From Vulgatibacter incomptus (GTDB taxonomy: Bacteria; Myxococcota; Myxococcia; Myxococcales; Vulgatibacteraceae): a stretch of DNA of 64,000 nt. The notes under the pieces were generated by a model that was not told the origin of the DNA, did no database searches, and saw only the letters and a list, made by a program, of their open reading frames with translations. This document shows, in pieces, positions 1 to 64,000 of the stretch. Numbering within the stretch: position 1 is the first letter of the stretch; each line of letters starts with the position of its first letter. The stretch lies in the NCBI RefSeq assembly GCF_001263175.1, contig NZ_CP012332.1, positions 3,101,501-3,165,500 of the forward strand, in the 5' to 3' direction. A program made the position numbers and the translations under genes.

Positions 1-387
1 CAGCGCCCCGACCTCGCGATCCACAAGTTCGCCCGGCTCATGCTCGAGGGACGGCCGATCCCCGTCTACGGCGATGGCTCCACCCGCCGCGACTACAGCT
101 TCGTCGACGACATCGTCGAGGGGATCGTCCGGTCCATCGCGTACGACCGCAGCCCCTACGCCGTGCTCAACCTCGGAAACGATCGAACGATCACCCTCTC
201 CGAGCTGATCGCCCTCCTCGAGGAAACGTTGGGCGTGAAGGCCGCGGTCGAGCGGCACCCCGACCAGCCGGGCGACGTGCCCCAGACCTGGGCGAGCATG
301 GACCTGGCCACCGACGCCTTGGGCGAGCTCCCCAGAACGCCGTTCCCCGAGGGCCTCCGCCGCTTCGCCGACTGGCTCCGCGGCTAA
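1..387 (+). CDS. NAD-dependent epimerase/dehydratase, C-terminal part
   Basis: The reading frame is open from the first base, so the N-terminal Rossmann domain lies outside the window. The visible 128 residues begin with QRPDLAIHKFARL and contain PIPVYGDGSTRRDYSFVDD, the substrate-binding segment of extended short-chain dehydrogenases of the UDP-glucuronate/UDP-glucose 4-epimerase group, then the C-terminal helices. It would interconvert nucleotide sugars for surface polysaccharide. The next genes, kdsB and wecB, are also sugar-nucleotide genes, which supports a cell-envelope role. Exact substrate cannot be fixed because the catalytic YxxxK is off the edge. Confidence 0.85.
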   Translation, partial: QRPDLAIHKFARLMLEGRPIPVYGDGSTRRDYSFVDDIVEGIVRSIAYDRSPYAVLNLGNDRTITLSELIALLEETLGVKAAVERHPDQPGDVPQTWASMDLATDALGELPRTPFPEGLRRFADWLRG

Positions 388-412
388 TCGGCGGACGCTC
401 CCGGAGGGACTG

Positions 413-1129
413 TCAGTAGTAGGCCCGCACCCGCTCGAGATCTTCGGGCGTGTCCACGCCGATCGAGCGCCAGGTGGTGTCGACCACACGGATGGCGTGG
501 CTGTGCTCGAGGACCCGGAGCTGCTCGAGCTTCTCGCTCTGCTCGAGGGGCGTCGGCGAGAGGCGGGTGTAGGCCTGGAGGAAGGACGCCCGGAAGGCGT
601 AGATCCCCACGTGGGCGCGGCCGAGGGTCCCGGGACCGCCGCCGCGGAGGTGGGGGATCGGCGCGCGGGAGAAGTAAAGGGCGTCGCCGCGCAGGTTGCA
701 GACCACCTTCACCACGTTCGGGTTGTCGAGCTCCCCCGGCTCCAGCGGCCGCGCGAGGGTCGCCATCTCCACCGTGGGATCGGAGAAGGCGCCCAGGAGG
801 GCCTCGACGGCGCGGGGCTCCAGGAGCGGCTCGTCGCCCTGAACGTTGACGACCACGTCGAGGTCACCGAGCTGCCTCGCCGCGTGGGCGCAGCGATCGC
901 TGCCGGAGGGGCAGTCGGAAGGGGTCATCGCGACCTCGCCGCCATCGGCCCGGACCGCCGCCGCGATTCGCTCGTCGTCGGTGGCGACCACCGCCCTCTC
1001 GATCCCGCGCACCGCCCGAGCCCTCTCGAGGACCCGCACGATCATGGGCTTTCCGCCGAGGTCCGCCAGGGGCTTCCCCGGCAGGCGCTCGCTGGCGAAG
1101 CGCGCCGGGACGATGATGGCCGTCTTCAT
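413..1129 (-). CDS. kdsB: 3-deoxy-manno-octulosonate cytidylyltransferase
   Basis: This 238-residue protein activates Kdo as CMP-Kdo for lipopolysaccharide core assembly in the cytoplasm. The nucleotide-binding motif PARFASERLPGKPL is at residues 8-21 and the conserved NVQGDEP at 95-101; length matches the family. The open frame continues far upstream of this ATG, but homology to KdsB begins exactly at MKTAIIVPAR, so the ATG at 1129 is chosen although no strong Shine-Dalgarno sequence precedes it. It is divergent from wecB with about 80 bases between them. Presence of kdsB indicates a Kdo-containing outer membrane, so the cell is Gram-negative. Confidence 0.95.
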   Translation of the reverse strand: MKTAIIVPARFASERLPGKPLADLGGKPMIVRVLERARAVRGIERAVVATDDERIAAAVRADGGEVAMTPSDCPSGSDRCAHAARQLGDLDVVVNVQGDEPLLEPRAVEALLGAFSDPTVEMATLARPLEPGELDNPNVVKVVCNLRGDALYFSRAPIPHLRGGGPGTLGRAHVGIYAFRASFLQAYTRLSPTPLEQSEKLEQLRVLEHSHAIRVVDTTWRSIGVDTPEDLERVRAYY

Positions 1130-1210
1130 GGGGCGCGAGCTTTGCCGGAAGGCCGGCGGGATCGCAACCGGTCGATTGCGGGGGCGGCAGGCCGTCCGCA
1201 GCTTGCCCCC

Positions 1211-2296
1211 ATGAAGATCGTCCACGTGGTCGGTGCCCGCCCGAACTTCATGAAGATCGCTCCGATCCTCCAGGCCGTGGCTCGCGCGGGCTTCGCCGAG
1301 CAGAAGCTCGTCCACACCGGCCAGCACTACGACCCGTCGATGTCGGACGTCTTCTTCACGGACCTGGGCATGCCGAGGCCCGACATCTACATGGGCGTCG
1401 GCTCCGGCTCCCACGCCGAACAGACTGCGAAGGTGATGCTCGGCTTCGAGAAGCTCTGCCTCGAGGAGCGGCCGAACCTGGTGGTGGTGGTGGGCGACGT
1501 GAACTCGACCTTCGCCTGTGCGCTGGTGGCGGCGAAGCTGCAGATCCGCTGCGCCCACGTGGAGGCGGGCCTGCGCTCCGGCGACATGCGGATGCCCGAG
1601 GAGGTGAACCGCGTCCTCACCGATCGGATGTGCGAGCTCCTGCTCACGCCCTCCCGCGACGGCGACGAGAACCTGCTGCGCGAAGGGACGCCGCCCGAGC
1701 GGATCCACTTCGTGGGCAACGTGATGATCGACTCCCTCCTCTCGCACCTGCCGAGGGCGAAGGCCCTCGGGATCCCGGAGAAGCTGGACCTCGACCCTGG
1801 AGGCTACGGGGTCCTCACCCTCCACCGTCCGTCCAACGTGGACGACCCTGTCGTCCTCGGCGGTCTCCTCGGCGCAGTCGAGGAGCTCCAGCGGCGGATC
1901 CCGATCGTCTTCCCCGTACACCCGCGCACGCGAAAGCAGCTCGAGACCTTCGGCTTCGGGCCGCGAATGGCGGCCATGCCGGGGCTTCGCCTTTGCGAGC
2001 CTTTTGGTTACCTCGAGTTCCTGGGCCTAACCTCCCAGGCCCGCCTCGTCCTCACCGACTCCGGGGGCCTGCAGGAGGAGACCACCGCCGTCGGGATCCC
2101 CTGCCTCACCCTGCGCGAGAACACCGAGCGCCCGGTGACCGTGACCGAGGGGACCAACACCGTCGTGGGCCTCGACCCCGCCCGCATCGCCGCGGAGGCC
2201 AACGGCATCCTGGACGGCGGCGGGAAGCACGGCCGGATCCCTGCGCTCTGGGACGGCAAGTCCAGCGAGCGAATCGCGGCCTTGTTCCGGCGCTGA
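1211..2296 (+). CDS. wecB: UDP-N-acetylglucosamine 2-epimerase (non-hydrolysing)
   Basis: A 361-residue enzyme expected to convert UDP-GlcNAc to UDP-ManNAc for surface polysaccharide. GARPNFMKIAP (residues 8-18), GDVNST (95-100), HVEAGLRS (116-123) and PEEVNR (from 129) are signature segments of the GT-B-fold epimerase, including the acidic residues of the active site. A long in-frame extension upstream is not conserved, so the ATG at 1211 is used. The 268 bases after the stop hold the leader of the next gene; no clear hairpin terminator was seen directly behind wecB. Confidence 0.95.
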   Translation: MKIVHVVGARPNFMKIAPILQAVARAGFAEQKLVHTGQHYDPSMSDVFFTDLGMPRPDIYMGVGSGSHAEQTAKVMLGFEKLCLEERPNLVVVVGDVNSTFACALVAAKLQIRCAHVEAGLRSGDMRMPEEVNRVLTDRMCELLLTPSRDGDENLLREGTPPERIHFVGNVMIDSLLSHLPRAKALGIPEKLDLDPGGYGVLTLHRPSNVDDPVVLGGLLGAVEELQRRIPIVFPVHPRTRKQLETFGFGPRMAAMPGLRLCEPFGYLEFLGLTSQARLVLTDSGGLQEETTAVGIPCLTLRENTERPVTVTEGTNTVVGLDPARIAAEANGILDGGGKHGRIPALWDGKSSERIAALFRR

Positions 2297-2375
2297 GAGA
2301 CTCCCTCGCCTGACGAAAGCGTCCCTCGGCCCAGCCGCCTGATCAACGCGCTGGTCCGGCCGCGCTCGATTATGT

Positions 2376-2564
2376 GTGCCAATTTTCTAGCGCGGCTCGT
2401 CTCGCCTGTTTGATTGAAGACACACTTCCGCCAGCGGAATGACAAACCATTTCATGCGCTTTCGGACCGCGCGGGGAATTTAGGACAGATTGCGTCTTCA
2501 AGACTTTTGACCGTCCCCTCTTGCCTCCGTTACGAAGGAGGTCTTCACCAGCAAGGAGGAGACG
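2376..2564 (+). repeat. Duplicated 5-prime leader, copy 1
   Basis: About 190 bases upstream of the first CxxCH lipoprotein align with 4341-4528 upstream of the second. Shared blocks include GTGCCAA, GCGCGGCTCGTCTC, an ACACA/CCGCCA/GAATG block, GGACAGA followed by CGTCTTC, and the identical GAAGGAGGTCTTCACC about 30 bases before the ATG. Conservation of non-coding DNA between paralogs suggests that promoter and leader were duplicated with the gene. A perfect Shine-Dalgarno-like AAGGAGGT lies too far from the ATG to be the direct ribosome site, while a second GGAGG lies closer. Confidence 0.75.
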
Positions 2565-4238
2565 ATGCCCCGGTTCATTCGGCTGTGTCTGACGTTGTCT
2601 TTCGTTGCAAGCACCCTCAACGGATGTGGCAGCGAGGTGGGGAGCCCTGCGGGATCCGAGCCGCTCGGATCGTCGATCAGCGGTCTCACGATCCTGAACG
2701 ACCACTCTCTCGCCGTGACGGACAAGGAGATCCTCGTCCCGTTCACCCTCGAGCGGGTTCTCCAACAGGTGATCAACCAGAGCGGTGCCGCTACGACGCC
2801 CCTGAAGCTCTTCCGCCAGTGGTGGGCGGACGAGACCGAGGCGGGAGCCGGCCGGCCTTCGCCCGCCCACTGCGACGACCAGATGCTCGGGTGGCAGGCG
2901 GGCTTCAACGACTACCCGTGGGACTGCCCGAGGCCGGAGGGGACGATCGAGTCCGTCAGCAATCCCTTCGTGAACTACCCCAACGACGACGCCAACTACA
3001 TCCCGATCGGCCTCTTCAACCGCTTCGACCTCGCGCCCATCAACGGCTCCCATTGCGGCGAGTACCGCATCGTCTTCGCGCGGAACTCCGGGAGGCGGAC
3101 GCTGGAGATCGAGACCGAGCGAGGCGAGCCGGCGTACGGGGAAGGTGAGCGGAACCTCCTCATCTTCGAAGCGATCCTCCCGAACCCCAGGCCCAACCGG
3201 GGACTCGACGGCTGCCGCGACGTGGTCAAGTTCTGGGCCGAGCTCTCCGACCAGCCGGATGTCATGGTCCGCCAGGAAATGCTCTTCAAGTTCTACTTCT
3301 ATGGGATCGACGGCTTCGAGCCGGTGGTCCACAAGAACCACTACGGCGCCGCGCTCGGCGCCGATGGCTATGGTTGCTCGACCGGGCAGATCCGCACCAA
3401 CCAGTTCATGCGCTCCCGAAACTGGGACCTCCGCGAGTTCAAGCTGGTGAATGACTGCCGGTGTGGCGAGCGATGCGTGCTCTCGATCATGCCGATGACC
3501 GTGAAGGGCAACCCCTACGGCGAGCTCTTCGGCACGTCTCATCCCAACGGGCCGGGCCTGCAGAACGACTTCGTCGCGACCGCCGTCAACTCGCTTACCA
3601 ACTCCTGGAACGTGAACGAGTTCTCGTACACGGTGGACGACCGCTACGACTCGGGCTCCAGCCCCGTGGACAGCCGAAACGAGTACGTCGCGCAGTCGTC
3701 CTGGAACTGGCCCTTCAAGAACGACATCAAGGGCCAGCTCTACAGCCTCGGTCGCTACGATTCCGTGTGGATGAACCCCGATCACGTCCTCGCCCGAGCC
3801 ACCGCCCTCTCCTGCGCCGGCTGCCACAACCTGAGCAACAATGCCGACATGGGCAACGGCGTCATCTGGCCGGAATCCCTGGGCTTCACCCATGTGGAGG
3901 AGAGGATCGGCGCCGGCGGGAAGTACCGAATCTCCAAAGCGCTCGAGGACTATTTCCTGCCCTTCCGGGCGAGGATCATGGAGGACTTCCTGAACAATGG
4001 CGCGGGCGCCCGCGGGAGCGGCGAGAAGTGCGAGTTCCGCCTCCCGCCCGAGATCAGCGTTGAGCAGTGCTGGGAGGACGAGCGCCGGGCAGAGGAGCAG
4101 GCCGGCGGGCAGGGAGGAGATTCGGGAGGAGGAAAGGATGGCGAGCGGACCGTGGTGCGCCTGTCGAAATTCTCGGTGTCTTCAATCCGCCTCCTCGAGC
4201 CGTACGTTGGACCGCGTTTCGTGAACCACGTCCACTGA
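2565..4238 (+). CDS. Secreted CxxCH (possible haem c) lipoprotein, copy 1
   Basis: A 557-residue exported protein of unknown function. The N-terminus is a lipoprotein signal ending in LNGC around residue 21. One CAGCH motif (about residue 422) matches the c-type haem attachment sequence CxxCH. Several other conserved Cys lie in HCDDQ, HCGEY, DGCRDV and CRCGERC. The C-terminal tail is charged. It begins behind a strong ribosome site (AAGGAGGAGACG-ATG). The next gene is a close full-length paralog. I know no named family; similar uncharacterised proteins seem typical of Myxococcota, which is recollection rather than a search. Electron transfer or a structural disulfide role are both possible. 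Confidence 0.85.
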   Translation: MPRFIRLCLTLSFVASTLNGCGSEVGSPAGSEPLGSSISGLTILNDHSLAVTDKEILVPFTLERVLQQVINQSGAATTPLKLFRQWWADETEAGAGRPSPAHCDDQMLGWQAGFNDYPWDCPRPEGTIESVSNPFVNYPNDDANYIPIGLFNRFDLAPINGSHCGEYRIVFARNSGRRTLEIETERGEPAYGEGERNLLIFEAILPNPRPNRGLDGCRDVVKFWAELSDQPDVMVRQEMLFKFYFYGIDGFEPVVHKNHYGAALGADGYGCSTGQIRTNQFMRSRNWDLREFKLVNDCRCGERCVLSIMPMTVKGNPYGELFGTSHPNGPGLQNDFVATAVNSLTNSWNVNEFSYTVDDRYDSGSSPVDSRNEYVAQSSWNWPFKNDIKGQLYSLGRYDSVWMNPDHVLARATALSCAGCHNLSNNADMGNGVIWPESLGFTHVEERIGAGGKYRISKALEDYFLPFRARIMEDFLNNGAGARGSGEKCEFRLPPEISVEQCWEDERRAEEQAGGQGGDSGGGKDGERTVVRLSKFSVSSIRLLEPYVGPRFVNHVH

Positions 4239-4266
4239 TCCGCGCCTGAAGAGCGAACCGGAATCG

Positions 4267-4314
4267 GGCCCGGCCGCCGCGAGAGACGTTTCCGCGGCGG
4301 TCGGGCCTTTTTTT
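4267..4314 (+). terminator. Rho-independent terminator of CxxCH copy 1
   Basis: A 15-bp stem (GGCCCGGCCGCCGCG with one mismatch to its partner), an 11-base loop and a run of seven T directly follow the gene. The same stem sequence recurs behind the second copy, so the terminator was duplicated too. Confidence 0.92.
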
Positions 4315-4340
4315 GGAAGGCCGAGCGCGCTCGAACACCC

Positions 4341-4528
4341 GTGCCAACTTGCTGGCGCGGCTCGTCTCTCGTGTTCAATGGGAAACACAATCCCGCCAAC
4401 AGAATGCTAAAATATTTCACGCACTTGCAGAAATATGGAGATTTTTGGACAGACTTCGTCTTCCCGGTTTTTGCCCCGTCCCCCTGCCCTCGGTTAGGAA
4501 GGAGGTCTTCACCAACCCGGAGGTAACG
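4341..4528 (+). repeat. Duplicated 5-prime leader, copy 2
   Basis: This is the partner of the leader at 2376-2564. The core GAAGGAGGTCTTCACC is unchanged, and a CGGAGG ribosome site lies just before the ATG at 4529. It is more AT-rich than the flanking genes, as expected for a promoter region. Confidence 0.75.
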
Positions 4529-6168
4529 ATGGAGCGATTCGTTCGGCTGTGTCTGACGTTGTCTTTCATTGCAACGGGTCTCTATGGATGTGGAAGCGCG
4601 GGGGGAGCCCTGCTGGCTCCGAGGCGGTCGGCTCCACGAGCAGCGGTCTCACGATCCTCAACGACCATTCTCTCGCGGTCACGGACGCCAAAATCCTCGA
4701 GCCGTTCACGCTCGAGCGGGTCCTCAAGCAGGTGATCAACCAGAGCGGAGCGGCGACGAGCCCCCTGCGCCTCTTCCGGCAGTGGTGGGCGGACGAGACC
4801 GAGGTGGCGGCCGGCAGGTTGTCGCCGGCGCACTGCGACGATCAGATGGCGGGAGGGCAGCCCAGCTTCAACGATTACCCCTGGGAGTGTCCGAGGCCCG
4901 AGGGGACGATCGAGTCCCTCAGCAACCCTTTCGTGAACTATCCTCGCGACGACGCGAACTACATCCCGATCGGGCTCTTCAACCGCTTCGATCTCGCGCC
5001 CCTGAACGGAGCGCACTGCGGCGAGTACCGCATCGTCTTCGCGCGACAGTCCGGAGAGAGGACGCTCCGGATGGAAGAAGAGCGGGGAGGCGAGCCGGCT
5101 TACGGCGAAGGTGAGCGGAACCTGCTCATCTTCGAGGCCATCCTCCCGAACCCCGAGCCGGGCGCAGGGCTGGATGGTTGCCGCCGGGTGGTCGAGTTCT
5201 GGGCCGGGCTCTCTGGCGAACCGGACATGGGGATTCGGCGCGACCTGCTCGAGAAGTTCTACTTCGACGGGATCGATGGATTCGAGCCCGTGGTCCACGT
5301 GAACCACTACGGAGCCGCCCTCGGCGCCGAAGGCTACGGATGCTCGACCGGGCAGATCCGCACCAACCAGTTCATGCACACCAGGAGCTGGGAGCTCCGG
5401 GAGTTCAAGCTGGTGAAGGACTGCCGTTGCGGAGAGAGGTGCGTGCTCTCCATCGTCCCGATCACGACGAAGACCAACCCCTATGGCGAGCTCTTCGGAA
5501 TGGGCACCCATCCCAATGGGACAAGCCTTCAGGGCGACTTCCTGGCGAGCGCCGTGGCCTCGCTGACCGACTCCTGGGACGTGAACGAGTTCACGTACAG
5601 CGTGAATGACAAGTTCAACTCGGGTTCCAGCCCCGCGGACAATCGAAACGACTACTTCGACCGGGCGTTCGGGAACTCGCCCTTCCGCAAGAAGATCGAC
5701 AAGCAGCTCCAGCTCATCGGTCGCTACGACCCGGTGAACATGAACAACCGGCACGTGCTCAACCGTGCCACTTCGGTCTCCTGCGCCGGCTGCCACAACC
5801 TGAACAACACGGGCGCCCAGTCCGACATGGGCAACGGCATCGCCTGGCCCGAGTCCCTGGGCTTCACCCACGTGGAGGAGAGGCTCGATTCGAACGGGAA
5901 ATACCGAATCTCCGTTGCGCTCGAGAAGTATTTCCTGCCCTTCCGGGCGAAGATCATGGACGACTTCCTGAATGGATGGAACGGAAGGGGGACCGACGCC
6001 AAGTGCGAGTTCCGGCTCCCGCAGGAGATCGACGTCGAGCAGTGCAGGCGGGACGAGGCCGAGGCCCGCGAGCGTGGGCAGGAGGAGCGGAAGTCGAGGT
6101 TCCCGGTTTGGGCACTCCGCTTCCTCGAGCAGGATGTCGGAAAGCGCTTCGTGAACCGCGTTCACTGA
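4529..6168 (+). CDS. Secreted CxxCH lipoprotein, copy 2, with frameshift
   Basis: Paralog of the preceding gene over its whole length, again with a single CAGCH motif (5785-5799 region) and the same Cys-bearing blocks. The lipoprotein signal (MERFVRLCLTLSF, LYGC lipobox) is encoded from ATG 4529 behind a good ribosome site, but it is in a different frame from the mature domain. The shift lies in a run of six G at 4600-4605, where copy 1 aligns with one more base. Without correction, the only in-frame ATG is 4549, which has no ribosome site and would give a 539-residue protein lacking an export signal. Explanations are a base-calling error, a real mutation, or slippage-dependent expression. 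Confidence 0.8.
4600..4605 (+). other. Poly-G tract at the frameshift
   Basis: Six consecutive G between the signal peptide and mature domain of copy 2. Seven would join the two parts into one lipoprotein reading frame like copy 1. Confidence 0.8.
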
Positions 6169-6196
6169 TTCGCGCCAGAAGCGCAAGCAAGTATCC

Positions 6197-6246
6197 GGGC
6201 CCGGCCGCCGCAGAGTCGCTTCTGCGGCGGCCGGGCCCCACTTTTC
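6197..6246 (+). terminator. Terminator of CxxCH copy 2
   Basis: A perfect 17-bp stem (GGGCCCGGCCGCCGCAG and its complement, 6197-6213 and 6222-6238) with an 8-base loop, followed by CACTTTTC. It is closely related to the terminator of copy 1 and lies between convergent genes. Confidence 0.85.
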
Positions 6247-6262
6247 ACTGTTGCGTAGCCCG

Positions 6263-7822
6263 TCAGCCCCGCAGGGCGGACTTGAGGACCTTGCCCCGAT
6301 CGCTCTTGGGCAAGCTGTCGCGGAAGACCACCTGCCGCGGATACTTCCACGGCTGCAGCCGCGCCTTGGCGAGGGCCTGCAGCTCGCTGGCGAGGGCGTC
6401 GCCTGGCGCGTGGCCCGCGGCGGGGACCACGAAGGCCCTGGGCTTCTCGAGGCCCTCCTCGTCCACGTAGCCGACCACGGCGACCTCCTGCACGGCCGGA
6501 TGGGCGAGGAGGACGTTCTCCACCTCGATCGGGGCGAGGAAGCGGCCGCCGACCTTGAGCAGATCGTCGGTGCGGCCGCCGTACCAGAAACGCCCCTCCG
6601 CATCGCGGCGGAACTTGTCGGCGGAGACGAACCACTCGCCCCGGAAGACCTTCCGCGATGCTTCGGTGCGCATGAAATAGCCAAGGCCCATGGAGACGCC
6701 GCGGATCCAGAGGGAGCCGAGCTCGCCGTCGGGGAGATCCCGCCCGTCGTCGTCGCGGATCCGCGCCTCGTAGCCCTCGACCACCTTGCCCAGGGAGCCG
6801 ACCTCCACGTCGCCGGGCCGGTTGGAGATGTAGACGTGGAAGAGCTCCGCCGAGCCGATCCCGTCCAGGACCTCGTGGCCGAACTTCTCCCTGTACCGGC
6901 GGTAGAGCTCGGGCGGGAGCGCCTCGCCCGCGCTGGTGGTGATCCGCAGCCGCGACCAGTCGTAGCGATTCGGCTCGTGCTCCAGGTGGACCATCGCGTT
7001 CAGCATCGTGGGCACGCTGCAGAGCACGGTGGCCTTGCGTCGATCGATCTCCTCGAGCACGCGCTCGGCGGTGCTCCTCTCGGAGAAGAGCGCGACCGTC
7101 GCGCCCACGCGGAACGGAAAGAGGAGATTGGTGCCCAGGGCGTAGCCGAAGAAGAGCTTGGGGACGCCCACGGTGACGTCTTCCGGGCCGAGCCCGAGGA
7201 CGGGGAGCCCGTAGGTGTGGGTGTTGTAGAGGAAATCCACGTGTCGGTGGACCACCGCCTTGGGAAAGCCGGTGGAGCCGCCAGTGTAGAGCATCACGCC
7301 CACGTCCTCGGCGACGGTCTCGGCGGGGGTGTGATCGGCAGAGAGCTTCGGCGCCTCGTCCTCCCAGCGGACCGACCGCGGCGGCAGCGGCAGGCGCGGC
7401 TCGCCCCGGCAGAAGACGGCCGCCTCGAGCCACTTCGCGTCGGCGAGTCGCAGGGCGCCGCCCGCGAGGCGCTCCTCGGCGACGAGGATCCTCGAGCGCG
7501 TGTAATCCAGGTAGTAGGCGAGCTCCTCGGGCTTGCAGTCCGGACTCACCGCCGACACCACGGCGCCCATTCGCACCGCGGCGAACCAGAACCAGACGAA
7601 CTCCGGATGGTCGGAGAGCATGAGCAGGACGCGCTGCTCGCGCTGGAGGCCGAGGGACTCTAGAAGGTTCGCCGCCTTGCAGACGTGCTCGAGGACTTCG
7701 CGGTACGTGTAGCGCTCGTCGCGGTAGAGGAGCGCGGTGCGCTCGCCCCTCCCCTCCCGGACGTTCTTGTCGACGTACTCGACGCAGAGGTTGAGCGCTT
7801 CGGGAAACTCCACGGAATCCAT
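6263..7822 (-). CDS. Benzoate-CoA ligase family acyl-CoA synthetase
   Basis: A 519-residue ATP-dependent acid-CoA ligase of the ANL superfamily. The P-loop reads YTGGSTGFPK, followed by the GIGSAELFHVYISN region, the hinge segment GGRTDDLLKVGG and the C-terminal lysine motif SDRGKVLK. The SAE/FHVYISN block resembles benzoate and aminobenzoate CoA ligases rather than long-chain fatty acid ligases. It would trap an aromatic acid as its CoA thioester in the cytoplasm. Start is the ATG at 7822 behind GGAGGAG; the longer open frame upstream is not family sequence. An acyl-CoA dehydrogenase lies immediately upstream on the same strand, and a dispersed 28-nt repeat sits in the gap. Substrate is inferred, not shown. 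Confidence 0.88.
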   Translation of the reverse strand: MDSVEFPEALNLCVEYVDKNVREGRGERTALLYRDERYTYREVLEHVCKAANLLESLGLQREQRVLLMLSDHPEFVWFWFAAVRMGAVVSAVSPDCKPEELAYYLDYTRSRILVAEERLAGGALRLADAKWLEAAVFCRGEPRLPLPPRSVRWEDEAPKLSADHTPAETVAEDVGVMLYTGGSTGFPKAVVHRHVDFLYNTHTYGLPVLGLGPEDVTVGVPKLFFGYALGTNLLFPFRVGATVALFSERSTAERVLEEIDRRKATVLCSVPTMLNAMVHLEHEPNRYDWSRLRITTSAGEALPPELYRRYREKFGHEVLDGIGSAELFHVYISNRPGDVEVGSLGKVVEGYEARIRDDDGRDLPDGELGSLWIRGVSMGLGYFMRTEASRKVFRGEWFVSADKFRRDAEGRFWYGGRTDDLLKVGGRFLAPIEVENVLLAHPAVQEVAVVGYVDEEGLEKPRAFVVPAAGHAPGDALASELQALAKARLQPWKYPRQVVFRDSLPKSDRGKVLKSALRG

Positions 7823-7850
7823 CGCTCCTCCGTTCTCGGAAACACTCTTT

Positions 7851-7878
7851 TTTTCGTCTGCTCCGCCTTCGGCTCCGC
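7851..7878 (-). repeat. Dispersed 28-nt intergenic repeat, copy A
   Basis: On the minus strand this reads GCGGAGCCGAAGGCGGAGCA, then GACGAAAA. It differs by one base from identical copies at 30079-30106 and 54765-54792. It ends 28 bases before the CoA ligase start. Confidence 0.85.
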
Positions 7879-7932
7879 CGCTCCCGCCGCCCCCGGATGG
7901 ACGCGCCATCGCGCCCGCGCCACGCCTGTCGC

Positions 7933-9075
7933 CTACTCTTCCTTCAGCCGCTCCCTGGCGATCACGACCTTCTGCACCTCGGAGGCGCCCTCGTAGATCC
8001 GCAGCGCGCGGATCTCCCGGTAGAGCCGCTCCACCGCCGTGCCGCGGATCACGCCGAGGCCGCCGTGGAGCTGCAGGCTGCGATCGATGATCCGCTGCGC
8101 GTTCTCGGTGGCGACGAGCTTCGCCAGCGCCGCCTCCCGCGTGATCCGCGCGGCGCCGCGATCCTTGGTCCACGCCGCCTGGTAGACGAGGAGCCGCGCC
8201 GCCTCGAGCTCCGCCTCGTTGTCCGCCAGGAGGAACTGCACGCCCTGGAGGCCGGCGAGAGGCCCGCCGAACTGCTTGCGGCTGCGCACGTGGCGCACCG
8301 CTTCGTCCTGCGCCCGCTGCGCCATCCCCAGCGCGGCGGCGCCCACCGTCGAGCGGAAGAGATCCAGGGTGGCGAGGGCGAGCTTGAAGCCGCTGCCCTC
8401 CTCGCCGAGGAGGGCCTCCTTCGGGAGCCTCGCGTCCTCGAAGATCACCTCGCCCAGCGGGTGCGGCGCCATGGTGTCCTGGGGGACCACGCGGACACCA
8501 GGCGTGCCCGCCTCCACCAGGAAGGCGGACACGCCCCTGGATCCCTCGCCGGTGCGGGCGAAGAGGGTCATCGCCCCGAAGATCGTGGCGTTGGAGATGA
8601 AGCGCTTCTGCCCGGAGATCACCCACTCGTCGCCGACGCGGCGCGCGCTGCACGAGAGGGCGCCCGCGTCGGAGCCGGCCTCAGGCTCGGTGAGGGCGAA
8701 GGCCGTGACGGTCTCGCCGCGGGCGACACCAGGGAGGATCCGCGCCTTCTGCTCCTCGCTCCCCGCGAGCGCGATCGGGTGGCTGCCCAGGCCCTGCATG
8801 GCGAACGCGAAGTCCGCGAGGCCCATCCTCCACGCGAGCTGTTCACGGATGGTGCAGATCGATCGCACATCGATCGACTCGTGCACGCCTCCGTACGCAG
8901 CGGGCACTGCGAAGCGGGTGAGGCCCGCGTCGCCCAGCCTGCGGAGGATCTCGCGGAAGAGGTCGTCCACCCCATCTTCCCTGTGCTCGATCGGAGCGAG
9001 GTGCTCGTCGCCGATGGCCCTGGCTCGGAGGGCCAGCTCGTGATGCCTCTCCTCGAGGAATGGCGTCTCTCGCAC
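7933..9075 (-). CDS. Acyl-CoA dehydrogenase
   Basis: A 380-residue flavoenzyme that would oxidise an acyl-CoA to the 2-enoyl-CoA, passing electrons to ETF. The FAD/acyl-binding block [11 protein letters not shown] and the C-terminal [14 protein letters not shown], which carries the usual catalytic Glu, are present, and length fits the family. Two starts are possible: an ATG at 9111 without a ribosome site and a GTG at 9075 preceded by GAGGAGCG; the latter is used. It lies upstream of the CoA ligase on the same strand, 110 bases apart, and probably shares its transcript. Beyond it begins the oppositely oriented AbiE module. Confidence 0.92.
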
Positions 9076-9214
9076 TCTTCGCTCCTCTCGCGAGGCCGGG
9101 GCCGGGCCCATCGGCGCTCGCGTCGCGGCAGGGGAGACGCGATCCTACTTCGCCCCCCCGCCAATCGCGCAAGTGCGTTCAGAGTTGCCCAGGCGAAGCT
9201 GTGGAAGTGGCAAC

Positions 9215-9242
9215 TTGCACAAGATAACGAACTGCGTAATCT
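9215..9242 (+). promoter_or_regulatory. Candidate sigma-70 promoter of abiE
   Basis: TTGCAC at 9215-9220 and TAATCT at 9237-9242 are separated by 16 bases in a locally AT-rich stretch, about 80 bases before the antitoxin start. AbiE operons are usually autoregulated by AbiEi binding repeats in this region. I see no clean inverted repeat here. Confidence 0.45.
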
Positions 9243-9323
9243 TCCGCATGTAGCGGCTTCACGGGTCTGGAGCCGCCGAAAGCAACGCTGCGTGGTACTT
9301 TTTGCGCTCAGGAACTATCGGTC

Positions 9324-10109
9324 ATGCGCTCTGCAGCGGACTACATCGAGGACCTCCAGTCCAACGGGAGACTGACGTTCACGACCGAGCAGGCGATCCA
9401 GGCGCTCGGGCGCTCGGTGCCCGCCGTCCGCGCGCAGCTGCGCCGGCTGAAGGAGAAGGGGCACATTGCGGACCCGTACCGGGGTTTTCATGTCGTCGTC
9501 CCCCCGCAGTATCGCAGGCTGGGCTGCCTCCCCGCCGACCACTTCATTCCGCAGCTCATGGGGCATCTCGGCGAGCCCTACTACGTGGCGCTCCTGAGCG
9601 CCGCCGCGTACCACGGTGCGGCTCACCAGGCGCCCATGGTCTTCCAGGTGATGGTTACGAAGGCGCGGCGAGGGCTCTCGTGCGGTGGAGTTCGTGTCGA
9701 CTTCGTCGCGCGACAGGACATGGCGAGCACCTCCGTCGTGGAACGAAACGTACCGACCGGCGTGCTTCGCATCGCATCGCCGGCGGCCACGGCGCTCGAG
9801 ATCGTCGGATACCCCGAGCGATGCGGCTACCTCGACAACGTCGCCACGGTGCTCGCCGAGCTAGCCGAGTCCATCGACGGAGAAGCCCTCGCCGCAGAGG
9901 CACGGCGCGCGCCCGTCGCGTGGGTGCAGCGTCTCGGCTACCTCCTCGTCCTCGTCGAGCAGAACGCGCTCGCTCATCGCCTCGATGACGTCCTCGCAGA
10001 GAGAAACGTTTTCACGGTCCCGCTTGCCCCATGGCACGAAATGGAGGGCGCGCGCCGGGACGCACGCTGGCATGTCGCGGTTAACACAGATGTGGAGCCG
10101 GATACATGA
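9324..10109 (+). CDS. abiEi: Type IV antitoxin AbiEi-like transcriptional regulator
   Basis: A 261-residue protein with an N-terminal winged-helix segment (residues about 5-55, TEQAIQALGRSVPAVRAQLRRL) and a C-terminal AbiEi-type domain. In known AbiE systems this protein represses its own operon and counteracts the nucleotidyltransferase toxin without binding it. Its stop overlaps the start of the toxin gene (ATGA), the usual coupled arrangement. It is on the opposite strand to both flanking metabolic genes and is preceded by AT-rich DNA, suggesting a mobile defence cassette. Family assignment rests on domain pattern and the toxin neighbour. Confidence 0.85.
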   Translation: MRSAADYIEDLQSNGRLTFTTEQAIQALGRSVPAVRAQLRRLKEKGHIADPYRGFHVVVPPQYRRLGCLPADHFIPQLMGHLGEPYYVALLSAAAYHGAAHQAPMVFQVMVTKARRGLSCGGVRVDFVARQDMASTSVVERNVPTGVLRIASPAATALEIVGYPERCGYLDNVATVLAELAESIDGEALAAEARRAPVAWVQRLGYLLVLVEQNALAHRLDDVLAERNVFTVPLAPWHEMEGARRDARWHVAVNTDVEPDT

Positions 10110-10924
10110 TCCCCGAGCAGGCTATCGTGGAGTGGCGCCGTGAGGCGCCCTGGGACGCCAACTCGCTGGTCGAGCAGGATCTGATCATCAGCCGCGCTCT
10201 CGCCGAGATGTACGCGCGACCCGAGATCGCCGATCGCCTCGCGTTCAGGGGTGGCACCTCGCTCTACAAGCTCCACCTGCGGCCAGCCGCGCGGTTCTCT
10301 GAGGATATCGATCTCGTTCAGGTCCGACCTGAGCCCATCGGCGACACGCTCGACCTCGTGCGCGGAGTGCTGGACGGCTGGCTCGGCACGCCACAGCGCA
10401 AGCTGAAAGAGGGGCGCGTCAACCTCGTCTACCGCTTCGACTCGGAAGACTCGCCTCCGGTCAGGATGCGGCTGAAGATCGAGATCAACTCGCGGGAGCA
10501 CTTCACGGAGCTTGGTCTACTTCGGGTTCCCCTTGAGGTTGACAACCAGTGGTTTCGCGGCAAGGCCGACGTGACCACGTTCGCCCTCGATGAGCTGCTC
10601 GGCACGAAGCTCCGCGCGCTGTACCAACGGAGGAAGGGGCGCGATCTCTTCGACCTCTGGTTTGCGCTGGAGCGAGGCCGCGTGAACACGGCGGCGCTAG
10701 TCGCTTGCTTCGATCGCTACATGACGGACGGAGGACACTCTGTTACCCGCTCGCTCTTCGAGGCGAACCTCCATGAGAAAGCGAAACGCCCGGACTTTCG
10801 TGGCGACATGAATGCCCTGCTACGCCCTGTAATGGCCTGGGACTTCGACGCTGCGCTGCAAATCGTCCTGAGCGAGGTCGTAGCCAAGTTGCCAGGCGAC
10901 CCATGGAAAGGGGACGGTGGATGA
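10106..10924 (+). CDS. abiEii: AbiEii/AbiGii nucleotidyltransferase toxin
   Basis: A 272-residue nucleotidyltransferase of the DNA polymerase beta fold. The signature GGTSLYK (residues 49-55) and SEDIDL (65-70) supply the G-S and paired Asp residues, and a lysine/arginine segment LLGTKLRALYQRRKGRDLFD follows near residue 170-190, as in AbiEii and MenT-type toxins that modify tRNA 3-prime ends or other RNA. It overlaps the antitoxin gene by four bases. All visible catalytic motifs are intact, so the toxin is probably active. AbiE systems act in phage abortive infection and plasmid stabilisation. Confidence 0.92.
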   Translation: MIPEQAIVEWRREAPWDANSLVEQDLIISRALAEMYARPEIADRLAFRGGTSLYKLHLRPAARFSEDIDLVQVRPEPIGDTLDLVRGVLDGWLGTPQRKLKEGRVNLVYRFDSEDSPPVRMRLKIEINSREHFTELGLLRVPLEVDNQWFRGKADVTTFALDELLGTKLRALYQRRKGRDLFDLWFALERGRVNTAALVACFDRYMTDGGHSVTRSLFEANLHEKAKRPDFRGDMNALLRPVMAWDFDAALQIVLSEVVAKLPGDPWKGDGG

Positions 10925-10978
10925 CGCCATCGGATCGGAGCGCGGGCACGACGCCTCGTCCCGAATGATCCTCGCGCG

Positions 10979-11782
10979 CTACCGGCCCGTGAACCTGGCC
11001 GGGCGCTTCTCTACGAAGGCGTCGTAGGCCTCGCGGAAGTCGCGCGTCTGCATGCAGATCGCCTGGGCGCGGGCCTCGTTGTCGAGGGAGGAATGCAGGC
11101 TCGCGTGCTGCTCCTCGTCGAGGAGCTCCTTGGTCACACCCAGCGCGAAGGTGGGACCCGCAGCCAGGCGGCCGGCGAGCTGCAGCGCTCGCGGGAGCAC
11201 CTCGTCGGCGGGCACCACCTCGTTGTGGAGGCCGATCGCCTTGGCCTCCTCAGCGGGAATCGCGTCGCCGAGCATGAGGAGCTCGGTGGCCTTCGCGAGG
11301 CCGACGTAGCGGGGCAGGAGGTGCGCCGCGCCCATGTCCGCGCCGGCGAGGCCGACCTTCACGAAGAGGAAGGCGATCTTCGATCCCGCAGCGGCCACAC
11401 GGAGGTCGCAGGCCAGGGCGATGGCCGCCCCGGCGCCGGCGGTGGTGCCGTTCAGCGCCGCGACCACCGGCTTGCGGAGGCGCCGGATGTTGCGGACCAG
11501 GTCGCAGGTCATCCGGGTGAACTCGATCAGCCCCGGCATGTCGCGGGAGAAGAGCTCGCCAATGATGTCGTGGACGTCGCCGCCGGAGCAGAAGGCCCGG
11601 CCGGAGCCGGTGATCACCACCGCCCGGACGGGCTCCCGATGAGCCAGTGCCGCGAAGAGATCCCGCAGCTCCGCGTAGACCTCGAAGGTGAGGGCGTTCA
11701 GCTTCTCGGGGCGGTCGAGGGTGATCACGGCGACGCCGTCGTCACGCTCCTCGTAGCGAAAGCTCTTCGGCTCCGGACGCAT
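10979..11782 (-). CDS. Enoyl-CoA hydratase/isomerase family protein
   Basis: A 267-residue crotonase-fold enzyme: DRPEKLNAL near residue 25, the oxyanion segment GRAFCSGGDV, and a hydrophobic block NGTTAGAGAAIALACDLRVA are typical. It would hydrate an enoyl-CoA. The usual second Glu region reads GADMGAAHLLPRYVG, so exact chemistry is uncertain. The ATG at 11782 follows GGAG and lies one base after the stop of the RidA gene, indicating one transcript SDR-RidA-hydratase. It is the last gene before the AbiE module, on the other side of which the strand-matched acyl-CoA dehydrogenase and CoA ligase continue. Confidence 0.93.
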   Translation of the reverse strand: MRPEPKSFRYEERDDGVAVITLDRPEKLNALTFEVYAELRDLFAALAHREPVRAVVITGSGRAFCSGGDVHDIIGELFSRDMPGLIEFTRMTCDLVRNIRRLRKPVVAALNGTTAGAGAAIALACDLRVAAAGSKIAFLFVKVGLAGADMGAAHLLPRYVGLAKATELLMLGDAIPAEEAKAIGLHNEVVPADEVLPRALQLAGRLAAGPTFALGVTKELLDEEQHASLHSSLDNEARAQAICMQTRDFREAYDAFVEKRPARFTGR

Positions 11783-11783
11783 C

Positions 11784-12191
11784 TCAGGGCTCCTTCGGCA
11801 GGAGGCAGGTCGCCTCGATCTCCACCAGCGCACGATCTTCCACGAGGTCCGCCACCTGGACGAGGGCCATCGCGGGATAGACGCGCCCCATGTGCTTCTT
11901 CCAGGCGGCGCCGATCTCGGCGAGCTGCGCCAGGTAGTCCTGCTTGTCCGTGACGTAGATCGTCATCCGGGCCACGTGCTCGGGGCCACCGCCAGCGGCG
12001 CGCACCACGTCGAGCACGTTCGACAACGCCTGCGCCCACTGCTCGTGGAAGACGTCCGAGTGGAAGACCTCGTCCGCGTCCCAGCCGATCTGGCCGCCGA
12101 CGAAGAGGATCCGCCCCTCGCCGACGATGCCGTTCGAGTAGCCCTTCGGCCGCTTCCAGCCCGGAGGCTGGATCGCCTGGAGAAGACCCAT
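11784..12191 (-). CDS. RidA family (reactive enamine/imine deaminase) protein
   Basis: A 135-residue member of the YjgF/YER057c/UK114 family; FVGGQIGWDAD, the DVVRAAGGGPEHVARMTIYVTD block and the C-terminal ALVEIEATC are family segments. RidA proteins hydrolyse enamines or imines. In aminoaromatic degradation clusters, homologues are thought to remove the amino group after ring dearomatisation, which would fit the neighbouring CoA-pathway genes. ATG 12191 has a GGAG eight bases upstream. It is tightly linked to the enoyl-CoA hydratase downstream (one base) and the SDR upstream (32 bases). Confidence 0.92.
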   Translation of the reverse strand: MGLLQAIQPPGWKRPKGYSNGIVGEGRILFVGGQIGWDADEVFHSDVFHEQWAQALSNVLDVVRAAGGGPEHVARMTIYVTDKQDYLAQLAEIGAAWKKHMGRVYPAMALVQVADLVEDRALVEIEATCLLPKEP

Positions 12192-12223
12192 CTTCACTCT
12201 CCGTATGCTCGGGTTCAAACCGG

Positions 12224-13006
12224 TCAGGCGAGGATCTCGCCGCCGTCGACGTTGAGGAGCTGTCCGGTGATCCCGCCGGCGGCGGGGTCCGCGAGGAAGG
12301 CCACGGCGCGGGCCACTTCCTCCGGCCGGATCAGCCTGCCGATCGCGTTCATGTGGGCGAGCTCCGCGACCGCCTCCTCGCGGCTGCGCCCGGTGACCTC
12401 CGAGATCTTGCGGGCAGAGGCCTCGAGCATCTCGGTCTCGGTCCACCCCGGGCAGACCGCGTTCACCGTGATCCCCTTGGGCGCGACCTCGTGGGCCAGG
12501 GAGCGCGTGAGCCCCACCAGCGCATGCTTGCTGGCCGAGTAGGCCGTCGTGTAGCGGTAGCCCGCCCTGCCCGCGGTCGAGGCGATGTTGATCACCCGCC
12601 CACGCCGGCGCTCGAGCATGGACGGCAGGACCGCGTGGATCACCGCGAAGGCGCCGACGAGGTTCACCTCGAGCACCCGGCGGAGCTCGGCGAGAGAGGT
12701 CCGATGGAGGGGTGCCGAGAACGCGATCCCGGCGTTGTTCACCACGATGTCGATCGGCCCGAAGGAGGCGGCCACCAAGGCCACGCAGTCCTCTACCTGC
12801 CGGTCGTCGGTGACGTCGAGGGCGAAGGCGCTGGCGGCTCCGCCCTCGGCGCGGATCGCGGCGGCGGTCTCCTCGCAGGCCTTGAGCTCGCGCGAGCAAA
12901 GCGCCACGTTGGCGCCCTGCTCCGCGAGGGCGATGGCGCAGGCCTTGCCGATCCCGCGGCTCGCGCCGGTGACCAGCGCGACCAACCCATCCAGCGGCTT
13001 CGCCAC
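12224..13006 (-). CDS. SDR family oxidoreductase (3-hydroxyacyl-CoA dehydrogenase-like)
   Basis: A 260-residue classical short-chain dehydrogenase. The cofactor motif TGASRGIG is at 13-20, NNAG at 90-93, and the catalytic Ser143, Tyr156 and Lys160 (YSASK) are all present. Its place at the head of a set with RidA and enoyl-CoA hydratase suggests oxidation of a hydroxyacyl-CoA, although FabG-like reduction cannot be excluded. The start ATG at 13006 fits the family length exactly. Confidence 0.93.
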   Translation of the reverse strand: MAKPLDGLVALVTGASRGIGKACAIALAEQGANVALCSRELKACEETAAAIRAEGGAASAFALDVTDDRQVEDCVALVAASFGPIDIVVNNAGIAFSAPLHRTSLAELRRVLEVNLVGAFAVIHAVLPSMLERRRGRVINIASTAGRAGYRYTTAYSASKHALVGLTRSLAHEVAPKGITVNAVCPGWTETEMLEASARKISEVTGRSREEAVAELAHMNAIGRLIRPEEVARAVAFLADPAAGGITGQLLNVDGGEILA

Positions 13007-13041
13007 CTTCGCCTCCCTCCCCCGTCAGGTGCGGCCGTTCG

Positions 13042-14883
13042 CTACCAGCCGCACTGCTGGCCGCGGTTCTGCTCCGCGAGCCACGTCCGAAGCGGCTGGA
13101 AGTACTCGAGGATCGGCGTCGCATCCATCTCGCGGTGGCCGGTCATCGCCTCGAGGGCGTCGGGCCAGGGCTTGCTCGCGCCCAGCGCCAGCATCGCGCG
13201 GAGCTTCTCGCCCGCGTCCGCGCTGCCGTAGACGGAGCAGGCGTGGAGCGGCCCCTGGAAGCCCGCCGCGTCGCAGAGCGCCTTGTGGAACTGGAACTGG
13301 AGGATGTGCGCCAGGAAGTAGCGCGTGTACGGCACGTTCGCCGGGATGTGGTACTTGGCGCCCGGATCGAAGTCGGCCTCGGAGCGGGCCACCGGAGCCG
13401 CCACGCCCTGGTAGCGCTCCTTCAGCTCCCACCACGCCTGGTTGTAGTTCGCCGACGCGGTCTTGCCCGAGAACACGTCCCAGCGCCACTGATCGATCAT
13501 CTTGCCAAAGGGCAGGAAGGCGATCTTCTGGAGCGCCATCTTCATCTGGACGTTGACCACGCCCTTGTCGTCCGACGGGACCTTCGAGATCAGCCCGATC
13601 TGCTTGAGGTAGCCCGGCGTGATCGAGAGCGCGATCGCGTCGCCGATCGCCTCGTGGAAGCCGTCGTTGGCGCCGGACTGGAAGAGCACCGGGAGCTTGT
13701 CGTACTGCTGGTAGTAGTAGTTGTGACCGAGCTCGTGGTGGATCGTGATCAGATCCTCCTCGGTGGGCCGGATGCACATCTTGATGCGCACGTCGCCGGC
13801 GGAGGTCACGTCCCACGCGCTGGCGTGGCAGACCACGTCACGGTCGCGGGGCTGCACCAGCATCGACCGCTGCCAGAAGGTCTCGGGCAGGGGCTTCAGG
13901 CCCAGCGAGGTGAAGAAGGACTCGCCGAGCTTCGCCATCCGGATGGCGTCGTACTTCTGCTTCTTCAGCGAGGCGTCGACGTCGAGGCTGGCCGCGCCCT
14001 TGTACGGCTCCACCAGCGGGTAGATGTTCGACCAGTCCTGCGACCACATGTTGCCCAGCAGGTGCGCGGGGATGGGGCCGCGGGCGGGCACCCGATCCTT
14101 GCCGTACTTCTTCACGAGCTGGCTGCGCACGTAGCAGTGGAGCTCGTCGTAGAGCGGCTTCACCTGCTGCCAGAGCCGGTCGGTCTCCGCCTCGAAGTCG
14201 GCGGGGCTCATGTCGTAGCCGGACTTCCAGAGCTCGCCCAGGTCGGCGAAGCCGATCTCGCGGGCGCCCTGGTTGGCGAGCCGGACCTCCTGCTCGTAGA
14301 GGGGCCGCATCTCGCGGGAGATCGTGTGCCAGCCCATCCAGGCGTCGAGGAGCTCCTCGTACTTGCGGCTCTGCGCGAGGGTCTCGGAGAGGTCGCCGAG
14401 GTCGCGGCACTTCGCCTTGCCGTCGGCGCCGCACCACTTGCCCTTGCCGTACATCCCCTCGAGCTTCGCCGCGAGGCTGGCGAGCTCGGCGCGCTCGGCG
14501 GCCTCGGAGGGGGCCGGGAGTGCGGAGGTGAGACGCAGGAGGTGCAGCATCCGGCCGGTGGCCTCGTCGACCTCCACGCCGTCGAACCTCTTGGAGTCGG
14601 CGACGGCCTTCGAGAGGAAGGCCATCATCTCCTCGTTCGCCCACGCCGAGAGCTGCTCGGTGTCGTCCGTGATGTAGGTGCTCTTCACCCACTCGGCGGT
14701 GGAGACTCGCGTGAGGATCGCCTTCAGCTCGGCGTCGACGCGGGTGGCGAACTCCTTGGCCTCGGCGGCGGTGGGAGCGGCGAATGCGACCTCTACCGGC
14801 TCGAGGGAGGGTCCGCCGGTGGTGGCGCACGAGGCCATCGAGGCCGCGAGGACGATTCCTGAGATCAGCTTGGAGATGTTCAT
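13042..14883 (-). CDS. M2 family (ACE-like) peptidyl-dipeptidase lipoprotein
   Basis: A 613-residue zinc peptidase of the angiotensin-converting-enzyme family. The zinc motif is HELGH at residues 383-387 (IHHELGHNYY) and the third ligand Glu follows in GFHEAIGDA about 24 residues later. The N-terminus is a lipoprotein signal with Cys in SMASC near residue 19, so it should be anchored in the periplasm or at the surface, where it would trim dipeptides from oligopeptides. The ATG at 14883 is chosen because the signal peptide starts there. It is separate from the preceding SDR by only 35 bases but its function is unrelated to the acyl-CoA genes. Confidence 0.93.
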   Translation of the reverse strand: MNISKLISGIVLAASMASCATTGGPSLEPVEVAFAAPTAAEAKEFATRVDAELKAILTRVSTAEWVKSTYITDDTEQLSAWANEEMMAFLSKAVADSKRFDGVEVDEATGRMLHLLRLTSALPAPSEAAERAELASLAAKLEGMYGKGKWCGADGKAKCRDLGDLSETLAQSRKYEELLDAWMGWHTISREMRPLYEQEVRLANQGAREIGFADLGELWKSGYDMSPADFEAETDRLWQQVKPLYDELHCYVRSQLVKKYGKDRVPARGPIPAHLLGNMWSQDWSNIYPLVEPYKGAASLDVDASLKKQKYDAIRMAKLGESFFTSLGLKPLPETFWQRSMLVQPRDRDVVCHASAWDVTSAGDVRIKMCIRPTEEDLITIHHELGHNYYYQQYDKLPVLFQSGANDGFHEAIGDAIALSITPGYLKQIGLISKVPSDDKGVVNVQMKMALQKIAFLPFGKMIDQWRWDVFSGKTASANYNQAWWELKERYQGVAAPVARSEADFDPGAKYHIPANVPYTRYFLAHILQFQFHKALCDAAGFQGPLHACSVYGSADAGEKLRAMLALGASKPWPDALEAMTGHREMDATPILEYFQPLRTWLAEQNRGQQCGW

Positions 14884-15127
14884 GGCCCGGCATCCTAGTC
14901 CAAGCGCTTCGGCCGTTTGAAGCGAGATCTGCCCCGCCGGCAGGCGCACAGGCAGCCGGCCGGGCCTGTTGAAGGCGCAGCCGCGCCAGCTCGACGCAGG
15001 CGAGGGCAATCGTTCCGACCGCGGATCGAGACGGCCAACGCTCCATTTCACGACGGAGCTGTTTGAATCCTGAACTTTTCAAATTTGGAAGATTTGCATT
15101 TCCAGTGAAGCCCGGTTTGACTGGGTT

Positions 15128-15150
15128 GGTCGACCGATTGTCGATCGACC
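15128..15150. promoter_or_regulatory. Inverted repeat upstream of Kazal gene 1
   Basis: GGTCGACCGA and TCGATCGACC pair in 9 of 10 positions around a 3-base loop, 22 bases before the start codon. A related GGTCGATCGGATC lies before the second Kazal gene. It could be an operator or a leader hairpin. The rest of 14884-15127 is AT-rich non-coding sequence with no gene seen. Confidence 0.4.
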
Positions 15151-15172
15151 CTTCACTGAAATGGAGATCCGA

Positions 15173-15781
15173 ATGAGAACCCGACTCGCTGGTCTCGTAG
15201 TGGTGTTGGTATCATCCTTGTTCGTAGCGTGCGGTGGTGCTGGTGCCGATGCCGACACCGGCTCCGAGCAGCAGGGCCTCGAAGCGGCCGTCTGCATCTG
15301 CCCGACCGTCTGGGATCCCGTCTGCGCATGGGGCGGCCAGACCTATGGCAACGAGTGCCAAGCCGCCTGCGTAGGCGCGGAGATCGCCCACAAGGGCGAG
15401 TGTGGCACGTGCCTGCTCAGGCAGCGCTTCGATCCCGTCTGCGGCGAGGACGGAAAGACCTACGACAACGTGGAGGCGGCGACCTGCGAAGGAATCCGGG
15501 TCGCCCACCCGGGGCCGTGCGAAGACTGCGGCTGCGACAAGGAGAAGCTCGCGCCCGTATGCGCCTGGGGCGGCGTGAGCTATCCCAACGAGTGCGCGGC
15601 CAAGTGCGCAGGCGCCGAGATTGCCCACGACTACGGCAACTGCGGCGAGTGCTCCTGGATCGCTCTCTACGATCCGGTCTGCGGCGTGGACGGCAGGAGC
15701 TACAGCAACTCGGGCGAGGCCCACTGCAAGGGGATCCGCGTGGCCCACACGGGATCTTGCGACGCCGACACCCGCGGGTAG
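15173..15781 (+). CDS. Four-domain Kazal protease-inhibitor lipoprotein, copy 1
   Basis: A 202-residue lipoprotein (signal ending FVAC at about residue 20) followed by four Kazal-type modules. Modules 1 and 3 have the full pattern with PVCAWGG, a Tyr and NEC. Modules 2 and 4 (PVCGEDG, PVCGVDG) lack the Cys of NEC. Kazal domains inhibit serine proteases by presenting a loop at the P1 site; surface display would protect the cell from host, competitor or its own proteases. The ATG at 15173 is preferred over 15161 because the upstream ATGGAG supplies its ribosome site. A paralog of identical length follows. Confidence 0.92.
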   Translation: MRTRLAGLVVVLVSSLFVACGGAGADADTGSEQQGLEAAVCICPTVWDPVCAWGGQTYGNECQAACVGAEIAHKGECGTCLLRQRFDPVCGEDGKTYDNVEAATCEGIRVAHPGPCEDCGCDKEKLAPVCAWGGVSYPNECAAKCAGAEIAHDYGNCGECSWIALYDPVCGVDGRSYSNSGEAHCKGIRVAHTGSCDADTRG

Positions 15782-15804
15782 TCCACGACTCCCACGGCAG
15801 CTCT

Positions 15805-15833
15805 GGGCGAGCCCTTCGACGAGGGGCTCGCCC
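15805..15833 (+). terminator. Hairpin behind Kazal gene 1
   Basis: A perfect 10-bp stem GGGCGAGCCC/GGGCTCGCCC with no T-run. The stem sequence is the same as in the terminator of the second Kazal gene, so it was copied with the gene but may terminate weakly. Confidence 0.6.
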
Positions 15834-15983
15834 TCCGCCATCCCCCAGCATTTGCGGGCGCGCGGTTCCGAATTTCGAACGTGTCGGATTCGACACTCGC
15901 TGTTGTCCGACGCTACCGACAAACAGATAATGGGTCCTCGTTCGACCGCCTCGCTGGTCGATCGGATCTGGACGGGGGTCGAA

Positions 15984-16592
15984 ATGGATACGCGAATCGC
16001 ATTCTTCGCAGTGGTGTTGGCAGCTTCCACGTTCGCCGCGTGCGGTGGCGCTGGTTCCAAGGCCGACGTCGGCTCCGGGGAGGAGGCCCTCGAATCGGCC
16101 AACTGCATCTGCCCAACCGTCTGGGATCCCGTCTGCGCCTGGGGCGGCCACACCTACGGCAACGAGTGCGAGGCCGCCTGCGTCGGCGCCGAGATCGCCC
16201 ACGACTTCGGCGGCTGCGGCGAGTGCGTCTGGATCACGCTCGACGACCCCGTCTGCGGCGAGGACGGCAGGACCTACAGCAACTCGGCCGAGGCCCTCTG
16301 CAAGGGGATCCGGGTCGCTCACCCGGGGCAATGCGGTGCGTGCGGCTGCGAGGAGAACTACCTGCCCGTCTGCGCCTGGGGCGGCGTGAGCTACCCCAAC
16401 GAATGCGCGGCCAGGTGCGCAGGCGCCGAGATTGCCCACGACTACGGCAACTGCGGCGAGTGCGTCTCGATCGCTCTCTACGATCCGGTCTGCGGCGTGG
16501 ACGGAAGGACCTACGGCAACTCGGCCGATGCCCTCTGCAAGGGGATCCGCGTGGCCCACAGCGGCACGTGCGACGGCGAAATCCGGGACTGA
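15984..16592 (+). CDS. Four-domain Kazal protease-inhibitor lipoprotein, copy 2
   Basis: A 202-residue paralog of the preceding gene, with signal peptide ending FAAC and the same alternation of complete (modules 1 and 3) and Cys-reduced (modules 2 and 4) Kazal units. Modules 3 and 4 are almost identical between the copies, while the reactive-loop residues before PVC differ in modules 1-3, which suggests divergence of target specificity. The start ATG 15984 follows a G-rich ribosome site. Equal lengths and matched terminator stems show recent tandem duplication. Confidence 0.92.
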   Translation: MDTRIAFFAVVLAASTFAACGGAGSKADVGSGEEALESANCICPTVWDPVCAWGGHTYGNECEAACVGAEIAHDFGGCGECVWITLDDPVCGEDGRTYSNSAEALCKGIRVAHPGQCGACGCEENYLPVCAWGGVSYPNECAARCAGAEIAHDYGNCGECVSIALYDPVCGVDGRTYGNSADALCKGIRVAHSGTCDGEIRD

Positions 16593-16610
16593 GCTCCTCG
16601 AAGTGATTCA

Positions 16611-16656
16611 GGGCGAGCCCCTCTCCCGCGCCAGCGGTGAGGGGCTCGCCCTTTTT
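16611..16656 (+). terminator. Rho-independent terminator of Kazal gene 2
   Basis: Perfect 13-bp stem GGGCGAGCCCCTC/GAGGGGCTCGCCC with a 15-base loop and five T. It separates the Kazal genes from the convergent acyl-CoA dehydrogenase. Confidence 0.93.
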
Positions 16657-16660
16657 CGTC

Positions 16661-18598
16661 TCAGGAGTAGGGCGCGGGCGGCGGTGCCCGGTTCGCCTCC
16701 TCCGGCTCGTACTCGGCGCCCGACGCGCGGGCCATCCGTCTCTCGCGGCCCGATGGGCGGAGGTCGTCCACCGAGAGGCCGAGGCCCATGATGCCCTCCT
16801 CGAGCCAGGCGTACTTCCCTTCGAGCAGCTTGTTCGCGACCCGGTTCTCGAACGAATCCTGGTTGAACCAGAGGTCCACGAAGAGCCGACGGACCTTCTT
16901 CCGGCTGGTCCGGCAGAAGAGGTCGGCGAGCTCAATCGCCTCCGCGGCTGCGGGGTCGTGGCGCTCCGCCATCCGCTGGGCCCTGCAGATCGAGGCCGAC
17001 ATCGCGAAGAGCTCCATGGCGATGTCCACCACGCGGAAGAGGAAGCCCTCCCTGTGCTGCATCCCGCCGCGGTAGACCATCATCCCGTGGAAGGTGGAGC
17101 GGGCGAGCTTGCGGCTGGTCCGCTCCACGAAGCGCAGGTGGCGGGCGAGGCGGCCGAAGGATTCATAGCGCGGCCACCGGCCCCAGCCCGTCCACCGGGT
17201 CGGATACCAGCGCGCGTAGAAGGCCGCGATCTTCGGGAGCGCGTCGAGCTTCTCCCGGCCGCTCGCGCGGCCGTAGACCAGCGGCCCCGCCACGTGGAGG
17301 TGCTTGTCCACCGCCTCCCGGGCCATGAAGAGGTGCATGATCTCGCTCGAGCCCTCGAAGATCAGGTTGATGCGGCTGTCCCGCATCATCCGCTCCACCG
17401 GCACCCCGGGCTCGCCACGGGCCTCGAGGGAGTCGGCGGTCTCGTAGCCTCGCCCGCCGCGGATCTGGAGGGTGTCGTCCACCAGCTCCCAGGCCTTGAC
17501 CGTGTTCCACTCCTTCGCCGCCGCCGCCTCCAGCCGGATGTCGTAGCCGGGGCGGGTCGCCAGCTCGTCGGCGAGCTGGTGCACCGACTCCATCGCGTAG
17601 GTGGTCGCGGCGAGCTGCGCCAGCTTCCGGGAGATCGCCTCGTGGCGGCCGATCGGCTCGCCCCACTGGACCCTCGCGAGGCCCCACTTGCGGCAGATCT
17701 CGAGGCATTGCTTGGCCATGCCCACCGTCGCCGCCGGCAGCGTGAGCCGCCCCGTGTTCAGCGTGGTGAGGGCGATCTTCAGGCCCTGCCCTTCCTTACC
17801 GATCAGGTTCTCGCGCGGGACGCGGACGTTGCGGAAGATCACCACGCCGTTGGCGAGGGCGCGAAGGCCCATGAAGTGGCAGCGGTGCGGGAGCTCCACG
17901 CCCTCCCACGACGTCTCCACCACGAAGGCGCTGATCCGATCCGTGTCCGGGTTTCGCGCCATCACCACGAGCAGCTCGGCCTTGGTGCCGTTGGTGCACC
18001 AGAGCTTCTCGCCCTCGAGGATGTAGGCCTTGCCGTCCGGCGTGGGCCGGGCGGTGGTCGAGAGGCTGGCCGGATCCGATCCCACCGCCGGCTCGGTGAG
18101 CGCGAAGGCGGAGATGGCGCCCTTGGCGCAGCGGGGCAGGAACTTCTTCTTCTGCTCCTCGGTGCCGAAGAGCATCAGCGGCTGGGGGACGCCGATGGAC
18201 TGGTGGGCCGAGAGGAGGGCGATGAGGTTGCCGTCATAGCTGCCCAGCAGCTCCATCACCTTGCCGTATTCACGCTGGGTGAAGCCCAGGCCCCCGTATT
18301 CTTCAGGGATCTTCATCCCGAAGGCCCCGAGCCGCCGCAGGCCGTCGACCACCTTGTCCGGATAGTCGCCGAGCCGGTCGATCTCGTCGGGATCGACGTC
18401 CTCCCGGAGGAACTTCTCGAGCCCGTCGTAGAACTTGCGGAACTCGGGTCGCTCGACGAGCGGATCCGGGAAGGGATGGATGAGGTCGAGGCGGAAGTCG
18501 CCGAGGAAGAGGTCTCGTAGGAAGGTATGGGAGCTCCACTCTTTCTCTCGCGACTCCTCTGCGACTTCGAGGGACTTGGTGCGTTCCGTGGTTGCCAT
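16661..18598 (-). CDS. Long-form acyl-CoA dehydrogenase (FadE/VLCAD-like)
   Basis: A 645-residue flavoprotein, longer than standard acyl-CoA dehydrogenases because of N- and C-terminal extensions like those of very-long-chain enzymes. FALTEPAVGSD and the C-terminal IFEGSSEIMHLFMAREAVD mark the FAD site and the catalytic-base region. It would perform the first step of beta-oxidation on long-chain acyl-CoA. The chosen ATG (18598) has an AGGA ten bases upstream; another in-frame ATG at 18634 lacks one. The neighbouring plus-strand nicotinamidase-like gene is divergent. Confidence 0.9.
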   Translation of the reverse strand: MATTERTKSLEVAEESREKEWSSHTFLRDLFLGDFRLDLIHPFPDPLVERPEFRKFYDGLEKFLREDVDPDEIDRLGDYPDKVVDGLRRLGAFGMKIPEEYGGLGFTQREYGKVMELLGSYDGNLIALLSAHQSIGVPQPLMLFGTEEQKKKFLPRCAKGAISAFALTEPAVGSDPASLSTTARPTPDGKAYILEGEKLWCTNGTKAELLVVMARNPDTDRISAFVVETSWEGVELPHRCHFMGLRALANGVVIFRNVRVPRENLIGKEGQGLKIALTTLNTGRLTLPAATVGMAKQCLEICRKWGLARVQWGEPIGRHEAISRKLAQLAATTYAMESVHQLADELATRPGYDIRLEAAAAKEWNTVKAWELVDDTLQIRGGRGYETADSLEARGEPGVPVERMMRDSRINLIFEGSSEIMHLFMAREAVDKHLHVAGPLVYGRASGREKLDALPKIAAFYARWYPTRWTGWGRWPRYESFGRLARHLRFVERTSRKLARSTFHGMMVYRGGMQHREGFLFRVVDIAMELFAMSASICRAQRMAERHDPAAAEAIELADLFCRTSRKKVRRLFVDLWFNQDSFENRVANKLLEGKYAWLEEGIMGLGLSVDDLRPSGRERRMARASGAEYEPEEANRAPPPAPYS

Positions 18599-18826
18599 GC
18601 CGGTGATCCTGTGGATCGGTTGTCGAGATGGCATGCGGTAGGGGCCCGTGGCCCCGCCTGCCCGGTCGCCGCGGGAACCGGCTCGACGTGGCGCGGAAAC
18701 GAGGATCGGATGGCTCGGCAGGGACCGGCGAAAGGAGAGGCGACCCGGATCGAGATCCCGTCGGGAGCGTCGCTCCCCGTGGCCGCGCCGCCCGATCGCG
18801 CCCCATCGTCCAGGGCAGGAGTCCGC

Positions 18827-19432
18827 GTGCACAAGGCCCTGCTCGTCGTTGGCGTCCAGAACGACTTCTGTCCCGGCGGCTCGATGGCCGTCCCCGGCGG
18901 CGACCGGGTCGCTGCCCCGCTGTCGGCCCTGGGCAGCGCCGTCGATCACGCCGGCGATCTCGTGATCGCGTCCCGCGAGTGGCACCGCGAGTCGAGCGCC
19001 TTCTTCGACACGAACGGCGGGACCGTCTCCCCCTACTGCGTCGCCGGGACGGAGGGCGCGGCCTTCCCCCGCGACCTCAACCTCTCGCGGCGCACCCGTC
19101 AGGTCTTCCGCTCCCTCGACCCCGTCGAGAACGGCTCCTCGGCCTTCCTCGCAGTCGACCGGAGTGGCGCGAGGCTCTCCGAGCTCCTCCGCTCGGCGGG
19201 CGTCACCGAGCTCTTTCTCGGCGGCCTGCCTCTGGAGCAGACGATCCGCGAGACAGCGATGGACGGCCTCCGCCGGGGCTTCGGCGTCACGGTGATCATG
19301 GACTGCGTCGCGTCCCGCAATCCGCAGGAAGGCCGCGAGGTGCTCTTCCAGCTCCGCCTCGCCGGCGCGGCGGTGATGAGCAGCGGCGAGGCGATCCTCT
19401 CCCTCTACCGGAGCGGCGAGGCCAGGCTCTAG
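18827..19432 (+). CDS. Nicotinamidase/isochorismatase-fold protein lacking catalytic residues
   Basis: The 201-residue sequence aligns end to end with nicotinamidase (VQNDFCPGGS at residues 10-19). Asp13 is kept, but the catalytic Lys position is Arg95 and the nucleophile Cys of the GLATDYC segment is Thr139 (GGLPLEQTI). The metal ligands are also changed: DWH is EWH (51-53) and the second His (WPxHC) is Tyr70. It is therefore probably not a nicotinamidase and may bind a ligand or have new chemistry. The GTG at 18827 has AGGAG at the right distance; an ATG at 18710 would add 39 unconserved residues. Its stop shares the palindrome CTAG with the convergent next gene. Confidence 0.8.
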   Translation: MHKALLVVGVQNDFCPGGSMAVPGGDRVAAPLSALGSAVDHAGDLVIASREWHRESSAFFDTNGGTVSPYCVAGTEGAAFPRDLNLSRRTRQVFRSLDPVENGSSAFLAVDRSGARLSELLRSAGVTELFLGGLPLEQTIRETAMDGLRRGFGVTVIMDCVASRNPQEGREVLFQLRLAGAAVMSSGEAILSLYRSGEARL

Positions 19433-21228
19433 GCCTCGGCGACTGCTGCGGTGCCGACGCCCGTTGCAGGCTTCGACTCCCGCCCCCCGAGGCTGAAGCC
19501 GCAGTGGGTCGTCGGCTCCCGACCCTGGAGCTCGCAGAGCACCTCGGACGGGAGCGGAAACCAGCGCAGCTTCTCGATGTCGGGCGCGAAGGGCACGTCC
19601 GCCGACGGCGCCACGTTCCTCAGCTCCGCGGTGGCAGCCTCGACGATGCGCAGGGCCTCCGCGAGATAGCCCGGGAGCACGCCCTCCGGCGCCGTGGCGC
19701 GGCGCGAGGGGTACTCCAATCGCCCGGAGGCGTACGAGAGCTCATGCAAGCGCATCGCCTCGCCGGGCCTGCTGCGCACGTGCCGCCACTGTCCGGTCGC
19801 GAGGTCGAATCGGTAGTAGGGCAGGAGCTTCCACCCGTGGTCCGCGACGAAGTGCACGGCGTCCAGCAGGAATTGGAAGACGGTCTCCGAGACGAAGTAG
19901 TTGAAGTTGATCCGCACCCAGCCCGGCTTGATCCCCTCGGCGCCGGCGACGATCGCGCACTCGAAGCCCTTCGACGTAGCAGGATCGATCCCAAGCAACC
20001 GATGGCCGTAGGGGCCGGCACACGAGCAGCCGCCGCGGGCCTGGATGCCGAAGAGATCGTTGAGCAGCGCCACCACGAAGTCGTGGTGGAGGGCCCCCTC
20101 GCCGTGGCGGACCACGAAGGAGACGATGGAGAGCCGCCAGGCGCTCCGGTTCCCGAGGATCCGCAGGTTCGGGTTCTTCGACCACGACTCGATCGCCCGG
20201 CGGATGAACGACTCCTCGCGCTCGCGGATCAGCTCCTCGCCCACCGCCTCCTTGAGCTGGAAGACCAGCCCCGCGCGGATCGACTCGAGGATCGCCGGCG
20301 TGCCGCCCTCCTCGCGATGGATCGGGTCCGCGAGGTAGCGGTGCTCGGTCGGACCGACGTAGGCCACCGTGCCGCCACCCGGCTGCGTGGGGACGCGGTT
20401 CTCGAAGAGGCGGCGCTTCGCGACGAGGACGCCCGGTGTCCCGGGCCCGCCGATGAACTTGTGGGGCGAGAGGAAGACCGCGTCCTTCGAACAGTCCTCC
20501 CCGGGCCCGCCGACAGGGTTCATCTCGATCCGCACGTAGGGCCCCGCCGCGGCGAAGTCCCAGAACGAGAGCGCCCCATAGCGGTGGAGGAGCGCGGAGA
20601 CCGCGTGGGTCTGGGAGCCGATCCCGGTGACGTTCGACGCCGCCGAGAAGCTGCCGATCTTCAGGCGGCGGTCCTTGTGTGCGAGGAGCTCTTTCTCCAG
20701 GTGAGCCAGATCGATGTGGCCGTCGGCGTCCTCGTCGATGGTGACGACGTCCGCGATCGACTCGCGCCAGGGGAGCTCGTTGGAGTGGTGCTCGAAGGGC
20801 CCGATGAAGACCACGGGCCGCTCGTGCGCCGGGATCCGCTCGCGCAAGCCGTAGCGCTCGTCGAGGTCCGCCGGCAGCCGGAGGTTGAGCACGTCGACGA
20901 GCTTGTTGATCGCCCCGGTCGCGCCGGAGCCGCAGAAGATCACGCAGTCGTCGGGCCCGCCTCCTACCGCCCGACGGATCGTCTCCCGCGCATCCTCGCG
21001 GAAGCGCGTGGTCCGCATCCCGGTCCCGGAGGTCTCGGTGTGGGTGTTCGCGTAGAGGGGCATCACCTCGTGGCGGATGAAGTCCTCGATGAACGAGAGC
21101 GAGCGTCCGGACGCGGTGTAGTCCGCGTACGTGACGCGCCGGGGACCGAAGGGCCCGTCGAAGACCTGGTCGTCACCGATGATCGAGTCCTGGATCGTCT
21201 CCAGCAAGCGGCGTCGATGATCGTCCAT
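19429..21228 (-). CDS. Class V aminotransferase-fold PLP enzyme (cysteine desulfurase-like)
   Basis: A 599-residue PLP-dependent enzyme. The lysine that should bind PLP is Lys257 in SPHKFIGGPG, preceded by FWDFAAAGPYV with the cofactor Asp. A Cys-containing loop ARGGCSCAGPYG (Cys401, Cys403) sits where cysteine desulfurases of the SufS/CsdB type keep their catalytic Cys. It is about 190 residues longer than SufS, mainly through a C-terminal extension. It may release sulfur from cysteine or a related amino acid, but no Fe-S assembly genes are nearby, so the role is open. ATG 21228 follows GAGG; homology starts there. Confidence 0.85.
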   Translation of the reverse strand: MDDHRRRLLETIQDSIIGDDQVFDGPFGPRRVTYADYTASGRSLSFIEDFIRHEVMPLYANTHTETSGTGMRTTRFREDARETIRRAVGGGPDDCVIFCGSGATGAINKLVDVLNLRLPADLDERYGLRERIPAHERPVVFIGPFEHHSNELPWRESIADVVTIDEDADGHIDLAHLEKELLAHKDRRLKIGSFSAASNVTGIGSQTHAVSALLHRYGALSFWDFAAAGPYVRIEMNPVGGPGEDCSKDAVFLSPHKFIGGPGTPGVLVAKRRLFENRVPTQPGGGTVAYVGPTEHRYLADPIHREEGGTPAILESIRAGLVFQLKEAVGEELIREREESFIRRAIESWSKNPNLRILGNRSAWRLSIVSFVVRHGEGALHHDFVVALLNDLFGIQARGGCSCAGPYGHRLLGIDPATSKGFECAIVAGAEGIKPGWVRINFNYFVSETVFQFLLDAVHFVADHGWKLLPYYRFDLATGQWRHVRSRPGEAMRLHELSYASGRLEYPSRRATAPEGVLPGYLAEALRIVEAATAELRNVAPSADVPFAPDIEKLRWFPLPSEVLCELQGREPTTHCGFSLGGRESKPATGVGTAAVAEA

Positions 21229-21266
21229 CCGGGGAACCTCAAGGTGCGAAGGAGGGACGGACGCTA

Positions 21267-22691
21267 TCACGTACGGGCCGGACGGTTTGCGCCCTCTTCG
21301 ACGGGAGCCGTCACGGCCTGCCGATGCCAGCGCGCGCGCCAGAGGAGCGGCGCCGCGACCGTGGGTGCGAGCACGCCCGCTGCGGTGACGGCGGCCTCGA
21401 GTGGGCCCTCGATGCGCGGCGCGTTGTGTACGAGGGCCTGGATCCAGGTGAGAGCCGCGTCGGCCGTGACCGCGGTCGCGATCGCGGTGGCGAGGCGCGG
21501 GCGCCACCGCCGCGTCAGGGCGAAGAGTCCGACGCAGAGCCCGACGTCGAAGCCTACCCAGGCCCACTTGGCCGCGGCGGTCGGAAACCACCTCGGGACG
21601 CTCGCGCTCGCCAGGAGCAGGGTCCACGGCACGAGCCCCACGGCGAGGCCTTCGATCACGATCGTCGGCCCGCGAAGGAGCGTCTCGAGGCCGAAGCGCA
21701 GGAGCCCGCCCCTGGCGAAGGCGGCGAGGGAGTCCACCAGCGGGAGGATCTCGCCCTCCCCTTCCGGCCACGCCAGGTAGATCGGCTCCCACCTCGAGGG
21801 ACGGAGCCGGGCCTTGAAGCGCCTCAGCCCGCCGAAGTCGTAGAGGCGCCGGGTCAGACGAGCGGCAGCGAGGAGCCAGCCGCTCGCGCCGGCGAGCGGC
21901 GCCAGGCCCAGGGTGGCGTAGCGGCTCCCCTCGGCGGCGATGGTCCGCATGGCGGCGTCGACGAGGAGCTCGGTGGTGCCGTTGGGTGCCTGGGGATCCC
22001 GGAGCAGGTCCTCGAAGAGCCAGCCTCCCCTCGCGTAGACCGGCACCGCGGCGAGGAAGCCCACCACCGCTCCGGCGCGCTCGGCGACGAAGTAGCGCCG
22101 CTCAGAGGAGAACGAGAACGGATGGACGGCGACGAGGAAGCCCATGGGCGCCATCTGCTTCGCGCGCATCCACCGCGTGATGAGCCGGTCGATCGCCTGG
22201 CGCACCTCGCCGTCGGGCTCGACGATCTCCTCTGCCGGGACGAGGCGGACGCGCACGCCCTTCGCCCTCGAGCGGCGGAGCTGCTCCCGGAGGCTGGCCG
22301 AGGCCCGCAGGGTCTCCTCCCACTCGGCGGGATCCCAGACGGGCTGCTCGCCGATGCGCAAGCGCGAGAGCCGGATCCGCTGATGGAATCGATCCTCCGT
22401 GGCGAAGTAGCGGACCCGCCTGCCCCTCCGTCGCGCCTCCTCCTCGAAGCGGCGGGCGACCTCGCCCATGCGATCTTCGGCGACGATCGGCGCGCCTGCG
22501 ACCACCCAGGCGCGGCCCGTGTCCACGTAGGCCACGCAAGCGTCGCTCCCGTCGAACCAGTAGTCGACGCCGGGCTCGAGCACCTGGAAGGAGGTCGCGT
22601 TCCAGCCGTGGGCGCGGAGGATCTCGAGCGCGCGCGCGTGATCGTTCGAGCCCGGCTCGAGACCCATCCGTAACCCCGTCCCGCCGCTCAC
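21267..22691 (-). CDS. DUF2156 (GNAT-like) protein with C-terminal membrane segments
   Basis: A 474-residue protein. The first 330 residues resemble the DUF2156 domain, the soluble acyltransferase part of phosphatidylglycerol lysyltransferases (MprF), with blocks DACVAYVDTGRAWVVAGAP and FEDLLRDPQAPNGTTELL. The last 130 residues contain about four hydrophobic helices, the reverse of the MprF order. It may transfer an acyl or aminoacyl group to a membrane lipid, which is inference. The start is GTG 22691, overlapping the stop of the upstream GTPase gene (GTGA), so the two are translationally coupled. Confidence 0.8.
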   Translation of the reverse strand: MSGGTGLRMGLEPGSNDHARALEILRAHGWNATSFQVLEPGVDYWFDGSDACVAYVDTGRAWVVAGAPIVAEDRMGEVARRFEEEARRRGRRVRYFATEDRFHQRIRLSRLRIGEQPVWDPAEWEETLRASASLREQLRRSRAKGVRVRLVPAEEIVEPDGEVRQAIDRLITRWMRAKQMAPMGFLVAVHPFSFSSERRYFVAERAGAVVGFLAAVPVYARGGWLFEDLLRDPQAPNGTTELLVDAAMRTIAAEGSRYATLGLAPLAGASGWLLAAARLTRRLYDFGGLRRFKARLRPSRWEPIYLAWPEGEGEILPLVDSLAAFARGGLLRFGLETLLRGPTIVIEGLAVGLVPWTLLLASASVPRWFPTAAAKWAWVGFDVGLCVGLFALTRRWRPRLATAIATAVTADAALTWIQALVHNAPRIEGPLEAAVTAAGVLAPTVAAPLLWRARWHRQAVTAPVEEGANRPART

Positions 22692-23830
22692 GCCTCCGAT
22701 TCCCGATCGCCCAGGGCCGTCACGGCGCGATGGAACTCCTCCTCGGTGATCTCCCCTGCGTCGAGCTTCACCCGCAGTCGCTCGAGCTCCCGGATCGGCA
22801 CGTCGGCGAGCATCGCTTTCGCCTCGGCCCGCGCCTCCTCCGCCGCCTGGCGGAAGGTCTCGCGGAGCTCGTCCACGCCGACCTGCTGCTTGCGACGGAA
22901 CCAGACGCGCGCGGTCTCGCCCAGCGCCACCGTCCCTGCGAAGGCCACCGCGCCTCCCACCGCGCTGCCGAAGCCCGGGACGAGCTTGAGGAGCTGGCGG
23001 GCGCCCTCTCGAAAGCCGACACCAGCGCCGAGTGTGGCGATGAGCTCCACCGCTCTCGCGCGGCTCACTTCGACTCCCTGGAAGTGCCCGATGGTCACCA
23101 CCATCGCCACCTGGAGGGGGGCGAGCAGGGCCAGGTCCGCGAAGGGGAGCGGGATCGCGCCGATCGCCGCCGCCACGCCTGCCTTCGAGTAGATCAGCGT
23201 TCGGATCCTTCGATCCTTGAGCGCGAGGTCCCCCTGCTGCTGCGCGATGAAGGCGTCCCTCATCGCGTCTGGCAGCGCCTCCACGATCCGATCCACCAGC
23301 TCCTCGATGCCGGTACGACGACGGGCGGAGACGAAGAGGAGCTCCTTCTCGTCGAGCCCGAGGAGCTCCCGCGCGCTCTGGGCGAGCTCCGCCTTCTCAC
23401 GATCGTCCAGCAGGTCGGCCTTGTTCACCACGGTGATCCGGTGGGCCACCGAGCCCTCGAGGATCCGATGGAGTTGCATGTCCTCCGCCGAGATCGCGGA
23501 CATGCCGTTGAGCACGTGGATCACGACGTGCTGCTCGTCCAGGGCGCCGCTCTTCGCCACCTCGTCGAGGGAGAAGCGCCCCGTGCCGAAGCCCGGCGTG
23601 TCGGTGAGGTCGATCCCGAAGCGCTCCTTCGTCTGCGAGACCGCGGTCTCGTCGGTGCGCATGCTGACCGCGGCGACATCTTCGCCGTAGATTGCGTTGA
23701 AGAGCGACGACTTTCCGGCCTTCCCGAAGCCCGCGATCGCCACCCTGGGCCTCTTGGAGAACCGCCGCTTCACGTCGTCCACGATCCGATCGAGAGCTTC
23801 CTCGGAGAGCATTCGATATCCCTGCGTCAT
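22688..23830 (-). CDS. Era-like GTPase with DUF697 membrane domain
   Basis: A 380-residue GTP-binding protein. G1 is GFGKAGKSS, G3 is DTPG in TDTPGFG, and G4 is NKAD. A hydrophobic alpha-helical region from about residue 210 (AAAIGAIPLPFADLALLAP) matches the DUF697 type, and the C-terminus RLRVKLDAGEITEEEFH looks like a short SHOCT motif. Such proteins are thought to act at the inner membrane in GTP-controlled processes of unknown nature. Coupling to the DUF2156 gene by a four-base overlap suggests a shared envelope function. Confidence 0.88.
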   Translation of the reverse strand: MTQGYRMLSEEALDRIVDDVKRRFSKRPRVAIAGFGKAGKSSLFNAIYGEDVAAVSMRTDETAVSQTKERFGIDLTDTPGFGTGRFSLDEVAKSGALDEQHVVIHVLNGMSAISAEDMQLHRILEGSVAHRITVVNKADLLDDREKAELAQSARELLGLDEKELLFVSARRRTGIEELVDRIVEALPDAMRDAFIAQQQGDLALKDRRIRTLIYSKAGVAAAIGAIPLPFADLALLAPLQVAMVVTIGHFQGVEVSRARAVELIATLGAGVGFREGARQLLKLVPGFGSAVGGAVAFAGTVALGETARVWFRRKQQVGVDELRETFRQAAEEARAEAKAMLADVPIRELERLRVKLDAGEITEEEFHRAVTALGDRESEA

Positions 23831-23930
23831 CCCGGGTCAGGCGAATGGCTCTTCGCTCGCCCAGCAAGGTGGCCGTTCCAGAACAACCGAGAGGCGCGCC
23901 GAACGCAAGGCCGCCAGCGGCCGCGCCCGA

Positions 23931-24374
23931 TCACCCCATGATCCCCGGCGGAGGCAGGGTGATCCCCTCGACGGCAAGTATGCCGAGGAGGCCGACGCCA
24001 TCCGGCGAGACGTTCCGGATCGAGAGGATCTCTCCGTACTCGAGGGTGAACTCGAGCCGCTCCGGGGGGAGGACGATGCGTTCCCCGGTCGCCTGGATCA
24101 GGGGGAACTCGTGCCAGGGCATGTCGAGGTCGCGGACGAAGGTCCCCGTGAGCTGGATGATCGCGCTCCCCGCCGCGAAGCCCTCGTGGATGTCGTGGGC
24201 GTGGTTCCACAGATCCGGGAAAGCCTCCCACAGCGCGAGCTGCGAGCGCCAGAAGTCCCGAAAGCCGAGCGGGTAGTGGCCGGGCGAATCCACCGCGAAG
24301 CCGCCGCCCACCTGCTCGGCGGCGAGGTCCTCGTCGTGGTGGTCCAACGCTTCCAAGAAGACTCGGATCGACAT
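23931..24374 (-). CDS. SnoaL-like/NTF2-fold protein
   Basis: A 147-residue protein whose pattern (FLEALDHHDEDLAAEQV start, FRDFWRSQLALWEAFPDL, then GTFVRDL) is that of SnoaL-like ester cyclase or nuclear transport factor 2 folds. The family has small-molecule binding or isomerase members and many of unknown function. Start ATG 24374 follows GGAG. It lies between the GTPase and the ABC1 kinase on the same strand, but gaps of 54-100 bases give no firm operon. Confidence 0.75.
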   Translation of the reverse strand: MSIRVFLEALDHHDEDLAAEQVGGGFAVDSPGHYPLGFRDFWRSQLALWEAFPDLWNHAHDIHEGFAAGSAIIQLTGTFVRDLDMPWHEFPLIQATGERIVLPPERLEFTLEYGEILSIRNVSPDGVGLLGILAVEGITLPPPGIMG

Positions 24375-24428
24375 CCTTCGCTCCCCGAAGAAAATAGGAG
24401 CGCGTCGCCCGGGACGCCCGAAGCGGTG

Positions 24429-26108
24429 CTAGGGCCGGTCGCTCCGCCAGATCGCGCGAAGCGCCGCCGCCAGGACCGCGGCGGCGAGGCCGTAGCCCAC
24501 CGCGGCGGGAGCCGGCAGTCCGAGGAGCAGCGGAGCGGGCGCGGAGAGCGCGAGGCTCGACGCCACCACGAGGCCCAGGAAGAGGACCGCGAGGACGATC
24601 CGGTTCACCTGCTTCTCGCGGAGCGAGCGGTCGGCAGGCGCGGCTTCCGCCTGCAGCTTGAGCCGGAGCTTGCCCTCCTGGAGGTCGGAGATCGCCTGCC
24701 CCGCCAGCATCGGTAGCCGTCGGGCGGTGTAGCGCAACGCGGTGAGCTGGTAAAAGAGCTCCTCCTGCAGGCGCTCGCGGCTGTAGAGCTCGCGGGTCAT
24801 CCTCTGGAGATAGGGCACCATCTCCTCCAAAGGATCGACCTCAGGGATGAGCTGCTTGGCGAGGCCCTGGGTGGTGATCACAGCCTTGAAGAAGAGCGTG
24901 TAGGCTGGCGTCATCCGCACCCGATGACGGAACGCGATCTCCGTGAGCTGCCGCAGGAAGTCCTCGACCTGCAGCTCCGCCATGCTGCGGCCCACCACCT
25001 GCCGCTCCATCAGCGCCTGTAGATCACCCTCCCACGCCGTGTAATCGATGTGCTCGCTCCGGATCGACAGCTCCCAGTACACGCGGGCGATGGTCCGGTA
25101 GTCACGGCGCTGGATCGCGAAGAAGATGGTGACGAGGTTCTCGCGCATCTCCTCCGTGAGTCGCCCGACATTGCCGAAGTCGAGGAGGCCCAACCGGTTC
25201 CCGGGCAGCACGAGCACGTTGCCGGGGTGCAGATCGCCGTGGAAGCAGCCGTCCTCCAGGAGCATCTGGAAAGCCGTCTGCAGGTAACGCTCCCCGACGA
25301 GCCGCATGTCGCAGCCCGAGGCGCGGGCGTGGCTGATCTTCACGCCGTCGAGCCACTCCATCGTGAGCACCTGCTCGCCCGAGTGGCTCGTGAAGATCTC
25401 CGGTATCACCACGTGGTCGTTGCCGGCGAAGTTCGCGTGGAAGCGCTCGAGGTGCGCCGCCTCGACGCGGAAGTCCGTCTCGTCGGCGATGGACTTTCGC
25501 AACTCCCGCAGCACCCCCGGCACGTCGAGGAGCTCGATCTCGGGCATCTGCGCCTGGGCCTGCCTCGCCAGGAACTGGAGGATCGAGAGGTCCGTGAAGA
25601 TCAGCTCGCGCACGCCGGGGCGCTGCACCTTCACCGCGACCTCCTCTCCGCTCGGGAGGCGGGCGCGGTGGACCTGGGCGATCGAGGCCGTGGCAAGCGG
25701 CTCCTCGTCGAACTGGGCGAAGAGATCCAGCGGGCTGCCGCCGAGGGTGGCGCGGATCTGCTCCTCCACCTCCTCGAAGGGGATCGGCCCCACGTCGTCC
25801 TGCAGGGATTGGAAGGCCTCCGCGTAGCCGGGCGGGAGCACGTCGCCCCGGGTGGAGAGCATCTGGCCGAGCTTCACGAAGGTCGGCCCCAGCTCGCGCA
25901 GCGCGGCGGCCACCCGCTCCGGGGAGAGGCCGACCTCAGCGTCCTCACCCTTGCGGAAGAAGCCGATCCCGGGGACGTCGATCCGCGCCACCAGCCAGCC
26001 GAAGCCGTGCCGGGCCAGGATCTGCACGATCTGCTGGAGCCGGCCCAGGTCCTTGACGACCTGGCGGGCTCCCATCGCGGTGCGGGCTGCGGTTCTGACG
26101 ATTGCCAC
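24429..26108 (-). CDS. ABC1/UbiB family atypical kinase
   Basis: A 559-residue UbiB-like protein. The family KxGQ motif is in TFVKLGQMLSTRGDVLPP; the nucleotide-binding loop PLATASIAQVHRARL, the lysine in VAVKVQRPG, the ETDF motif, the catalytic CFHGDLHPGN and the metal site LLDFGN follow in order. Two hydrophobic helices at the extreme C-terminus anchor it in the inner membrane. UbiB-type proteins have ATPase activity needed for isoprenoid quinone synthesis or lipid movement. Start is GTG 26108 behind GGAAGG. No other quinone genes are nearby. Confidence 0.93.
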   Translation of the reverse strand: MAIVRTAARTAMGARQVVKDLGRLQQIVQILARHGFGWLVARIDVPGIGFFRKGEDAEVGLSPERVAAALRELGPTFVKLGQMLSTRGDVLPPGYAEAFQSLQDDVGPIPFEEVEEQIRATLGGSPLDLFAQFDEEPLATASIAQVHRARLPSGEEVAVKVQRPGVRELIFTDLSILQFLARQAQAQMPEIELLDVPGVLRELRKSIADETDFRVEAAHLERFHANFAGNDHVVIPEIFTSHSGEQVLTMEWLDGVKISHARASGCDMRLVGERYLQTAFQMLLEDGCFHGDLHPGNVLVLPGNRLGLLDFGNVGRLTEEMRENLVTIFFAIQRRDYRTIARVYWELSIRSEHIDYTAWEGDLQALMERQVVGRSMAELQVEDFLRQLTEIAFRHRVRMTPAYTLFFKAVITTQGLAKQLIPEVDPLEEMVPYLQRMTRELYSRERLQEELFYQLTALRYTARRLPMLAGQAISDLQEGKLRLKLQAEAAPADRSLREKQVNRIVLAVLFLGLVVASSLALSAPAPLLLGLPAPAAVGYGLAAAVLAAALRAIWRSDRP

Positions 26109-26180
26109 GTGCCTTCCAACGCTCGAGACGGCCCCGAACCTACCGCGCGGGCTCTCCGATGGCGAGGTTCGTGGCGTCCT

Positions 26181-27437
26181 TCAGGGAGCGCAGGTCGGCG
26201 GGCTGCTCCCGAATTCGCAGGAGAAGCTCCGGCACTCGTGCTCGGCGCTGCAGGGAGCGCCGGACGGAAAGCGCTCCCTGCACGTGCCCCAGGTCTCTCT
26301 CGTACAGAAGAGACCGTCCCGGCAGTCCCAATCCGTTCGGCAGCGCGCGTGCACCCCACCACGTGGCTGACAGACGCCATCCTCGCAAGCGCGGTCCCCC
26401 AGACAGTCATCCGAGGTGGAACAGGGACCCCCTTCCTCGCTCCAGGGATAGAGAGGCCGGCAAGCTCCGAAGTGACAACTCGTCAAGGTGACGCAATCCA
26501 ACGGCCCGTCGCAGCGGTCGCCCACCCCGCCGTGCCACGAACAGATGCCCCCGATACATCGCAGACCGGCCTCGCATCGCTCGCTGAGGTCACAGTCGCT
26601 GCCCTCCGGGGTCCGAGGCACGCAAGAGCCGTCGATGCACGCAAGGCCGGCTCCACAGTCGTGTGCGCCGCCACACGGTCCTCCCGCGCCGGAGCGAGGG
26701 CCGCAGCGATCGACATCCAAGCGGCAGACGAGGTCTCCCGCGCACGACGTCGCGGCGCTGCAGGGCTCGCCCTCTTCCAGCGCACGTCGACACGTCCGCG
26801 GATATTCCCACGCACAATAGAGTCCATCGTCGCAGTCGGGCTTGGACGGGCTTTCGACGCCCTCGCAGCGATCGCCCTCTGCGCCGGACCCGCGGCAGAT
26901 CCGGCCGCCGCTCCGATCAGGCCGGCAAGCGAGCCCGCTCGCGCAGGCCCGATCCTCCACACAGGCGCTTCCGTCGGCCACCGAACCCGCCTCAGCGCAG
27001 CTCCCGAGCCGGGGTTCGGGAGGACGGCTCACGTCGCAGATTGGGCCAGCCTCGTCGGTCGCTTCGCTCGCGCCGCAATCGATCGCATCCAGGCATCGCT
27101 CGCCCGGACCGGAGACCGGCTCGCAGCGAGGCGGGTCGTAGGCGCCATGGCAGATCAGGCCCGCCTTGCAGTCGGCCGATCCCTGCCGGAAGTCCCACGC
27201 CAAGCCCGCGCAGGGCTCTCCCCGGTTCTTCTTCGGGAGGCAGATCCCGGAATCCACGACCCCGCTACACCCTCCTCCTCCGGAGGGAACGGCCTTGCAG
27301 TACGAATCCTCCGGGCACGGAGCGGATTCAGAGCAGGAAATCGCGCCATCCTCGGGGCGCTCCCTGCATGACCAGGCAAACCCGAGAACGACCGCGAGCC
27401 ACAAGATCGCACGACGCACGAACGGACCCGTTTCCAT
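26181..27437 (-). CDS. Cys-rich repeat lipoprotein, copy 1
   Basis: A 418-residue exported protein with a signal ending FAWSC near residue 24, followed by many short Cys-rich units of the form EPC-x-DCxxGLxC (for example CAGDLVCRLDVDRC and CGAGLACIDGSC), resembling Dickkopf/EGF-like disulfide modules common in myxobacterial surface proteins. Function unknown; adhesion or binding is likely for such arrays. It is 12 bases downstream of a homologous gene on the same strand. The ATG lies only a few bases after GGAGGA, closer than usual. Confidence 0.85.
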   Translation of the reverse strand: METGPFVRRAILWLAVVLGFAWSCRERPEDGAISCSESAPCPEDSYCKAVPSGGGGCSGVVDSGICLPKKNRGEPCAGLAWDFRQGSADCKAGLICHGAYDPPRCEPVSGPGERCLDAIDCGASEATDEAGPICDVSRPPEPRLGSCAEAGSVADGSACVEDRACASGLACRPDRSGGRICRGSGAEGDRCEGVESPSKPDCDDGLYCAWEYPRTCRRALEEGEPCSAATSCAGDLVCRLDVDRCGPRSGAGGPCGGAHDCGAGLACIDGSCVPRTPEGSDCDLSERCEAGLRCIGGICSWHGGVGDRCDGPLDCVTLTSCHFGACRPLYPWSEEGGPCSTSDDCLGDRACEDGVCQPRGGVHARCRTDWDCRDGLFCTRETWGTCRERFPSGAPCSAEHECRSFSCEFGSSPPTCAP

Positions 27438-27449
27438 CCATTCCTCCGT

Positions 27450-28649
27450 TCAGAGCTTCACGCAAACCTTGCGTAGGGGGTCGCACCACCTGCTCGCGCA
27501 CTCGAAAAAGGCCTCACACACCGTTCCGTCGCCCCGCCTCGGGACACAGGTGCCGACCTGGCAGAAGAGACCGTCCTCGCAATCACCCAAAGCGCCGCAT
27601 GGCCCCCCAAGACCACTCGTTGGTTGGCATCGGTTTTCAAAACAGGGCCCGGCATCGCACGGGGACGTCAAGTTATTGCTACACGCATCTCCCACGTCCA
27701 GGCGCGCCCTGCACATCCCCATCTGGCACTGCAGGCCCTGGCCGCAGTCGGCGCTCCAGCCGCACGGTTCCCACTCCCGCGACGGGGGCGCGCAAGCGCC
27801 GAGGACGCAGCGATCGGCCCTTTCCGCGCAGTGGTCCTTGCTGTAGCAGGGCCCTCCTCTGGGACTCGGGGGCGAGCACGAACCCACGATGCAAAGGAAC
27901 GGCTTCGCGCAGTCCCAGTCGCGGCCGCATGGCTCGCCCTCGGTAGAGGCGTACTCGCAGGACTTGTCCGCCGCTCCGCGGCAGATCAGCCCCTCCGCGC
28001 ATTGCAGGTCTCGTTCGCATTGCATCCCCCGCGAGACGCGGAGCCTGCAGATTCCTGGATCACCGTCGTCGCAAAAGAGGCCGGGCAGGCATCGATCGCC
28101 CTCGTCGCGGCCCGGATGTTCGTACCGGACCCTGCACACGTCCCGTTCTGCGCCGGGGCCTCGGCAGATCGAGGTTCCGTCGCCGGTCTCGACGCATCGA
28201 TGCTCGCCTTCGCAAGCGCGGCTGCCCACGCATTTCCGTCCCACAGCCACCGAGCGGGGAGGCGCGCAGCGGCCCGCTCCCGCGCTCACGTCGCAGACCA
28301 GATCGTCCTCGTGCCGGTAGCTGGGATGGACGCCGCAATCGCCATCACTCGCGCAGGGACCGCCGAGCCCCGACGGATCGACGCACGTCCGGCTCGCCGA
28401 GGAGCAAATCAGGCCCGCCCGGCAGTTGGTCTCGATCCCTAGTTGGCCGGAGTCGTCCCAGGGCGAGACCAAGGTGCACTCCTCGCCCTTGCCTCGCCGC
28501 TGCTCACACCGTCGGTCATGGCAGTAACCGGAATCGCACTGCGAACCGTCGTAGCAGGACATTTCGGGAGGGCTCTCACAAGCGGCAGCCAGTGCCGCCA
28601 CGACGAGAAAGAGTGGAATCCTGACGAGTGCCCAAGCTCGAATGTGCAT
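27450..28649 (-). CDS. Cys-rich repeat lipoprotein, copy 2
   Basis: A 399-residue paralog of the following gene, with lipobox LAAAC at about residue 24 and the same disulfide-unit repeats (CDSGYCHDRRC, CSADCGQGLQC-like units). Order on the minus strand is this gene first, then the 418-residue copy, with 12 bases between, so they are probably one transcript. Ribosome site GGAGG precedes ATG 28649. The two sequences have diverged well beyond a recent duplication. Confidence 0.85.
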   Translation of the reverse strand: MHIRAWALVRIPLFLVVAALAAACESPPEMSCYDGSQCDSGYCHDRRCEQRRGKGEECTLVSPWDDSGQLGIETNCRAGLICSSASRTCVDPSGLGGPCASDGDCGVHPSYRHEDDLVCDVSAGAGRCAPPRSVAVGRKCVGSRACEGEHRCVETGDGTSICRGPGAERDVCRVRYEHPGRDEGDRCLPGLFCDDGDPGICRLRVSRGMQCERDLQCAEGLICRGAADKSCEYASTEGEPCGRDWDCAKPFLCIVGSCSPPSPRGGPCYSKDHCAERADRCVLGACAPPSREWEPCGWSADCGQGLQCQMGMCRARLDVGDACSNNLTSPCDAGPCFENRCQPTSGLGGPCGALGDCEDGLFCQVGTCVPRRGDGTVCEAFFECASRWCDPLRKVCVKL

Positions 28650-28872
28650 CCAGCCGCCTCCGTTTCGCGGGCCCGAAGCAAAGACGCCCGGGCCCCCAGA
28701 ATCCGGACAGAGGCCCGGGCGCTTCCCTCCTCCCGGACCACGAGGCGGCTACGAGGCTCGCCAGCGGACGCCGGCCGGAGCCGCTTGCCGGCCTTCTGCG
28801 GCGCGTGCTACGCCAACTGCACGATTTCGTTCCTCTCGGCCGCGCGACGGCACCCTCTCGACGGAGTCCTCC

Positions 28873-30051
28873 TTGGGCGATTCGCTTCTCGGCACCGACC
28901 TCTTCCGGCTGGACGACCTCCTCACCGACGAGCAGAAGCTGGTTCGACGCTCGGTGCGCAAACTCGTGGACGAGGAGTTCCTCCCCGTCGTCCAGCAGCA
29001 CTTCCGCGCCGGCACCTTCCCCACCGAGCTCGCGCCGAAGCTGGGCGAGATGGGCCTGCTGGGGATGAACCTGCAGGGCTACGGCTGCCCGGGGACCGAC
29101 AACGTCACCTACGGCATCGCCATGCAGGAGCTCGAGAGGGGCGACTCGGGCTTGCGCTCGTTCTGCTCGGTGCAGGGCGCCCTCGCCATGTATCCCATCT
29201 GGGCCTTCGGCTCCGAAGAGCAGAAGGAGCGGTTCCTCCCCGGCATGGCCGCGGGCAAGGTCATCGGCTGCTTCGGCCTCACCGAGCCCGATCACGGCTC
29301 CGATCCCGCCGGGATGAAGACGCGCGCCCGCAAGGACGGCGACCACTACGTGCTCAACGGAACGAAGCTCTGGATCACCAACGGCACCACCGCCGACGTC
29401 GCCGTGGTCTGGGCGAAGACCGACGACGGCGGCGCGGAGAGCGTCCGGGGCTACCTCGTGGAGAAGGGCATGCCCGGCTTCGAGGCCCGGGAGATCCACG
29501 GCAAGGTCAGCCTCCGCGCCTCCCTCACCGCCGAGCTCTCCTTCCACGACGTCCGCGTCCCCGCGGCCAACGTGCTCCCGAAGGTAGAGGGCCTCCGCGG
29601 GCCGCTGATGTGCCTCAACCAGGCCCGCTACGGCATCGCCTGGGGTGCCACCGGCGCTCACCTCGCGTGCTTCGAGGCCGCGCGCGACTACTCGCTGTCG
29701 CGGATCCAGTTCGGCAAGCCGATCGCCTCGTTCCAGATGACGCAGGAGAAGCTGGTCGCCATCTACACCGAGCTGGTGAAGGCGCAGCTCGTCAACCTGC
29801 GCCTGGGGCAGCTCAAGGACCTCGACCAGCAGACCTACGTGCAGATCAGCTTCGCCAAGCGCAACAACGTGCGCGTAGCCCTGGAAGCCGCCCGCCTCGC
29901 CAGGGAGATCCTCGGGGCGAACGGGATCACCGACGACTATCCCGTGATCCGGCACATGGTGAACCTCGAGTCGGTCTACACCTACGAGGGCACCCACGAC
30001 ATCCACACCCTGATCCTCGGCAAGGAGCTCACGGGGATCTCCGCCTTTTGA
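28873..30051 (+). CDS. Glutaryl-CoA dehydrogenase-like acyl-CoA dehydrogenase
   Basis: A 392-residue acyl-CoA dehydrogenase with the C-terminal TYEGTHDIHTLILG, the form of the catalytic-Glu motif typical of glutaryl-CoA dehydrogenase, and FGLTEPDHGSDP in the FAD domain. Glutaryl-CoA dehydrogenase decarboxylates glutaryl-CoA to crotonyl-CoA at the end of lysine, tryptophan and benzoyl-CoA catabolism. No ATG fits: a TTG at 28873 preceded by GGAG gives the normal family length, while the first ATG of the frame (28642) adds 77 unconserved residues. Acts in the cytoplasm with ETF. Confidence 0.88.
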   Translation: MGDSLLGTDLFRLDDLLTDEQKLVRRSVRKLVDEEFLPVVQQHFRAGTFPTELAPKLGEMGLLGMNLQGYGCPGTDNVTYGIAMQELERGDSGLRSFCSVQGALAMYPIWAFGSEEQKERFLPGMAAGKVIGCFGLTEPDHGSDPAGMKTRARKDGDHYVLNGTKLWITNGTTADVAVVWAKTDDGGAESVRGYLVEKGMPGFEAREIHGKVSLRASLTAELSFHDVRVPAANVLPKVEGLRGPLMCLNQARYGIAWGATGAHLACFEAARDYSLSRIQFGKPIASFQMTQEKLVAIYTELVKAQLVNLRLGQLKDLDQQTYVQISFAKRNNVRVALEAARLAREILGANGITDDYPVIRHMVNLESVYTYEGTHDIHTLILGKELTGISAF

Positions 30052-30078
30052 GAGCTTGTGAAGAATTCACAAGCTCTC
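30050..30078 (+). terminator. Perfect hairpin overlapping the dehydrogenase stop codon
   Basis: A 13-bp perfect inverted repeat (GAGAGCTTGTGAA, loop GAA) starts inside the TGA stop. There is no T-run, so it may be a 3-prime stabiliser rather than an intrinsic terminator. Confidence 0.6.
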
Positions 30079-30106
30079 GCGGAGCCGAAGGCGGAGCAAA
30101 CGAAAA
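30079..30106 (+). repeat. Dispersed 28-nt intergenic repeat, copy B
   Basis: Identical to copy C at 54765-54792 and one base from copy A. A second shared block, TTCACACGCTCTGAGAC at 30168-30184, matches copy C in 16 of 17 positions. Copy B lies before the thioesterase gene; in this copy a hairpin is interposed between the two blocks. Confidence 0.85.
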
Positions 30107-30133
30107 GGAGCGCCCTCGCGCGAAGCGCGAGCT

Positions 30134-30170
30134 GAAGAAACGGGCCCGCTCCCGCGGGACCGATTTCTTC
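30134..30170 (+). terminator. Hairpin with A- and T-flanks, terminator-like
   Basis: GAAGAAA and TTTCTTC pair outside a GC-rich stem (CGGGCCCGC with one mismatch) and a 4-base loop. The layout resembles the terminator at 61565-61600, and could stop transcripts in both directions. Downstream TCACAC and GTGTGA (30169-30192) form a further inverted repeat. Confidence 0.6.
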
Positions 30171-30259
30171 ACACGCTCTGAGACAGGTGTGAGAAAGAAA
30201 GCGAAACACGCGACCGCGCTCGCGAGCTCGAGCGCCCATTCCTTCGGGAGCCAATCGAG

Positions 30260-30676
30260 ATGCCTGCGTACGTGAAGCGCCTGACAGTGCGCTTCAACGA
30301 GGTCGACGCGGCCGGGATCGTCTTCTACCCCCGGTTCTTCGACTACTTCCACATGACCTTCGAGGACTTCTTCGGCGACGCCACCGGGACGCCATACCCG
30401 GTGTGGATCAACGAGAAGCGCATCGGCTGGCCGGCGGTCCACGTGGAGACGGACTTCCTCTCGCCGCTCCGGTACGGCACCACGGTCGAGCTCCACCTCA
30501 CCTTCCCGCGGGTCAAACGCACCTCCTTCGTGTGCCGCTACGAGGCCCGCGACCCGGAGACGGGGAGGACGCTCTGCACGAGCGAGATCACGGTAGTGAC
30601 CACCGATCTCGACGAGCTGAAGCCGCTCCCGATCCCGGACGCGGTCCGCGATACCCTCGAGCGTTTCGCGGCGTAG
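30260..30676 (+). CDS. Acyl-CoA thioesterase (4-hydroxybenzoyl-CoA thioesterase/YbgC family)
   Basis: A 138-residue hot-dog-fold thioesterase. VRFNEVDAAGIVFYPRFFDY carries the family Asp at residue 15 or so that acts in catalysis. It hydrolyses acyl- or aroyl-CoA thioesters in the cytoplasm. Members of this subfamily occur in 4-chlorobenzoate and aminobenzoate degradation clusters, but also as housekeeping YbgC, so the substrate is open. It is about 80 bases from the next gene, and a dispersed repeat shared with the CoA ligase leader precedes it. Confidence 0.9.
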   Translation: MPAYVKRLTVRFNEVDAAGIVFYPRFFDYFHMTFEDFFGDATGTPYPVWINEKRIGWPAVHVETDFLSPLRYGTTVELHLTFPRVKRTSFVCRYEARDPETGRTLCTSEITVVTTDLDELKPLPIPDAVRDTLERFAA

Positions 30677-30756
30677 ACTGCCGGGCGGGCGCCGCGCCCG
30701 CCGCCCGCCCTGCCGCCATCCGAGCGACGCTCGGGCCAGGTGCCCACCTTGGTCTC

Positions 30757-31431
30757 ATGACCGAGCCCACGGCCCATGCGCACAAGATCGTCCGCGTGAT
30801 CCCCACGGTCCTCCGCTGGCGGGTGCACGACGATCGCATCGGCGGCAGCGAGAGCGACGCCTACGCGGTAGTGAGCCAGGGGCAGGTGACGCTCATCGAT
30901 CCCCTGCCCGTCGGTGAAGCCGAGCTTCGCCGCCTCGGGCAGATCAAGGGCATCGTGCTCACGGCGGCGAACCACCAGCGCTCGGCGTGGCGATATCGAA
31001 AACTCTTCCATGTTCCCGTTTTCGCGCCGGAGGGCCCGGGTGTTTCACCGACCCCGGGCGACCTGGAGGAGGAGCCCGACTACCGCTACACCGCCGGCGA
31101 ATCACTCCCCGGCGGGCTCACTCCCTTCCACACCCCCGGGCCAACCGAGGCGATGTATGCGCTCTGGCTCGATCGGCCCCGGAGCGTGATCTTCCTCTCG
31201 GACGTGCTGACACACGATGGCTCAGGCCAGCCGACCTTCGTGGCCTCCGAATATCAGGACGAACCGGAGCGCACGCGAGCGAGCGTGCGCCGGATCATCG
31301 ACCACCTTCCGGTGCAGGTGCTCTGCTTCGCCCACGGGCCGCCGATCTGCGACGAAGGCCGCAGCGTCCTCGAGCGGGCCCTCGCATACGACGCGGGCCG
31401 TCATCCCGAGATGGCCGTGCCTCCTACTTGA
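30757..31431 (+). CDS. Metallo-beta-lactamase-fold protein lacking HxHxDH
   Basis: A 224-residue protein with the MBL fold layout: SQGQVTLIDPLPV at the first strands, IKGIVLTAANHQRS where the zinc motif HxHxDH is expected, FHTPGPTEAMY in place of HTPGHTPG, and SVIFLSDVLTH. Only one or two of the usual metal ligands remain, so it may bind one metal, or none, and its activity is doubtful. ATG 30757 is used; it has no obvious ribosome site. Its stop overlaps the end of the convergent anti-sigma gene by eight bases. Confidence 0.75.
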   Translation: MTEPTAHAHKIVRVIPTVLRWRVHDDRIGGSESDAYAVVSQGQVTLIDPLPVGEAELRRLGQIKGIVLTAANHQRSAWRYRKLFHVPVFAPEGPGVSPTPGDLEEEPDYRYTAGESLPGGLTPFHTPGPTEAMYALWLDRPRSVIFLSDVLTHDGSGQPTFVASEYQDEPERTRASVRRIIDHLPVQVLCFAHGPPICDEGRSVLERALAYDAGRHPEMAVPPT

Positions 31432-32383
31432 AGGGGTCGTCCTTCGGCGGCGGGTTGATCAGATCCCCCTGCCGCTTGCGGGCCTCGTCCCTCCAGCCGG
31501 TCTCGTCGCCCTTGGACTTGCCCAGATAGCGGCCCCAGGCGTCGATCGCTGGCTCCCTCCGCTTCAGGCCCTCGAGGGCGAGCGCGCGGTTGAAGGTCGC
31601 CTCGATGAGCGTCTCCTCCTTGTCGAGGGCGGCGGAGAAGGCCATGAGCGCGCCCTCCGGCTCGCCGAGGGAGAGGAGCAGTACGCCGATGTCGTTGTCC
31701 CGGCGCCCGTTCTCCTGCAGGACGAGGAGGGACTCCTCCGCCCGCTCCCGATCGCCCCTCTCCCCCCGCCATAGGTAGAGGGACGAGAGCATCTGGAAGG
31801 TCTTCGTCGCCTTGTAGTCCCGGGCGAGGCTCCAGCCGATCGCGTCCTCGTAGGCGGGCGGATCCCGATCCTCACCCCGCAGCGGCTCGAAGGTCACGTA
31901 CGGGAGGGTGGCGAGCGCCGGCCTACCCTCGGCGGCGCGATAGGGCAGCTCGATGTCGGAGGGCAGGATCCCGCGATCGGTCGCGACGAAGGCCACCACG
32001 GCCGAGGCGGCGAGGGCGCCGCCCGCGAGGAGCGACGCCACCCTGCGACGACCGCCGCTCCACCTCGGCGTGGGCCTCCGGAGCGGCGAATCCTCGTCGC
32101 GGCGCCGAGCCCTCGGAGTGACCGGCGCGCCGACGGCCCGCTCCCGGGCGTCGCCGAGGAGCGCCGACACCAGCGCGGCCGTCGGCTGCCGCTCGAGGAC
32201 CCGATCGACGAGCGCCCGCTCGGCGTCCGATTCGGGCATGGCGGCAATGGCCAACGCCGAGAGCACGCCACGGCAGCGCTCGCAGCGCGCAGCGTGGAGC
32301 TCGACGGCCAGGCGCACCTGTGGCGGCCCATCGCCCGCCCCATAGCGCTCCAGAACGTCATCTGGAATACAGGTCTCGAACAC
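31424..32383 (-). CDS. Anti-sigma factor with zinc finger, membrane helix and TPR domain
   Basis: A 319-residue protein encoded directly behind an ECF sigma factor. Near residue 30 the sequence ELHAARCERCRG matches the H-x3-C-x2-C zinc anti-sigma motif. One membrane helix (LLAGGALAASAVVAFVA) follows at about residue 135, then an outside domain with tetratricopeptide-like helices from about residue 185. The design is that of a transmembrane anti-sigma factor that holds the sigma factor until a periplasmic signal arrives. Start is GTG 32383 with GGAGGGGGAG before it; an ATG at 32413 is the alternative. Confidence 0.85.
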   Translation of the reverse strand: MFETCIPDDVLERYGAGDGPPQVRLAVELHAARCERCRGVLSALAIAAMPESDAERALVDRVLERQPTAALVSALLGDARERAVGAPVTPRARRRDEDSPLRRPTPRWSGGRRRVASLLAGGALAASAVVAFVATDRGILPSDIELPYRAAEGRPALATLPYVTFEPLRGEDRDPPAYEDAIGWSLARDYKATKTFQMLSSLYLWRGERGDRERAEESLLVLQENGRRDNDIGVLLLSLGEPEGALMAFSAALDKEETLIEATFNRALALEGLKRREPAIDAWGRYLGKSKGDETGWRDEARKRQGDLINPPPKDDPFK

Positions 32384-32430
32384 GGTCTCCCCCTCCGATA
32401 TCCCAGGACGCATCGGCCGCACGGCTCCCT

Positions 32431-33033
32431 TCAGGAAATCTCGCCGTCGTCGCCGCGGAGCAGATTCCGAACCTTCGCGGTCAGACGGAAGAGGACGGTC
32501 TCCACCCCCTTGGTCGAGAGGCCGACCCCCATCGCCTCGATCTCCGGAGCCGTGAGCCCCTCGACGTAATGCGCCTTGAAGATGAGGGAATCTCGGGCCG
32601 CGTTCGGCTCCCGGACGGCGCGCCGGAGCGCCTCCGAGACCCGGGCGGCCCCCTGCCACAGGCCGACGCGCTCGTCCGCGCCCAGGCCCGGGTCGACCGG
32701 CTCGTCCTCGAGATCGCCCCAATCCACGTGGCTTACCACCTTGCGCACCCGCTTTCGCCTCAGGTGATCGCGTGCGACGTTGGCGGCGGTGGTGCATACG
32801 AAGGCGCGGAGCGAGAGCGCCCCCGGATCCCGGAGACGTCGGAGCGCGTCGCAATCGTTCGCCAGTAAACGGACGTAGACCTCTTGCTCGAGGTCCGCGA
32901 CGCTGGAGGGATCCGAATCGCCCACGATCCGGCCGATGATGCGAACCACCACGGAACGGTGATCCGCCAGGAGCGTCGACCAGGCCGCCTCGTCTCGTCG
33001 GGCACACCGCTCGATGAGATCGTCCGTAGACAA
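32431..33033 (-). CDS. ECF-type RNA polymerase sigma factor
   Basis: A 200-residue sigma-70 family member. Region 2 spans about residues 5-85 (SSVADLEQEVYVRLLAND, ALSLRAFVCTTAANVARDHLRR) and region 4 about 125-190 (ARDSLIFKAHYVEGLTAPEIEAMG, then a helix-turn-helix). It should direct RNA polymerase to a stress or envelope regulon, probably including its own operon with the anti-sigma gene 47 bases downstream. The TTG at 33033 is favoured because GAGG lies before it; a TTG at 33075 would add 14 residues without a ribosome site. Confidence 0.88.
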   Translation of the reverse strand: MSTDDLIERCARRDEAAWSTLLADHRSVVVRIIGRIVGDSDPSSVADLEQEVYVRLLANDCDALRRLRDPGALSLRAFVCTTAANVARDHLRRKRVRKVVSHVDWGDLEDEPVDPGLGADERVGLWQGAARVSEALRRAVREPNAARDSLIFKAHYVEGLTAPEIEAMGVGLSTKGVETVLFRLTAKVRNLLRGDDGEIS

Positions 33034-33204
33034 GCCAGCCTCGTTGGTCCATCGCTCGAAATGAAAACAACCCAAAAATGCTGGGTCGCTGGGCTACCGG
33101 GGTACGGATATGGAGCCGGACGAGGAGAGCGCTTTCGCTCGTCGTCCGGGGCCCGAGTATAGCCGAAGTCGTCCCTCTACGGGGGCGCGACCGTTAACGA
33201 ATTC

Positions 33205-33315
33205 GCAATTGCTGAAGCGCCCGAAAGGCAATGGCGTGCCGTGAACCAACCGGCAATCGCCGAAGCGCCCGACAGACGGAGCCGTGCCGCGATCCACCCG
33301 GCAATTGCCGGGTGG
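33205..33315. repeat. 48-bp tandem repeat, 2.3 units, ending in a palindrome
   Basis: Units start exactly 48 bases apart at 33205, 33253 and 33301 (GCAATTGCTGAAGCGCCCG, GCAATCGCCGAAGCGCCCG, then a partial unit). The last 22 bases, 33294-33315, form a perfect palindrome centred on CAATTG. It occupies most of the 311-base space between infA and the sigma gene. On the minus strand the period equals 16 codons and a 67-residue open frame crosses it, but no ribosome site or homology supports a gene. Nothing else recognisable lies in 33034-33344. Confidence 0.85.
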
Positions 33316-33344
33316 CCGACTGGCTGGGCCGAGCGTCGACCCGC

Positions 33345-33563
33345 TTACTTCGTGCGGTAGGTGATGATCCCGTGGGTCGGGTCGTAGGGCGACACGCCGA
33401 CCTTGACGCGGTCACCGAGGACGATGCGGATGAAGTGCTGCCGCATCTTTCCGCCGACGCGCGCCTGGATCGCCGGCCCCTGATCGAGCTTCACAGTGAA
33501 AAGCCCGCCCGGGTGCACGTCGGTGATCACGCCTTCGACTTCGATCAGATCTTCGCGAGCCAG
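33345..33563 (-). CDS. infA: Translation initiation factor IF-1, apparent CTG start
   Basis: A 72-residue S1/OB-fold factor that occupies the ribosomal A site during initiation. AREDLIEVEG at the N-terminus and GGKMRQHFIRIVLGD in the middle are family hallmarks, and the C-terminus ends ITYRTK as usual. The codon in the place of the initiator Met is CTG (33563-33561), preceded by GGAGGA at ideal distance. No ATG, GTG or TTG is in frame until an ATG at 33644 that would add 27 unconserved residues. The sequence is somewhat divergent (PAIQARVGGKMR), so it could be a second IF-1 paralog. Confidence 0.88.
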   Translation of the reverse strand: MAREDLIEVEGVITDVHPGGLFTVKLDQGPAIQARVGGKMRQHFIRIVLGDRVKVGVSPYDPTHGIITYRTK

Positions 33564-33668
33564 GGGATTCCTCCAAATTCCTCGGCCATCAGCGACCGGT
33601 CGGCGGGAAAATGCATGTATCGGCCCCAAACTGCAAGGCTTCAATGCTTTTCGACGCCGACCGCCGCT

Positions 33669-36600
33669 TCAGCTCTTCCCCGGCTCGGCGACGAGCTTGC
33701 GTCCGAGCAGACCGTCCGCCTGGGAGAGGAACGAGCGGAACTCGGAGTAGTCGTCCGGCCCGACCCTCGTCGCCGAGACCTCGATCGTGCCCTCGACCAC
33801 CACCTGCCCTCCCTCATTCGCGTAGTCGATCCGCACCGAGCCGAAGCGGCTCGCGAGCCGCCCCGCGTCCGGAAGGCTGGTGACGGCGTAGCCCGACGGT
33901 AGCGCGACCTCGTAACGGAAGGTCCGGGTCCAGGGATAGCGGAGGACGAGATCGAGCCGCCGGGCAGAGAGAGGCGCGAAGCTCTCCACCAGAACGGCCG
34001 CGCTCTTCATCGGAGCAAAAGAGAGGCGCCGCTCTCCCGCCCCTGTCCCCACGTCGGCGAAGGCAGGGATGGCGAGGTCGTAGGCGAGGCGGACGTCCTC
34101 TTCCAGTTTGCGCGGATCCGAGAGGTCGAGGCGACCGACCTTCACCCCGGGATACGAGCGCGCCAGGCTCTGCTCGAACGACGCCACGCGCCCGCTGGGC
34201 GAAGCGTACGACTGGCGGATGCCCGGCGCGGAGAGGCCCGAGATCGTGCTGGATCCGGTGACGCTGGCCGAGCCGTCGGAGGAGAGCGCGATCCGATGCG
34301 ACGTGGCCGTGACCGACGACTCCGCGAGGGCCTCGGGCGTCACGCGGAACGCGCTCTTTCCGCCGGGATTCACCACCAGCACCTCCGCCCCGCGGTCCGA
34401 CTCGGGAAGCTCCCGCGAGCCCGACCACTCGGCGGTCCCGTCCAGGAAGAGATCGAGGGAGGGGACGTAGAGGATCGCGTGGTTGAAGACCGCCAGCGAG
34501 GCCGGCTCCCCGCCCATCGCGCCGAGGTGCCGCATGCGGAGGAGCACCAGGCGGGAGTCGATCCCCACGGACTTGAGGAGCGCGTAGGTGAGCGAAGCCT
34601 TGTCCTTGCAGTCGCCGAAGCCACGGCGGAGGATCTGCTCGACCTTGTACGGCTTGAAGGAGTGGATGCCGAACTCCAGGCCGACGTAGCGGGTCCGGGT
34701 CGCGACGAAGTCGTAGATCGCGCGAACGCGCGACTCCACGTCGCCGGCGGGGATCCCCGCAACGACCTCCCGGGCCGCCTTCTCCACCTCGGGCGTGGGC
34801 TCGACCTGATCCTTCACCAGGCCCCACCAGAATCGGGCCACGGACTCCCAGTCGCGGTAGGTCGACACGTGGAGATGGGGCGAGACCTCGGCCCACCCCG
34901 GCATCTGCGGCTCCGGAACGAGCTTGGGAACGTCGCGCGCGACCCAGCGGTGGAGGGTCGTCCCGTCACCCCGGGGCTCGTCGGTCCTCGCCGCACCAGG
35001 CGCCTGGTTCGCGTAGATCGTCCGACCCGCCGGCATCTCGAGCACGTACTCCCACGACACGGTGGGGACGGTGTCTCCGAGGAAGTCGACGTCGCCGAAG
35101 TAGTCGGAGAGCAGGTTGTCGCGGCCCACATCGTCGAGGCGGTAGACGAGCTCCACCACGTCGCCGGGGGCGAGCGAGGGGAAGCCGACGATCGTCGCCC
35201 GGGCGTCGTAGTAGAGGCCCGACCACGGCTCGTTGATCGAGCGATCGTTCTCGCTGTGCGCGTCCACGATCGTGCCGTCCGGACGCAGGATCCGGGCCCG
35301 CTCGATCTTCAGCTCCTCCCTGCCGGGCGCGTAGCGGATCGGGAAGCTCCTGTATCGATCGACTCCACGGCGGGTGAAGACCTGCACGACGTTCTGGACC
35401 GTCCTCGACGCCTGACCGCTCGGGAGCACCCGCACCGCGGACAGATCCACGAGCTTCGCCGCGTCCTCTCCGGGGAACAGCCCTTCGGCCTCGCGCGCGG
35501 CCGCGCGCAGATCGTGGAGGAAGGGCTCCGCGAAGCGAGCGTCTCCGGGACGGAGCGATTCCACGAGCTCGCGGAGCCGCGCGTTCTGGGGCTGGGCCTC
35601 GAGCGAGCGGGTGAACGCGGCGATCGCCTCGGGCCTGCGCCCGGCCAGGAGCTCCGTCCGGCCCAGGCGCTCGAAGACCGAGCCCTCCTGCGGGCAGAGA
35701 TCGGCCGCCTTGCCGAAGAGCCGGCGCGCCTCGTCCATGCGGCCGTTGGCGGCGAGGAGGTCCGCCCGCCGGAGCAGCAGCTCCAGATCCGCGGGCCTGA
35801 AGCGCGAGAGCGAGGCGAGGAGCTGATCCGCCTCATCCACCGCGCCCCGCTCCACCAGCCCCGAGACCAGCGCCATCGCGGGAGCGAAGCTGGCCGGCCG
35901 GTGAGCGAGCACCACGCGCAGGAGCCGGTTCGAATCGCCCATCTGGCCGTCGAGGCGATGGAAGATCGCGCGCCGCTCGAGCAGCAAGGGCTCGCCAGGG
36001 AAGCGCTCGATCAGCCGGTCGAGCTCGGCGATGGCGCGGGCCTGCTGGCCGCGCCGATCCAGGGCCTCGACCCAGACGAGCCCCACGCGGAAGTCGTCCG
36101 GGGCCTGGTCGAGCCAGGGGCGGATCAGCTCGAGCGCGCGGTGGGGATCGCCCTGGAGGATCCAAAAGGAGGCGAGCGCCGAGTGGGCCTCCGACCGTCC
36201 GGGCCTCTCGGCGGCGACGGCCTTCTCGAGGAAGGCGCGGCGCTCGTTGGAGTCGGTCTGGTACTTCGCCGCCAGGAGCTGTGCAGCAACGCCGTCAGGC
36301 GCCGCCAGCGCGGCGCGTGCAGCGGCGATCTCGTGGAGCCGCGCGCCGTCGTCGAACGGGCGGCGGGCTCCGAGCACCCGCGCGAGGTCCTCCAGGGCGC
36401 GAGGCGTCGGATTCTCGCGGGCGATCCGGTCGAGGTCGTCGACGATGGGGCGGCGGCCGACGATCTTCCGGCCGGCAGCGATCGCCTCGGGCTTCGCCCA
36501 CTTTCCCGTCGTCGGGGCCGTCGCCTTCAGCCCGCGGATCGGCCTGCCGCCCTCCCCGACCACCCGCAGCTCGAGCTCGAACGGCCCGGACTCCCCGGCG

Positions 36601-37421
36601 GCGAGCTTGAGCAGGAGCGGGTTCTTCCCCTTCTCGAGGCGGATCGACACCGAGCGCTGATCGAGGCGGGCCGGATGGTAGGCAGGGTCCGCGACGATCG
36701 CCCGGCCGTTCAGCCAGGCCTTCGTCGCCCCGGGCGTGCCCAGGTAGAGCGTGGCGGTGGTGGCGGCGGGGACGTCGAGGACGGTCAGGGCATAGACGAG
36801 CACCTCGCGGGTGGGCCGCACCGCCTGGTCGAGAGCGATCGTCCCGTCCTTGCCCAGCCCCTCCAGGCTGCGCCAGGAGACCTCCGAGCGAAGGCCGGGA
36901 TGGGAGCGCGAGAGGTCGAGGAGGAGCTCGGGGCCGTAGGCCTCGTCGTAGCCGCCCTTGTTCTCGTCGTCGAACGGGCCGATCAGCGAGACCGAGGAGA
37001 TTGACCCGATGGCGGCGAGGTTCGCCTCCGAGCGGGGAAGGCGGCCGCGGCTCCGCTCCACGTCCGCGAGGAGGCGAGTCGCCAGGGCCCGCACCTCGGG
37101 CTGCACCCGCCCGGCGCCGGCCACGCGATAGAGGATGTCCGCCGTCCGCTCCAGGGAGCCGGCCTCGGAGGAGAGGGCATCGAGCTCATAAAGGTCCGCC
37201 GCCACCCCGGGCTCCGAGAGGCGGCCCTCGATCCGCCGGCGGAGCTCTTCCATCCGCTGCCAGGTGACGTCGCCCCTCCGGGCGTCCGGAACCACCTCAG
37301 GACCCGACTCCGCGTCGAGGCGGAGCTCCTGGGCGCGCGCTTCCGGGATGAGGGCAAGGAGGGCGAGGAGCGCGAGGGTCGGGGCGGCAAGCAGGCGCCG
37401 GGTGGGCGAAGGGCGGGGCAT
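33669..37421 (-). CDS. DUF3857 and transglutaminase-like protein with TPR repeats
   Basis: A 1250-residue secreted protein. A signal peptide (cleavage after ARA, about residue 31) is followed by a region with tetratricopeptide-like helices (about 380-610), a DUF3857 domain (about 650-800, with RSFPIRYAPG and YDARATIVGFPSLAPGD) and a transglutaminase-like core. The core keeps Cys938 in GFGDCKDK, then His in FNHAILYVPSLDLFLDG with the following Asp, so a cysteine-protease-like triad is present. DUF3857 with transglutaminase fold is common in Bacteroidota and Myxococcota periplasmic proteins of unknown function. ATG 37421 is the start of the signal peptide. Confidence 0.9.
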   Translation of the reverse strand: MPRPSPTRRLLAAPTLALLALLALIPEARAQELRLDAESGPEVVPDARRGDVTWQRMEELRRRIEGRLSEPGVAADLYELDALSSEAGSLERTADILYRVAGAGRVQPEVRALATRLLADVERSRGRLPRSEANLAAIGSISSVSLIGPFDDENKGGYDEAYGPELLLDLSRSHPGLRSEVSWRSLEGLGKDGTIALDQAVRPTREVLVYALTVLDVPAATTATLYLGTPGATKAWLNGRAIVADPAYHPARLDQRSVSIRLEKGKNPLLLKLAAGESGPFELELRVVGEGGRPIRGLKATAPTTGKWAKPEAIAAGRKIVGRRPIVDDLDRIARENPTPRALEDLARVLGARRPFDDGARLHEIAAARAALAAPDGVAAQLLAAKYQTDSNERRAFLEKAVAAERPGRSEAHSALASFWILQGDPHRALELIRPWLDQAPDDFRVGLVWVEALDRRGQQARAIAELDRLIERFPGEPLLLERRAIFHRLDGQMGDSNRLLRVVLAHRPASFAPAMALVSGLVERGAVDEADQLLASLSRFRPADLELLLRRADLLAANGRMDEARRLFGKAADLCPQEGSVFERLGRTELLAGRRPEAIAAFTRSLEAQPQNARLRELVESLRPGDARFAEPFLHDLRAAAREAEGLFPGEDAAKLVDLSAVRVLPSGQASRTVQNVVQVFTRRGVDRYRSFPIRYAPGREELKIERARILRPDGTIVDAHSENDRSINEPWSGLYYDARATIVGFPSLAPGDVVELVYRLDDVGRDNLLSDYFGDVDFLGDTVPTVSWEYVLEMPAGRTIYANQAPGAARTDEPRGDGTTLHRWVARDVPKLVPEPQMPGWAEVSPHLHVSTYRDWESVARFWWGLVKDQVEPTPEVEKAAREVVAGIPAGDVESRVRAIYDFVATRTRYVGLEFGIHSFKPYKVEQILRRGFGDCKDKASLTYALLKSVGIDSRLVLLRMRHLGAMGGEPASLAVFNHAILYVPSLDLFLDGTAEWSGSRELPESDRGAEVLVVNPGGKSAFRVTPEALAESSVTATSHRIALSSDGSASVTGSSTISGLSAPGIRQSYASPSGRVASFEQSLARSYPGVKVGRLDLSDPRKLEEDVRLAYDLAIPAFADVGTGAGERRLSFAPMKSAAVLVESFAPLSARRLDLVLRYPWTRTFRYEVALPSGYAVTSLPDAGRLASRFGSVRIDYANEGGQVVVEGTIEVSATRVGPDDYSEFRSFLSQADGLLGRKLVAEPGKS

Positions 37422-37618
37422 GGCGTCCGGAAACGGTTGGCGAGCGGGAGGATTCCCACCTGCCCGACGAACGGGCCCCTTCATCCTATACGCGGCGGCG
37501 GCGAGCCGGAGCCTTGGAACCGACGAGCGCTGGCGGGAAGCGTCTTGGGTTTCGCGATCGGACGGTCGGTTCGCGAGAACGAACCCTTCGAGTGATCCGA
37601 ATCCGGGGGAGCATCACA

Positions 37619-37643
37619 TACGACATTCAATACCGGTGTCGTA
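37619..37643. promoter_or_regulatory. Inverted repeat before the Ig-like lipoprotein
   Basis: TACGACA and TGTCGTA flank 11 bases, 18 bases before the ATG at 37662. This could be an operator site or a leader hairpin; chance occurrence is possible. Confidence 0.35.
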
Positions 37644-37661
37644 GCCAAGGGTGGAGGCTTC

Positions 37662-38819
37662 ATGAAACTCACGATGTGGGCTGGATTCGCGGTGCTGTGC
37701 ATCGCGGCGAATTGCGGTTCGGAAAGCGTGGAAACCGACCCGGCACCGACGGCGACTCTCCAGGTCGACCGTACGACCATCGAATACGGCGAGTCCATTC
37801 GGCTGGAGTGGCAGACCCGAAACGCGGACCGGGTCACAATCTCGGACGGGGGGGAGGAGCTTCTCCTCGATACCACGGCGGTGCTCTCGGGCAAGCGCAG
37901 CATCTCGCCGTGCGTTACCACCACGTTCGTGCTCACCGCGGAAGGACTGGGGGGGACGGCGACCGCGATTGTGTATGTCGACGTCGAGGCCGCGATCTTC
38001 TCGTTTGGCCCCACCTCGACGGAGCCGGTCGTCCCCGGCTCCGAGGTCGAGCTGGCATGGACGACCATGGGCGCCGAGGCGCTCCTCATCACCACGCCCG
38101 ACGGCGAATCCTATTCCGTTCCCAAGGCGGACCTCGACGTCGGGAAGGCACGGGTGAAAGCAGGGCTGTCGGGCACCTTCACCCTGACCGCGCAACGCGG
38201 AAACACCTGGAAAACTAGCGACTTCTCCGTCGGACAAGTCTGGAACTGGGCTCCGGTGATCACCAGCTTCGACGCCGCCTCCCTCGAGTTCGAACCCGGG
38301 CGTGTCCGGTTCGTCGACCTCGTCTGGAGCACCGTGGGCGCCAGCTCGGTTTCGCTCTCGCTCGAGCCAGGTGGTCCGGTCGATCTCTCGGGCCGATCGG
38401 CCGCCAACGACAGGATCGAAGTCCAGATCTCGCAACCGACGCGGGCCATCTTCTCCGCGACGAACGCGGCAGGCACCGTGAGGCGTGTACTCGCGTTCAC
38501 GCCCTCCAGCGGACGCGTGGGACCCGTGATCGAGACCTTCAACGCGAACAAGTCCGATTCCACCTACCTGCCCGGCGATCCGATCGGCTTCTCGTGGACC
38601 GTACAGGGCGGAACCGCGCTCTACCTCCTGGGTCCGGATGGCCGGCCGGTTTACGAGGCCAACGATCCGGACGGGATCGGTCGATCCGGGTCCACCTTCG
38701 TATCCGCCTCAGAAGAGGAAGGCTCCTACGTCTACACGCTCTGGCTGACCAACGGCGTGGGAGAGACGACGACGCGCACGATCGAGGTTCAGGTCGACAC
38801 GGTCGCTTTCGAAGAGTGA
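37662..38819 (+). CDS. Ig-like repeat lipoprotein, short paralog
   Basis: A 385-residue lipoprotein (lipobox AANC, Cys about residue 18) made of four beta-sandwich repeats of about 85-95 residues, each with a pattern like YGESIRLEWQT...ADRVTISDGG...TTTFVLTA. Such Ig-like arrays are often found in myxobacterial surface proteins and serve as stalks or binding modules. It is homologous over most of its length to residues 110-500 of the 1020-residue lipoprotein 1 kb downstream, from which it may be derived. A GGAGG ribosome site precedes the start. No enzymatic motif seen. Confidence 0.82.
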   Translation: MKLTMWAGFAVLCIAANCGSESVETDPAPTATLQVDRTTIEYGESIRLEWQTRNADRVTISDGGEELLLDTTAVLSGKRSISPCVTTTFVLTAEGLGGTATAIVYVDVEAAIFSFGPTSTEPVVPGSEVELAWTTMGAEALLITTPDGESYSVPKADLDVGKARVKAGLSGTFTLTAQRGNTWKTSDFSVGQVWNWAPVITSFDAASLEFEPGRVRFVDLVWSTVGASSVSLSLEPGGPVDLSGRSAANDRIEVQISQPTRAIFSATNAAGTVRRVLAFTPSSGRVGPVIETFNANKSDSTYLPGDPIGFSWTVQGGTALYLLGPDGRPVYEANDPDGIGRSGSTFVSASEEEGSYVYTLWLTNGVGETTTRTIEVQVDTVAFEE

Positions 38820-38892
38820 CTGGATCTGCGTCCGCCAAGTATATCGGGTTGTGCTTGGCGGACGCAGGTCCTCCTCGGTATCGAAGGCGGGC

Positions 38893-39609
38893 TCAGCCCG
38901 CGCGGGCCACCGAGAGGATCACGACCCTCGACGCCCCTGCCCTAGCCAGCGCCTTCGCCGCCGAGGCAGCGGTCGCACCGGTCGTGACGACGTCGTCCAC
39001 GAGCGCGACCCGAAGGCCCGATGCCTCAGGGCCGGCCTCGAAGGCGCCCTCGAGGTTGGCGAGACGGTCGACGCGCGAGCTTCCCACCTGACCGGGCGTC
39101 TGGCGAACGCGGCGCAGGAGCTCGGGCCGCAGCGGCTTTCGAGCCTCCCTCGCGATCGCCCGGGCCAGCAAGAGCGCCTGATCGTAGCCGCGCTCCGATC
39201 GCCTCGACGGGTGCAGGGGAATCGGCGCGACCACGTCGATCTTCTGCAGTCGGCTCGCGCAGGACGTCGCGACGAGCCCTCCGAGAGATGACGCAACCTC
39301 TCTGCGGCCCCGATACTTCAAGCGCTGGACGGCCTCCGCTGCGGCGCCCCCGTATGCGAACGCCGAGATCACCTCGCTGAACGCGGGCGGATCGGCTGTG
39401 CAGGTGGCGCAGGCCTCGGGAGCGGACCGTCTCGCCCTCCCGCCGACGTCCGAGGGAGGCGGCACCGGCCCGGCACAGCGGCTACAGCGCCACGCAGGCG
39501 GGACGTCGAGGCGCGAGGCGCAGGCCCCGCAGAAGATCCCCTCTACCGGCCGCCGCCCGCAGGCGCAGCACCCCTTGGGGAAGAGGAGGTCGAGAAGCGA
39601 TCGCCACAT
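38893..39609 (-). CDS. comF: ComF family phosphoribosyltransferase-like protein
   Basis: A 238-residue protein with an N-terminal zinc ribbon (CCACGRRPVEGIFCGAC, then CSRCAGP) and a C-terminal PRPP-binding loop LVDDVVTTGATA. ComF proteins assist DNA uptake during natural transformation in competent bacteria, interacting with the ssDNA handling machinery; related GntX proteins act in other contexts. It stands alone between the two Ig-like lipoproteins on the opposite strand. No other competence genes are next to it, although a ComEA-type HhH protein lies at 61044. Confidence 0.9.
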   Translation of the reverse strand: MWRSLLDLLFPKGCCACGRRPVEGIFCGACASRLDVPPAWRCSRCAGPVPPPSDVGGRARRSAPEACATCTADPPAFSEVISAFAYGGAAAEAVQRLKYRGRREVASSLGGLVATSCASRLQKIDVVAPIPLHPSRRSERGYDQALLLARAIAREARKPLRPELLRRVRQTPGQVGSSRVDRLANLEGAFEAGPEASGLRVALVDDVVTTGATAASAAKALARAGASRVVILSVARAG

Positions 39610-39807
39610 GGGGGAGGAGCCTAGCCTGTGGCTCCGACATTCGCGGGTAGGGAACGCCTCTTCCCATCGGGAAACGGCCGTGCCCGCCGGAGCGAGCCCG
39701 GCGATCTTTTTCGTTTCCGACCCGCCTAGCCGTTTGACAAGCGAGCCGGTCTCCTGGTTTTTGACATTTTGTCCAGCAACTAACAGCCGGACGAAGGAGA
39801 CTACGAA

Positions 39808-42800
39808 GTGAAGCGTTCCGGTTCATGGCTGGCACTCGGATTCCTCTGGCTCGCAGCCGCCTGCTCCTCCTCGACCTCCGCCCCGGGACCGCAGCCCGGT
39901 GAACAGGTCGAGATCCTCGCCTTCCGGGCATCGCCGACTACAATCGCGGCGGGCCAGGAGGCCATCCTCTCCTGGGAGGTGAAGAACGCCGCCGGGATCG
40001 AGATCCGCGCCGGCGAGGCCGTCGTGGCCCAGGGCAATTCCACCGAGGGTACGACCACCGTCGCCCCCGAGGAGACGACCACTTACCGCCTCGTGGCCAC
40101 GGGACACGATGGCACCTCCGTCGAGCGCGAGACCACGGTCGTCGTGGAGGCGCAGGAGGGACTCCCGACGGTGTCGCTGACGGCCGATCGGGACGCGATC
40201 AACTTCGGTGAGTCGGTGCGCCTGCAGTGGCACACCGAGGACGCGACCCACGTGGTGATCCGCGGCCGGGACGGCGTTCTCGTCGATACGACCGACGAGC
40301 TCTCCGGTGAGCGGACCGACAGCCCGTCGCTCACCACCGTCTACGAGCTCGAAGCGACGGGCCCTGGCGGAGACGCCGGCGCGTCGGTGAAGGTACGGGT
40401 CGACCCGGCGATCGAGAACTTCCACGCGGTGGTCGAAGGGCCGGTGGCCGTGGGCGCCGAGGTCGAAATCGTGTGGACGACCCGGGGCGCCCTGTCCCTC
40501 GAGATCACCACGCCCGAAGGCGGAGCCTACGTCGTCCCCGAGGGCGATCGTGAGCAGGGTCGCGCGACGCTGGCCGTCGGCGCATCCGGACGGTTCACCC
40601 TCGTCGCCACCCGCGGCGAAGGGGTGAAGGAGGCGGAGCTGACCGTGGAGGTCGGCGACGCTCCGAAGATCGTGGACTTCGCTGCGTCCGCCCCGGCGGT
40701 CAACATGGGTGGCGGCTCCCTCACGTTCTCCTGGACCACCGAGCGGGCCACCTCCGTCGCCCTCGCGGTGAACGGCGCGCCCGTGGACCTCGGCTCCCGC
40801 TCGCCTGCAGCCGATTCCATCGAGCTCACGCTCCGTGGGGCAGCCACCGTGGTCCTCACCGCGGCGAACGCCGTCGGCACCGTGGACCGGACCCTCGAGA
40901 TCCCCGAGGTCGCGCTCCCCGTGATCGCGGCCTTCGCCGCGACGCCGGCACGCGTGGGTGCGGGCGAGACCTTCTCGCTGTCCTGGTCCACCACCGGCGC
41001 CCACGCCGTGTCGCTCACCCGTGACGGACAGCCCGTCGAAGCGGATCCCGCGGGCACGACGGCCCGGATCGAGCAGCAGCTCGACGCCGACGCCCGCTAC
41101 ACGCTTCGCGCGACGAACCTCGCCGGCACGTTCGTGACCCGGGAGCTCGTCGTCACCGTGGGTGCACCGACGATTCACTCGTTCGAGGCGGATCAGGTGC
41201 GCTACCGCCCCGGTGCCCCCGTCGTCCTCTCGTGGAACGTCTCGGGAGGCAGCGAGCTGAAGGTCCTCGATGCGGCCAAGGCCGAGGTCGAGGGCTGCAC
41301 CGTCACCGAGCCCTCCGGGCTCAAGGCCGGGACCTGCTATTTCGGCGCGCCCGCACGACCCGGAGCCAACGAGTACGAGCTCCAGGTCACCAACGGCGTC
41401 GGCCAGACCAGCACGAGGAAGGCGATCGTCGACATCGTCGACGGCCCCGCGATCGAGCGCTTCGTGGCGAGCGCGGTCCGCGCCAGCGTCGGCGACGAGC
41501 TGAGCTTCTCGTGGACGATCTCGCCCGACCTCGAGGGCAAGACGCCGGCGCTCCACCTCGCGGACGATCTCGGGAACGACGTCGATCTCTCGGGCGTGGA
41601 CGTCCTCGAGGGGACGGCGACCCATCGGCTCGGCCACTCCGGCAACCGTACCTTCACGCTCACCGCGTCGACTCCGGACGCCACCGCCACCGCTGCGGTC
41701 CAGATCGAGGTCGTGTCGCTTCCCGTGATCGCGAACCTCACGGTGGCGCCCGCGTCGGTCCAGCCGGGCGAGACGATCGCCATCGCCTGGTCGATGAGCG
41801 GCGCCTCCTCCGCCGCGATCCATCTGATCGACGGCGGCCAGGATTCCACGATCTACGAGGTCCCCGAGGAGCTGCTCTCGCTGGGCAGCTACCACGTGCC
41901 GGCGCCCTCTGGCGCCGGCGAGCGGATCTACCGGCTCGTGGCCGCCAACGACCTGGGCGCCGAGGTGTCTCAGGAGAGGACGGTCGTGGTGGAGCTGCCG
42001 CCTTCGATCTTCTCGTTCACGGCGGACCGCATGACGGTCGCCCGCGGCGAGGAGGTCACGCTCGAGTGGCAGGCGACCGGAACTCCCGTGCTGGCTCCGC
42101 TCGTCGATACGGCGCCGCGGGAGCTCGGCACCACCTTCGTCGACATCGACGGCACGGGTGAGCTGCTCATGATGCGCTCTTGCGGTCCGGGCGCCTCTGA
42201 CGCGGACGACGACGGCTGCGCCACGTTCACGTTCCCCAGCGGCTTCGCCTTCCCCTTCGACGGCGCCCTCCGCAACGAGGCACGGGCCGTCGTGAACGGC
42301 TTCCTGAGCTTCGACACCGTCACCGCGCCTGGCGCGACCTCGCTCAACCAGCGCGAGCTGCCGAACCGATCCGTCTCCTACGTGCACCTCTCCCCGTTCT
42401 GGAGCGACCTCACCCTCGACTCCTACGAGGGCGGCCGGATCCTCCGGGAGCTGCGCCACGGCCCGCAGGGCGATCACCTGGTGATCCAGTGGTCGCACAT
42501 GTACGACTGGGACGACCTCAGCTACGACTCCGACTTCAACTTCCAGGTCGTGCTCTGGCCGAACGGCGCGTTCGATTTCCGCTACGGAATGATGCGCGGC
42601 GACAAGATCTGGGAAGGGAAGGCGGACGGGTACGAAGCGGTCATGGGCTACCAGAACATGGCCGGATCCCGTGGGGCCGTCGTGAAGCCGTACGGCGAGC
42701 GCTTCGACTACGACGACGGTCTCGGGGGGAGGAGCTGGCGCTTCCTCGAGGAGAGCCAGGCTCCCAACGGCACCAGGACCGTCACCCTGGATCAGACGAC

Positions 42801-42870
42801 GACCTTCACGCTCTGCGTCGATCCTCCCACCGGCCGGCAGTGTGAGTCGCTGACGATCGAGGTCGAGTAG
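39808..42870 (+). CDS. Large Ig-like repeat lipoprotein with C-terminal NIDO-like domain
   Basis: A 1020-residue surface lipoprotein with signal ending AAAC around residue 19, about eight Ig-like repeats (each roughly 85-95 residues, with motifs such as GESVRLQWHT and GETFSLSWST), then a C-terminal domain of about 250 residues (VNGFLSFDT, LSPFWSDLTLDSYEGG, HLVIQWSHMYDWDD, FNFQVVLWPNGAFDFRYG) resembling NIDO-type beta domains that often mediate adhesion. GTG 39808 has GGAG before it. It is a paralog of the 385-residue gene at 37662, with which it shares repeat order. The function is probably surface binding, by inference. Confidence 0.85.
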   Translation: MKRSGSWLALGFLWLAAACSSSTSAPGPQPGEQVEILAFRASPTTIAAGQEAILSWEVKNAAGIEIRAGEAVVAQGNSTEGTTTVAPEETTTYRLVATGHDGTSVERETTVVVEAQEGLPTVSLTADRDAINFGESVRLQWHTEDATHVVIRGRDGVLVDTTDELSGERTDSPSLTTVYELEATGPGGDAGASVKVRVDPAIENFHAVVEGPVAVGAEVEIVWTTRGALSLEITTPEGGAYVVPEGDREQGRATLAVGASGRFTLVATRGEGVKEAELTVEVGDAPKIVDFAASAPAVNMGGGSLTFSWTTERATSVALAVNGAPVDLGSRSPAADSIELTLRGAATVVLTAANAVGTVDRTLEIPEVALPVIAAFAATPARVGAGETFSLSWSTTGAHAVSLTRDGQPVEADPAGTTARIEQQLDADARYTLRATNLAGTFVTRELVVTVGAPTIHSFEADQVRYRPGAPVVLSWNVSGGSELKVLDAAKAEVEGCTVTEPSGLKAGTCYFGAPARPGANEYELQVTNGVGQTSTRKAIVDIVDGPAIERFVASAVRASVGDELSFSWTISPDLEGKTPALHLADDLGNDVDLSGVDVLEGTATHRLGHSGNRTFTLTASTPDATATAAVQIEVVSLPVIANLTVAPASVQPGETIAIAWSMSGASSAAIHLIDGGQDSTIYEVPEELLSLGSYHVPAPSGAGERIYRLVAANDLGAEVSQERTVVVELPPSIFSFTADRMTVARGEEVTLEWQATGTPVLAPLVDTAPRELGTTFVDIDGTGELLMMRSCGPGASDADDDGCATFTFPSGFAFPFDGALRNEARAVVNGFLSFDTVTAPGATSLNQRELPNRSVSYVHLSPFWSDLTLDSYEGGRILRELRHGPQGDHLVIQWSHMYDWDDLSYDSDFNFQVVLWPNGAFDFRYGMMRGDKIWEGKADGYEAVMGYQNMAGSRGAVVKPYGERFDYDDGLGGRSWRFLEESQAPNGTRTVTLDQTTTFTLCVDPPTGRQCESLTIEVE

Positions 42871-42872
42871 CG

Positions 42873-42908
42873 AAAAAAGGGCTCCGTCCCTCGGATCGGG
42901 ACGGAGCC
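42873..42908 (-). terminator. Terminator of gpmI (minus strand)
   Basis: An 11-bp stem GGCTCCGTCCC/GGGACGGAGCC is followed, on the minus strand, by six T. It sits next to a second hairpin that serves the plus strand, so this gap holds a back-to-back terminator pair. Confidence 0.85.
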
Positions 42909-42919
42909 GCGAATCGAGA

Positions 42920-42959
42920 GGGCCGCCCCCTTGAGCGACGCTTGGGGGCGGCCCTTTTT
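42920..42959 (+). terminator. Terminator of the Ig-like lipoprotein
   Basis: Perfect 11-bp stem GGGCCGCCCCC/GGGGGCGGCCC with a 13-base loop and five T. Confidence 0.9.
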
Positions 42960-42962
42960 CGT

Positions 42963-44519
42963 TCATCCGCGGACCAGGCCCCTGCCCTTCATCTCGGCAG
43001 GCTTGGCCAGGCCCATCACCTGCAGCACCGTGGGCGCCACGTCGGCGAGGATGCCGTCGCCGAGCTTCGCGCCGCGGAAGTCGGAGTCGAGGAGCCAGAA
43101 GGGCACTGGCAGCAGCGTGTGCGCCGTGTGGGGCTCACCGGTGACCGGATCCACCATCTGCTCGGCGTTGCCGTGATCGGCGGTGACCATCATCGCCATG
43201 CCGACCTTCGCGCACGACCGGTAGAGGCGGCCGAGGCACTCGTCCACCACCTCGATCGCCTTCTTCGTGGGCTCCATCAAGCCCGTGTGGCCGACCATGT
43301 CGGGATTGGCGAAGTTGCAGACGATCAGGCCGTACTGCTTGGACTCGACGGCAGCGACCAGCTTGTCCGTCACCTCGCGCGCCGACATCTCCGGCTTCTC
43401 GTCGTAGGTCTTCACCTCGCGGGGGCTGGGCACGAGGATCCGCTCCTCGCCAGGGAAGACCACCTCGCGGCCGCCGTTGAAGAAGAACGTCACGTGGGCG
43501 TACTTCTCGGTCTCCGCGCAACGGAGCTGCCGCAGGCCCTTCTCGGAGACGAGCTGCGGGAGGATCTCGGCGGGCTGATCGGGTGGGAACGCCACGGGGA
43601 GCCCGAAGTCCGCCTTGTACTCCGTCATCGTCGCGAAGAAGGAGAGCTGCGGCCTGGCGCCCCGGTCGACCCCCTCCGGCGCCCGGTCGAAGGCGAGGAG
43701 CTGGGTGATCTCGCGGGCCCTGTCCGACCGGAAGTTGAAGAAGAAGACCGAATCGCCGTCGCGGATGAGCCCCACGGGTACCCCGCTCGCGTCCTTGCAC
43801 ACCGAGGGTGAGACGAACTCGTCCGTCTCACCGCGAGCGTATGCTTCCTTCACCCCCTCCACCGGCCCGGCGACGCCGTGGCCGACGCCGCGCACCATCG
43901 CCTCGTAGGCGACCATCACGCGATCCCAGCGCTGATCGCGATCCATCGCGAAGTAGCGCCCGATCACCGTGGCCACCTTCGTGTGCGGCGCCTCGCGGTC
44001 CAGGAAGCGGACCAGCTCCTCGACGTAGCCGAGGGCGGACTTCGGCGGCGTGTCCCTGCCGTCGAGGAAGGCGTGGACGAAGATCCGCGCCACGCCCTCA
44101 CGCTCCGCCATGCGGATCGTCGCCTCGAGGTGGGCCTGGAGCGAGTGGACGCCGCCCGGCGAGACGAGGCCCATGAGGTGGAGGGCGCGGCCGTTCTCCT
44201 TCGCCTTGCGGATCGCCGCGCAGATCACGGGGTCGCGGTAGAAGGAGCCGTCCTCGATCGCCCGGTTGATGCGCACGAGGTCCTGGTAGACGATCCGCCC
44301 CGCGCCGAGGTTGGTGTGTCCCACCTCGGAGTTGCCCATCTGGCCTTCGGGCAGGCCCACGGCGAGACCCGAGGTCTCCAGCTTCGTGTGGGGGAATCGC
44401 TCGTCGAAAAAATCCACGTTGGGCGTCGCCGCCTGCAGGATCGCGTTCGCCTCGCGCTCCTTGCGCAGGCCCCAACCGTCCAGCACGCAGAGCAGGACCG
44501 GCTTCACCTTGGTCGTCAT
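42963..44519 (-). CDS. gpmI: 2,3-bisphosphoglycerate-independent phosphoglycerate mutase
   Basis: A 518-residue glycolytic enzyme interconverting 3- and 2-phosphoglycerate through a phosphoserine intermediate on two Mn ions. The nucleophilic Ser is in GQMGNSEVGHTNLGAGR near residue 63; the N-terminal metal Asp is in LCVLDGWG; the C-terminal ligands are in VVNPDMVGHTG-like (CNFANPDMVGHTG) and VTADHGNAE. Length is standard. Start ATG 44519 follows GGTGA. The gene is isolated, with rlmH about 160 bases upstream on the same strand. Confidence 0.96.
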   Translation of the reverse strand: MTTKVKPVLLCVLDGWGLRKEREANAILQAATPNVDFFDERFPHTKLETSGLAVGLPEGQMGNSEVGHTNLGAGRIVYQDLVRINRAIEDGSFYRDPVICAAIRKAKENGRALHLMGLVSPGGVHSLQAHLEATIRMAEREGVARIFVHAFLDGRDTPPKSALGYVEELVRFLDREAPHTKVATVIGRYFAMDRDQRWDRVMVAYEAMVRGVGHGVAGPVEGVKEAYARGETDEFVSPSVCKDASGVPVGLIRDGDSVFFFNFRSDRAREITQLLAFDRAPEGVDRGARPQLSFFATMTEYKADFGLPVAFPPDQPAEILPQLVSEKGLRQLRCAETEKYAHVTFFFNGGREVVFPGEERILVPSPREVKTYDEKPEMSAREVTDKLVAAVESKQYGLIVCNFANPDMVGHTGLMEPTKKAIEVVDECLGRLYRSCAKVGMAMMVTADHGNAEQMVDPVTGEPHTAHTLLPVPFWLLDSDFRGAKLGDGILADVAPTVLQVMGLAKPAEMKGRGLVRG

Positions 44520-44682
44520 CGTTCACCTCGGGCGCGAGCGGACGCACGCTCTCCCTCCGCTCGATCGCGGCCGGAATAGCACAAAGCTCCGCATCATCGG
44601 CCTTCAGAGCGGCTTCGGCCCAGGCGGCGCGCCCGGATTCCGACGCTGGCTCGCTCGGAAGCGGTGCCGCCAGGGCGACCGG

Positions 44683-45150
44683 CTACTTGTGGTACGGCTC
44701 ACCTCGGGCGATGGCGAAGCCGCGGTAGAGCTGCTCCACGAGCACCAGCCGGGCGAGCCTGTGCGCCAGGGTCAGCGGAGAGAGCGCGAGGATGCGATCC
44801 GCCCGCGAGCGAACCGCTGCCGAGTGCCCTTCTGCCCCGCCGATGAGGAAGGCGAGGTCGCGGCCCCGGTTCATGGCGTCCTGGACGATCTCGCGCGAGA
44901 AGGCCTCGGAGCCCATGAGGTCGCCGCGCTCGTCGAGGACGACCACGCGCTCCGAGTCCTTGAGCCGGGAGAGGAGGGACTGCCCCTCCTCCTCCCGCGC
45001 ACGCTGCGGATCGATTCCGCCCTTCTTCGACGGCGGGAGCTCGACGAGCTCCACCGGGACGTAGCGGCGGATCCGCTTCAGGTATTCCGCGATGGCCGGC
45101 TCGAAGAGGCCCGACTTGTCGGCGCCGATCGAGAGGATCCGGACCTTCAT
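44683..45150 (-). CDS. rlmH: 23S rRNA pseudouridine-1915 N3-methyltransferase
   Basis: A 155-residue SPOUT methyltransferase. LDERGDLMGSEAFS, FLIGGAEGHS and the C-terminal HRLARLVLVEQLYRGFAIARGEPYHK are nearly diagnostic of RlmH, which methylates the pseudouridine in helix 69 on the assembled 70S ribosome. Its ATG overlaps the TGA stop of rsfS by four bases, the usual rsfS-rlmH order. The C-terminal extension expected for the knot is intact. Confidence 0.97.
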   Translation of the reverse strand: MKVRILSIGADKSGLFEPAIAEYLKRIRRYVPVELVELPPSKKGGIDPQRAREEEGQSLLSRLKDSERVVVLDERGDLMGSEAFSREIVQDAMNRGRDLAFLIGGAEGHSAAVRSRADRILALSPLTLAHRLARLVLVEQLYRGFAIARGEPYHK

Positions 45151-45803
45151 CCCACCGGGATGCGACGGGCCTCGGCCCAGAGGCCTTCCACGTCGTAGAG
45201 GGCGCGGGCCTCCTCGTAGAAGACGTGGGCGACCACGTCGCCGAAGTCGAGGAGGATCCAGTGACCGAGGCCGTGGCCCTCCACCCCGATGGGGCGGTGG
45301 CCGGCCTTCTTCATCTTCTCCTCGATGGAGTCGGCGATGGCGCCCACCTGGCGGTCGGAGGTGCCGGTCGCGATCACGAAGCAGTCGGCGTAGCCCGTGA
45401 GGCCCGTGACGTCGAGGATCACGACGTCCTCGGCCTTCTTGTCGAGGGCCGCCTGGGCGGCGATGTGGGCCGCCGCGAGGGCCGCTTCGGCGCCCTCCTT
45501 GGTGACCTCGGACCCAGGCTTCTTCTTCCGAACGGGGGCCTTCGCAGCGGAGGTCTTGGCCGTGGAGGCCTTCGCCCGGGCCGGCGCCTTGGTCCCGGCC
45601 GCCGCACGCGTGCGCTTCGCAGGCGCCGTCTTGGACGCCTTGGCGGCAGCGGGCTTCGCGGCCTTGGCCGACGCGGTCTTCGTCGACGCGGCCTTCGTGG
45701 TCTTCGAGGCCGCCTTGGCGGGGGCCTTCCGGGTGCTTGCCTTGGCGGCGGCCTTCTTCTCAGGCGCGGCCGCTTCAGGGGAAGTAATCTTGCGAGACGC
45801 CAA
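45147..45803 (-). CDS. rsfS: Ribosome silencing factor RsfS with a histone H1-like N-terminal tail
   Basis: The C-terminal 115 residues (KAEDVVILDVTGLTGYADC, FVIATGTSDRQVGAIAD, HWILLDFGDVVAHVF) are standard RsfS, which binds ribosomal protein L14 to block subunit joining in starvation. The first 100 or so residues are almost entirely Ala, Lys, Pro, Thr and Ser, similar to the AKP-rich tails of bacterial histone H1-like proteins. The TTG at 45803 is preceded by AAGGAG at a good distance; no ATG fits. The tail could bind RNA or DNA, or be a disordered tether. Coupled with rlmH. Confidence 0.92.
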   Translation of the reverse strand: MASRKITSPEAAAPEKKAAAKASTRKAPAKAASKTTKAASTKTASAKAAKPAAAKASKTAPAKRTRAAAGTKAPARAKASTAKTSAAKAPVRKKKPGSEVTKEGAEAALAAAHIAAQAALDKKAEDVVILDVTGLTGYADCFVIATGTSDRQVGAIADSIEEKMKKAGHRPIGVEGHGLGHWILLDFGDVVAHVFYEEARALYDVEGLWAEARRIPVG

Positions 45804-45949
45804 ACCGGCTCCTTGTGAGCGGACGATTCGGAGCCGCTCCGGCGCGAATGTAGCACGGCACCCCGAAAGCATCCGCCCCCGATCTTTGTTGGTATCGATG
45901 GGAACGCAGGGCTACATTCCAGCCCGGGTATCCCCAAGGAGAAAGTCCC

Positions 45950-47631
<1,682 letters not shown>

Positions 47632-47635
<4 letters not shown>

Positions 47636-48666
47636 ACCGTCCGTCGGAAGAAGGCGAGCACCTGCTCCTCCGCCCAGAATTTCGGGCGGAGCAGCGAGCC
47701 GGAAACGAAACCGACGTGTCCCCCCGCCCGCGTCACGAGGAGCTCCACCAGCGGGTTCCTCGGCTCGGGCAGGTAGCGGGCCGGCACCATGGGATCATCC
47801 TCGGACGACACGCAGAGCGTCGGACGGCGGATCCGGTCGAGGGCCGGCCCCGACGAGCACGCGTCGTAATACGCGCCGGCGCTCGCGAAGCCGTGGAGCG
47901 GGGCGGTGGCGGCGTCGTCGAAGGCCACGATCCCGTGGGCCGCTCGGACGGCGTCGGGATCCAGGCTGCCGGGGAAGCACCGCGCCTTCTCGAGGGCCTT
48001 CTCCCTCAGCGATCGCAGGAAGATCCAGCGGTAGAGGCTGGCGAGCCCGGAGGCCCGATCGATGGCCTGGGCGCAGCCCGCCAGATCGAAGGGCACGCTG
48101 ACGGCAGCGGCGGCTTTCAGCGGCGCCGAGTCGCCCAGCTCCGCCAGCAGCCGGAGCATCACGTTCCCCCCCAGAGAGAACCCCACGCCGAAGATCGTGC
48201 GCCTCCCTTCCGCGCGGAGCCTCTCGAGCACCAGCCGGGCGTCGCCGATGTCGCCCGAGTGGTACATCCGCGGCAGCCGGTTGGGCTCGCCGCTGCACGA
48301 GCGGAAGTTGAGCGCCACAGCGCCCCAGCACTCGCGCTCCGCGCCGCGCACGATCGCCGCCACGTAGCCCGCGCGGGACGAGCCCTCGAGGCCGTGGAGG
48401 ATCACCACGCACGGCGCCGTGGGCGGCGACGGCAGGACGTCCAGGTCCAGGAAGTCCCCGTCCTCGAGCTCCCAGCGCTCGCGGCGCATCGGCGGCGTCC
48501 TCGCGGAGCGCACGAGCGACGCGAAGATCGTCTGGGCGTGCGGGCCGCTGAGGCCCTTGGCAGGCTGGAACGGTTCGGTGGGCTGGAACTCGGTTGGCTT
48601 GGAGAAGTCGTGTGCCGTAGGAAATCCGGATTCGTCGAGGGGCGCCCTCGGGGCGCCGGGATCAAT
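47632..48666 (-). CDS. YheT-type alpha/beta hydrolase, apparent ATT start
   Basis: A 344-residue hydrolase of the YheT family. The conserved N-terminus FQPAKGLSGPHAQTIFASL precedes the first available GTG (48513), which would delete it. The only plausible start upstream is ATT at 48666, overlapping the TGA of gpsA (ATTGA). The nucleophile elbow GVGFSLGGN (Ser), HGLEGSS and the C-terminal His in AGGHVGF are present. YheT-like hydrolases are putative lipid or ester esterases. If GTG 48513 is real, the protein is 293 residues and truncated. Tight link to gpsA suggests a lipid-related role. Confidence 0.85.
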
Positions 48667-49666
48667 AACGGAACTCGGGCTTCAGCGCGCGGGCCATGAG
48701 CTCCGCCGCCGCCCGCTTCGGATCCTTCCCCTCGTGGATGATCGCGTAGACCTGATCCGTGATGGGCACTTCCACTCCGAGTCCGTGGGCCAGCTCGCGG
48801 GCGGAGCGCACCGTGTTCACGCCTTCCGCCACCTGCCCCAGCTCCCCGAGGATCTCCTGGAGGCTGCGGCCGCGGCCGAGCTCGACCCCTACCCTCCGGT
48901 TTCGCGAGAGCTCGCCGGTACAGGTGAGCACCAGATCGCCGAGGCCCGAGAGCCCGGAGAGGGTGATCGGGTTCGCGCCGCGGGCCACCGCCACACGGGC
49001 CATCTCCGCGAGGCCGCGGGTGATCAGGGCGGCCCTGGCGTTGTTGCCGAAGCCCAGGCCGTCGACGATGCCGCTCCCGATGGCGATCACGTTCTTGAGC
49101 GCGCCGCCGAGCTGCACGCCCACCACGTCCGTCGAGGTGTAGCAGCGGAAGGTCGGCGCGGTGAACGCCTCCTGCACCACCACCGCGTTCCGCTGCCAGT
49201 GCGCCGCCACCGTGACGAGGGTGGGCGACCCCGCTGCGACCTCACGGGCGAACGACGGCCCGGAGAGCACGGCCAGGTAGGGATGGAACGGCGGAGGCAG
49301 GACGCTCTCCAGGACCTCGGTCGGCAGGAGACGCGTGCCCTCCTCGATGCCCTTGGAGACGGTGACGATCGGGACCCCGGTCGGGATCAGCGGCGCGGCC
49401 TCCTGGAAGACGCTCCGCGCCACCTGCGAGGGCGTGGCGGCCACCACCATCTCGGCGCCCTCGAGCGCTCGCCTCAAATCGTCTACGGGAGTGACGGAGC
49501 TGGGAATCTCGATCCCCGGCAGGTAGCGGCGATTCTCCCGCAGCTCGCCGATCGCGCGGCAGAGCTCGGGCTCGCGCACCCAGAGCCGGACATCGATTCC
49601 CTTGCCGCCGAGAACGACTGCAAGGCTGGTCCCGAATCCTCCGGCACCGATGATCGCCGCGCGCAT
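48662..49666 (-). CDS. gpsA: NAD(P)H-dependent glycerol-3-phosphate dehydrogenase
   Basis: A 334-residue enzyme that reduces dihydroxyacetone phosphate to glycerol-3-phosphate for phospholipid synthesis. The Rossmann motif GAGGFGTSLA is at residues 7-16, followed by the NRRYLPG segment and the VSKGIEEGT active-site region; KNVIAIGSGI carries the catalytic Lys. GGAAGGAAGC precedes ATG 49666, and the longer open frame upstream is not conserved. Its end overlaps the start of the YheT-type hydrolase. glpK at 57928 uses the same intermediate from glycerol. Confidence 0.96.
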   Translation of the reverse strand: MRAAIIGAGGFGTSLAVVLGGKGIDVRLWVREPELCRAIGELRENRRYLPGIEIPSSVTPVDDLRRALEGAEMVVAATPSQVARSVFQEAAPLIPTGVPIVTVSKGIEEGTRLLPTEVLESVLPPPFHPYLAVLSGPSFAREVAAGSPTLVTVAAHWQRNAVVVQEAFTAPTFRCYTSTDVVGVQLGGALKNVIAIGSGIVDGLGFGNNARAALITRGLAEMARVAVARGANPITLSGLSGLGDLVLTCTGELSRNRRVGVELGRGRSLQEILGELGQVAEGVNTVRSARELAHGLGVEVPITDQVYAIIHEGKDPKRAAAELMARALKPEFRY

Positions 49667-49790
49667 GCTTCCTTCCGAACGGGTCGCCCGTGCTGGTCCA
49701 ACGCGGAAGGTACGGCCCGAACGCGGAAGGGTCAACGCGGAGGAGCGCCCTCACTTTCTGCTGCAGGCACTTTGCGTGAGGCCGCAGCCC

Positions 49791-51074
49791 ATGGACAGCT
49801 CGAGTTTCGTTCGCCACGGGCGCCTCTCCATGGCCGTCCTGCTCGCAATCGCCCTGCTGGGCTGCAGCTCGGATCCTCCGGGGGCCCGCCTTCCCTACGT
49901 GCAGCAGACCAGCTCCAGCGGCACGGTGATCGCATGGCGAACCCTGGACGCCGGCGCCAGCGAGGTCGCATTCGGCACCGATCCCGCCCACATGAATCGG
50001 ACGGCGAGCGATCCCGCGGAGGTCCGTCATCATCGGGTCCGCATCGCAAATCTCACACCTAGCACTCGCTACTATTACAAAGTCACGAGCTCGGACGACC
50101 GGGTCGCCACCCAGCACTGGTTCCGCACCGCCCCTCCCCCCGGCGCGAGGGAGCCCTTCCGGATCTGGGTGCTGGGCGATTCCGGAAACGGGAAAGCCCC
50201 CCAGCGGAGCGTGCGCGACGCCATGTTGACGGTCGCCGCCGGCCGGCGCCCCGATCTCGTCGTCCACGTGGGTGACCTCGCATACCCGGCCGGCACGGAG
50301 GCCGAGCTCGACCGCGGCGTCTTCGACCCCTACGAGTCCGTGCTCTCGACCACGCCGTTCTGGCCCACCCTGGGGAACCACGAGGCGCAGAGCGTCAGCG
50401 GCACCTCGGGCCCGTACTTCGACGCCTTCGCGGTCCCGACCAACGGCGAGGCCGGCGGCGAGCCCTCTGGCACGCCGTCCTGGTACTCGTTCGATTGGGG
50501 GAACGCGCACTTCGCGGTCCTCGACTCCTCGAACTCCTCACGGCGGCCCGGGAGCCCGATGCTCACCTGGCTCGAGCGCGATCTCTCGGCGTCCACGGCG
50601 GACTGGAAGCTCGCGGTCTTCCACCACCCGCCCTACTCCTCGACCAACGACGCCGGCGCGGACCCCGAGAACCAGTTCGAGATGCGCCGCTACGTGGTGC
50701 CGATCCTCGAGGCGGCCGGAGTCGACATCGTGCTCAACGGGCACTCGCACCTCTACGAGCGGACCTACCTCGTGAACGGCGCCACCTCCGCCGACGCGGA
50801 TCCCGCCCGCTTCCGGATGGCGGTCGAGGATCCCGTGACACACGAGATTTGGAAGGAGTCGGGGCCCAACAAGGGCACCCTCTACCTCGTCGCGGGACAC
50901 GGTGGCGCCGATCTCGACTGGGTGGCGCCAGGCTATCCGATGATCGCCTTCGCCGAGGCCGCACACGGATCGTGCCTCGTCGACGTGGACGGCCTCTCGA
51001 TCACCGTGAGGAACGTGCGCATCGACGGCGTGGTGAGCGATACCTTCACGCTCAAGAAGCCGCCGCCTCCCTGA
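49791..51074 (+). CDS. Purple-acid-phosphatase-like metallophosphoesterase lipoprotein
   Basis: A 427-residue protein: lipoprotein signal (ALLGC, about residue 25), a fibronectin-like N-terminal domain (to about 125), then a metallophosphoesterase domain. The ordered metal motifs are LGDSGNG, HVGDLAY, GNHE, FHHPPY and NGHSHLYER, the set of purple acid phosphatases. Bound di-metal would hydrolyse phosphomonoesters outside the cytoplasm, perhaps to obtain phosphate. ATG 49791 lacks a clear ribosome site; GTG 49776 is an alternative. It ends three bases from the convergent DUF2505 gene. Confidence 0.92.
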   Translation: MDSSSFVRHGRLSMAVLLAIALLGCSSDPPGARLPYVQQTSSSGTVIAWRTLDAGASEVAFGTDPAHMNRTASDPAEVRHHRVRIANLTPSTRYYYKVTSSDDRVATQHWFRTAPPPGAREPFRIWVLGDSGNGKAPQRSVRDAMLTVAAGRRPDLVVHVGDLAYPAGTEAELDRGVFDPYESVLSTTPFWPTLGNHEAQSVSGTSGPYFDAFAVPTNGEAGGEPSGTPSWYSFDWGNAHFAVLDSSNSSRRPGSPMLTWLERDLSASTADWKLAVFHHPPYSSTNDAGADPENQFEMRRYVVPILEAAGVDIVLNGHSHLYERTYLVNGATSADADPARFRMAVEDPVTHEIWKESGPNKGTLYLVAGHGGADLDWVAPGYPMIAFAEAAHGSCLVDVDGLSITVRNVRIDGVVSDTFTLKKPPPP

Positions 51075-51077
51075 GGC

Positions 51078-51608
51078 TCAGCGCGCCTTCTCGCGGAGGA
51101 AGCGATCGACGCCGCGCGCCACCTCCTGCACGTTGTCCTGGATCTGCTTCACGAGGAAGCGCTCGATCGCGGGCCCGATCGTCCCGGCGAGGAGCCGCGG
51201 AACGCCGGGGATCTTCGCGGCGGCCACGTCGATCCGACCGCCGATGCGAATGGTGCACCGGCCCGGCCCGGCCTCGACGAAGACGTTCCGGCCTCGCGAA
51301 TCGACCGCCTCGCTGAAGGAGTGGGACTCGCTCCGCCACGTGCACGAGAAGTCCGACGAATTCCACTCCGCGTAGTCGGTCCAGGAGAGCATCGACTCGG
51401 AGAGGAACGCCCGCACCGCGGCAGGGATCTCGCCGCCGCCGTGCCAGACGTTCACGATCTCGACGCGATCGCCCGTCTCCTTGCGGCTCTTCACGTCAAT
51501 CCCGCGGACGTTGGGCAGATAGGGGAGGAGCCGCGTGAGCTCGTCGCGATAGACGCGAAAGACCTCGTCACGGGGCTGGGAGATGGTGGCTTCGGCGGAG
51601 AGCTCCAT
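51078..51608 (-). CDS. DUF2505/SRPBCC-like protein
   Basis: A 176-residue protein with a START/SRPBCC layout: an N-terminal strand EATISQPRDEVFRVYRDE, an alternating beta region and a long C-terminal helix FLVKQIQDNVQEVARGVDRFL. The fold holds hydrophobic ligands in related families, but no function is known for DUF2505 members. It overlaps nothing and has a convergent neighbour three bases away. Confidence 0.72.
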   Translation of the reverse strand: MELSAEATISQPRDEVFRVYRDELTRLLPYLPNVRGIDVKSRKETGDRVEIVNVWHGGGEIPAAVRAFLSESMLSWTDYAEWNSSDFSCTWRSESHSFSEAVDSRGRNVFVEAGPGRCTIRIGGRIDVAAAKIPGVPRLLAGTIGPAIERFLVKQIQDNVQEVARGVDRFLREKAR

Positions 51609-51711
51609 GCAGCGAGACTAGCGCAAGCGCTGCCGCCGGCGGTCCGAAACCGCCGCCCATGCTTCCCGCCCCGAAAGGGCCGGCGATACGAGAGGTTTGC
51701 TGCAGAGTCTT

Positions 51712-51978
51712 TCAGTAGCCCACGCGGACCATGGCCTCGGCGACCAGCGCGATGAGCCGCCGCCGCACCATGCGCAGGGAGGCGTCCGCGCGCTGCGACC
51801 GCGAAGCGCCGCTCCGCCGCCGGGCGACCTCGATCACCACTGCACATCGCTGCTCGGAGAGGGCGAACGGGAAGGCACCGGTCTTTTCGAGGAAGTACCC
51901 CAGGCCACGGCGCTGGAGGATCTCGTCGGTGGCCTGAATCGCGGCCCGATGAAGCATCAGATCGATGATTTCAGCCAA
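51712..51978 (-). CDS. Small hypothetical protein
   Basis: A short frame of 88 residues with TTG start behind AAGG, Arg-rich in the second half (RRRSGASRSQRADAS). No family recognised. It follows bioD on the same strand after about 100 bases. Codon-position GC looks unremarkable, so it may be a real small protein or a chance frame. Confidence 0.4.
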   Translation of the reverse strand: MAEIIDLMLHRAAIQATDEILQRRGLGYFLEKTGAFPFALSEQRCAVVIEVARRRSGASRSQRADASLRMVRRRLIALVAEAMVRVGY

Positions 51979-52083
51979 AGCAATGACCTTCTTGGGCGCC
52001 TCGTGGAGGGCCGCCCGACGTGCGAGCTCGAAGTGGGATGGTCGTTCTCGGGTCCCCTGTACCGGCCCGAGTCGAGGAGCACG

Positions 52084-52812
52084 CTAAGCGAGGAGCGATG
52101 CCGGATCCAGTTTTCGTCCCGCCATCCGCTCGTCCAGCCATGCGGATAGAAAATCGATCCGTTCGGCGTCGGAACCACCCTTGGCGAAGGGGAGCGACGC
52201 GAGTACGGGCGCGCCGGTGAGCCTCTCGATCGCCTTCGCGTTCTCGGCGGCGGCGCCCTCGTCCTCCAGGCGGCCGGCGCTGAGGATCACGCCCTTGACG
52301 GGGATCCGTCGCGCCGCGAGGGCCTCCAGCGTCAGCGCCGTGTGGTTGATCGTCCCGAGCGACGCTCGAGCCACGACGATCACGGGGAGCGAGAGCCGCG
52401 CCGCCAGGTCGGCCATCGTGGTGAAGGCGGGATCGAGGGGCACCAGCAGACCGCCGGCGCCCTCGACGACGACGCCGTCCGCGTGGCGATCGCCGAGCGC
52501 CCGGAGGCAGCGCTCGACCTCGGCCGGATCGATCGCCACGCCCTCGCGCGCTGCGGCGATCCCCGGCGCGAGCGGCGCCTCCAGGCGGTAGGGACAGACC
52601 AGCTCGAGTGGATCGCCGCCGCCGGCAGCGGCCTGGAGGAGCCGAGCGTCCGCGGGAACGAGGCGACCTGCGGCGTCGCGCGGGCAGCCGCTCTCGGCGG
52701 GCTTCATCGCGCCGACGTCGAGACCGCGGCGGCGCATCGCCGTGACCAGCGAGCACGCGACGGCGGTCTTGCCGACGCCGGTGTCGGTCGCGGTGACGAA
52801 GAGGCCTCTCAT
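52084..52812 (-). CDS. bioD: ATP-dependent dethiobiotin synthetase
   Basis: A 242-residue enzyme closing the ureido ring of biotin from DAPA, CO2 and ATP. The P-loop is TATDTGVGKTAVA at the N-terminus, KPAESG follows in the switch region and VVVEGAGGLLVPL near residue 115 binds the substrate. It lies 72 bases downstream of bioB on the same strand, forming a bioBD pair. bioA and bioF are not in the window. Confidence 0.95.
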   Translation of the reverse strand: MRGLFVTATDTGVGKTAVACSLVTAMRRRGLDVGAMKPAESGCPRDAAGRLVPADARLLQAAAGGGDPLELVCPYRLEAPLAPGIAAAREGVAIDPAEVERCLRALGDRHADGVVVEGAGGLLVPLDPAFTTMADLAARLSLPVIVVARASLGTINHTALTLEALAARRIPVKGVILSAGRLEDEGAAAENAKAIERLTGAPVLASLPFAKGGSDAERIDFLSAWLDERMAGRKLDPASLLA

Positions 52813-52884
52813 TCCTTCATCCGGGCAATCGACCCGCCCGCGGCTGCGCCAGGAGGCAGGACGATCCCGCCTCGCAGTCGCGGA

Positions 52885-53895
52885 TCAGGCGATCTGCAGG
52901 TGGACGTGCTTGTCCTCGTGCCGATCGCAGCTCGCCTCGTTGGGCGCCAGCGGCTCGATGCCGGCCTTCGCCAGGAGGGCCATGTCGGCGGCGTACTCCG
53001 GGTTGCCGGTGGTGAGCAGCTTCTCGCCGAAGAAGATCGAGTTCGCGCCGGCCATCATGCAGAGGAGCTGCGCCTCCTCGTTCATCTGGTTCCGGCCGGC
53101 GGAGAGCCGGACCATGGACTGCGGCATGAGGATCCGGGCGGTGGCGATCATCCGCACCATCTCGATCGTCTCCACCCGCGCCTGCCCTGCGAGGGGCGTC
53201 CCCTCCACCGCGACGAGCGCGTTGACGGGCACCGACTCCGGATGGATCTCCTGGTTCGCCAGCGTCATCAGCATGCCGCAGCGCGCCTCGACGGGCTCGC
53301 CCATGCCGATGATGCCGCCGCAGCACACGCTGATCCCCGCCTTGCGGACGTTGCCGAGGGTGCGGAGGCGATCGTCGTAGGTCCGGGTGGTGATGATCTT
53401 GTCGTAGTGATCTTCGGAGGTGTCGAGGTTGTGGTTGTACGCCGACAGCCCCGCCGACTTGAGGCGCTTGGCCTGCTCCTCGTTGAGCATGCCGAGGGTG
53501 GCGCAGGCCTCCATGCCGAGGTCGCGCACGCCGCGGACCATGTCGAGGATCCGGTCGAAGTGCTCGTTGTCCCGGACCTCGCGCCAGGCGGCGCCCATGC
53601 AGAAGCGGGTCGCGCCCGCGTCGCGGGCCTGGCGCGCCTTGGACAGCACCTCGTCCACGGGCATCAGCTTCTCGGCCTGCACGCCCGTGTTGTAACGCGC
53701 CGCCTGCGGGCAGTAGGCGCAGTCCTCGGAGCAGCCGCCGGTCTTGATCGACAGCAGCGAGCAGAGCTGGACCTTGTTGTCGCCGAAGAACGCCCGGTGG
53801 ACGGTCTGGGCTCGGTAGACCAGCTCGAACAGCGGGAGGTCGTGGATCGCGCGGATCTCCTCCACGGTCCAGTCGTGACGAATCTCGTGAGCCAC
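52885..53895 (-). CDS. bioB: Biotin synthase
   Basis: A 336-residue radical-SAM enzyme inserting sulfur into dethiobiotin. The 4Fe-4S motif CSEDCAYC (C-x3-C-x2-C) is near residue 57, with YNTGV after it; GIIGMGE and the second-cluster ligands (C in VCCGG) are present. The GTG at 53895 has AGGAGG at an ideal distance, and the 12-residue open extension is not needed. It heads a bioB-bioD pair. Confidence 0.97.
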
Positions 53896-53961
53896 CGTTC
53901 CTCCTGGAAAATGCCGCGCTGGCCGTACCACGCTGGCCCCGGCCGCGCAATTGCCGATGGT

Positions 53962-54735
53962 CTAACTCCGATGGAAGGCCATCGTCCCCGCCTGCGCGGT
54001 CGGGAAGAGCACGAGCTCCTCGATGTCGACGTGCGGCGGGCGGGTGATCGCGAAGACGATCGCCTCCGCGACGTCTTCCGGCGTCAGGGGCTCGTACCCC
54101 TTGTAGACGGCCTTGGCGCGATCCGAGTCGCCGCGGAAACGGACCACGCTGAACTCCGTCTCCGCCGCCCCGGGCTCGACGGTGCAGACCCGCACGCCGG
54201 TGCCGAGGAGCTCGTGCCGAAGGGACTTCGAGAGCGCACGCACGCCCGCCTTGGTCGCGCAGTAGACCGCGCCGCCGGGGTAGGGCTCGAGGCCGGCCAC
54301 CGAGCCGAGCTGCACGATGGTGCCGCCCTTGCGCGCGATCATGCCGGGCAGGAAGAGCCGGGTGATCCGCAGGAGCCCGAGGAGGTTCGTGTCGATCATC
54401 TCCCGCCAGTCGCCCTCGCTGGCGTCCACGACGCGATCGTTTCCACGGGCGAGGCCGGCGTTGTTCACGAGGATCTCGACCTCGCCCTGCATCGCGGCGC
54501 CCTCGGCGAAGGCCGCGCAGCTCGCGGGATCCGTCACGTCCAGGGGCGCGATCGTGACCTCGGCGCCACCGTGCCGTTCGACGATCGCCCGTCGGACCTC
54601 TTCGAGCTTCTCGAGGCGCCGCGCCCCCAGGAAGAGCCGCGCTCCCCTACCCGCCAGCTCCATCGCCGTGGCGGCGCCGATCCCCGCCGAACCGCCGGTG
54701 ATCACCGCGAGCCTACCCTTCAAATCCATCGCCAT
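53962..54735 (-). CDS. SDR family NADP-dependent oxidoreductase (YdfG-like)
   Basis: A 257-residue short-chain dehydrogenase: cofactor loop TGGSAGIG, NNAG, and the catalytic Tyr-x3-Lys in YCATK. The C-terminus FAITRPPHVDIEELVLFPTAQ is typical of the YdfG clade that acts on 3-hydroxy acids or malonic semialdehyde. ATG 54735 is preceded by GGAG; a second ATG two codons later is possible. A dispersed repeat (copy C) is in its leader. It is upstream of bioB but need not be in the biotin pathway. Confidence 0.9.
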   Translation of the reverse strand: MAMDLKGRLAVITGGSAGIGAATAMELAGRGARLFLGARRLEKLEEVRRAIVERHGGAEVTIAPLDVTDPASCAAFAEGAAMQGEVEILVNNAGLARGNDRVVDASEGDWREMIDTNLLGLLRITRLFLPGMIARKGGTIVQLGSVAGLEPYPGGAVYCATKAGVRALSKSLRHELLGTGVRVCTVEPGAAETEFSVVRFRGDSDRAKAVYKGYEPLTPEDVAEAIVFAITRPPHVDIEELVLFPTAQAGTMAFHRS

Positions 54736-54764
54736 CCGCGTCTCCGAGCGTGTGAACGCTCCTC

Positions 54765-54792
54765 TTTTCGTTTGCTCCGCCTTCGGCTCCGC
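54765..54792 (-). repeat. Dispersed 28-nt intergenic repeat, copy C
   Basis: Identical to copy B at 30079-30106 on the opposite strand and ends 29 bases before the SDR start, as copy A does before the CoA ligase. The second block at 54740-54755 matches 30168-30184 of copy B. Confidence 0.85.
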
Positions 54793-54970
54793 TGGAGCGC
54801 CAGACCACCCGTAGGGGAGGCCTGACACGCCGGGCACCATTCCGTGCCGCCCGTTCTGCCGGTTTTTAGCCGGGCGAGCGAGCGCCCGCAGCCCCGATCG
54901 GCGTCTGTCCACTTATTGGCATTTGCCTCAAAGTCTTGATACTTCCTTCACTTCTCTCGAAGGAGCCCCG

Positions 54971-55417
54971 GTGAGCGCCACCACGATCTCCCCGCGAAGC
55001 ATCGGCTGGGCCGTACTCCGTATCGCCGTCGGTGCGATGTTCGTCACGCACGGCTACGCAAAGATCTTCGGCGTGACCCCCGACGGCACGCCGCAGATGG
55101 GCCAGTTCCTCCTCCAGGTGTCTGCGCTGGGCTTGCCCTTCCCGGAGGCCCTGGCCTGGATCGCCGCCCTCTCCGAGCTCGTCGGAGGGTCGCTCGTGGT
55201 GATCGGCCTCTTCACCCGCCCCGCCGCGCTCTTCGCGCTCGGGACGATGGTCGGCGCGCTCCACCACCACCGGGCCGACGCCTTCCCGCAGATGGAGAAG
55301 GCCCTCCTCTTCCTGGTGGTCTTCCTCGTGCTGCTCATCGGCGGCTCCGGCCCCTTCTCATTCGACGCCGCCAAGCGGGCGAAGAAGGAGAAGCTCTCGC
55401 TCTCGATCTTCCGGTAG
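54971..55417 (+). CDS. DoxX family membrane protein
   Basis: A 148-residue membrane protein with four hydrophobic helices and the family start AVLRIAVGAMFVTHGYAKIFG. DoxX-like proteins are subunits of quinone-linked thiosulfate or redox complexes, or stress-linked membrane proteins of unknown role. GTG 54971 with AAGGAG before it is preferred to the upstream ATG 54923. Confidence 0.85.
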   Translation: MSATTISPRSIGWAVLRIAVGAMFVTHGYAKIFGVTPDGTPQMGQFLLQVSALGLPFPEALAWIAALSELVGGSLVVIGLFTRPAALFALGTMVGALHHHRADAFPQMEKALLFLVVFLVLLIGGSGPFSFDAAKRAKKEKLSLSIFR

Positions 55418-55573
55418 GGCGCCCGTAGGAGCGCGGCAGAGCCTCGAGCCGCCCGGTTGGGCGCCGGTTTCCTCCTGGCGACACGCCCCGGGTCCCTGTT
55501 CCGAGCCTCGATGTCGGACCCCTGAGGTAGGTTGCGCCGACCGCGGGAGCTCCACGCCCGGGGGGAGGAGCCG

Positions 55574-56968
55574 ATGGCGAAGAAGCGCACCGAGTTCGTC
55601 TGCCAGGCCTGCGGGCATCGCTCGATCAAGTGGCTGGGCCAATGCCCCTCGTGCAAGGCATGGAGCAGCCTCTCCGAGGAGGTCGCCGAAGCCCGCGGCG
55701 GCGAGGTCAGGCCCGCGTGGGGCGCCGGCGGCACCGGCCTCGCCCCTACTCCGATCCGCGCCATCGAGGGCGACGAGGCCGCCCGGATCCGGACCGGCAT
55801 CGCCGAGCTCGACCGCGTCCTCGGCGGCGGCGTCGTGCCCGGAGCCCTGATCCTCCTGGGCGGCGACCCCGGCATCGGCAAGTCGACCCTCCTCCTCGCC
55901 GCCCTCGACCGGCTGGCGAGCTCGGGAGGCGGGCGCCCCGTGCTCTACGTCTCCGGCGAGGAGTCCCTGCGGCAGACCAAGCTCAGGGGGGATCGCCTCG
56001 GCGCCTCCTCCGAAAATCTCCTCCTCCTCGCCGAGACCGACGCGGAGCGGGTCCTCGCACAGGCCGAGAAGCTCGCGCCGCTCGCCCTGGCGGTCGACTC
56101 CATCCAGACCCTCTTCCTCCCCGAGCTCGGGAGCGCCCCCGGAACCGTCTCCCAGGTCCGGGAGGTCGCCGGTCGCCTGATGGCCTTCGCCAAGCGGACC
56201 GACACGCCGACCTTCATCGTCGGCCACGTCACCAAGGACGGCTCCATCGCCGGGCCGCGGATCCTCGAGCACATGGTCGACACGGTGCTCTACTTCGAGG
56301 GCGAGGCGAGCCACACCTTCCGCGTGCTGCGCGCGCACAAGAACCGCTTCGGCTCCACCAACGAGATCGGCGTCTTCGAGATGCGCTCGTCGGGCCTCTC
56401 GGAGGTCGCCGATCCTTCCGCCCTCTTCCTCGCCGAGCGGCCCGTGGGCCAGCCCGGCTCCGTGGTCACGCCCACCGTGTCCGGCACCAGGCCCCTGCTC
56501 GTCGAGGTGCAGGCCCTGGTCGCCCCGACCCAGTACGGCACCGGCCAGCGCAAGAGCATCGGCGTCGATCCGAACCGCGTGGCGCTCCTCGCCGCGGTCC
56601 TCGAGCGCAAGCTCGGGCTCTCCTTCGGGCCTTGCGACATCTTCGTGAACGTCGCCGGCGGGGTCGAGCTCGACGAGCCCGCCGCCGACCTCGCGGTCTG
56701 CGCCGCCCTCGTCTCCTCCCGCGTAAATGTCGCCGTCCCCGCCTCTGCCGTCTTCTTCGGCGAAGTGGGCCTCGCAGGCGAGGTGCGCGCGGTCACCGCT
56801 GGCGATATCCGCCTGGCGGAGGCGTCGAAGATGGGCTTCTCCAGCGCCTATCTACCGGCCACGAACCTGCGCCGCCTCGAGGCGCCGGAGCTCCCGCTGG
56901 TCGGCGTCTCGTCGGTGCGCGAGCTCCTCGAGGCGCTCTTCCCCGACCTCCAGCTCCAGGCGTCCTGA
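55574..56968 (+). CDS. radA: DNA repair protein RadA
   Basis: A 464-residue RecA-like ATPase that speeds branch migration in recombination. The N-terminal zinc finger is CQACGH...CPSC (residues about 8-27), the Walker A motif GGDPGIGKST follows near residue 96, the KNRFGSTNEIGVFEM motif is diagnostic for RadA, and the C-terminal Lon-like domain begins near residue 325. Strong ribosome site (GGGGAGGAGCC). It stands between DoxX and an oppositely oriented lipoprotein gene. Confidence 0.97.
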   Translation: MAKKRTEFVCQACGHRSIKWLGQCPSCKAWSSLSEEVAEARGGEVRPAWGAGGTGLAPTPIRAIEGDEAARIRTGIAELDRVLGGGVVPGALILLGGDPGIGKSTLLLAALDRLASSGGGRPVLYVSGEESLRQTKLRGDRLGASSENLLLLAETDAERVLAQAEKLAPLALAVDSIQTLFLPELGSAPGTVSQVREVAGRLMAFAKRTDTPTFIVGHVTKDGSIAGPRILEHMVDTVLYFEGEASHTFRVLRAHKNRFGSTNEIGVFEMRSSGLSEVADPSALFLAERPVGQPGSVVTPTVSGTRPLLVEVQALVAPTQYGTGQRKSIGVDPNRVALLAAVLERKLGLSFGPCDIFVNVAGGVELDEPAADLAVCAALVSSRVNVAVPASAVFFGEVGLAGEVRAVTAGDIRLAEASKMGFSSAYLPATNLRRLEAPELPLVGVSSVRELLEALFPDLQLQAS

Positions 56969-56983
56969 CGTCCCTGGAGACGC

Positions 56984-57532
56984 TCAGAAGCAGCGGGCTG
57001 CGGTGTTGAAGCTGCCGCTCGTGACGCTCGTTCCGCTGATCGTGTTGGGAAAGAGAACGGAGAACGAGCCCTGGAGGACGTTCTCGTCGTTCAGTCCGAG
57101 GAGGGCCACGGAGCCGTCGATCGCCTGCTGGGTGAAGAGCGCGTTGCCCTGGACGATGCCGAAGAACGCGCCCGCCGTCCTCGGGGCGTTGCAGGTGACC
57201 TCCACCGGGAAGGTCCCTGCGTCGATGGCCGAGGTCTCGATGAACACCACCCGCGCTCCCTCCGGGGCAATCTGGGTGCAGGGGTCGGTCACGCCCTCCC
57301 AGATCGCGATGGTGACGGCCTGCCGGTTCGGGTCGCAATGGAAGGCGCCACCGAACTGCCACCCCACGAAGGTCGGGTGGAAGGCCTGGCCGTTGATCGG
57401 CGCCGGCGGGTTCGTGACCGTCGCCGTTCCCTCCGGCAGGTGGTTGGTACGCTTGTTGGGGCCCATGTTGATGTCGCACCCTGCGCCGAAGAGAACGAAG
57501 ACGAGCACCATCCATGAACGCAGCAGCCCCAT
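56984..57532 (-). CDS. Hypothetical lipoprotein
   Basis: A 182-residue protein with signal peptide and lipobox FGAGC (Cys near 19). The mature part contains a few Cys (CDPN, CTQIAPEG, CNAPRTAG, C-terminal CF) and no known domain. Only 15 bases separate its end from the convergent radA. Function unknown. Confidence 0.7.
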   Translation of the reverse strand: MGLLRSWMVLVFVLFGAGCDINMGPNKRTNHLPEGTATVTNPPAPINGQAFHPTFVGWQFGGAFHCDPNRQAVTIAIWEGVTDPCTQIAPEGARVVFIETSAIDAGTFPVEVTCNAPRTAGAFFGIVQGNALFTQQAIDGSVALLGLNDENVLQGSFSVLFPNTISGTSVTSGSFNTAARCF

Positions 57533-57655
57533 GCGATCAGGCTGGCAATCGCCGATCGATCCATGAGCCCCCTGGATGCGTATTCGACGCGCCCGCTCGG
57601 AGCGTCCCTCGGGGAGGCAACCGGTCCAACGCGATTGGCGCGCTCCGGCGGGATC

Positions 57656-57862
57656 TCAGGGATGCGCGGCCTGCTCCATCTGTGGCGCGTTCTTGAACGA
57701 GGATCGCAGCATCTTGCGGAGCTCCGGGGAATCACGGTGCCCGTGGACCTGGATGGCGTGCTGGGTCGCGGCCTTCAGCAGCTCCTCCTCTTCACCCATC
57801 ATCGTCAGGGTGCAACCGCTCACGCTCTTCTGATCCCTGCAGTCGATCATCTTGCGCGCCAT
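57656..57862 (-). CDS. DUF1059-type small protein
   Basis: A 68-residue protein starting MARKMIDCRD and containing HAIQVHGHRDSPELRKML, the pattern of the DUF1059 family of small proteins with a conserved CRD and a His-containing helix. Unknown function. A GGAGG ribosome site precedes ATG 57862. The long reading frame upstream of this ATG is an overlap with glpK in another frame. Confidence 0.8.
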   Translation of the reverse strand: MARKMIDCRDQKSVSGCTLTMMGEEEELLKAATQHAIQVHGHRDSPELRKMLRSSFKNAPQMEQAAHP

Positions 57863-57927
57863 GGCTGTGTCCTCCGGGTCCCAAGAAGACCGCCAAGGCG
57901 ACGTCGCCGCAATGCACCTTCGGGGGC

Positions 57928-59412
57928 CTAAGCTTTCGCGACTGCAGTACGCCAGCGCTCGAGGAGCCCCGCGCGGTCGGAGGCCCGCATCTTCGGCGAG
58001 AAGCGGCGATCGGTCTTCCACACCCTGCGGATCGACCGTTTCGAGCGCCAGATCCCGATCGCCAGCCCCGCCAGGAGCGCCGCGCCCAGGGCCGTGGTCT
58101 CGACCATCTTCGGGCGCACCACGGGGCGGCCGAGGAGGTCGGCCTGGAGCTGCAGCAGCAGATCGTTCGCGCAGGCGCCGCCGTCCACGGCGAAGGTCTC
58201 GATCTTCCTCTCCGCGTCCCGCTCCATCGCGTCGGCCAGATCGCGGATCTCGAGGGCGATCCCCTCGAGCACGGCGCGGGCGATGTGCGCCTTCGTCGTG
58301 CCGCGGTGGATGCCCGTGAGGATGCCGCGGGCCTCCGGCCGCCAATACGGCGCGCCGAGCCCGGCGAGGGCCGGGACGAAGACGACGCCGCCCGAGTCGC
58401 TCACGCTCGCGGCGAGGGGCTCGATGTCCGCGGCCTTCCGGATCATGCAGAGGCCGTCGCGGACCCACTGGACCGCCGCCCCCGCCACGAAGCTCGAGCC
58501 CTCCAGGGCGAAGGCGGTCTCCCCTCCCCCGAGCTTCCACGCCACCGACGTCAGGAGCCCCTCGCGGGAGACCACGGGCCGGTCGCCGACGTTCATGAGG
58601 AGGAAGGCCCCGGTCCCGTAGGTACACTTCGAGTCACCGACGTCGAAACACATCTGCCCGAAGAGCGCCGCCTGCTGATCCCCCGCGATCCCCGCGATCG
58701 GGATCCCGTCCGGAAGCACCTTCACGCCCTTCGTCAGCCCCACGATCTCCGACGAGGCTCGGATCTCCGGGAGCACCGCTGCCGGCACGCCGAAGAGCTC
58801 GAGGAGCTCCTCGTCCCAGTCCAGCGTCGACAGATCCATGAGCAACGTACGGCTCGCGTTCGTCGCGTCGGTGACGTGCACCTCGCCGGCCGTGAGCCGG
58901 TTTACGAGGAACGAATCGATCGTGCCGAACGCGAGCTCGCCCCGCTTCGCGCGGGCCCGCGCGCCCTTCACCTTCGCGAGCATCCACTCGACCTTGGTCG
59001 CCGAGAAGTACGGATCGAGGACGAGCCCGGTCTTGCGGCGGACCATCTCCTCGTGCCCCGCGCCTCGAAGCTCGCGGCAGCGATCGGCCGTGCGACGGTC
59101 CTGCCAGACGATGGCCCGCGACACGGGCGCGCCGCTCTTCCGATCCCAGAGCGCCGAGGTCTCGCGCTGGTTGGTGATGCCGATCGCGGCGATTCGACTG
59201 GCGTGGATCCCGCCCTTGCGAAGGGCGTCCCGGATCGCACGCCGGACGCTCTCCCAGATCTCGTCGAGGTCGTGCTCTACCTGCCCCGGCTTGGGAAAGT
59301 ACTGGGGAAACTCGCGGCTCGCTCGCGCCTTCACCTCGAGCGACTCGTCGAGCACCAGCACCGTCGTCGCCGTGGTTCCCTGATCAATCGCGAGGATGCA
59401 GTCCTTCGCCAT
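57928..59412 (-). CDS. glpK: Glycerol kinase
   Basis: A 494-residue FGGY kinase. The phosphate-1 motif AIDQGTTATTV, GITNQRETSALWDRKSG, VWQDRRTAD and the catalytic Asp region GIAGDQQAALFGQ are family marks, and GGACAND in the C-terminal half binds ATP. It feeds glycerol into glycerol-3-phosphate, the product of gpsA. Its start overlaps the tail of the esterase gene by 29 bases, which implies coupling. No glpF or glpD is visible nearby. Confidence 0.97.
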   Translation of the reverse strand: MAKDCILAIDQGTTATTVLVLDESLEVKARASREFPQYFPKPGQVEHDLDEIWESVRRAIRDALRKGGIHASRIAAIGITNQRETSALWDRKSGAPVSRAIVWQDRRTADRCRELRGAGHEEMVRRKTGLVLDPYFSATKVEWMLAKVKGARARAKRGELAFGTIDSFLVNRLTAGEVHVTDATNASRTLLMDLSTLDWDEELLELFGVPAAVLPEIRASSEIVGLTKGVKVLPDGIPIAGIAGDQQAALFGQMCFDVGDSKCTYGTGAFLLMNVGDRPVVSREGLLTSVAWKLGGGETAFALEGSSFVAGAAVQWVRDGLCMIRKAADIEPLAASVSDSGGVVFVPALAGLGAPYWRPEARGILTGIHRGTTKAHIARAVLEGIALEIRDLADAMERDAERKIETFAVDGGACANDLLLQLQADLLGRPVVRPKMVETTALGAALLAGLAIGIWRSKRSIRRVWKTDRRFSPKMRASDRAGLLERWRTAVAKA

Positions 59413-60178
59413 CGTCCCTCCCCGATATCTGCCCGAAGAAGCCGGCGACCTCGGTCGCCACCGTCAGGCGATCATAGTCGAGCGCGAGCTGGTGCGCGGA
59501 GCGCGGGAGCACCACGAGCCGCGCAGGGCCGGAGCCGATCCGCTCCGCCGCCACCCGGGCCGCGCTCCTCGGCACCACCCGGTCGTGCGCGCCCCAGAGC
59601 ACGATCGCGGGAGTCTCCACCCCGGGCAGCGCCTCATGAGCGCCGCGGATCACGCGGTCGAGCGTGGACGCGGCAGACGTCGGGATCCGCGGCGGACCAG
59701 GGATCACGACGTTCCGATCCTGGATGTCGCCCGCGCCCTTCGAGACCCACGGCCAGAGCCTCGTCGCCCACCTCTGCCGGAAGATCGATCGATAGAGCTG
59801 CGACGAGCCATGGAGCGAGAGCGCAGGCGCGAGGAGCGCGAGTCCGGCGATCGATCGGCCGCGCCCTGAGGCGAGCCGGATCGCCAGCGCGCCGCCCATG
59901 GAGAAGCCGACCACGAAGAGGCGCTTGCAGCCCGCCGCGCGCAGGCCCTCGAGCGCCTCGTCTGCGACCGCGAGCCACTCGTTCTCGCCCACGTGAGCGA
60001 GGCGCTCCCAGTCGCGTCCGTGTCCGGGGAGGAGCGGGCACAGGCAGCGGAAGCCTCCCTCAGCGAGCGCCTCGGCGAGCGGCCGGAGCTCGAAGGGAGA
60101 GCCGCTGAAACCGTGGAGGAGGAGGACCCCGTCATCCCCCTCGCCGAGCGAGAACGGATCGGTGGAAAATTCGTTCAC
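59384..60178 (-). CDS. Alpha/beta hydrolase (carboxylesterase, Est30-like)
   Basis: A 264-residue serine hydrolase: LLLHGFSGSP oxyanion loop, nucleophile elbow VGFSMGG, C-terminal Asp in WGAHDRVVP and His in RSAHQLALD. The small carboxylesterases of this type cleave short acyl esters and monoglycerides, which would supply glycerol to the overlapping glpK. The last 29 bases overlap the glpK start. Confidence 0.88.
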   Translation of the reverse strand: MNEFSTDPFSLGEGDDGVLLLHGFSGSPFELRPLAEALAEGGFRCLCPLLPGHGRDWERLAHVGENEWLAVADEALEGLRAAGCKRLFVVGFSMGGALAIRLASGRGRSIAGLALLAPALSLHGSSQLYRSIFRQRWATRLWPWVSKGAGDIQDRNVVIPGPPRIPTSAASTLDRVIRGAHEALPGVETPAIVLWGAHDRVVPRSAARVAAERIGSGPARLVVLPRSAHQLALDYDRLTVATEVAGFFGQISGRDDGEGLHPRD

Positions 60179-60283
60179 GCGATGCCTTCTTCGTTGAGGC
60201 GCATCCTACGACCGGTAGCAGAACCAGGGTTTGACATCCAATCGGGCGCGCGCGTTACTGGCCGAAAGACGCCGGGAGATCCG

Positions 60284-60580
60284 ATGAGCGACAAGCCGAC
60301 CAACCACGATGCCCAGCAGCTCGAGATCCAGATCGACGAGGACACCGCCCAGGGGGTCTACGCGAACCTCGCGACCGTAACCCACAACCCCACCGAGTTC
60401 GTCCTCGACTTCATCTACGTCCAGCCGCAGCAGCCCAAGGCCAAGGTCCGCTCCCGCGTGATCACCTCGCCGCTCCACCTCAAGCGGCTGCTCCTCGCGC
60501 TCCAGGAGAACGTGGCGCGCTACGAGAAGCGCTTCGGCCCGATCGAGGGCGGCGGCGAGCCCGACCTGCCGGTGCACTGA
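60284..60580 (+). CDS. DUF3467 domain protein
   Basis: A 98-residue protein. The core (IDEDTAQGVYANLATVTHNPTE, then FVLDFIYVQP) is the DUF3467 pattern, with a C-terminal helix HLKRLLLALQENVARYE. These are small cytoplasmic proteins of unknown function. Start ATG 60284 has GGGAGATCC upstream. Confidence 0.85.
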   Translation: MSDKPTNHDAQQLEIQIDEDTAQGVYANLATVTHNPTEFVLDFIYVQPQQPKAKVRSRVITSPLHLKRLLLALQENVARYEKRFGPIEGGGEPDLPVH

Positions 60581-60744
60581 GTTTCTTCAACTCGGGAGGG
60601 TCCGCGCGACGGGCCCGGGGGCGCGCCGGACGCTCTCCCATCTGCCGGGTTTTCGGTCTCTAGCGGCGATATCGGCAGCGGCACGCTCCTCGCAAATCGC
60701 ACCTCGACCTCGGAATGAACCGGGGCACGCAATCGAGGTGTGAA

Positions 60745-61038
60745 ATGGATCTCAACACGAAGAAGAAGTGGGCGGTCTACACGATCCGCGAGCGCCAGGG
60801 GCTCGAGAAGCCGTACTGGATGCGGGTCGGCGTCGCCTTCATGAACCGGGACGGCTCGTTCAACCTCCACCTCGACGCGACGCCCCTCGACGGCAAGCTC
60901 CAGATGCGGGAGTGGCGCGAGGAGGCGGCCCTCAGCCCCTCCGCGCCGTCCGGAGAGATCATGGGCGTGGCCGAGGGGAAGCGGTCGCGGTCGAACGGCA
61001 AGGCCCAGGCGGAAGCCGAGGCCGCCGTCCCCTTCTAG
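60745..61038 (+). CDS. Conserved hypothetical protein
   Basis: A 97-residue protein starting MDLNTKKKWAVYTI, with a central block YWMRVGVAFMNRDGSFNLHL and a charged tail. The block recalls small uncharacterised Myxococcota proteins (recollection, not a search). GAGG precedes the ATG. It is five bases upstream of the HhH gene, probably one transcript. Confidence 0.72.
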   Translation: MDLNTKKKWAVYTIRERQGLEKPYWMRVGVAFMNRDGSFNLHLDATPLDGKLQMREWREEAALSPSAPSGEIMGVAEGKRSRSNGKAQAEAEAAVPF

Positions 61039-61043
61039 CGGCC

Positions 61044-61496
61044 ATGACGAACCGATTCGTGGGATGGCTGCCCCTCGCGGCAGCCATCGCCATTGCCCTC
61101 GCGCCGGGCGCTTCGAGCGCGAAGGGCAAGAACCCCCGCACCCTCCACGGCACGGTCAACGTGAACACGGCGACGGCCGAGCAGCTCGCGCTCCTCCCCG
61201 GCGTGGGCGCCGCCGTCGCCCAGCGGATCGTCGAGGCCCGCGCGGAGAAGCCCTTCGAGCGCACCTGGGAGCTAACCCGGGTCAAGGGCATCGGCCCCAA
61301 GCTCTTCCGCAAGCTGCAGGATCGGCTCAAGGTCTCCGGCGAGACCGATCTGCGCTGGGACGAGCCGCCGCGCGCAACGAAGCGCACGCGCAAGCTGCGC
61401 CGAGGGCCTCGGATCATCACGTTCCAACAGACCGCTCCGGCGGCGCTCTTCGTGGGCCCGCCGCTCCCGCAAACACCGGCGTCGCGGCGCAACTGA
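61044..61496 (+). CDS. Secreted helix-hairpin-helix protein (ComEA-like)
   Basis: A 150-residue exported protein with signal peptide (about 25 residues, ending ASSA) and a tandem helix-hairpin-helix region: VNVNTATAEQLALLPGVGAAVAQRIVEAR then RVKGIGPKLFRKLQDRL, which bind DNA non-specifically. A basic tail follows. In competent bacteria ComEA takes up DNA in the periplasm; here only comF at 38893 is related and the pathway is not complete in the window. Confidence 0.85.
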   Translation: MTNRFVGWLPLAAAIAIALAPGASSAKGKNPRTLHGTVNVNTATAEQLALLPGVGAAVAQRIVEARAEKPFERTWELTRVKGIGPKLFRKLQDRLKVSGETDLRWDEPPRATKRTRKLRRGPRIITFQQTAPAALFVGPPLPQTPASRRN

Positions 61497-61564
61497 GCGT
61501 GTCCGCTTCGCTCCGGGAAACGCAGGGAACGAACCGCAAAGCGAGTTCGCGCGACGCGCGGCTT

Positions 61565-61600
61565 AAGGAAACGGCCCCGCTCGAGAGGGGCCGTTTCTTT
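61565..61600 (+). terminator. Intrinsic terminator behind the HhH gene
   Basis: GAAACGGCCCC and GGGGCCGTTTC form a perfect 11-bp stem (14 bp with a wobble), flanked by A-rich and T-rich ends. It ends the DUF3467 to HhH transcript and insulates the riboswitch that follows. Confidence 0.88.
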
Positions 61601-61695
61601 CACACCCTCGCCGCCCGCCAGGATGCGCCCCTGGAGGGCGGCCCTCGGGCCCCCTTGACGTAGGCGCGGGCCGACGTCTAGGTTGCGCGCCGAAC

Positions 61696-61892
61696 GGAAG
61701 CCGTGGGTGCCTCGCTGTCGCGAGGAAAAAGGGAAGCCGGTGTGAATCCGGCGCGGTCCCGCCACTGTAACCGGGTCGTGGTGCCCCCAATGCAGCGGTC
61801 ACTCTCCCTCGCGTGGGAGGGGAAGGCCGGGGGCACCGCGGATGCGCCACCTGGCGTCATCCGCGCCCGGGAGCCAGGAGACCTGCCCATCG
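61696..61892 (+). promoter_or_regulatory. Cobalamin (AdoCbl) riboswitch
   Basis: The conserved core GGGAAGCCGGTGTGAATCCG continues directly as GCGCGGTCCC then GCCACTGTAA, and the B12-box AGCCAGGAGACCTGCCC lies about 110 bases downstream, at the correct separation. Such RNAs bind adenosylcobalamin and shut off expression, here of the TonB-dependent receptor. After it, GGCGGCC/GGCCGCC (61949-61955 and 61965-61971) form a hairpin near the start codon that may be part of the expression platform; there is no T-run, which favours translation control. Confidence 0.94.
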
Positions 61893-62012
61893 GTGCAAAG
61901 CGAGCGCGCTCGTTCCCGGATGCGGTGGTCGCACCGGCGCGCGCTCGAGGCGGCCAGTGTTTCGGGCCGCCCCCGCGAATCCCCGCGCGCGATGGGGAAC
62001 GCGAGGTCGTGG

Positions 62013-64000
62013 ATGTCTGCCGGATCGCCGAGCGGATGGGCTCTCGCCCTCGTTCTCGGCATGTCCACATCGCTGATCGCCTTCCCCCTCGTGGCGCACG
62101 CGCGCGACGACGGCGCAGCCGTGGCCGATTCGGCGCCCGAAGCCACTTCCAGCGTCGAAACTACCAGCGGATCCGAGCCCACTCTCATTTCTGCAGCCGA
62201 TTCCGCGCAGGCTCCCGCCGGAACCGCCGACGACGCACCGGCTTCCGCCCGGGGCGCAGCGGCACCCGGTATCGAGCTCGACGAGATCGAGGTGCGCGGT
62301 GAGCGCCCCGCCCGGGCCCGTTCGATGCCTTCGCCGGACGAGGGCTCCACCTCCTTCGGGACCGTGATCGAGGCCGGCGACTTCGCCGGGCAGCGCCTCG
62401 AGACCGCGGAGCTGCTGCTGCAGGCGCCGGGGACACGGGTCCGGAGGACGCCCGCCGGCGCGACGCTGATGCTCCGCGGCACCTCGGCGGACCAGACCCT
62501 CGTTTTCCTGGACGGGATCCGGCTGAACACGTCGGTGGGCGGCGGCGTCGATCTGCGCACGCTTCCCCAGGGCCTCATCGATCGGATCACGGTGCTACGC
62601 GGGAACGAGGGTGCGCGCTACGGCGCCGGCGCCCTCGGCGGGGTCGCCTTGATCTCCACCGCCGCGCCGGAAGGGGGCGACGCAAAGGGGAGCTTCTCGC
62701 TCTCGGGCGGATCGTTCGGGACCTACGGCCTCGACGCTTCGGTGACCGGCGGGAGCGCGAAGCTCCAGGGGATCGCGGCCCTCTCGCTGCAGCAGAGCGC
62801 AGGCGACTTCCCCGCGCCCTTCAACCCCACGCCGTCGAACCCCAACGCCGAGCTCCAGCGCGAGATCGTCTCGAACAACGACTCCAAGAGCGCAGGCCTC
62901 CTGCTCAAGGGCTCGGCTCGGGTCGGCGCCACGAGGCTCCACGCCCTGACGCAGGGGTCCGTCGGCGAGCGCGGGATCCCGGGGACGCTCTACTGGCGCG
63001 ACACCCAGCGGCGCGGCGAGAGGCGTCTGCTCGCGGCGCTGCGCGCGGAGCCGGCCGAGCGCGGCGACCACGCGGTCTTCGGTGGACTCGAGCTGCGCCA
63101 CGACGAGATCGCGGTCTGGGGAGGCGATATCCGCGGGGTGACCGCCCAGCCCTCCACCGACGAGCCGGGCACGCCCTGGCAGCGCGAGAACGCTCTCGAT
63201 GCCACGGTCGGCGCCGAGACCGCGCCGCTGTCGTGGACGCTGATCCGCGTGGAGGCCCGCGCCGGCGGCGAGTGGCTCGACTCGCCGTATCGGGACGCGG
63301 TCTCCCGCGAGCGCCTCGCCGCCAGCGTCGCCGACGAGCTCTACCTGGGCCGCGTCGTCACCATCGCGCCGTCGGTCCGCTACGACCGCATCGGCGCTTT
63401 CGACGGCCTCTCGCCCAAGCTCGGCGTCTCGCTCCGCCCGCTCCGCTTCCTCGAGCTCCGGGGCAACGCCGGCCGCACCTTCCGCGCGCCGAGCATCGGC
63501 GAGCTCTACCTGGAGCAGGGACCCCTCAAGGCGAACCCCGGGCTGCGGCCGGAGCACGGCTACACCGTGGACGGCGGCGCCGTCGTCCGGACGAGCCGCC
63601 TGCTCGTGCAGGTCTCCGCCTTCTACTCGCGGGTCACGGACCTGATCTCGTACGAGGTGGTGAGCAACGGGATCAGCAAGCCGTTCAACTTCCTGGAGGC
63701 GGAGGTGACGGGCGGCGAGGCGGAGGCGGCGGGCACGCCCCTCCCCTGGCTCACGCTCTCGGCGAGCTACAGCCTGGCGCGTACCCGGAACCTGCGCGAC
63801 GACCCCCGCTTCTTCGGCAAGGAGCTCCCCTTCCGGCCCTCGCAGCGGCTCCAGGGACGCGCCGCGGCCGGGCCCGACGGCTACGAGGCCTTCGTCGAGG
63901 GGAGCTGGCAGTCCGCGCAGTTCGTGAACCGGTCCAACGCCGGCGAGCTCCCCTCCCAGCTCTCCTTTCGCGCCGGGGGCGGGGCCCGCCTCTGGCACGG
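62013..64000 (+). CDS. TonB-dependent receptor, probable cobalamin transporter (BtuB-like), partial
   Basis: The frame is open to the end of the window, so the C-terminal strands are missing. A signal peptide and a Pro/Ala/Ser/Glu-rich linker of about 70 residues are followed by a plug domain (ELDEIEVRGE, then LMLRGTSADQTLVFLDGIR, VLRGNEGARYGAGALGG) and beta-barrel sequence with FRAPSIGELYLEQGPLKANPGLRPE. The cobalamin riboswitch immediately upstream predicts corrinoid uptake. ATG 62013 has GAGG nine bases before; ATG 61992 is in frame too. No Ton box beyond DEIEV could be fixed. Confidence 0.92.
   Translation, partial: MSAGSPSGWALALVLGMSTSLIAFPLVAHARDDGAAVADSAPEATSSVETTSGSEPTLISAADSAQAPAGTADDAPASARGAAAPGIELDEIEVRGERPARARSMPSPDEGSTSFGTVIEAGDFAGQRLETAELLLQAPGTRVRRTPAGATLMLRGTSADQTLVFLDGIRLNTSVGGGVDLRTLPQGLIDRITVLRGNEGARYGAGALGGVALISTAAPEGGDAKGSFSLSGGSFGTYGLDASVTGGSAKLQGIAALSLQQSAGDFPAPFNPTPSNPNAELQREIVSNNDSKSAGLLLKGSARVGATRLHALTQGSVGERGIPGTLYWRDTQRRGERRLLAALRAEPAERGDHAVFGGLELRHDEIAVWGGDIRGVTAQPSTDEPGTPWQRENALDATVGAETAPLSWTLIRVEARAGGEWLDSPYRDAVSRERLAASVADELYLGRVVTIAPSVRYDRIGAFDGLSPKLGVSLRPLRFLELRGNAGRTFRAPSIGELYLEQGPLKANPGLRPEHGYTVDGGAVVRTSRLLVQVSAFYSRVTDLISYEVVSNGISKPFNFLEAEVTGGEAEAAGTPLPWLTLSASYSLARTRNLRDDPRFFGKELPFRPSQRLQGRAAAGPDGYEAFVEGSWQSAQFVNRSNAGELPSQLSFRAGGGARLWH

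Follow-up and report, generated by a model that had tools for sequence, protein, structure and literature searches.

Organization of the rsfS Locus

The window, a stretch of 64,000 nt from the Vulgatibacter incomptus genome (one contig of 4,350,553 bases), contains a ribosome silencing factor gene, rsfS, between rlmH and hflX. The features of the locus are as follows:

44683..45150, minus strand: rlmH (PF02590, E 5.8e-47), overlapping the rsfS stop codon
45147..45803, minus strand: rsfS, 218 aa with a TTG start, matched by both Pfam and NCBIfam profiles
45147..45479, minus strand: RsfS/Iojap domain, residues 109-218 plus the stop codon (from PF02410, TIGR00090, Foldseek, and conserved residues)
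45480..45803, minus strand: N-terminal Lys/Ala/Pro-rich tail, residues 1-108, predicted to be disordered (from composition, charge, AlphaFold2, and relatives)
45809..45814, minus strand: ribosome-binding site AAGGAG of rsfS, identified from sequence, 5 nt upstream of the TTG
45936-47635, plus strand: hflX, encoding a ribosome-splitting GTPase, with an apparent ATT start at 45950, eight bases after an AAGGAG

The tail-coding frame runs unbroken into the domain and has a GC3 of 0.87, which, together with similar tails in relatives, indicates that the tail is no chance open frame. The sequence-only reading had named a start codon between tail and domain as the objection to a fusion. The only in-frame ATG, GTG, or TTG codons are found at residue 1 and then from residue 128, inside the domain; a start between tail and domain was thus rejected, and the objection fails in this genome. 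An upstream ATG at 45872 was discarded as the rsfS start since it has no ribosome-binding site. A mis-joined neighboring gene was also rejected as the source of the tail, given the single continuous frame and the RsfS-joined tails of many relatives.

RsfS Domain and N-Terminal Tail

The domain is recognized by the Pfam profile RsfS (PF02410; residues 115-209, E 3.6e-32, 110.9 bits against a cut-off of 21.6) and the NCBIfam profile rsfS_iojap_ybeB (TIGR00090; E 5.3e-33, 113.1 bits against a cut-off of 56.9). The RsfS fold is present in the predicted structure, for which the best Foldseek matches include 4wcw, 2id1, and 6sj6 (E 1e-12 to 1e-10), with a TM-score of 0.88 by target length for Mycobacterium tuberculosis RsfS (4wcw). 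In Staphylococcus aureus, the RsfS residues pairing with uL14 are Glu70, Asp81, and Tyr98 (PMC7125091). Their equivalents, placed by their spacing to Trp182 and His193, are Glu175, Asp186, and Tyr203, which are invariant across an alignment of 15 RsfS sequences. Fold, uL14-contact residues, and the rlmH neighbor are thus shared with the RsfS/Iojap/YbeB family (PF02410, TIGR00090).

Preceding this domain, residues 2-108 consist largely of Ala (35.5%), Lys (20.6%), Thr (11.2%), Ser (9.3%), Pro (7.5%), and Arg (5.6%), with only three hydrophobic or aromatic residues. Composition and profile matches therefore bear out the original description of a tail of about 100 Ala/Lys/Pro/Thr residues ahead of a normal RsfS domain. 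The tail (residues 1-108) has a net charge of +23 and a pI of 11.3, compared to -7 and 5.0 for the domain. In an AlphaFold2 model based on the 15-sequence alignment, residues 1-100 have no secondary structure and a pLDDT of 51-60, versus 86-98 for residues 101-218, and we infer that the tail is disordered in the cell. The label ‘histone H1-like’ fits the composition but goes no further, as the tail has no SPKK-like motif and a Pfam search of the protein returned RsfS alone, with no globular H1 domain. That this polycation is able to bind RNA or DNA, as was also suggested, is a reasonable inference, strengthened by the conservation of the tail and the selection on its charge described below.

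RsfS is usually regarded as a minimal single-domain factor. The solved bacterial RsfS proteins matched here have a total length of 105-152 aa and lack the polycationic tail of about 100 residues. Chain G of PDB entry 28ye (Ribosome silencing factor S, 152 aa) has a short A/K/R-rich N-terminal extension (AGTPRKKAAAAGPRKTRAAAAP...) before the RsfS domain, about one quarter the length of the Vulgatibacter tail. The mitochondrial homolog MALSU1 also has a long N-terminal extension, with the domain starting around residue 97-103 in chains of 228-234 aa, but the match to Vulgatibacter RsfS is confined to the domain. The MALSU1 extension is largely a mitochondrial targeting region. As a disordered Lys/Ala/Pro-rich polycation, the tail resembles the KPAA-repeat regions of AlgP and PhaF and the tails of histone H1-like proteins. 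AlgP, however, combines a predicted helical domain with exact C-terminal KPAA repeats, whereas the RsfS tail is N-terminal and has no regular repeat. Our literature search turned up no account of an RsfS with a lysine-rich tail.

RsfS Tails in Related Genomes

The sequence-only reading had called for a comparison with RsfS of other Myxococcota. A search of 195 phylum genomes located RsfS in 182, and 100 phylum loci, including that of Vulgatibacter itself, were read for a lysine-rich 40-residue window ahead of the RsfS domain. The families were numbered, two of them with provisional labels read from kinship: ‘Myxococcaceae-like’ (f4) and ‘Anaeromyxobacter-like’ (f6). Tails occur in 23 of the 27 f4 loci and in 17 of the 21 f6 loci; in the four f6 misses (L007, L015, L049, and L050), the contig or fragment breaks off upstream of the domain before any start is reached, and all 17 untruncated f6 loci have a tail. 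Among the smaller families, tails were seen in f2 (1/1), f1 (1/2), f9 (1/2), and f3 (1/4). No tail was found in the 11 genomes of family f7 or in G001, the nearest relative, which belongs to the same family as Vulgatibacter. The tail is therefore dispensable to RsfS function. One f7 member (L046) has an RsfS open frame extending about 90 residues beyond the domain. Outside the order, 3 of 30 loci encode a tail, and a truncated fourth (L063) has an obvious one.

The sample from outside the phylum comprised 77 genomes with open-frame lengths, of which 22 loci were read along with 16 more with frames of at least 152 residues, the other 39 frames (149 residues or less) being too short for a tail of more than about 50 residues. 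Three of the 77 have tails, N-terminal in L155 and L180 and C-terminal in L173, where a lysine-rich tail of about 75 residues follows the domain instead of preceding it. A flag at L147 was left out of the count, as the 25 residues concerned have no in-frame start. In a tree of the domain, built on few alignment columns, well-supported branches force at least seven gains or losses of the tail. These sequence comparisons indicate that tails recur in most members of the two best-sampled related families and are not special to Vulgatibacter.

Lysine/Alanine-Rich Sequences in Other Proteins

As a control, 800 kb of the Vulgatibacter genome, sampled every 100 kb, was inspected for other proteins rich in lysine and alanine. 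Six more were found: a phosphoribosyltransferase, fumarase, RNase R, a dehydrogenase E1 subunit, topoisomerase I, and a 237-residue protein. Four of these are located as follows:

L103, 3505-6216, minus strand: phosphoribosyltransferase
L104, 11067-12329, minus strand: fumarase
L127, 10423-12924, minus strand: dehydrogenase E1 subunit
L134, 1663-4446, plus strand: topoisomerase I

The 237-residue open frame (L133, 4101-4811, minus strand) consists mostly of AKPAARK-type repeats, has no Pfam match, and represents an H1-like protein. With six other such proteins in 800 kb, these tails are a genome-wide, though uncommon, habit and extend beyond nucleic-acid proteins. With the RsfS tail alone as query, the genome yielded no match other than the tail itself. 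The fumarase tail was not seen among 30 fumarase loci of relatives. The hibernation factor HPF showed no tail in 30 loci (a few of them cut by contig ends, where the frame may be wrong); the flagged HPF sequences correspond to a basic helix native to HPF or, in L231, to a region well past the domain.

A published survey ranks myxobacteria with the bacteria that have the most low-complexity regions and places lysine-rich regions of this kind on proteins that bind nucleic acids (PMC6821194). This survey, which does not mention RsfS in its main text, makes a tail on RsfS less surprising.

Selection on the Tail

Most f4 and f6 tails are about 62-127 residues long with a net charge mostly between +19 and +26, values that are not corrected for kinship; exceptions in charge are L095 (+6), L055 (+30), and L059 (+36). 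Among close relatives, dN/dS is 0.08-0.72 for the tail and mostly 0-0.35 for the domain. In nine pairs, 12 of the 62 single-base amino-acid differences in the tail change the charge class, versus 40% expected (p = 5e-4), and the domain shows a similar, stronger depletion. As the substitution null is a simple one, with transitions weighted twofold and GC bias ignored, the depletion is moderate evidence that the charge of the tail, and not its sequence, is under constraint.

These data bear on the possibility that the tail is a nearly neutral, functionless accretion of low-complexity sequence, which genomes that readily accumulate such stretches would tolerate. The abundance of low-complexity regions in myxobacteria (PMC6821194), the six other lysine/alanine-rich proteins, some of them metabolic enzymes, and the tailless nearest relative would all suit such an origin. 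Against it stand a tail dN/dS below 1, the depletion of charge-changing substitutions, and the persistence of tails through two families, contrasting with the fumarase tail that relatives do not show. We consider neutral accretion doubtful, if conceivable.

Proposed Role of the Tail

We propose, with a probability of roughly 0.5, that the protein is a normal RsfS whose disordered N-terminal polycation acts as a non-specific electrostatic RNA anchor and lengthens residence on the 50S subunit. The acidic domain would dock on the 50S subunit at uL14 and prevent 30S joining, as established for the family and expected here by homology. The tail, with its charge of +23 and no fixed sequence, would lie on nearby 23S rRNA or other RNA through non-specific electrostatic contacts, which may raise the affinity and residence time of RsfS on free or maturing 50S subunits and slow its release. 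The site occupied by RsfS in S. aureus takes in 23S rRNA helix 95 and bL19, and a contact of RsfS with the rRNA backbone has been proposed; a basic tail at this site would therefore meet RNA. Retained uL14-contact residues, recurrent tails, dN/dS below 1, depleted charge changes, and the tailless HPF argue for the RNA anchor. It also fits a charge conserved without sequence and a tail that can sit at either end of the protein, as in L173. Against it count the tailless RsfS of G001 and of family f7, and similar tails on fumarase, dehydrogenase E1, phosphoribosyltransferase, and topoisomerase I imply that the tail need not be ribosome-specific.

In a rival reading, the tail would attach to DNA and hold RsfS, and with it 50S subunits, at the nucleoid; the sequence-only reading had suggested the nucleoid or rRNA as the tether point of RsfS. 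The H1-like composition is in line with a DNA tether, lysine-rich low-complexity regions are tied to non-specific DNA binding in the literature, and PhaF is believed to hold granules to the nucleoid through its KPAA domain. The tail has no SPKK motif and the protein no H1 domain, however, and in the cell RNA is a strong competitor for any polycation that binds without specificity, and the attached RsfS domain already puts the tail beside rRNA. A DNA tether is thus unlikely in our view. We give similarly little weight to the idea that, under nutrient stress or in development, the tail directs RsfS to polyphosphate granules or to starvation condensates. Although AlgP, with disordered KPAA repeats, is found at polyphosphate granules in starved Pseudomonas aeruginosa (PMC9239181) and RsfS is active in starvation, the RsfS tail has no exact KPAA repeat, and HPF, likewise a starvation factor, has no tail.

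Compared to these alternatives, RNA anchoring by the tail remains our preferred reading. A more speculative and still less probable extension would make myxobacterial RsfS a bridging factor. Its charge-tuned tail would collect silenced 50S subunits on the nucleoid, on polyphosphate, or on RNA-rich condensates and keep them in store until growth resumes after starvation or sporulation. The long polycation, retained in two myxobacterial families, is a naturally occurring case in which to examine how basic, disordered tails alter the binding of ribosome factors in starving, spore-forming bacteria.

Neighboring Genes rlmH and hflX

Co-regulation of rsfS with both neighbors had been suggested from the sequence, and the two genes differ in this respect. 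The rsfS stop and the rlmH start overlap as ATGA at 45147-45150, so that both are probably translated together and are likely to be co-regulated; rlmH lies directly downstream of rsfS on the same strand in 59 of the 100 phylum loci. In contrast, hflX is divergent from rsfS: it is read from the other strand and has a ribosome-binding site of its own. It therefore lies outside the rsfS transcript and shares at most an intergenic region with rsfS. It is found near rsfS in 3 of the 100 phylum loci, that of Vulgatibacter included.

The start of hflX is unusual. No ATG, GTG, or TTG precedes the conserved HflX N-terminus in Vulgatibacter, leaving the ATT at 45950 as the only plausible start. At this position, or one codon off, relatives have TTG (f4, f2), ATG (f6), ATT (G003, G008, G009), ATA (G001), ATC (G014, G019, G024), or CTG (G010). 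A standard start is absent in Vulgatibacter, G001, G014, and G010, as examined up to 40 codons upstream, and several of the other relatives have an alternative upstream start. We found nothing in the literature searched on hflX in connection with non-standard start codons. A known case of such start codons is infC, in which IF3 discriminates against AUU. The hflX start could be subject to an infC-like, IF3-sensitive start-codon control.
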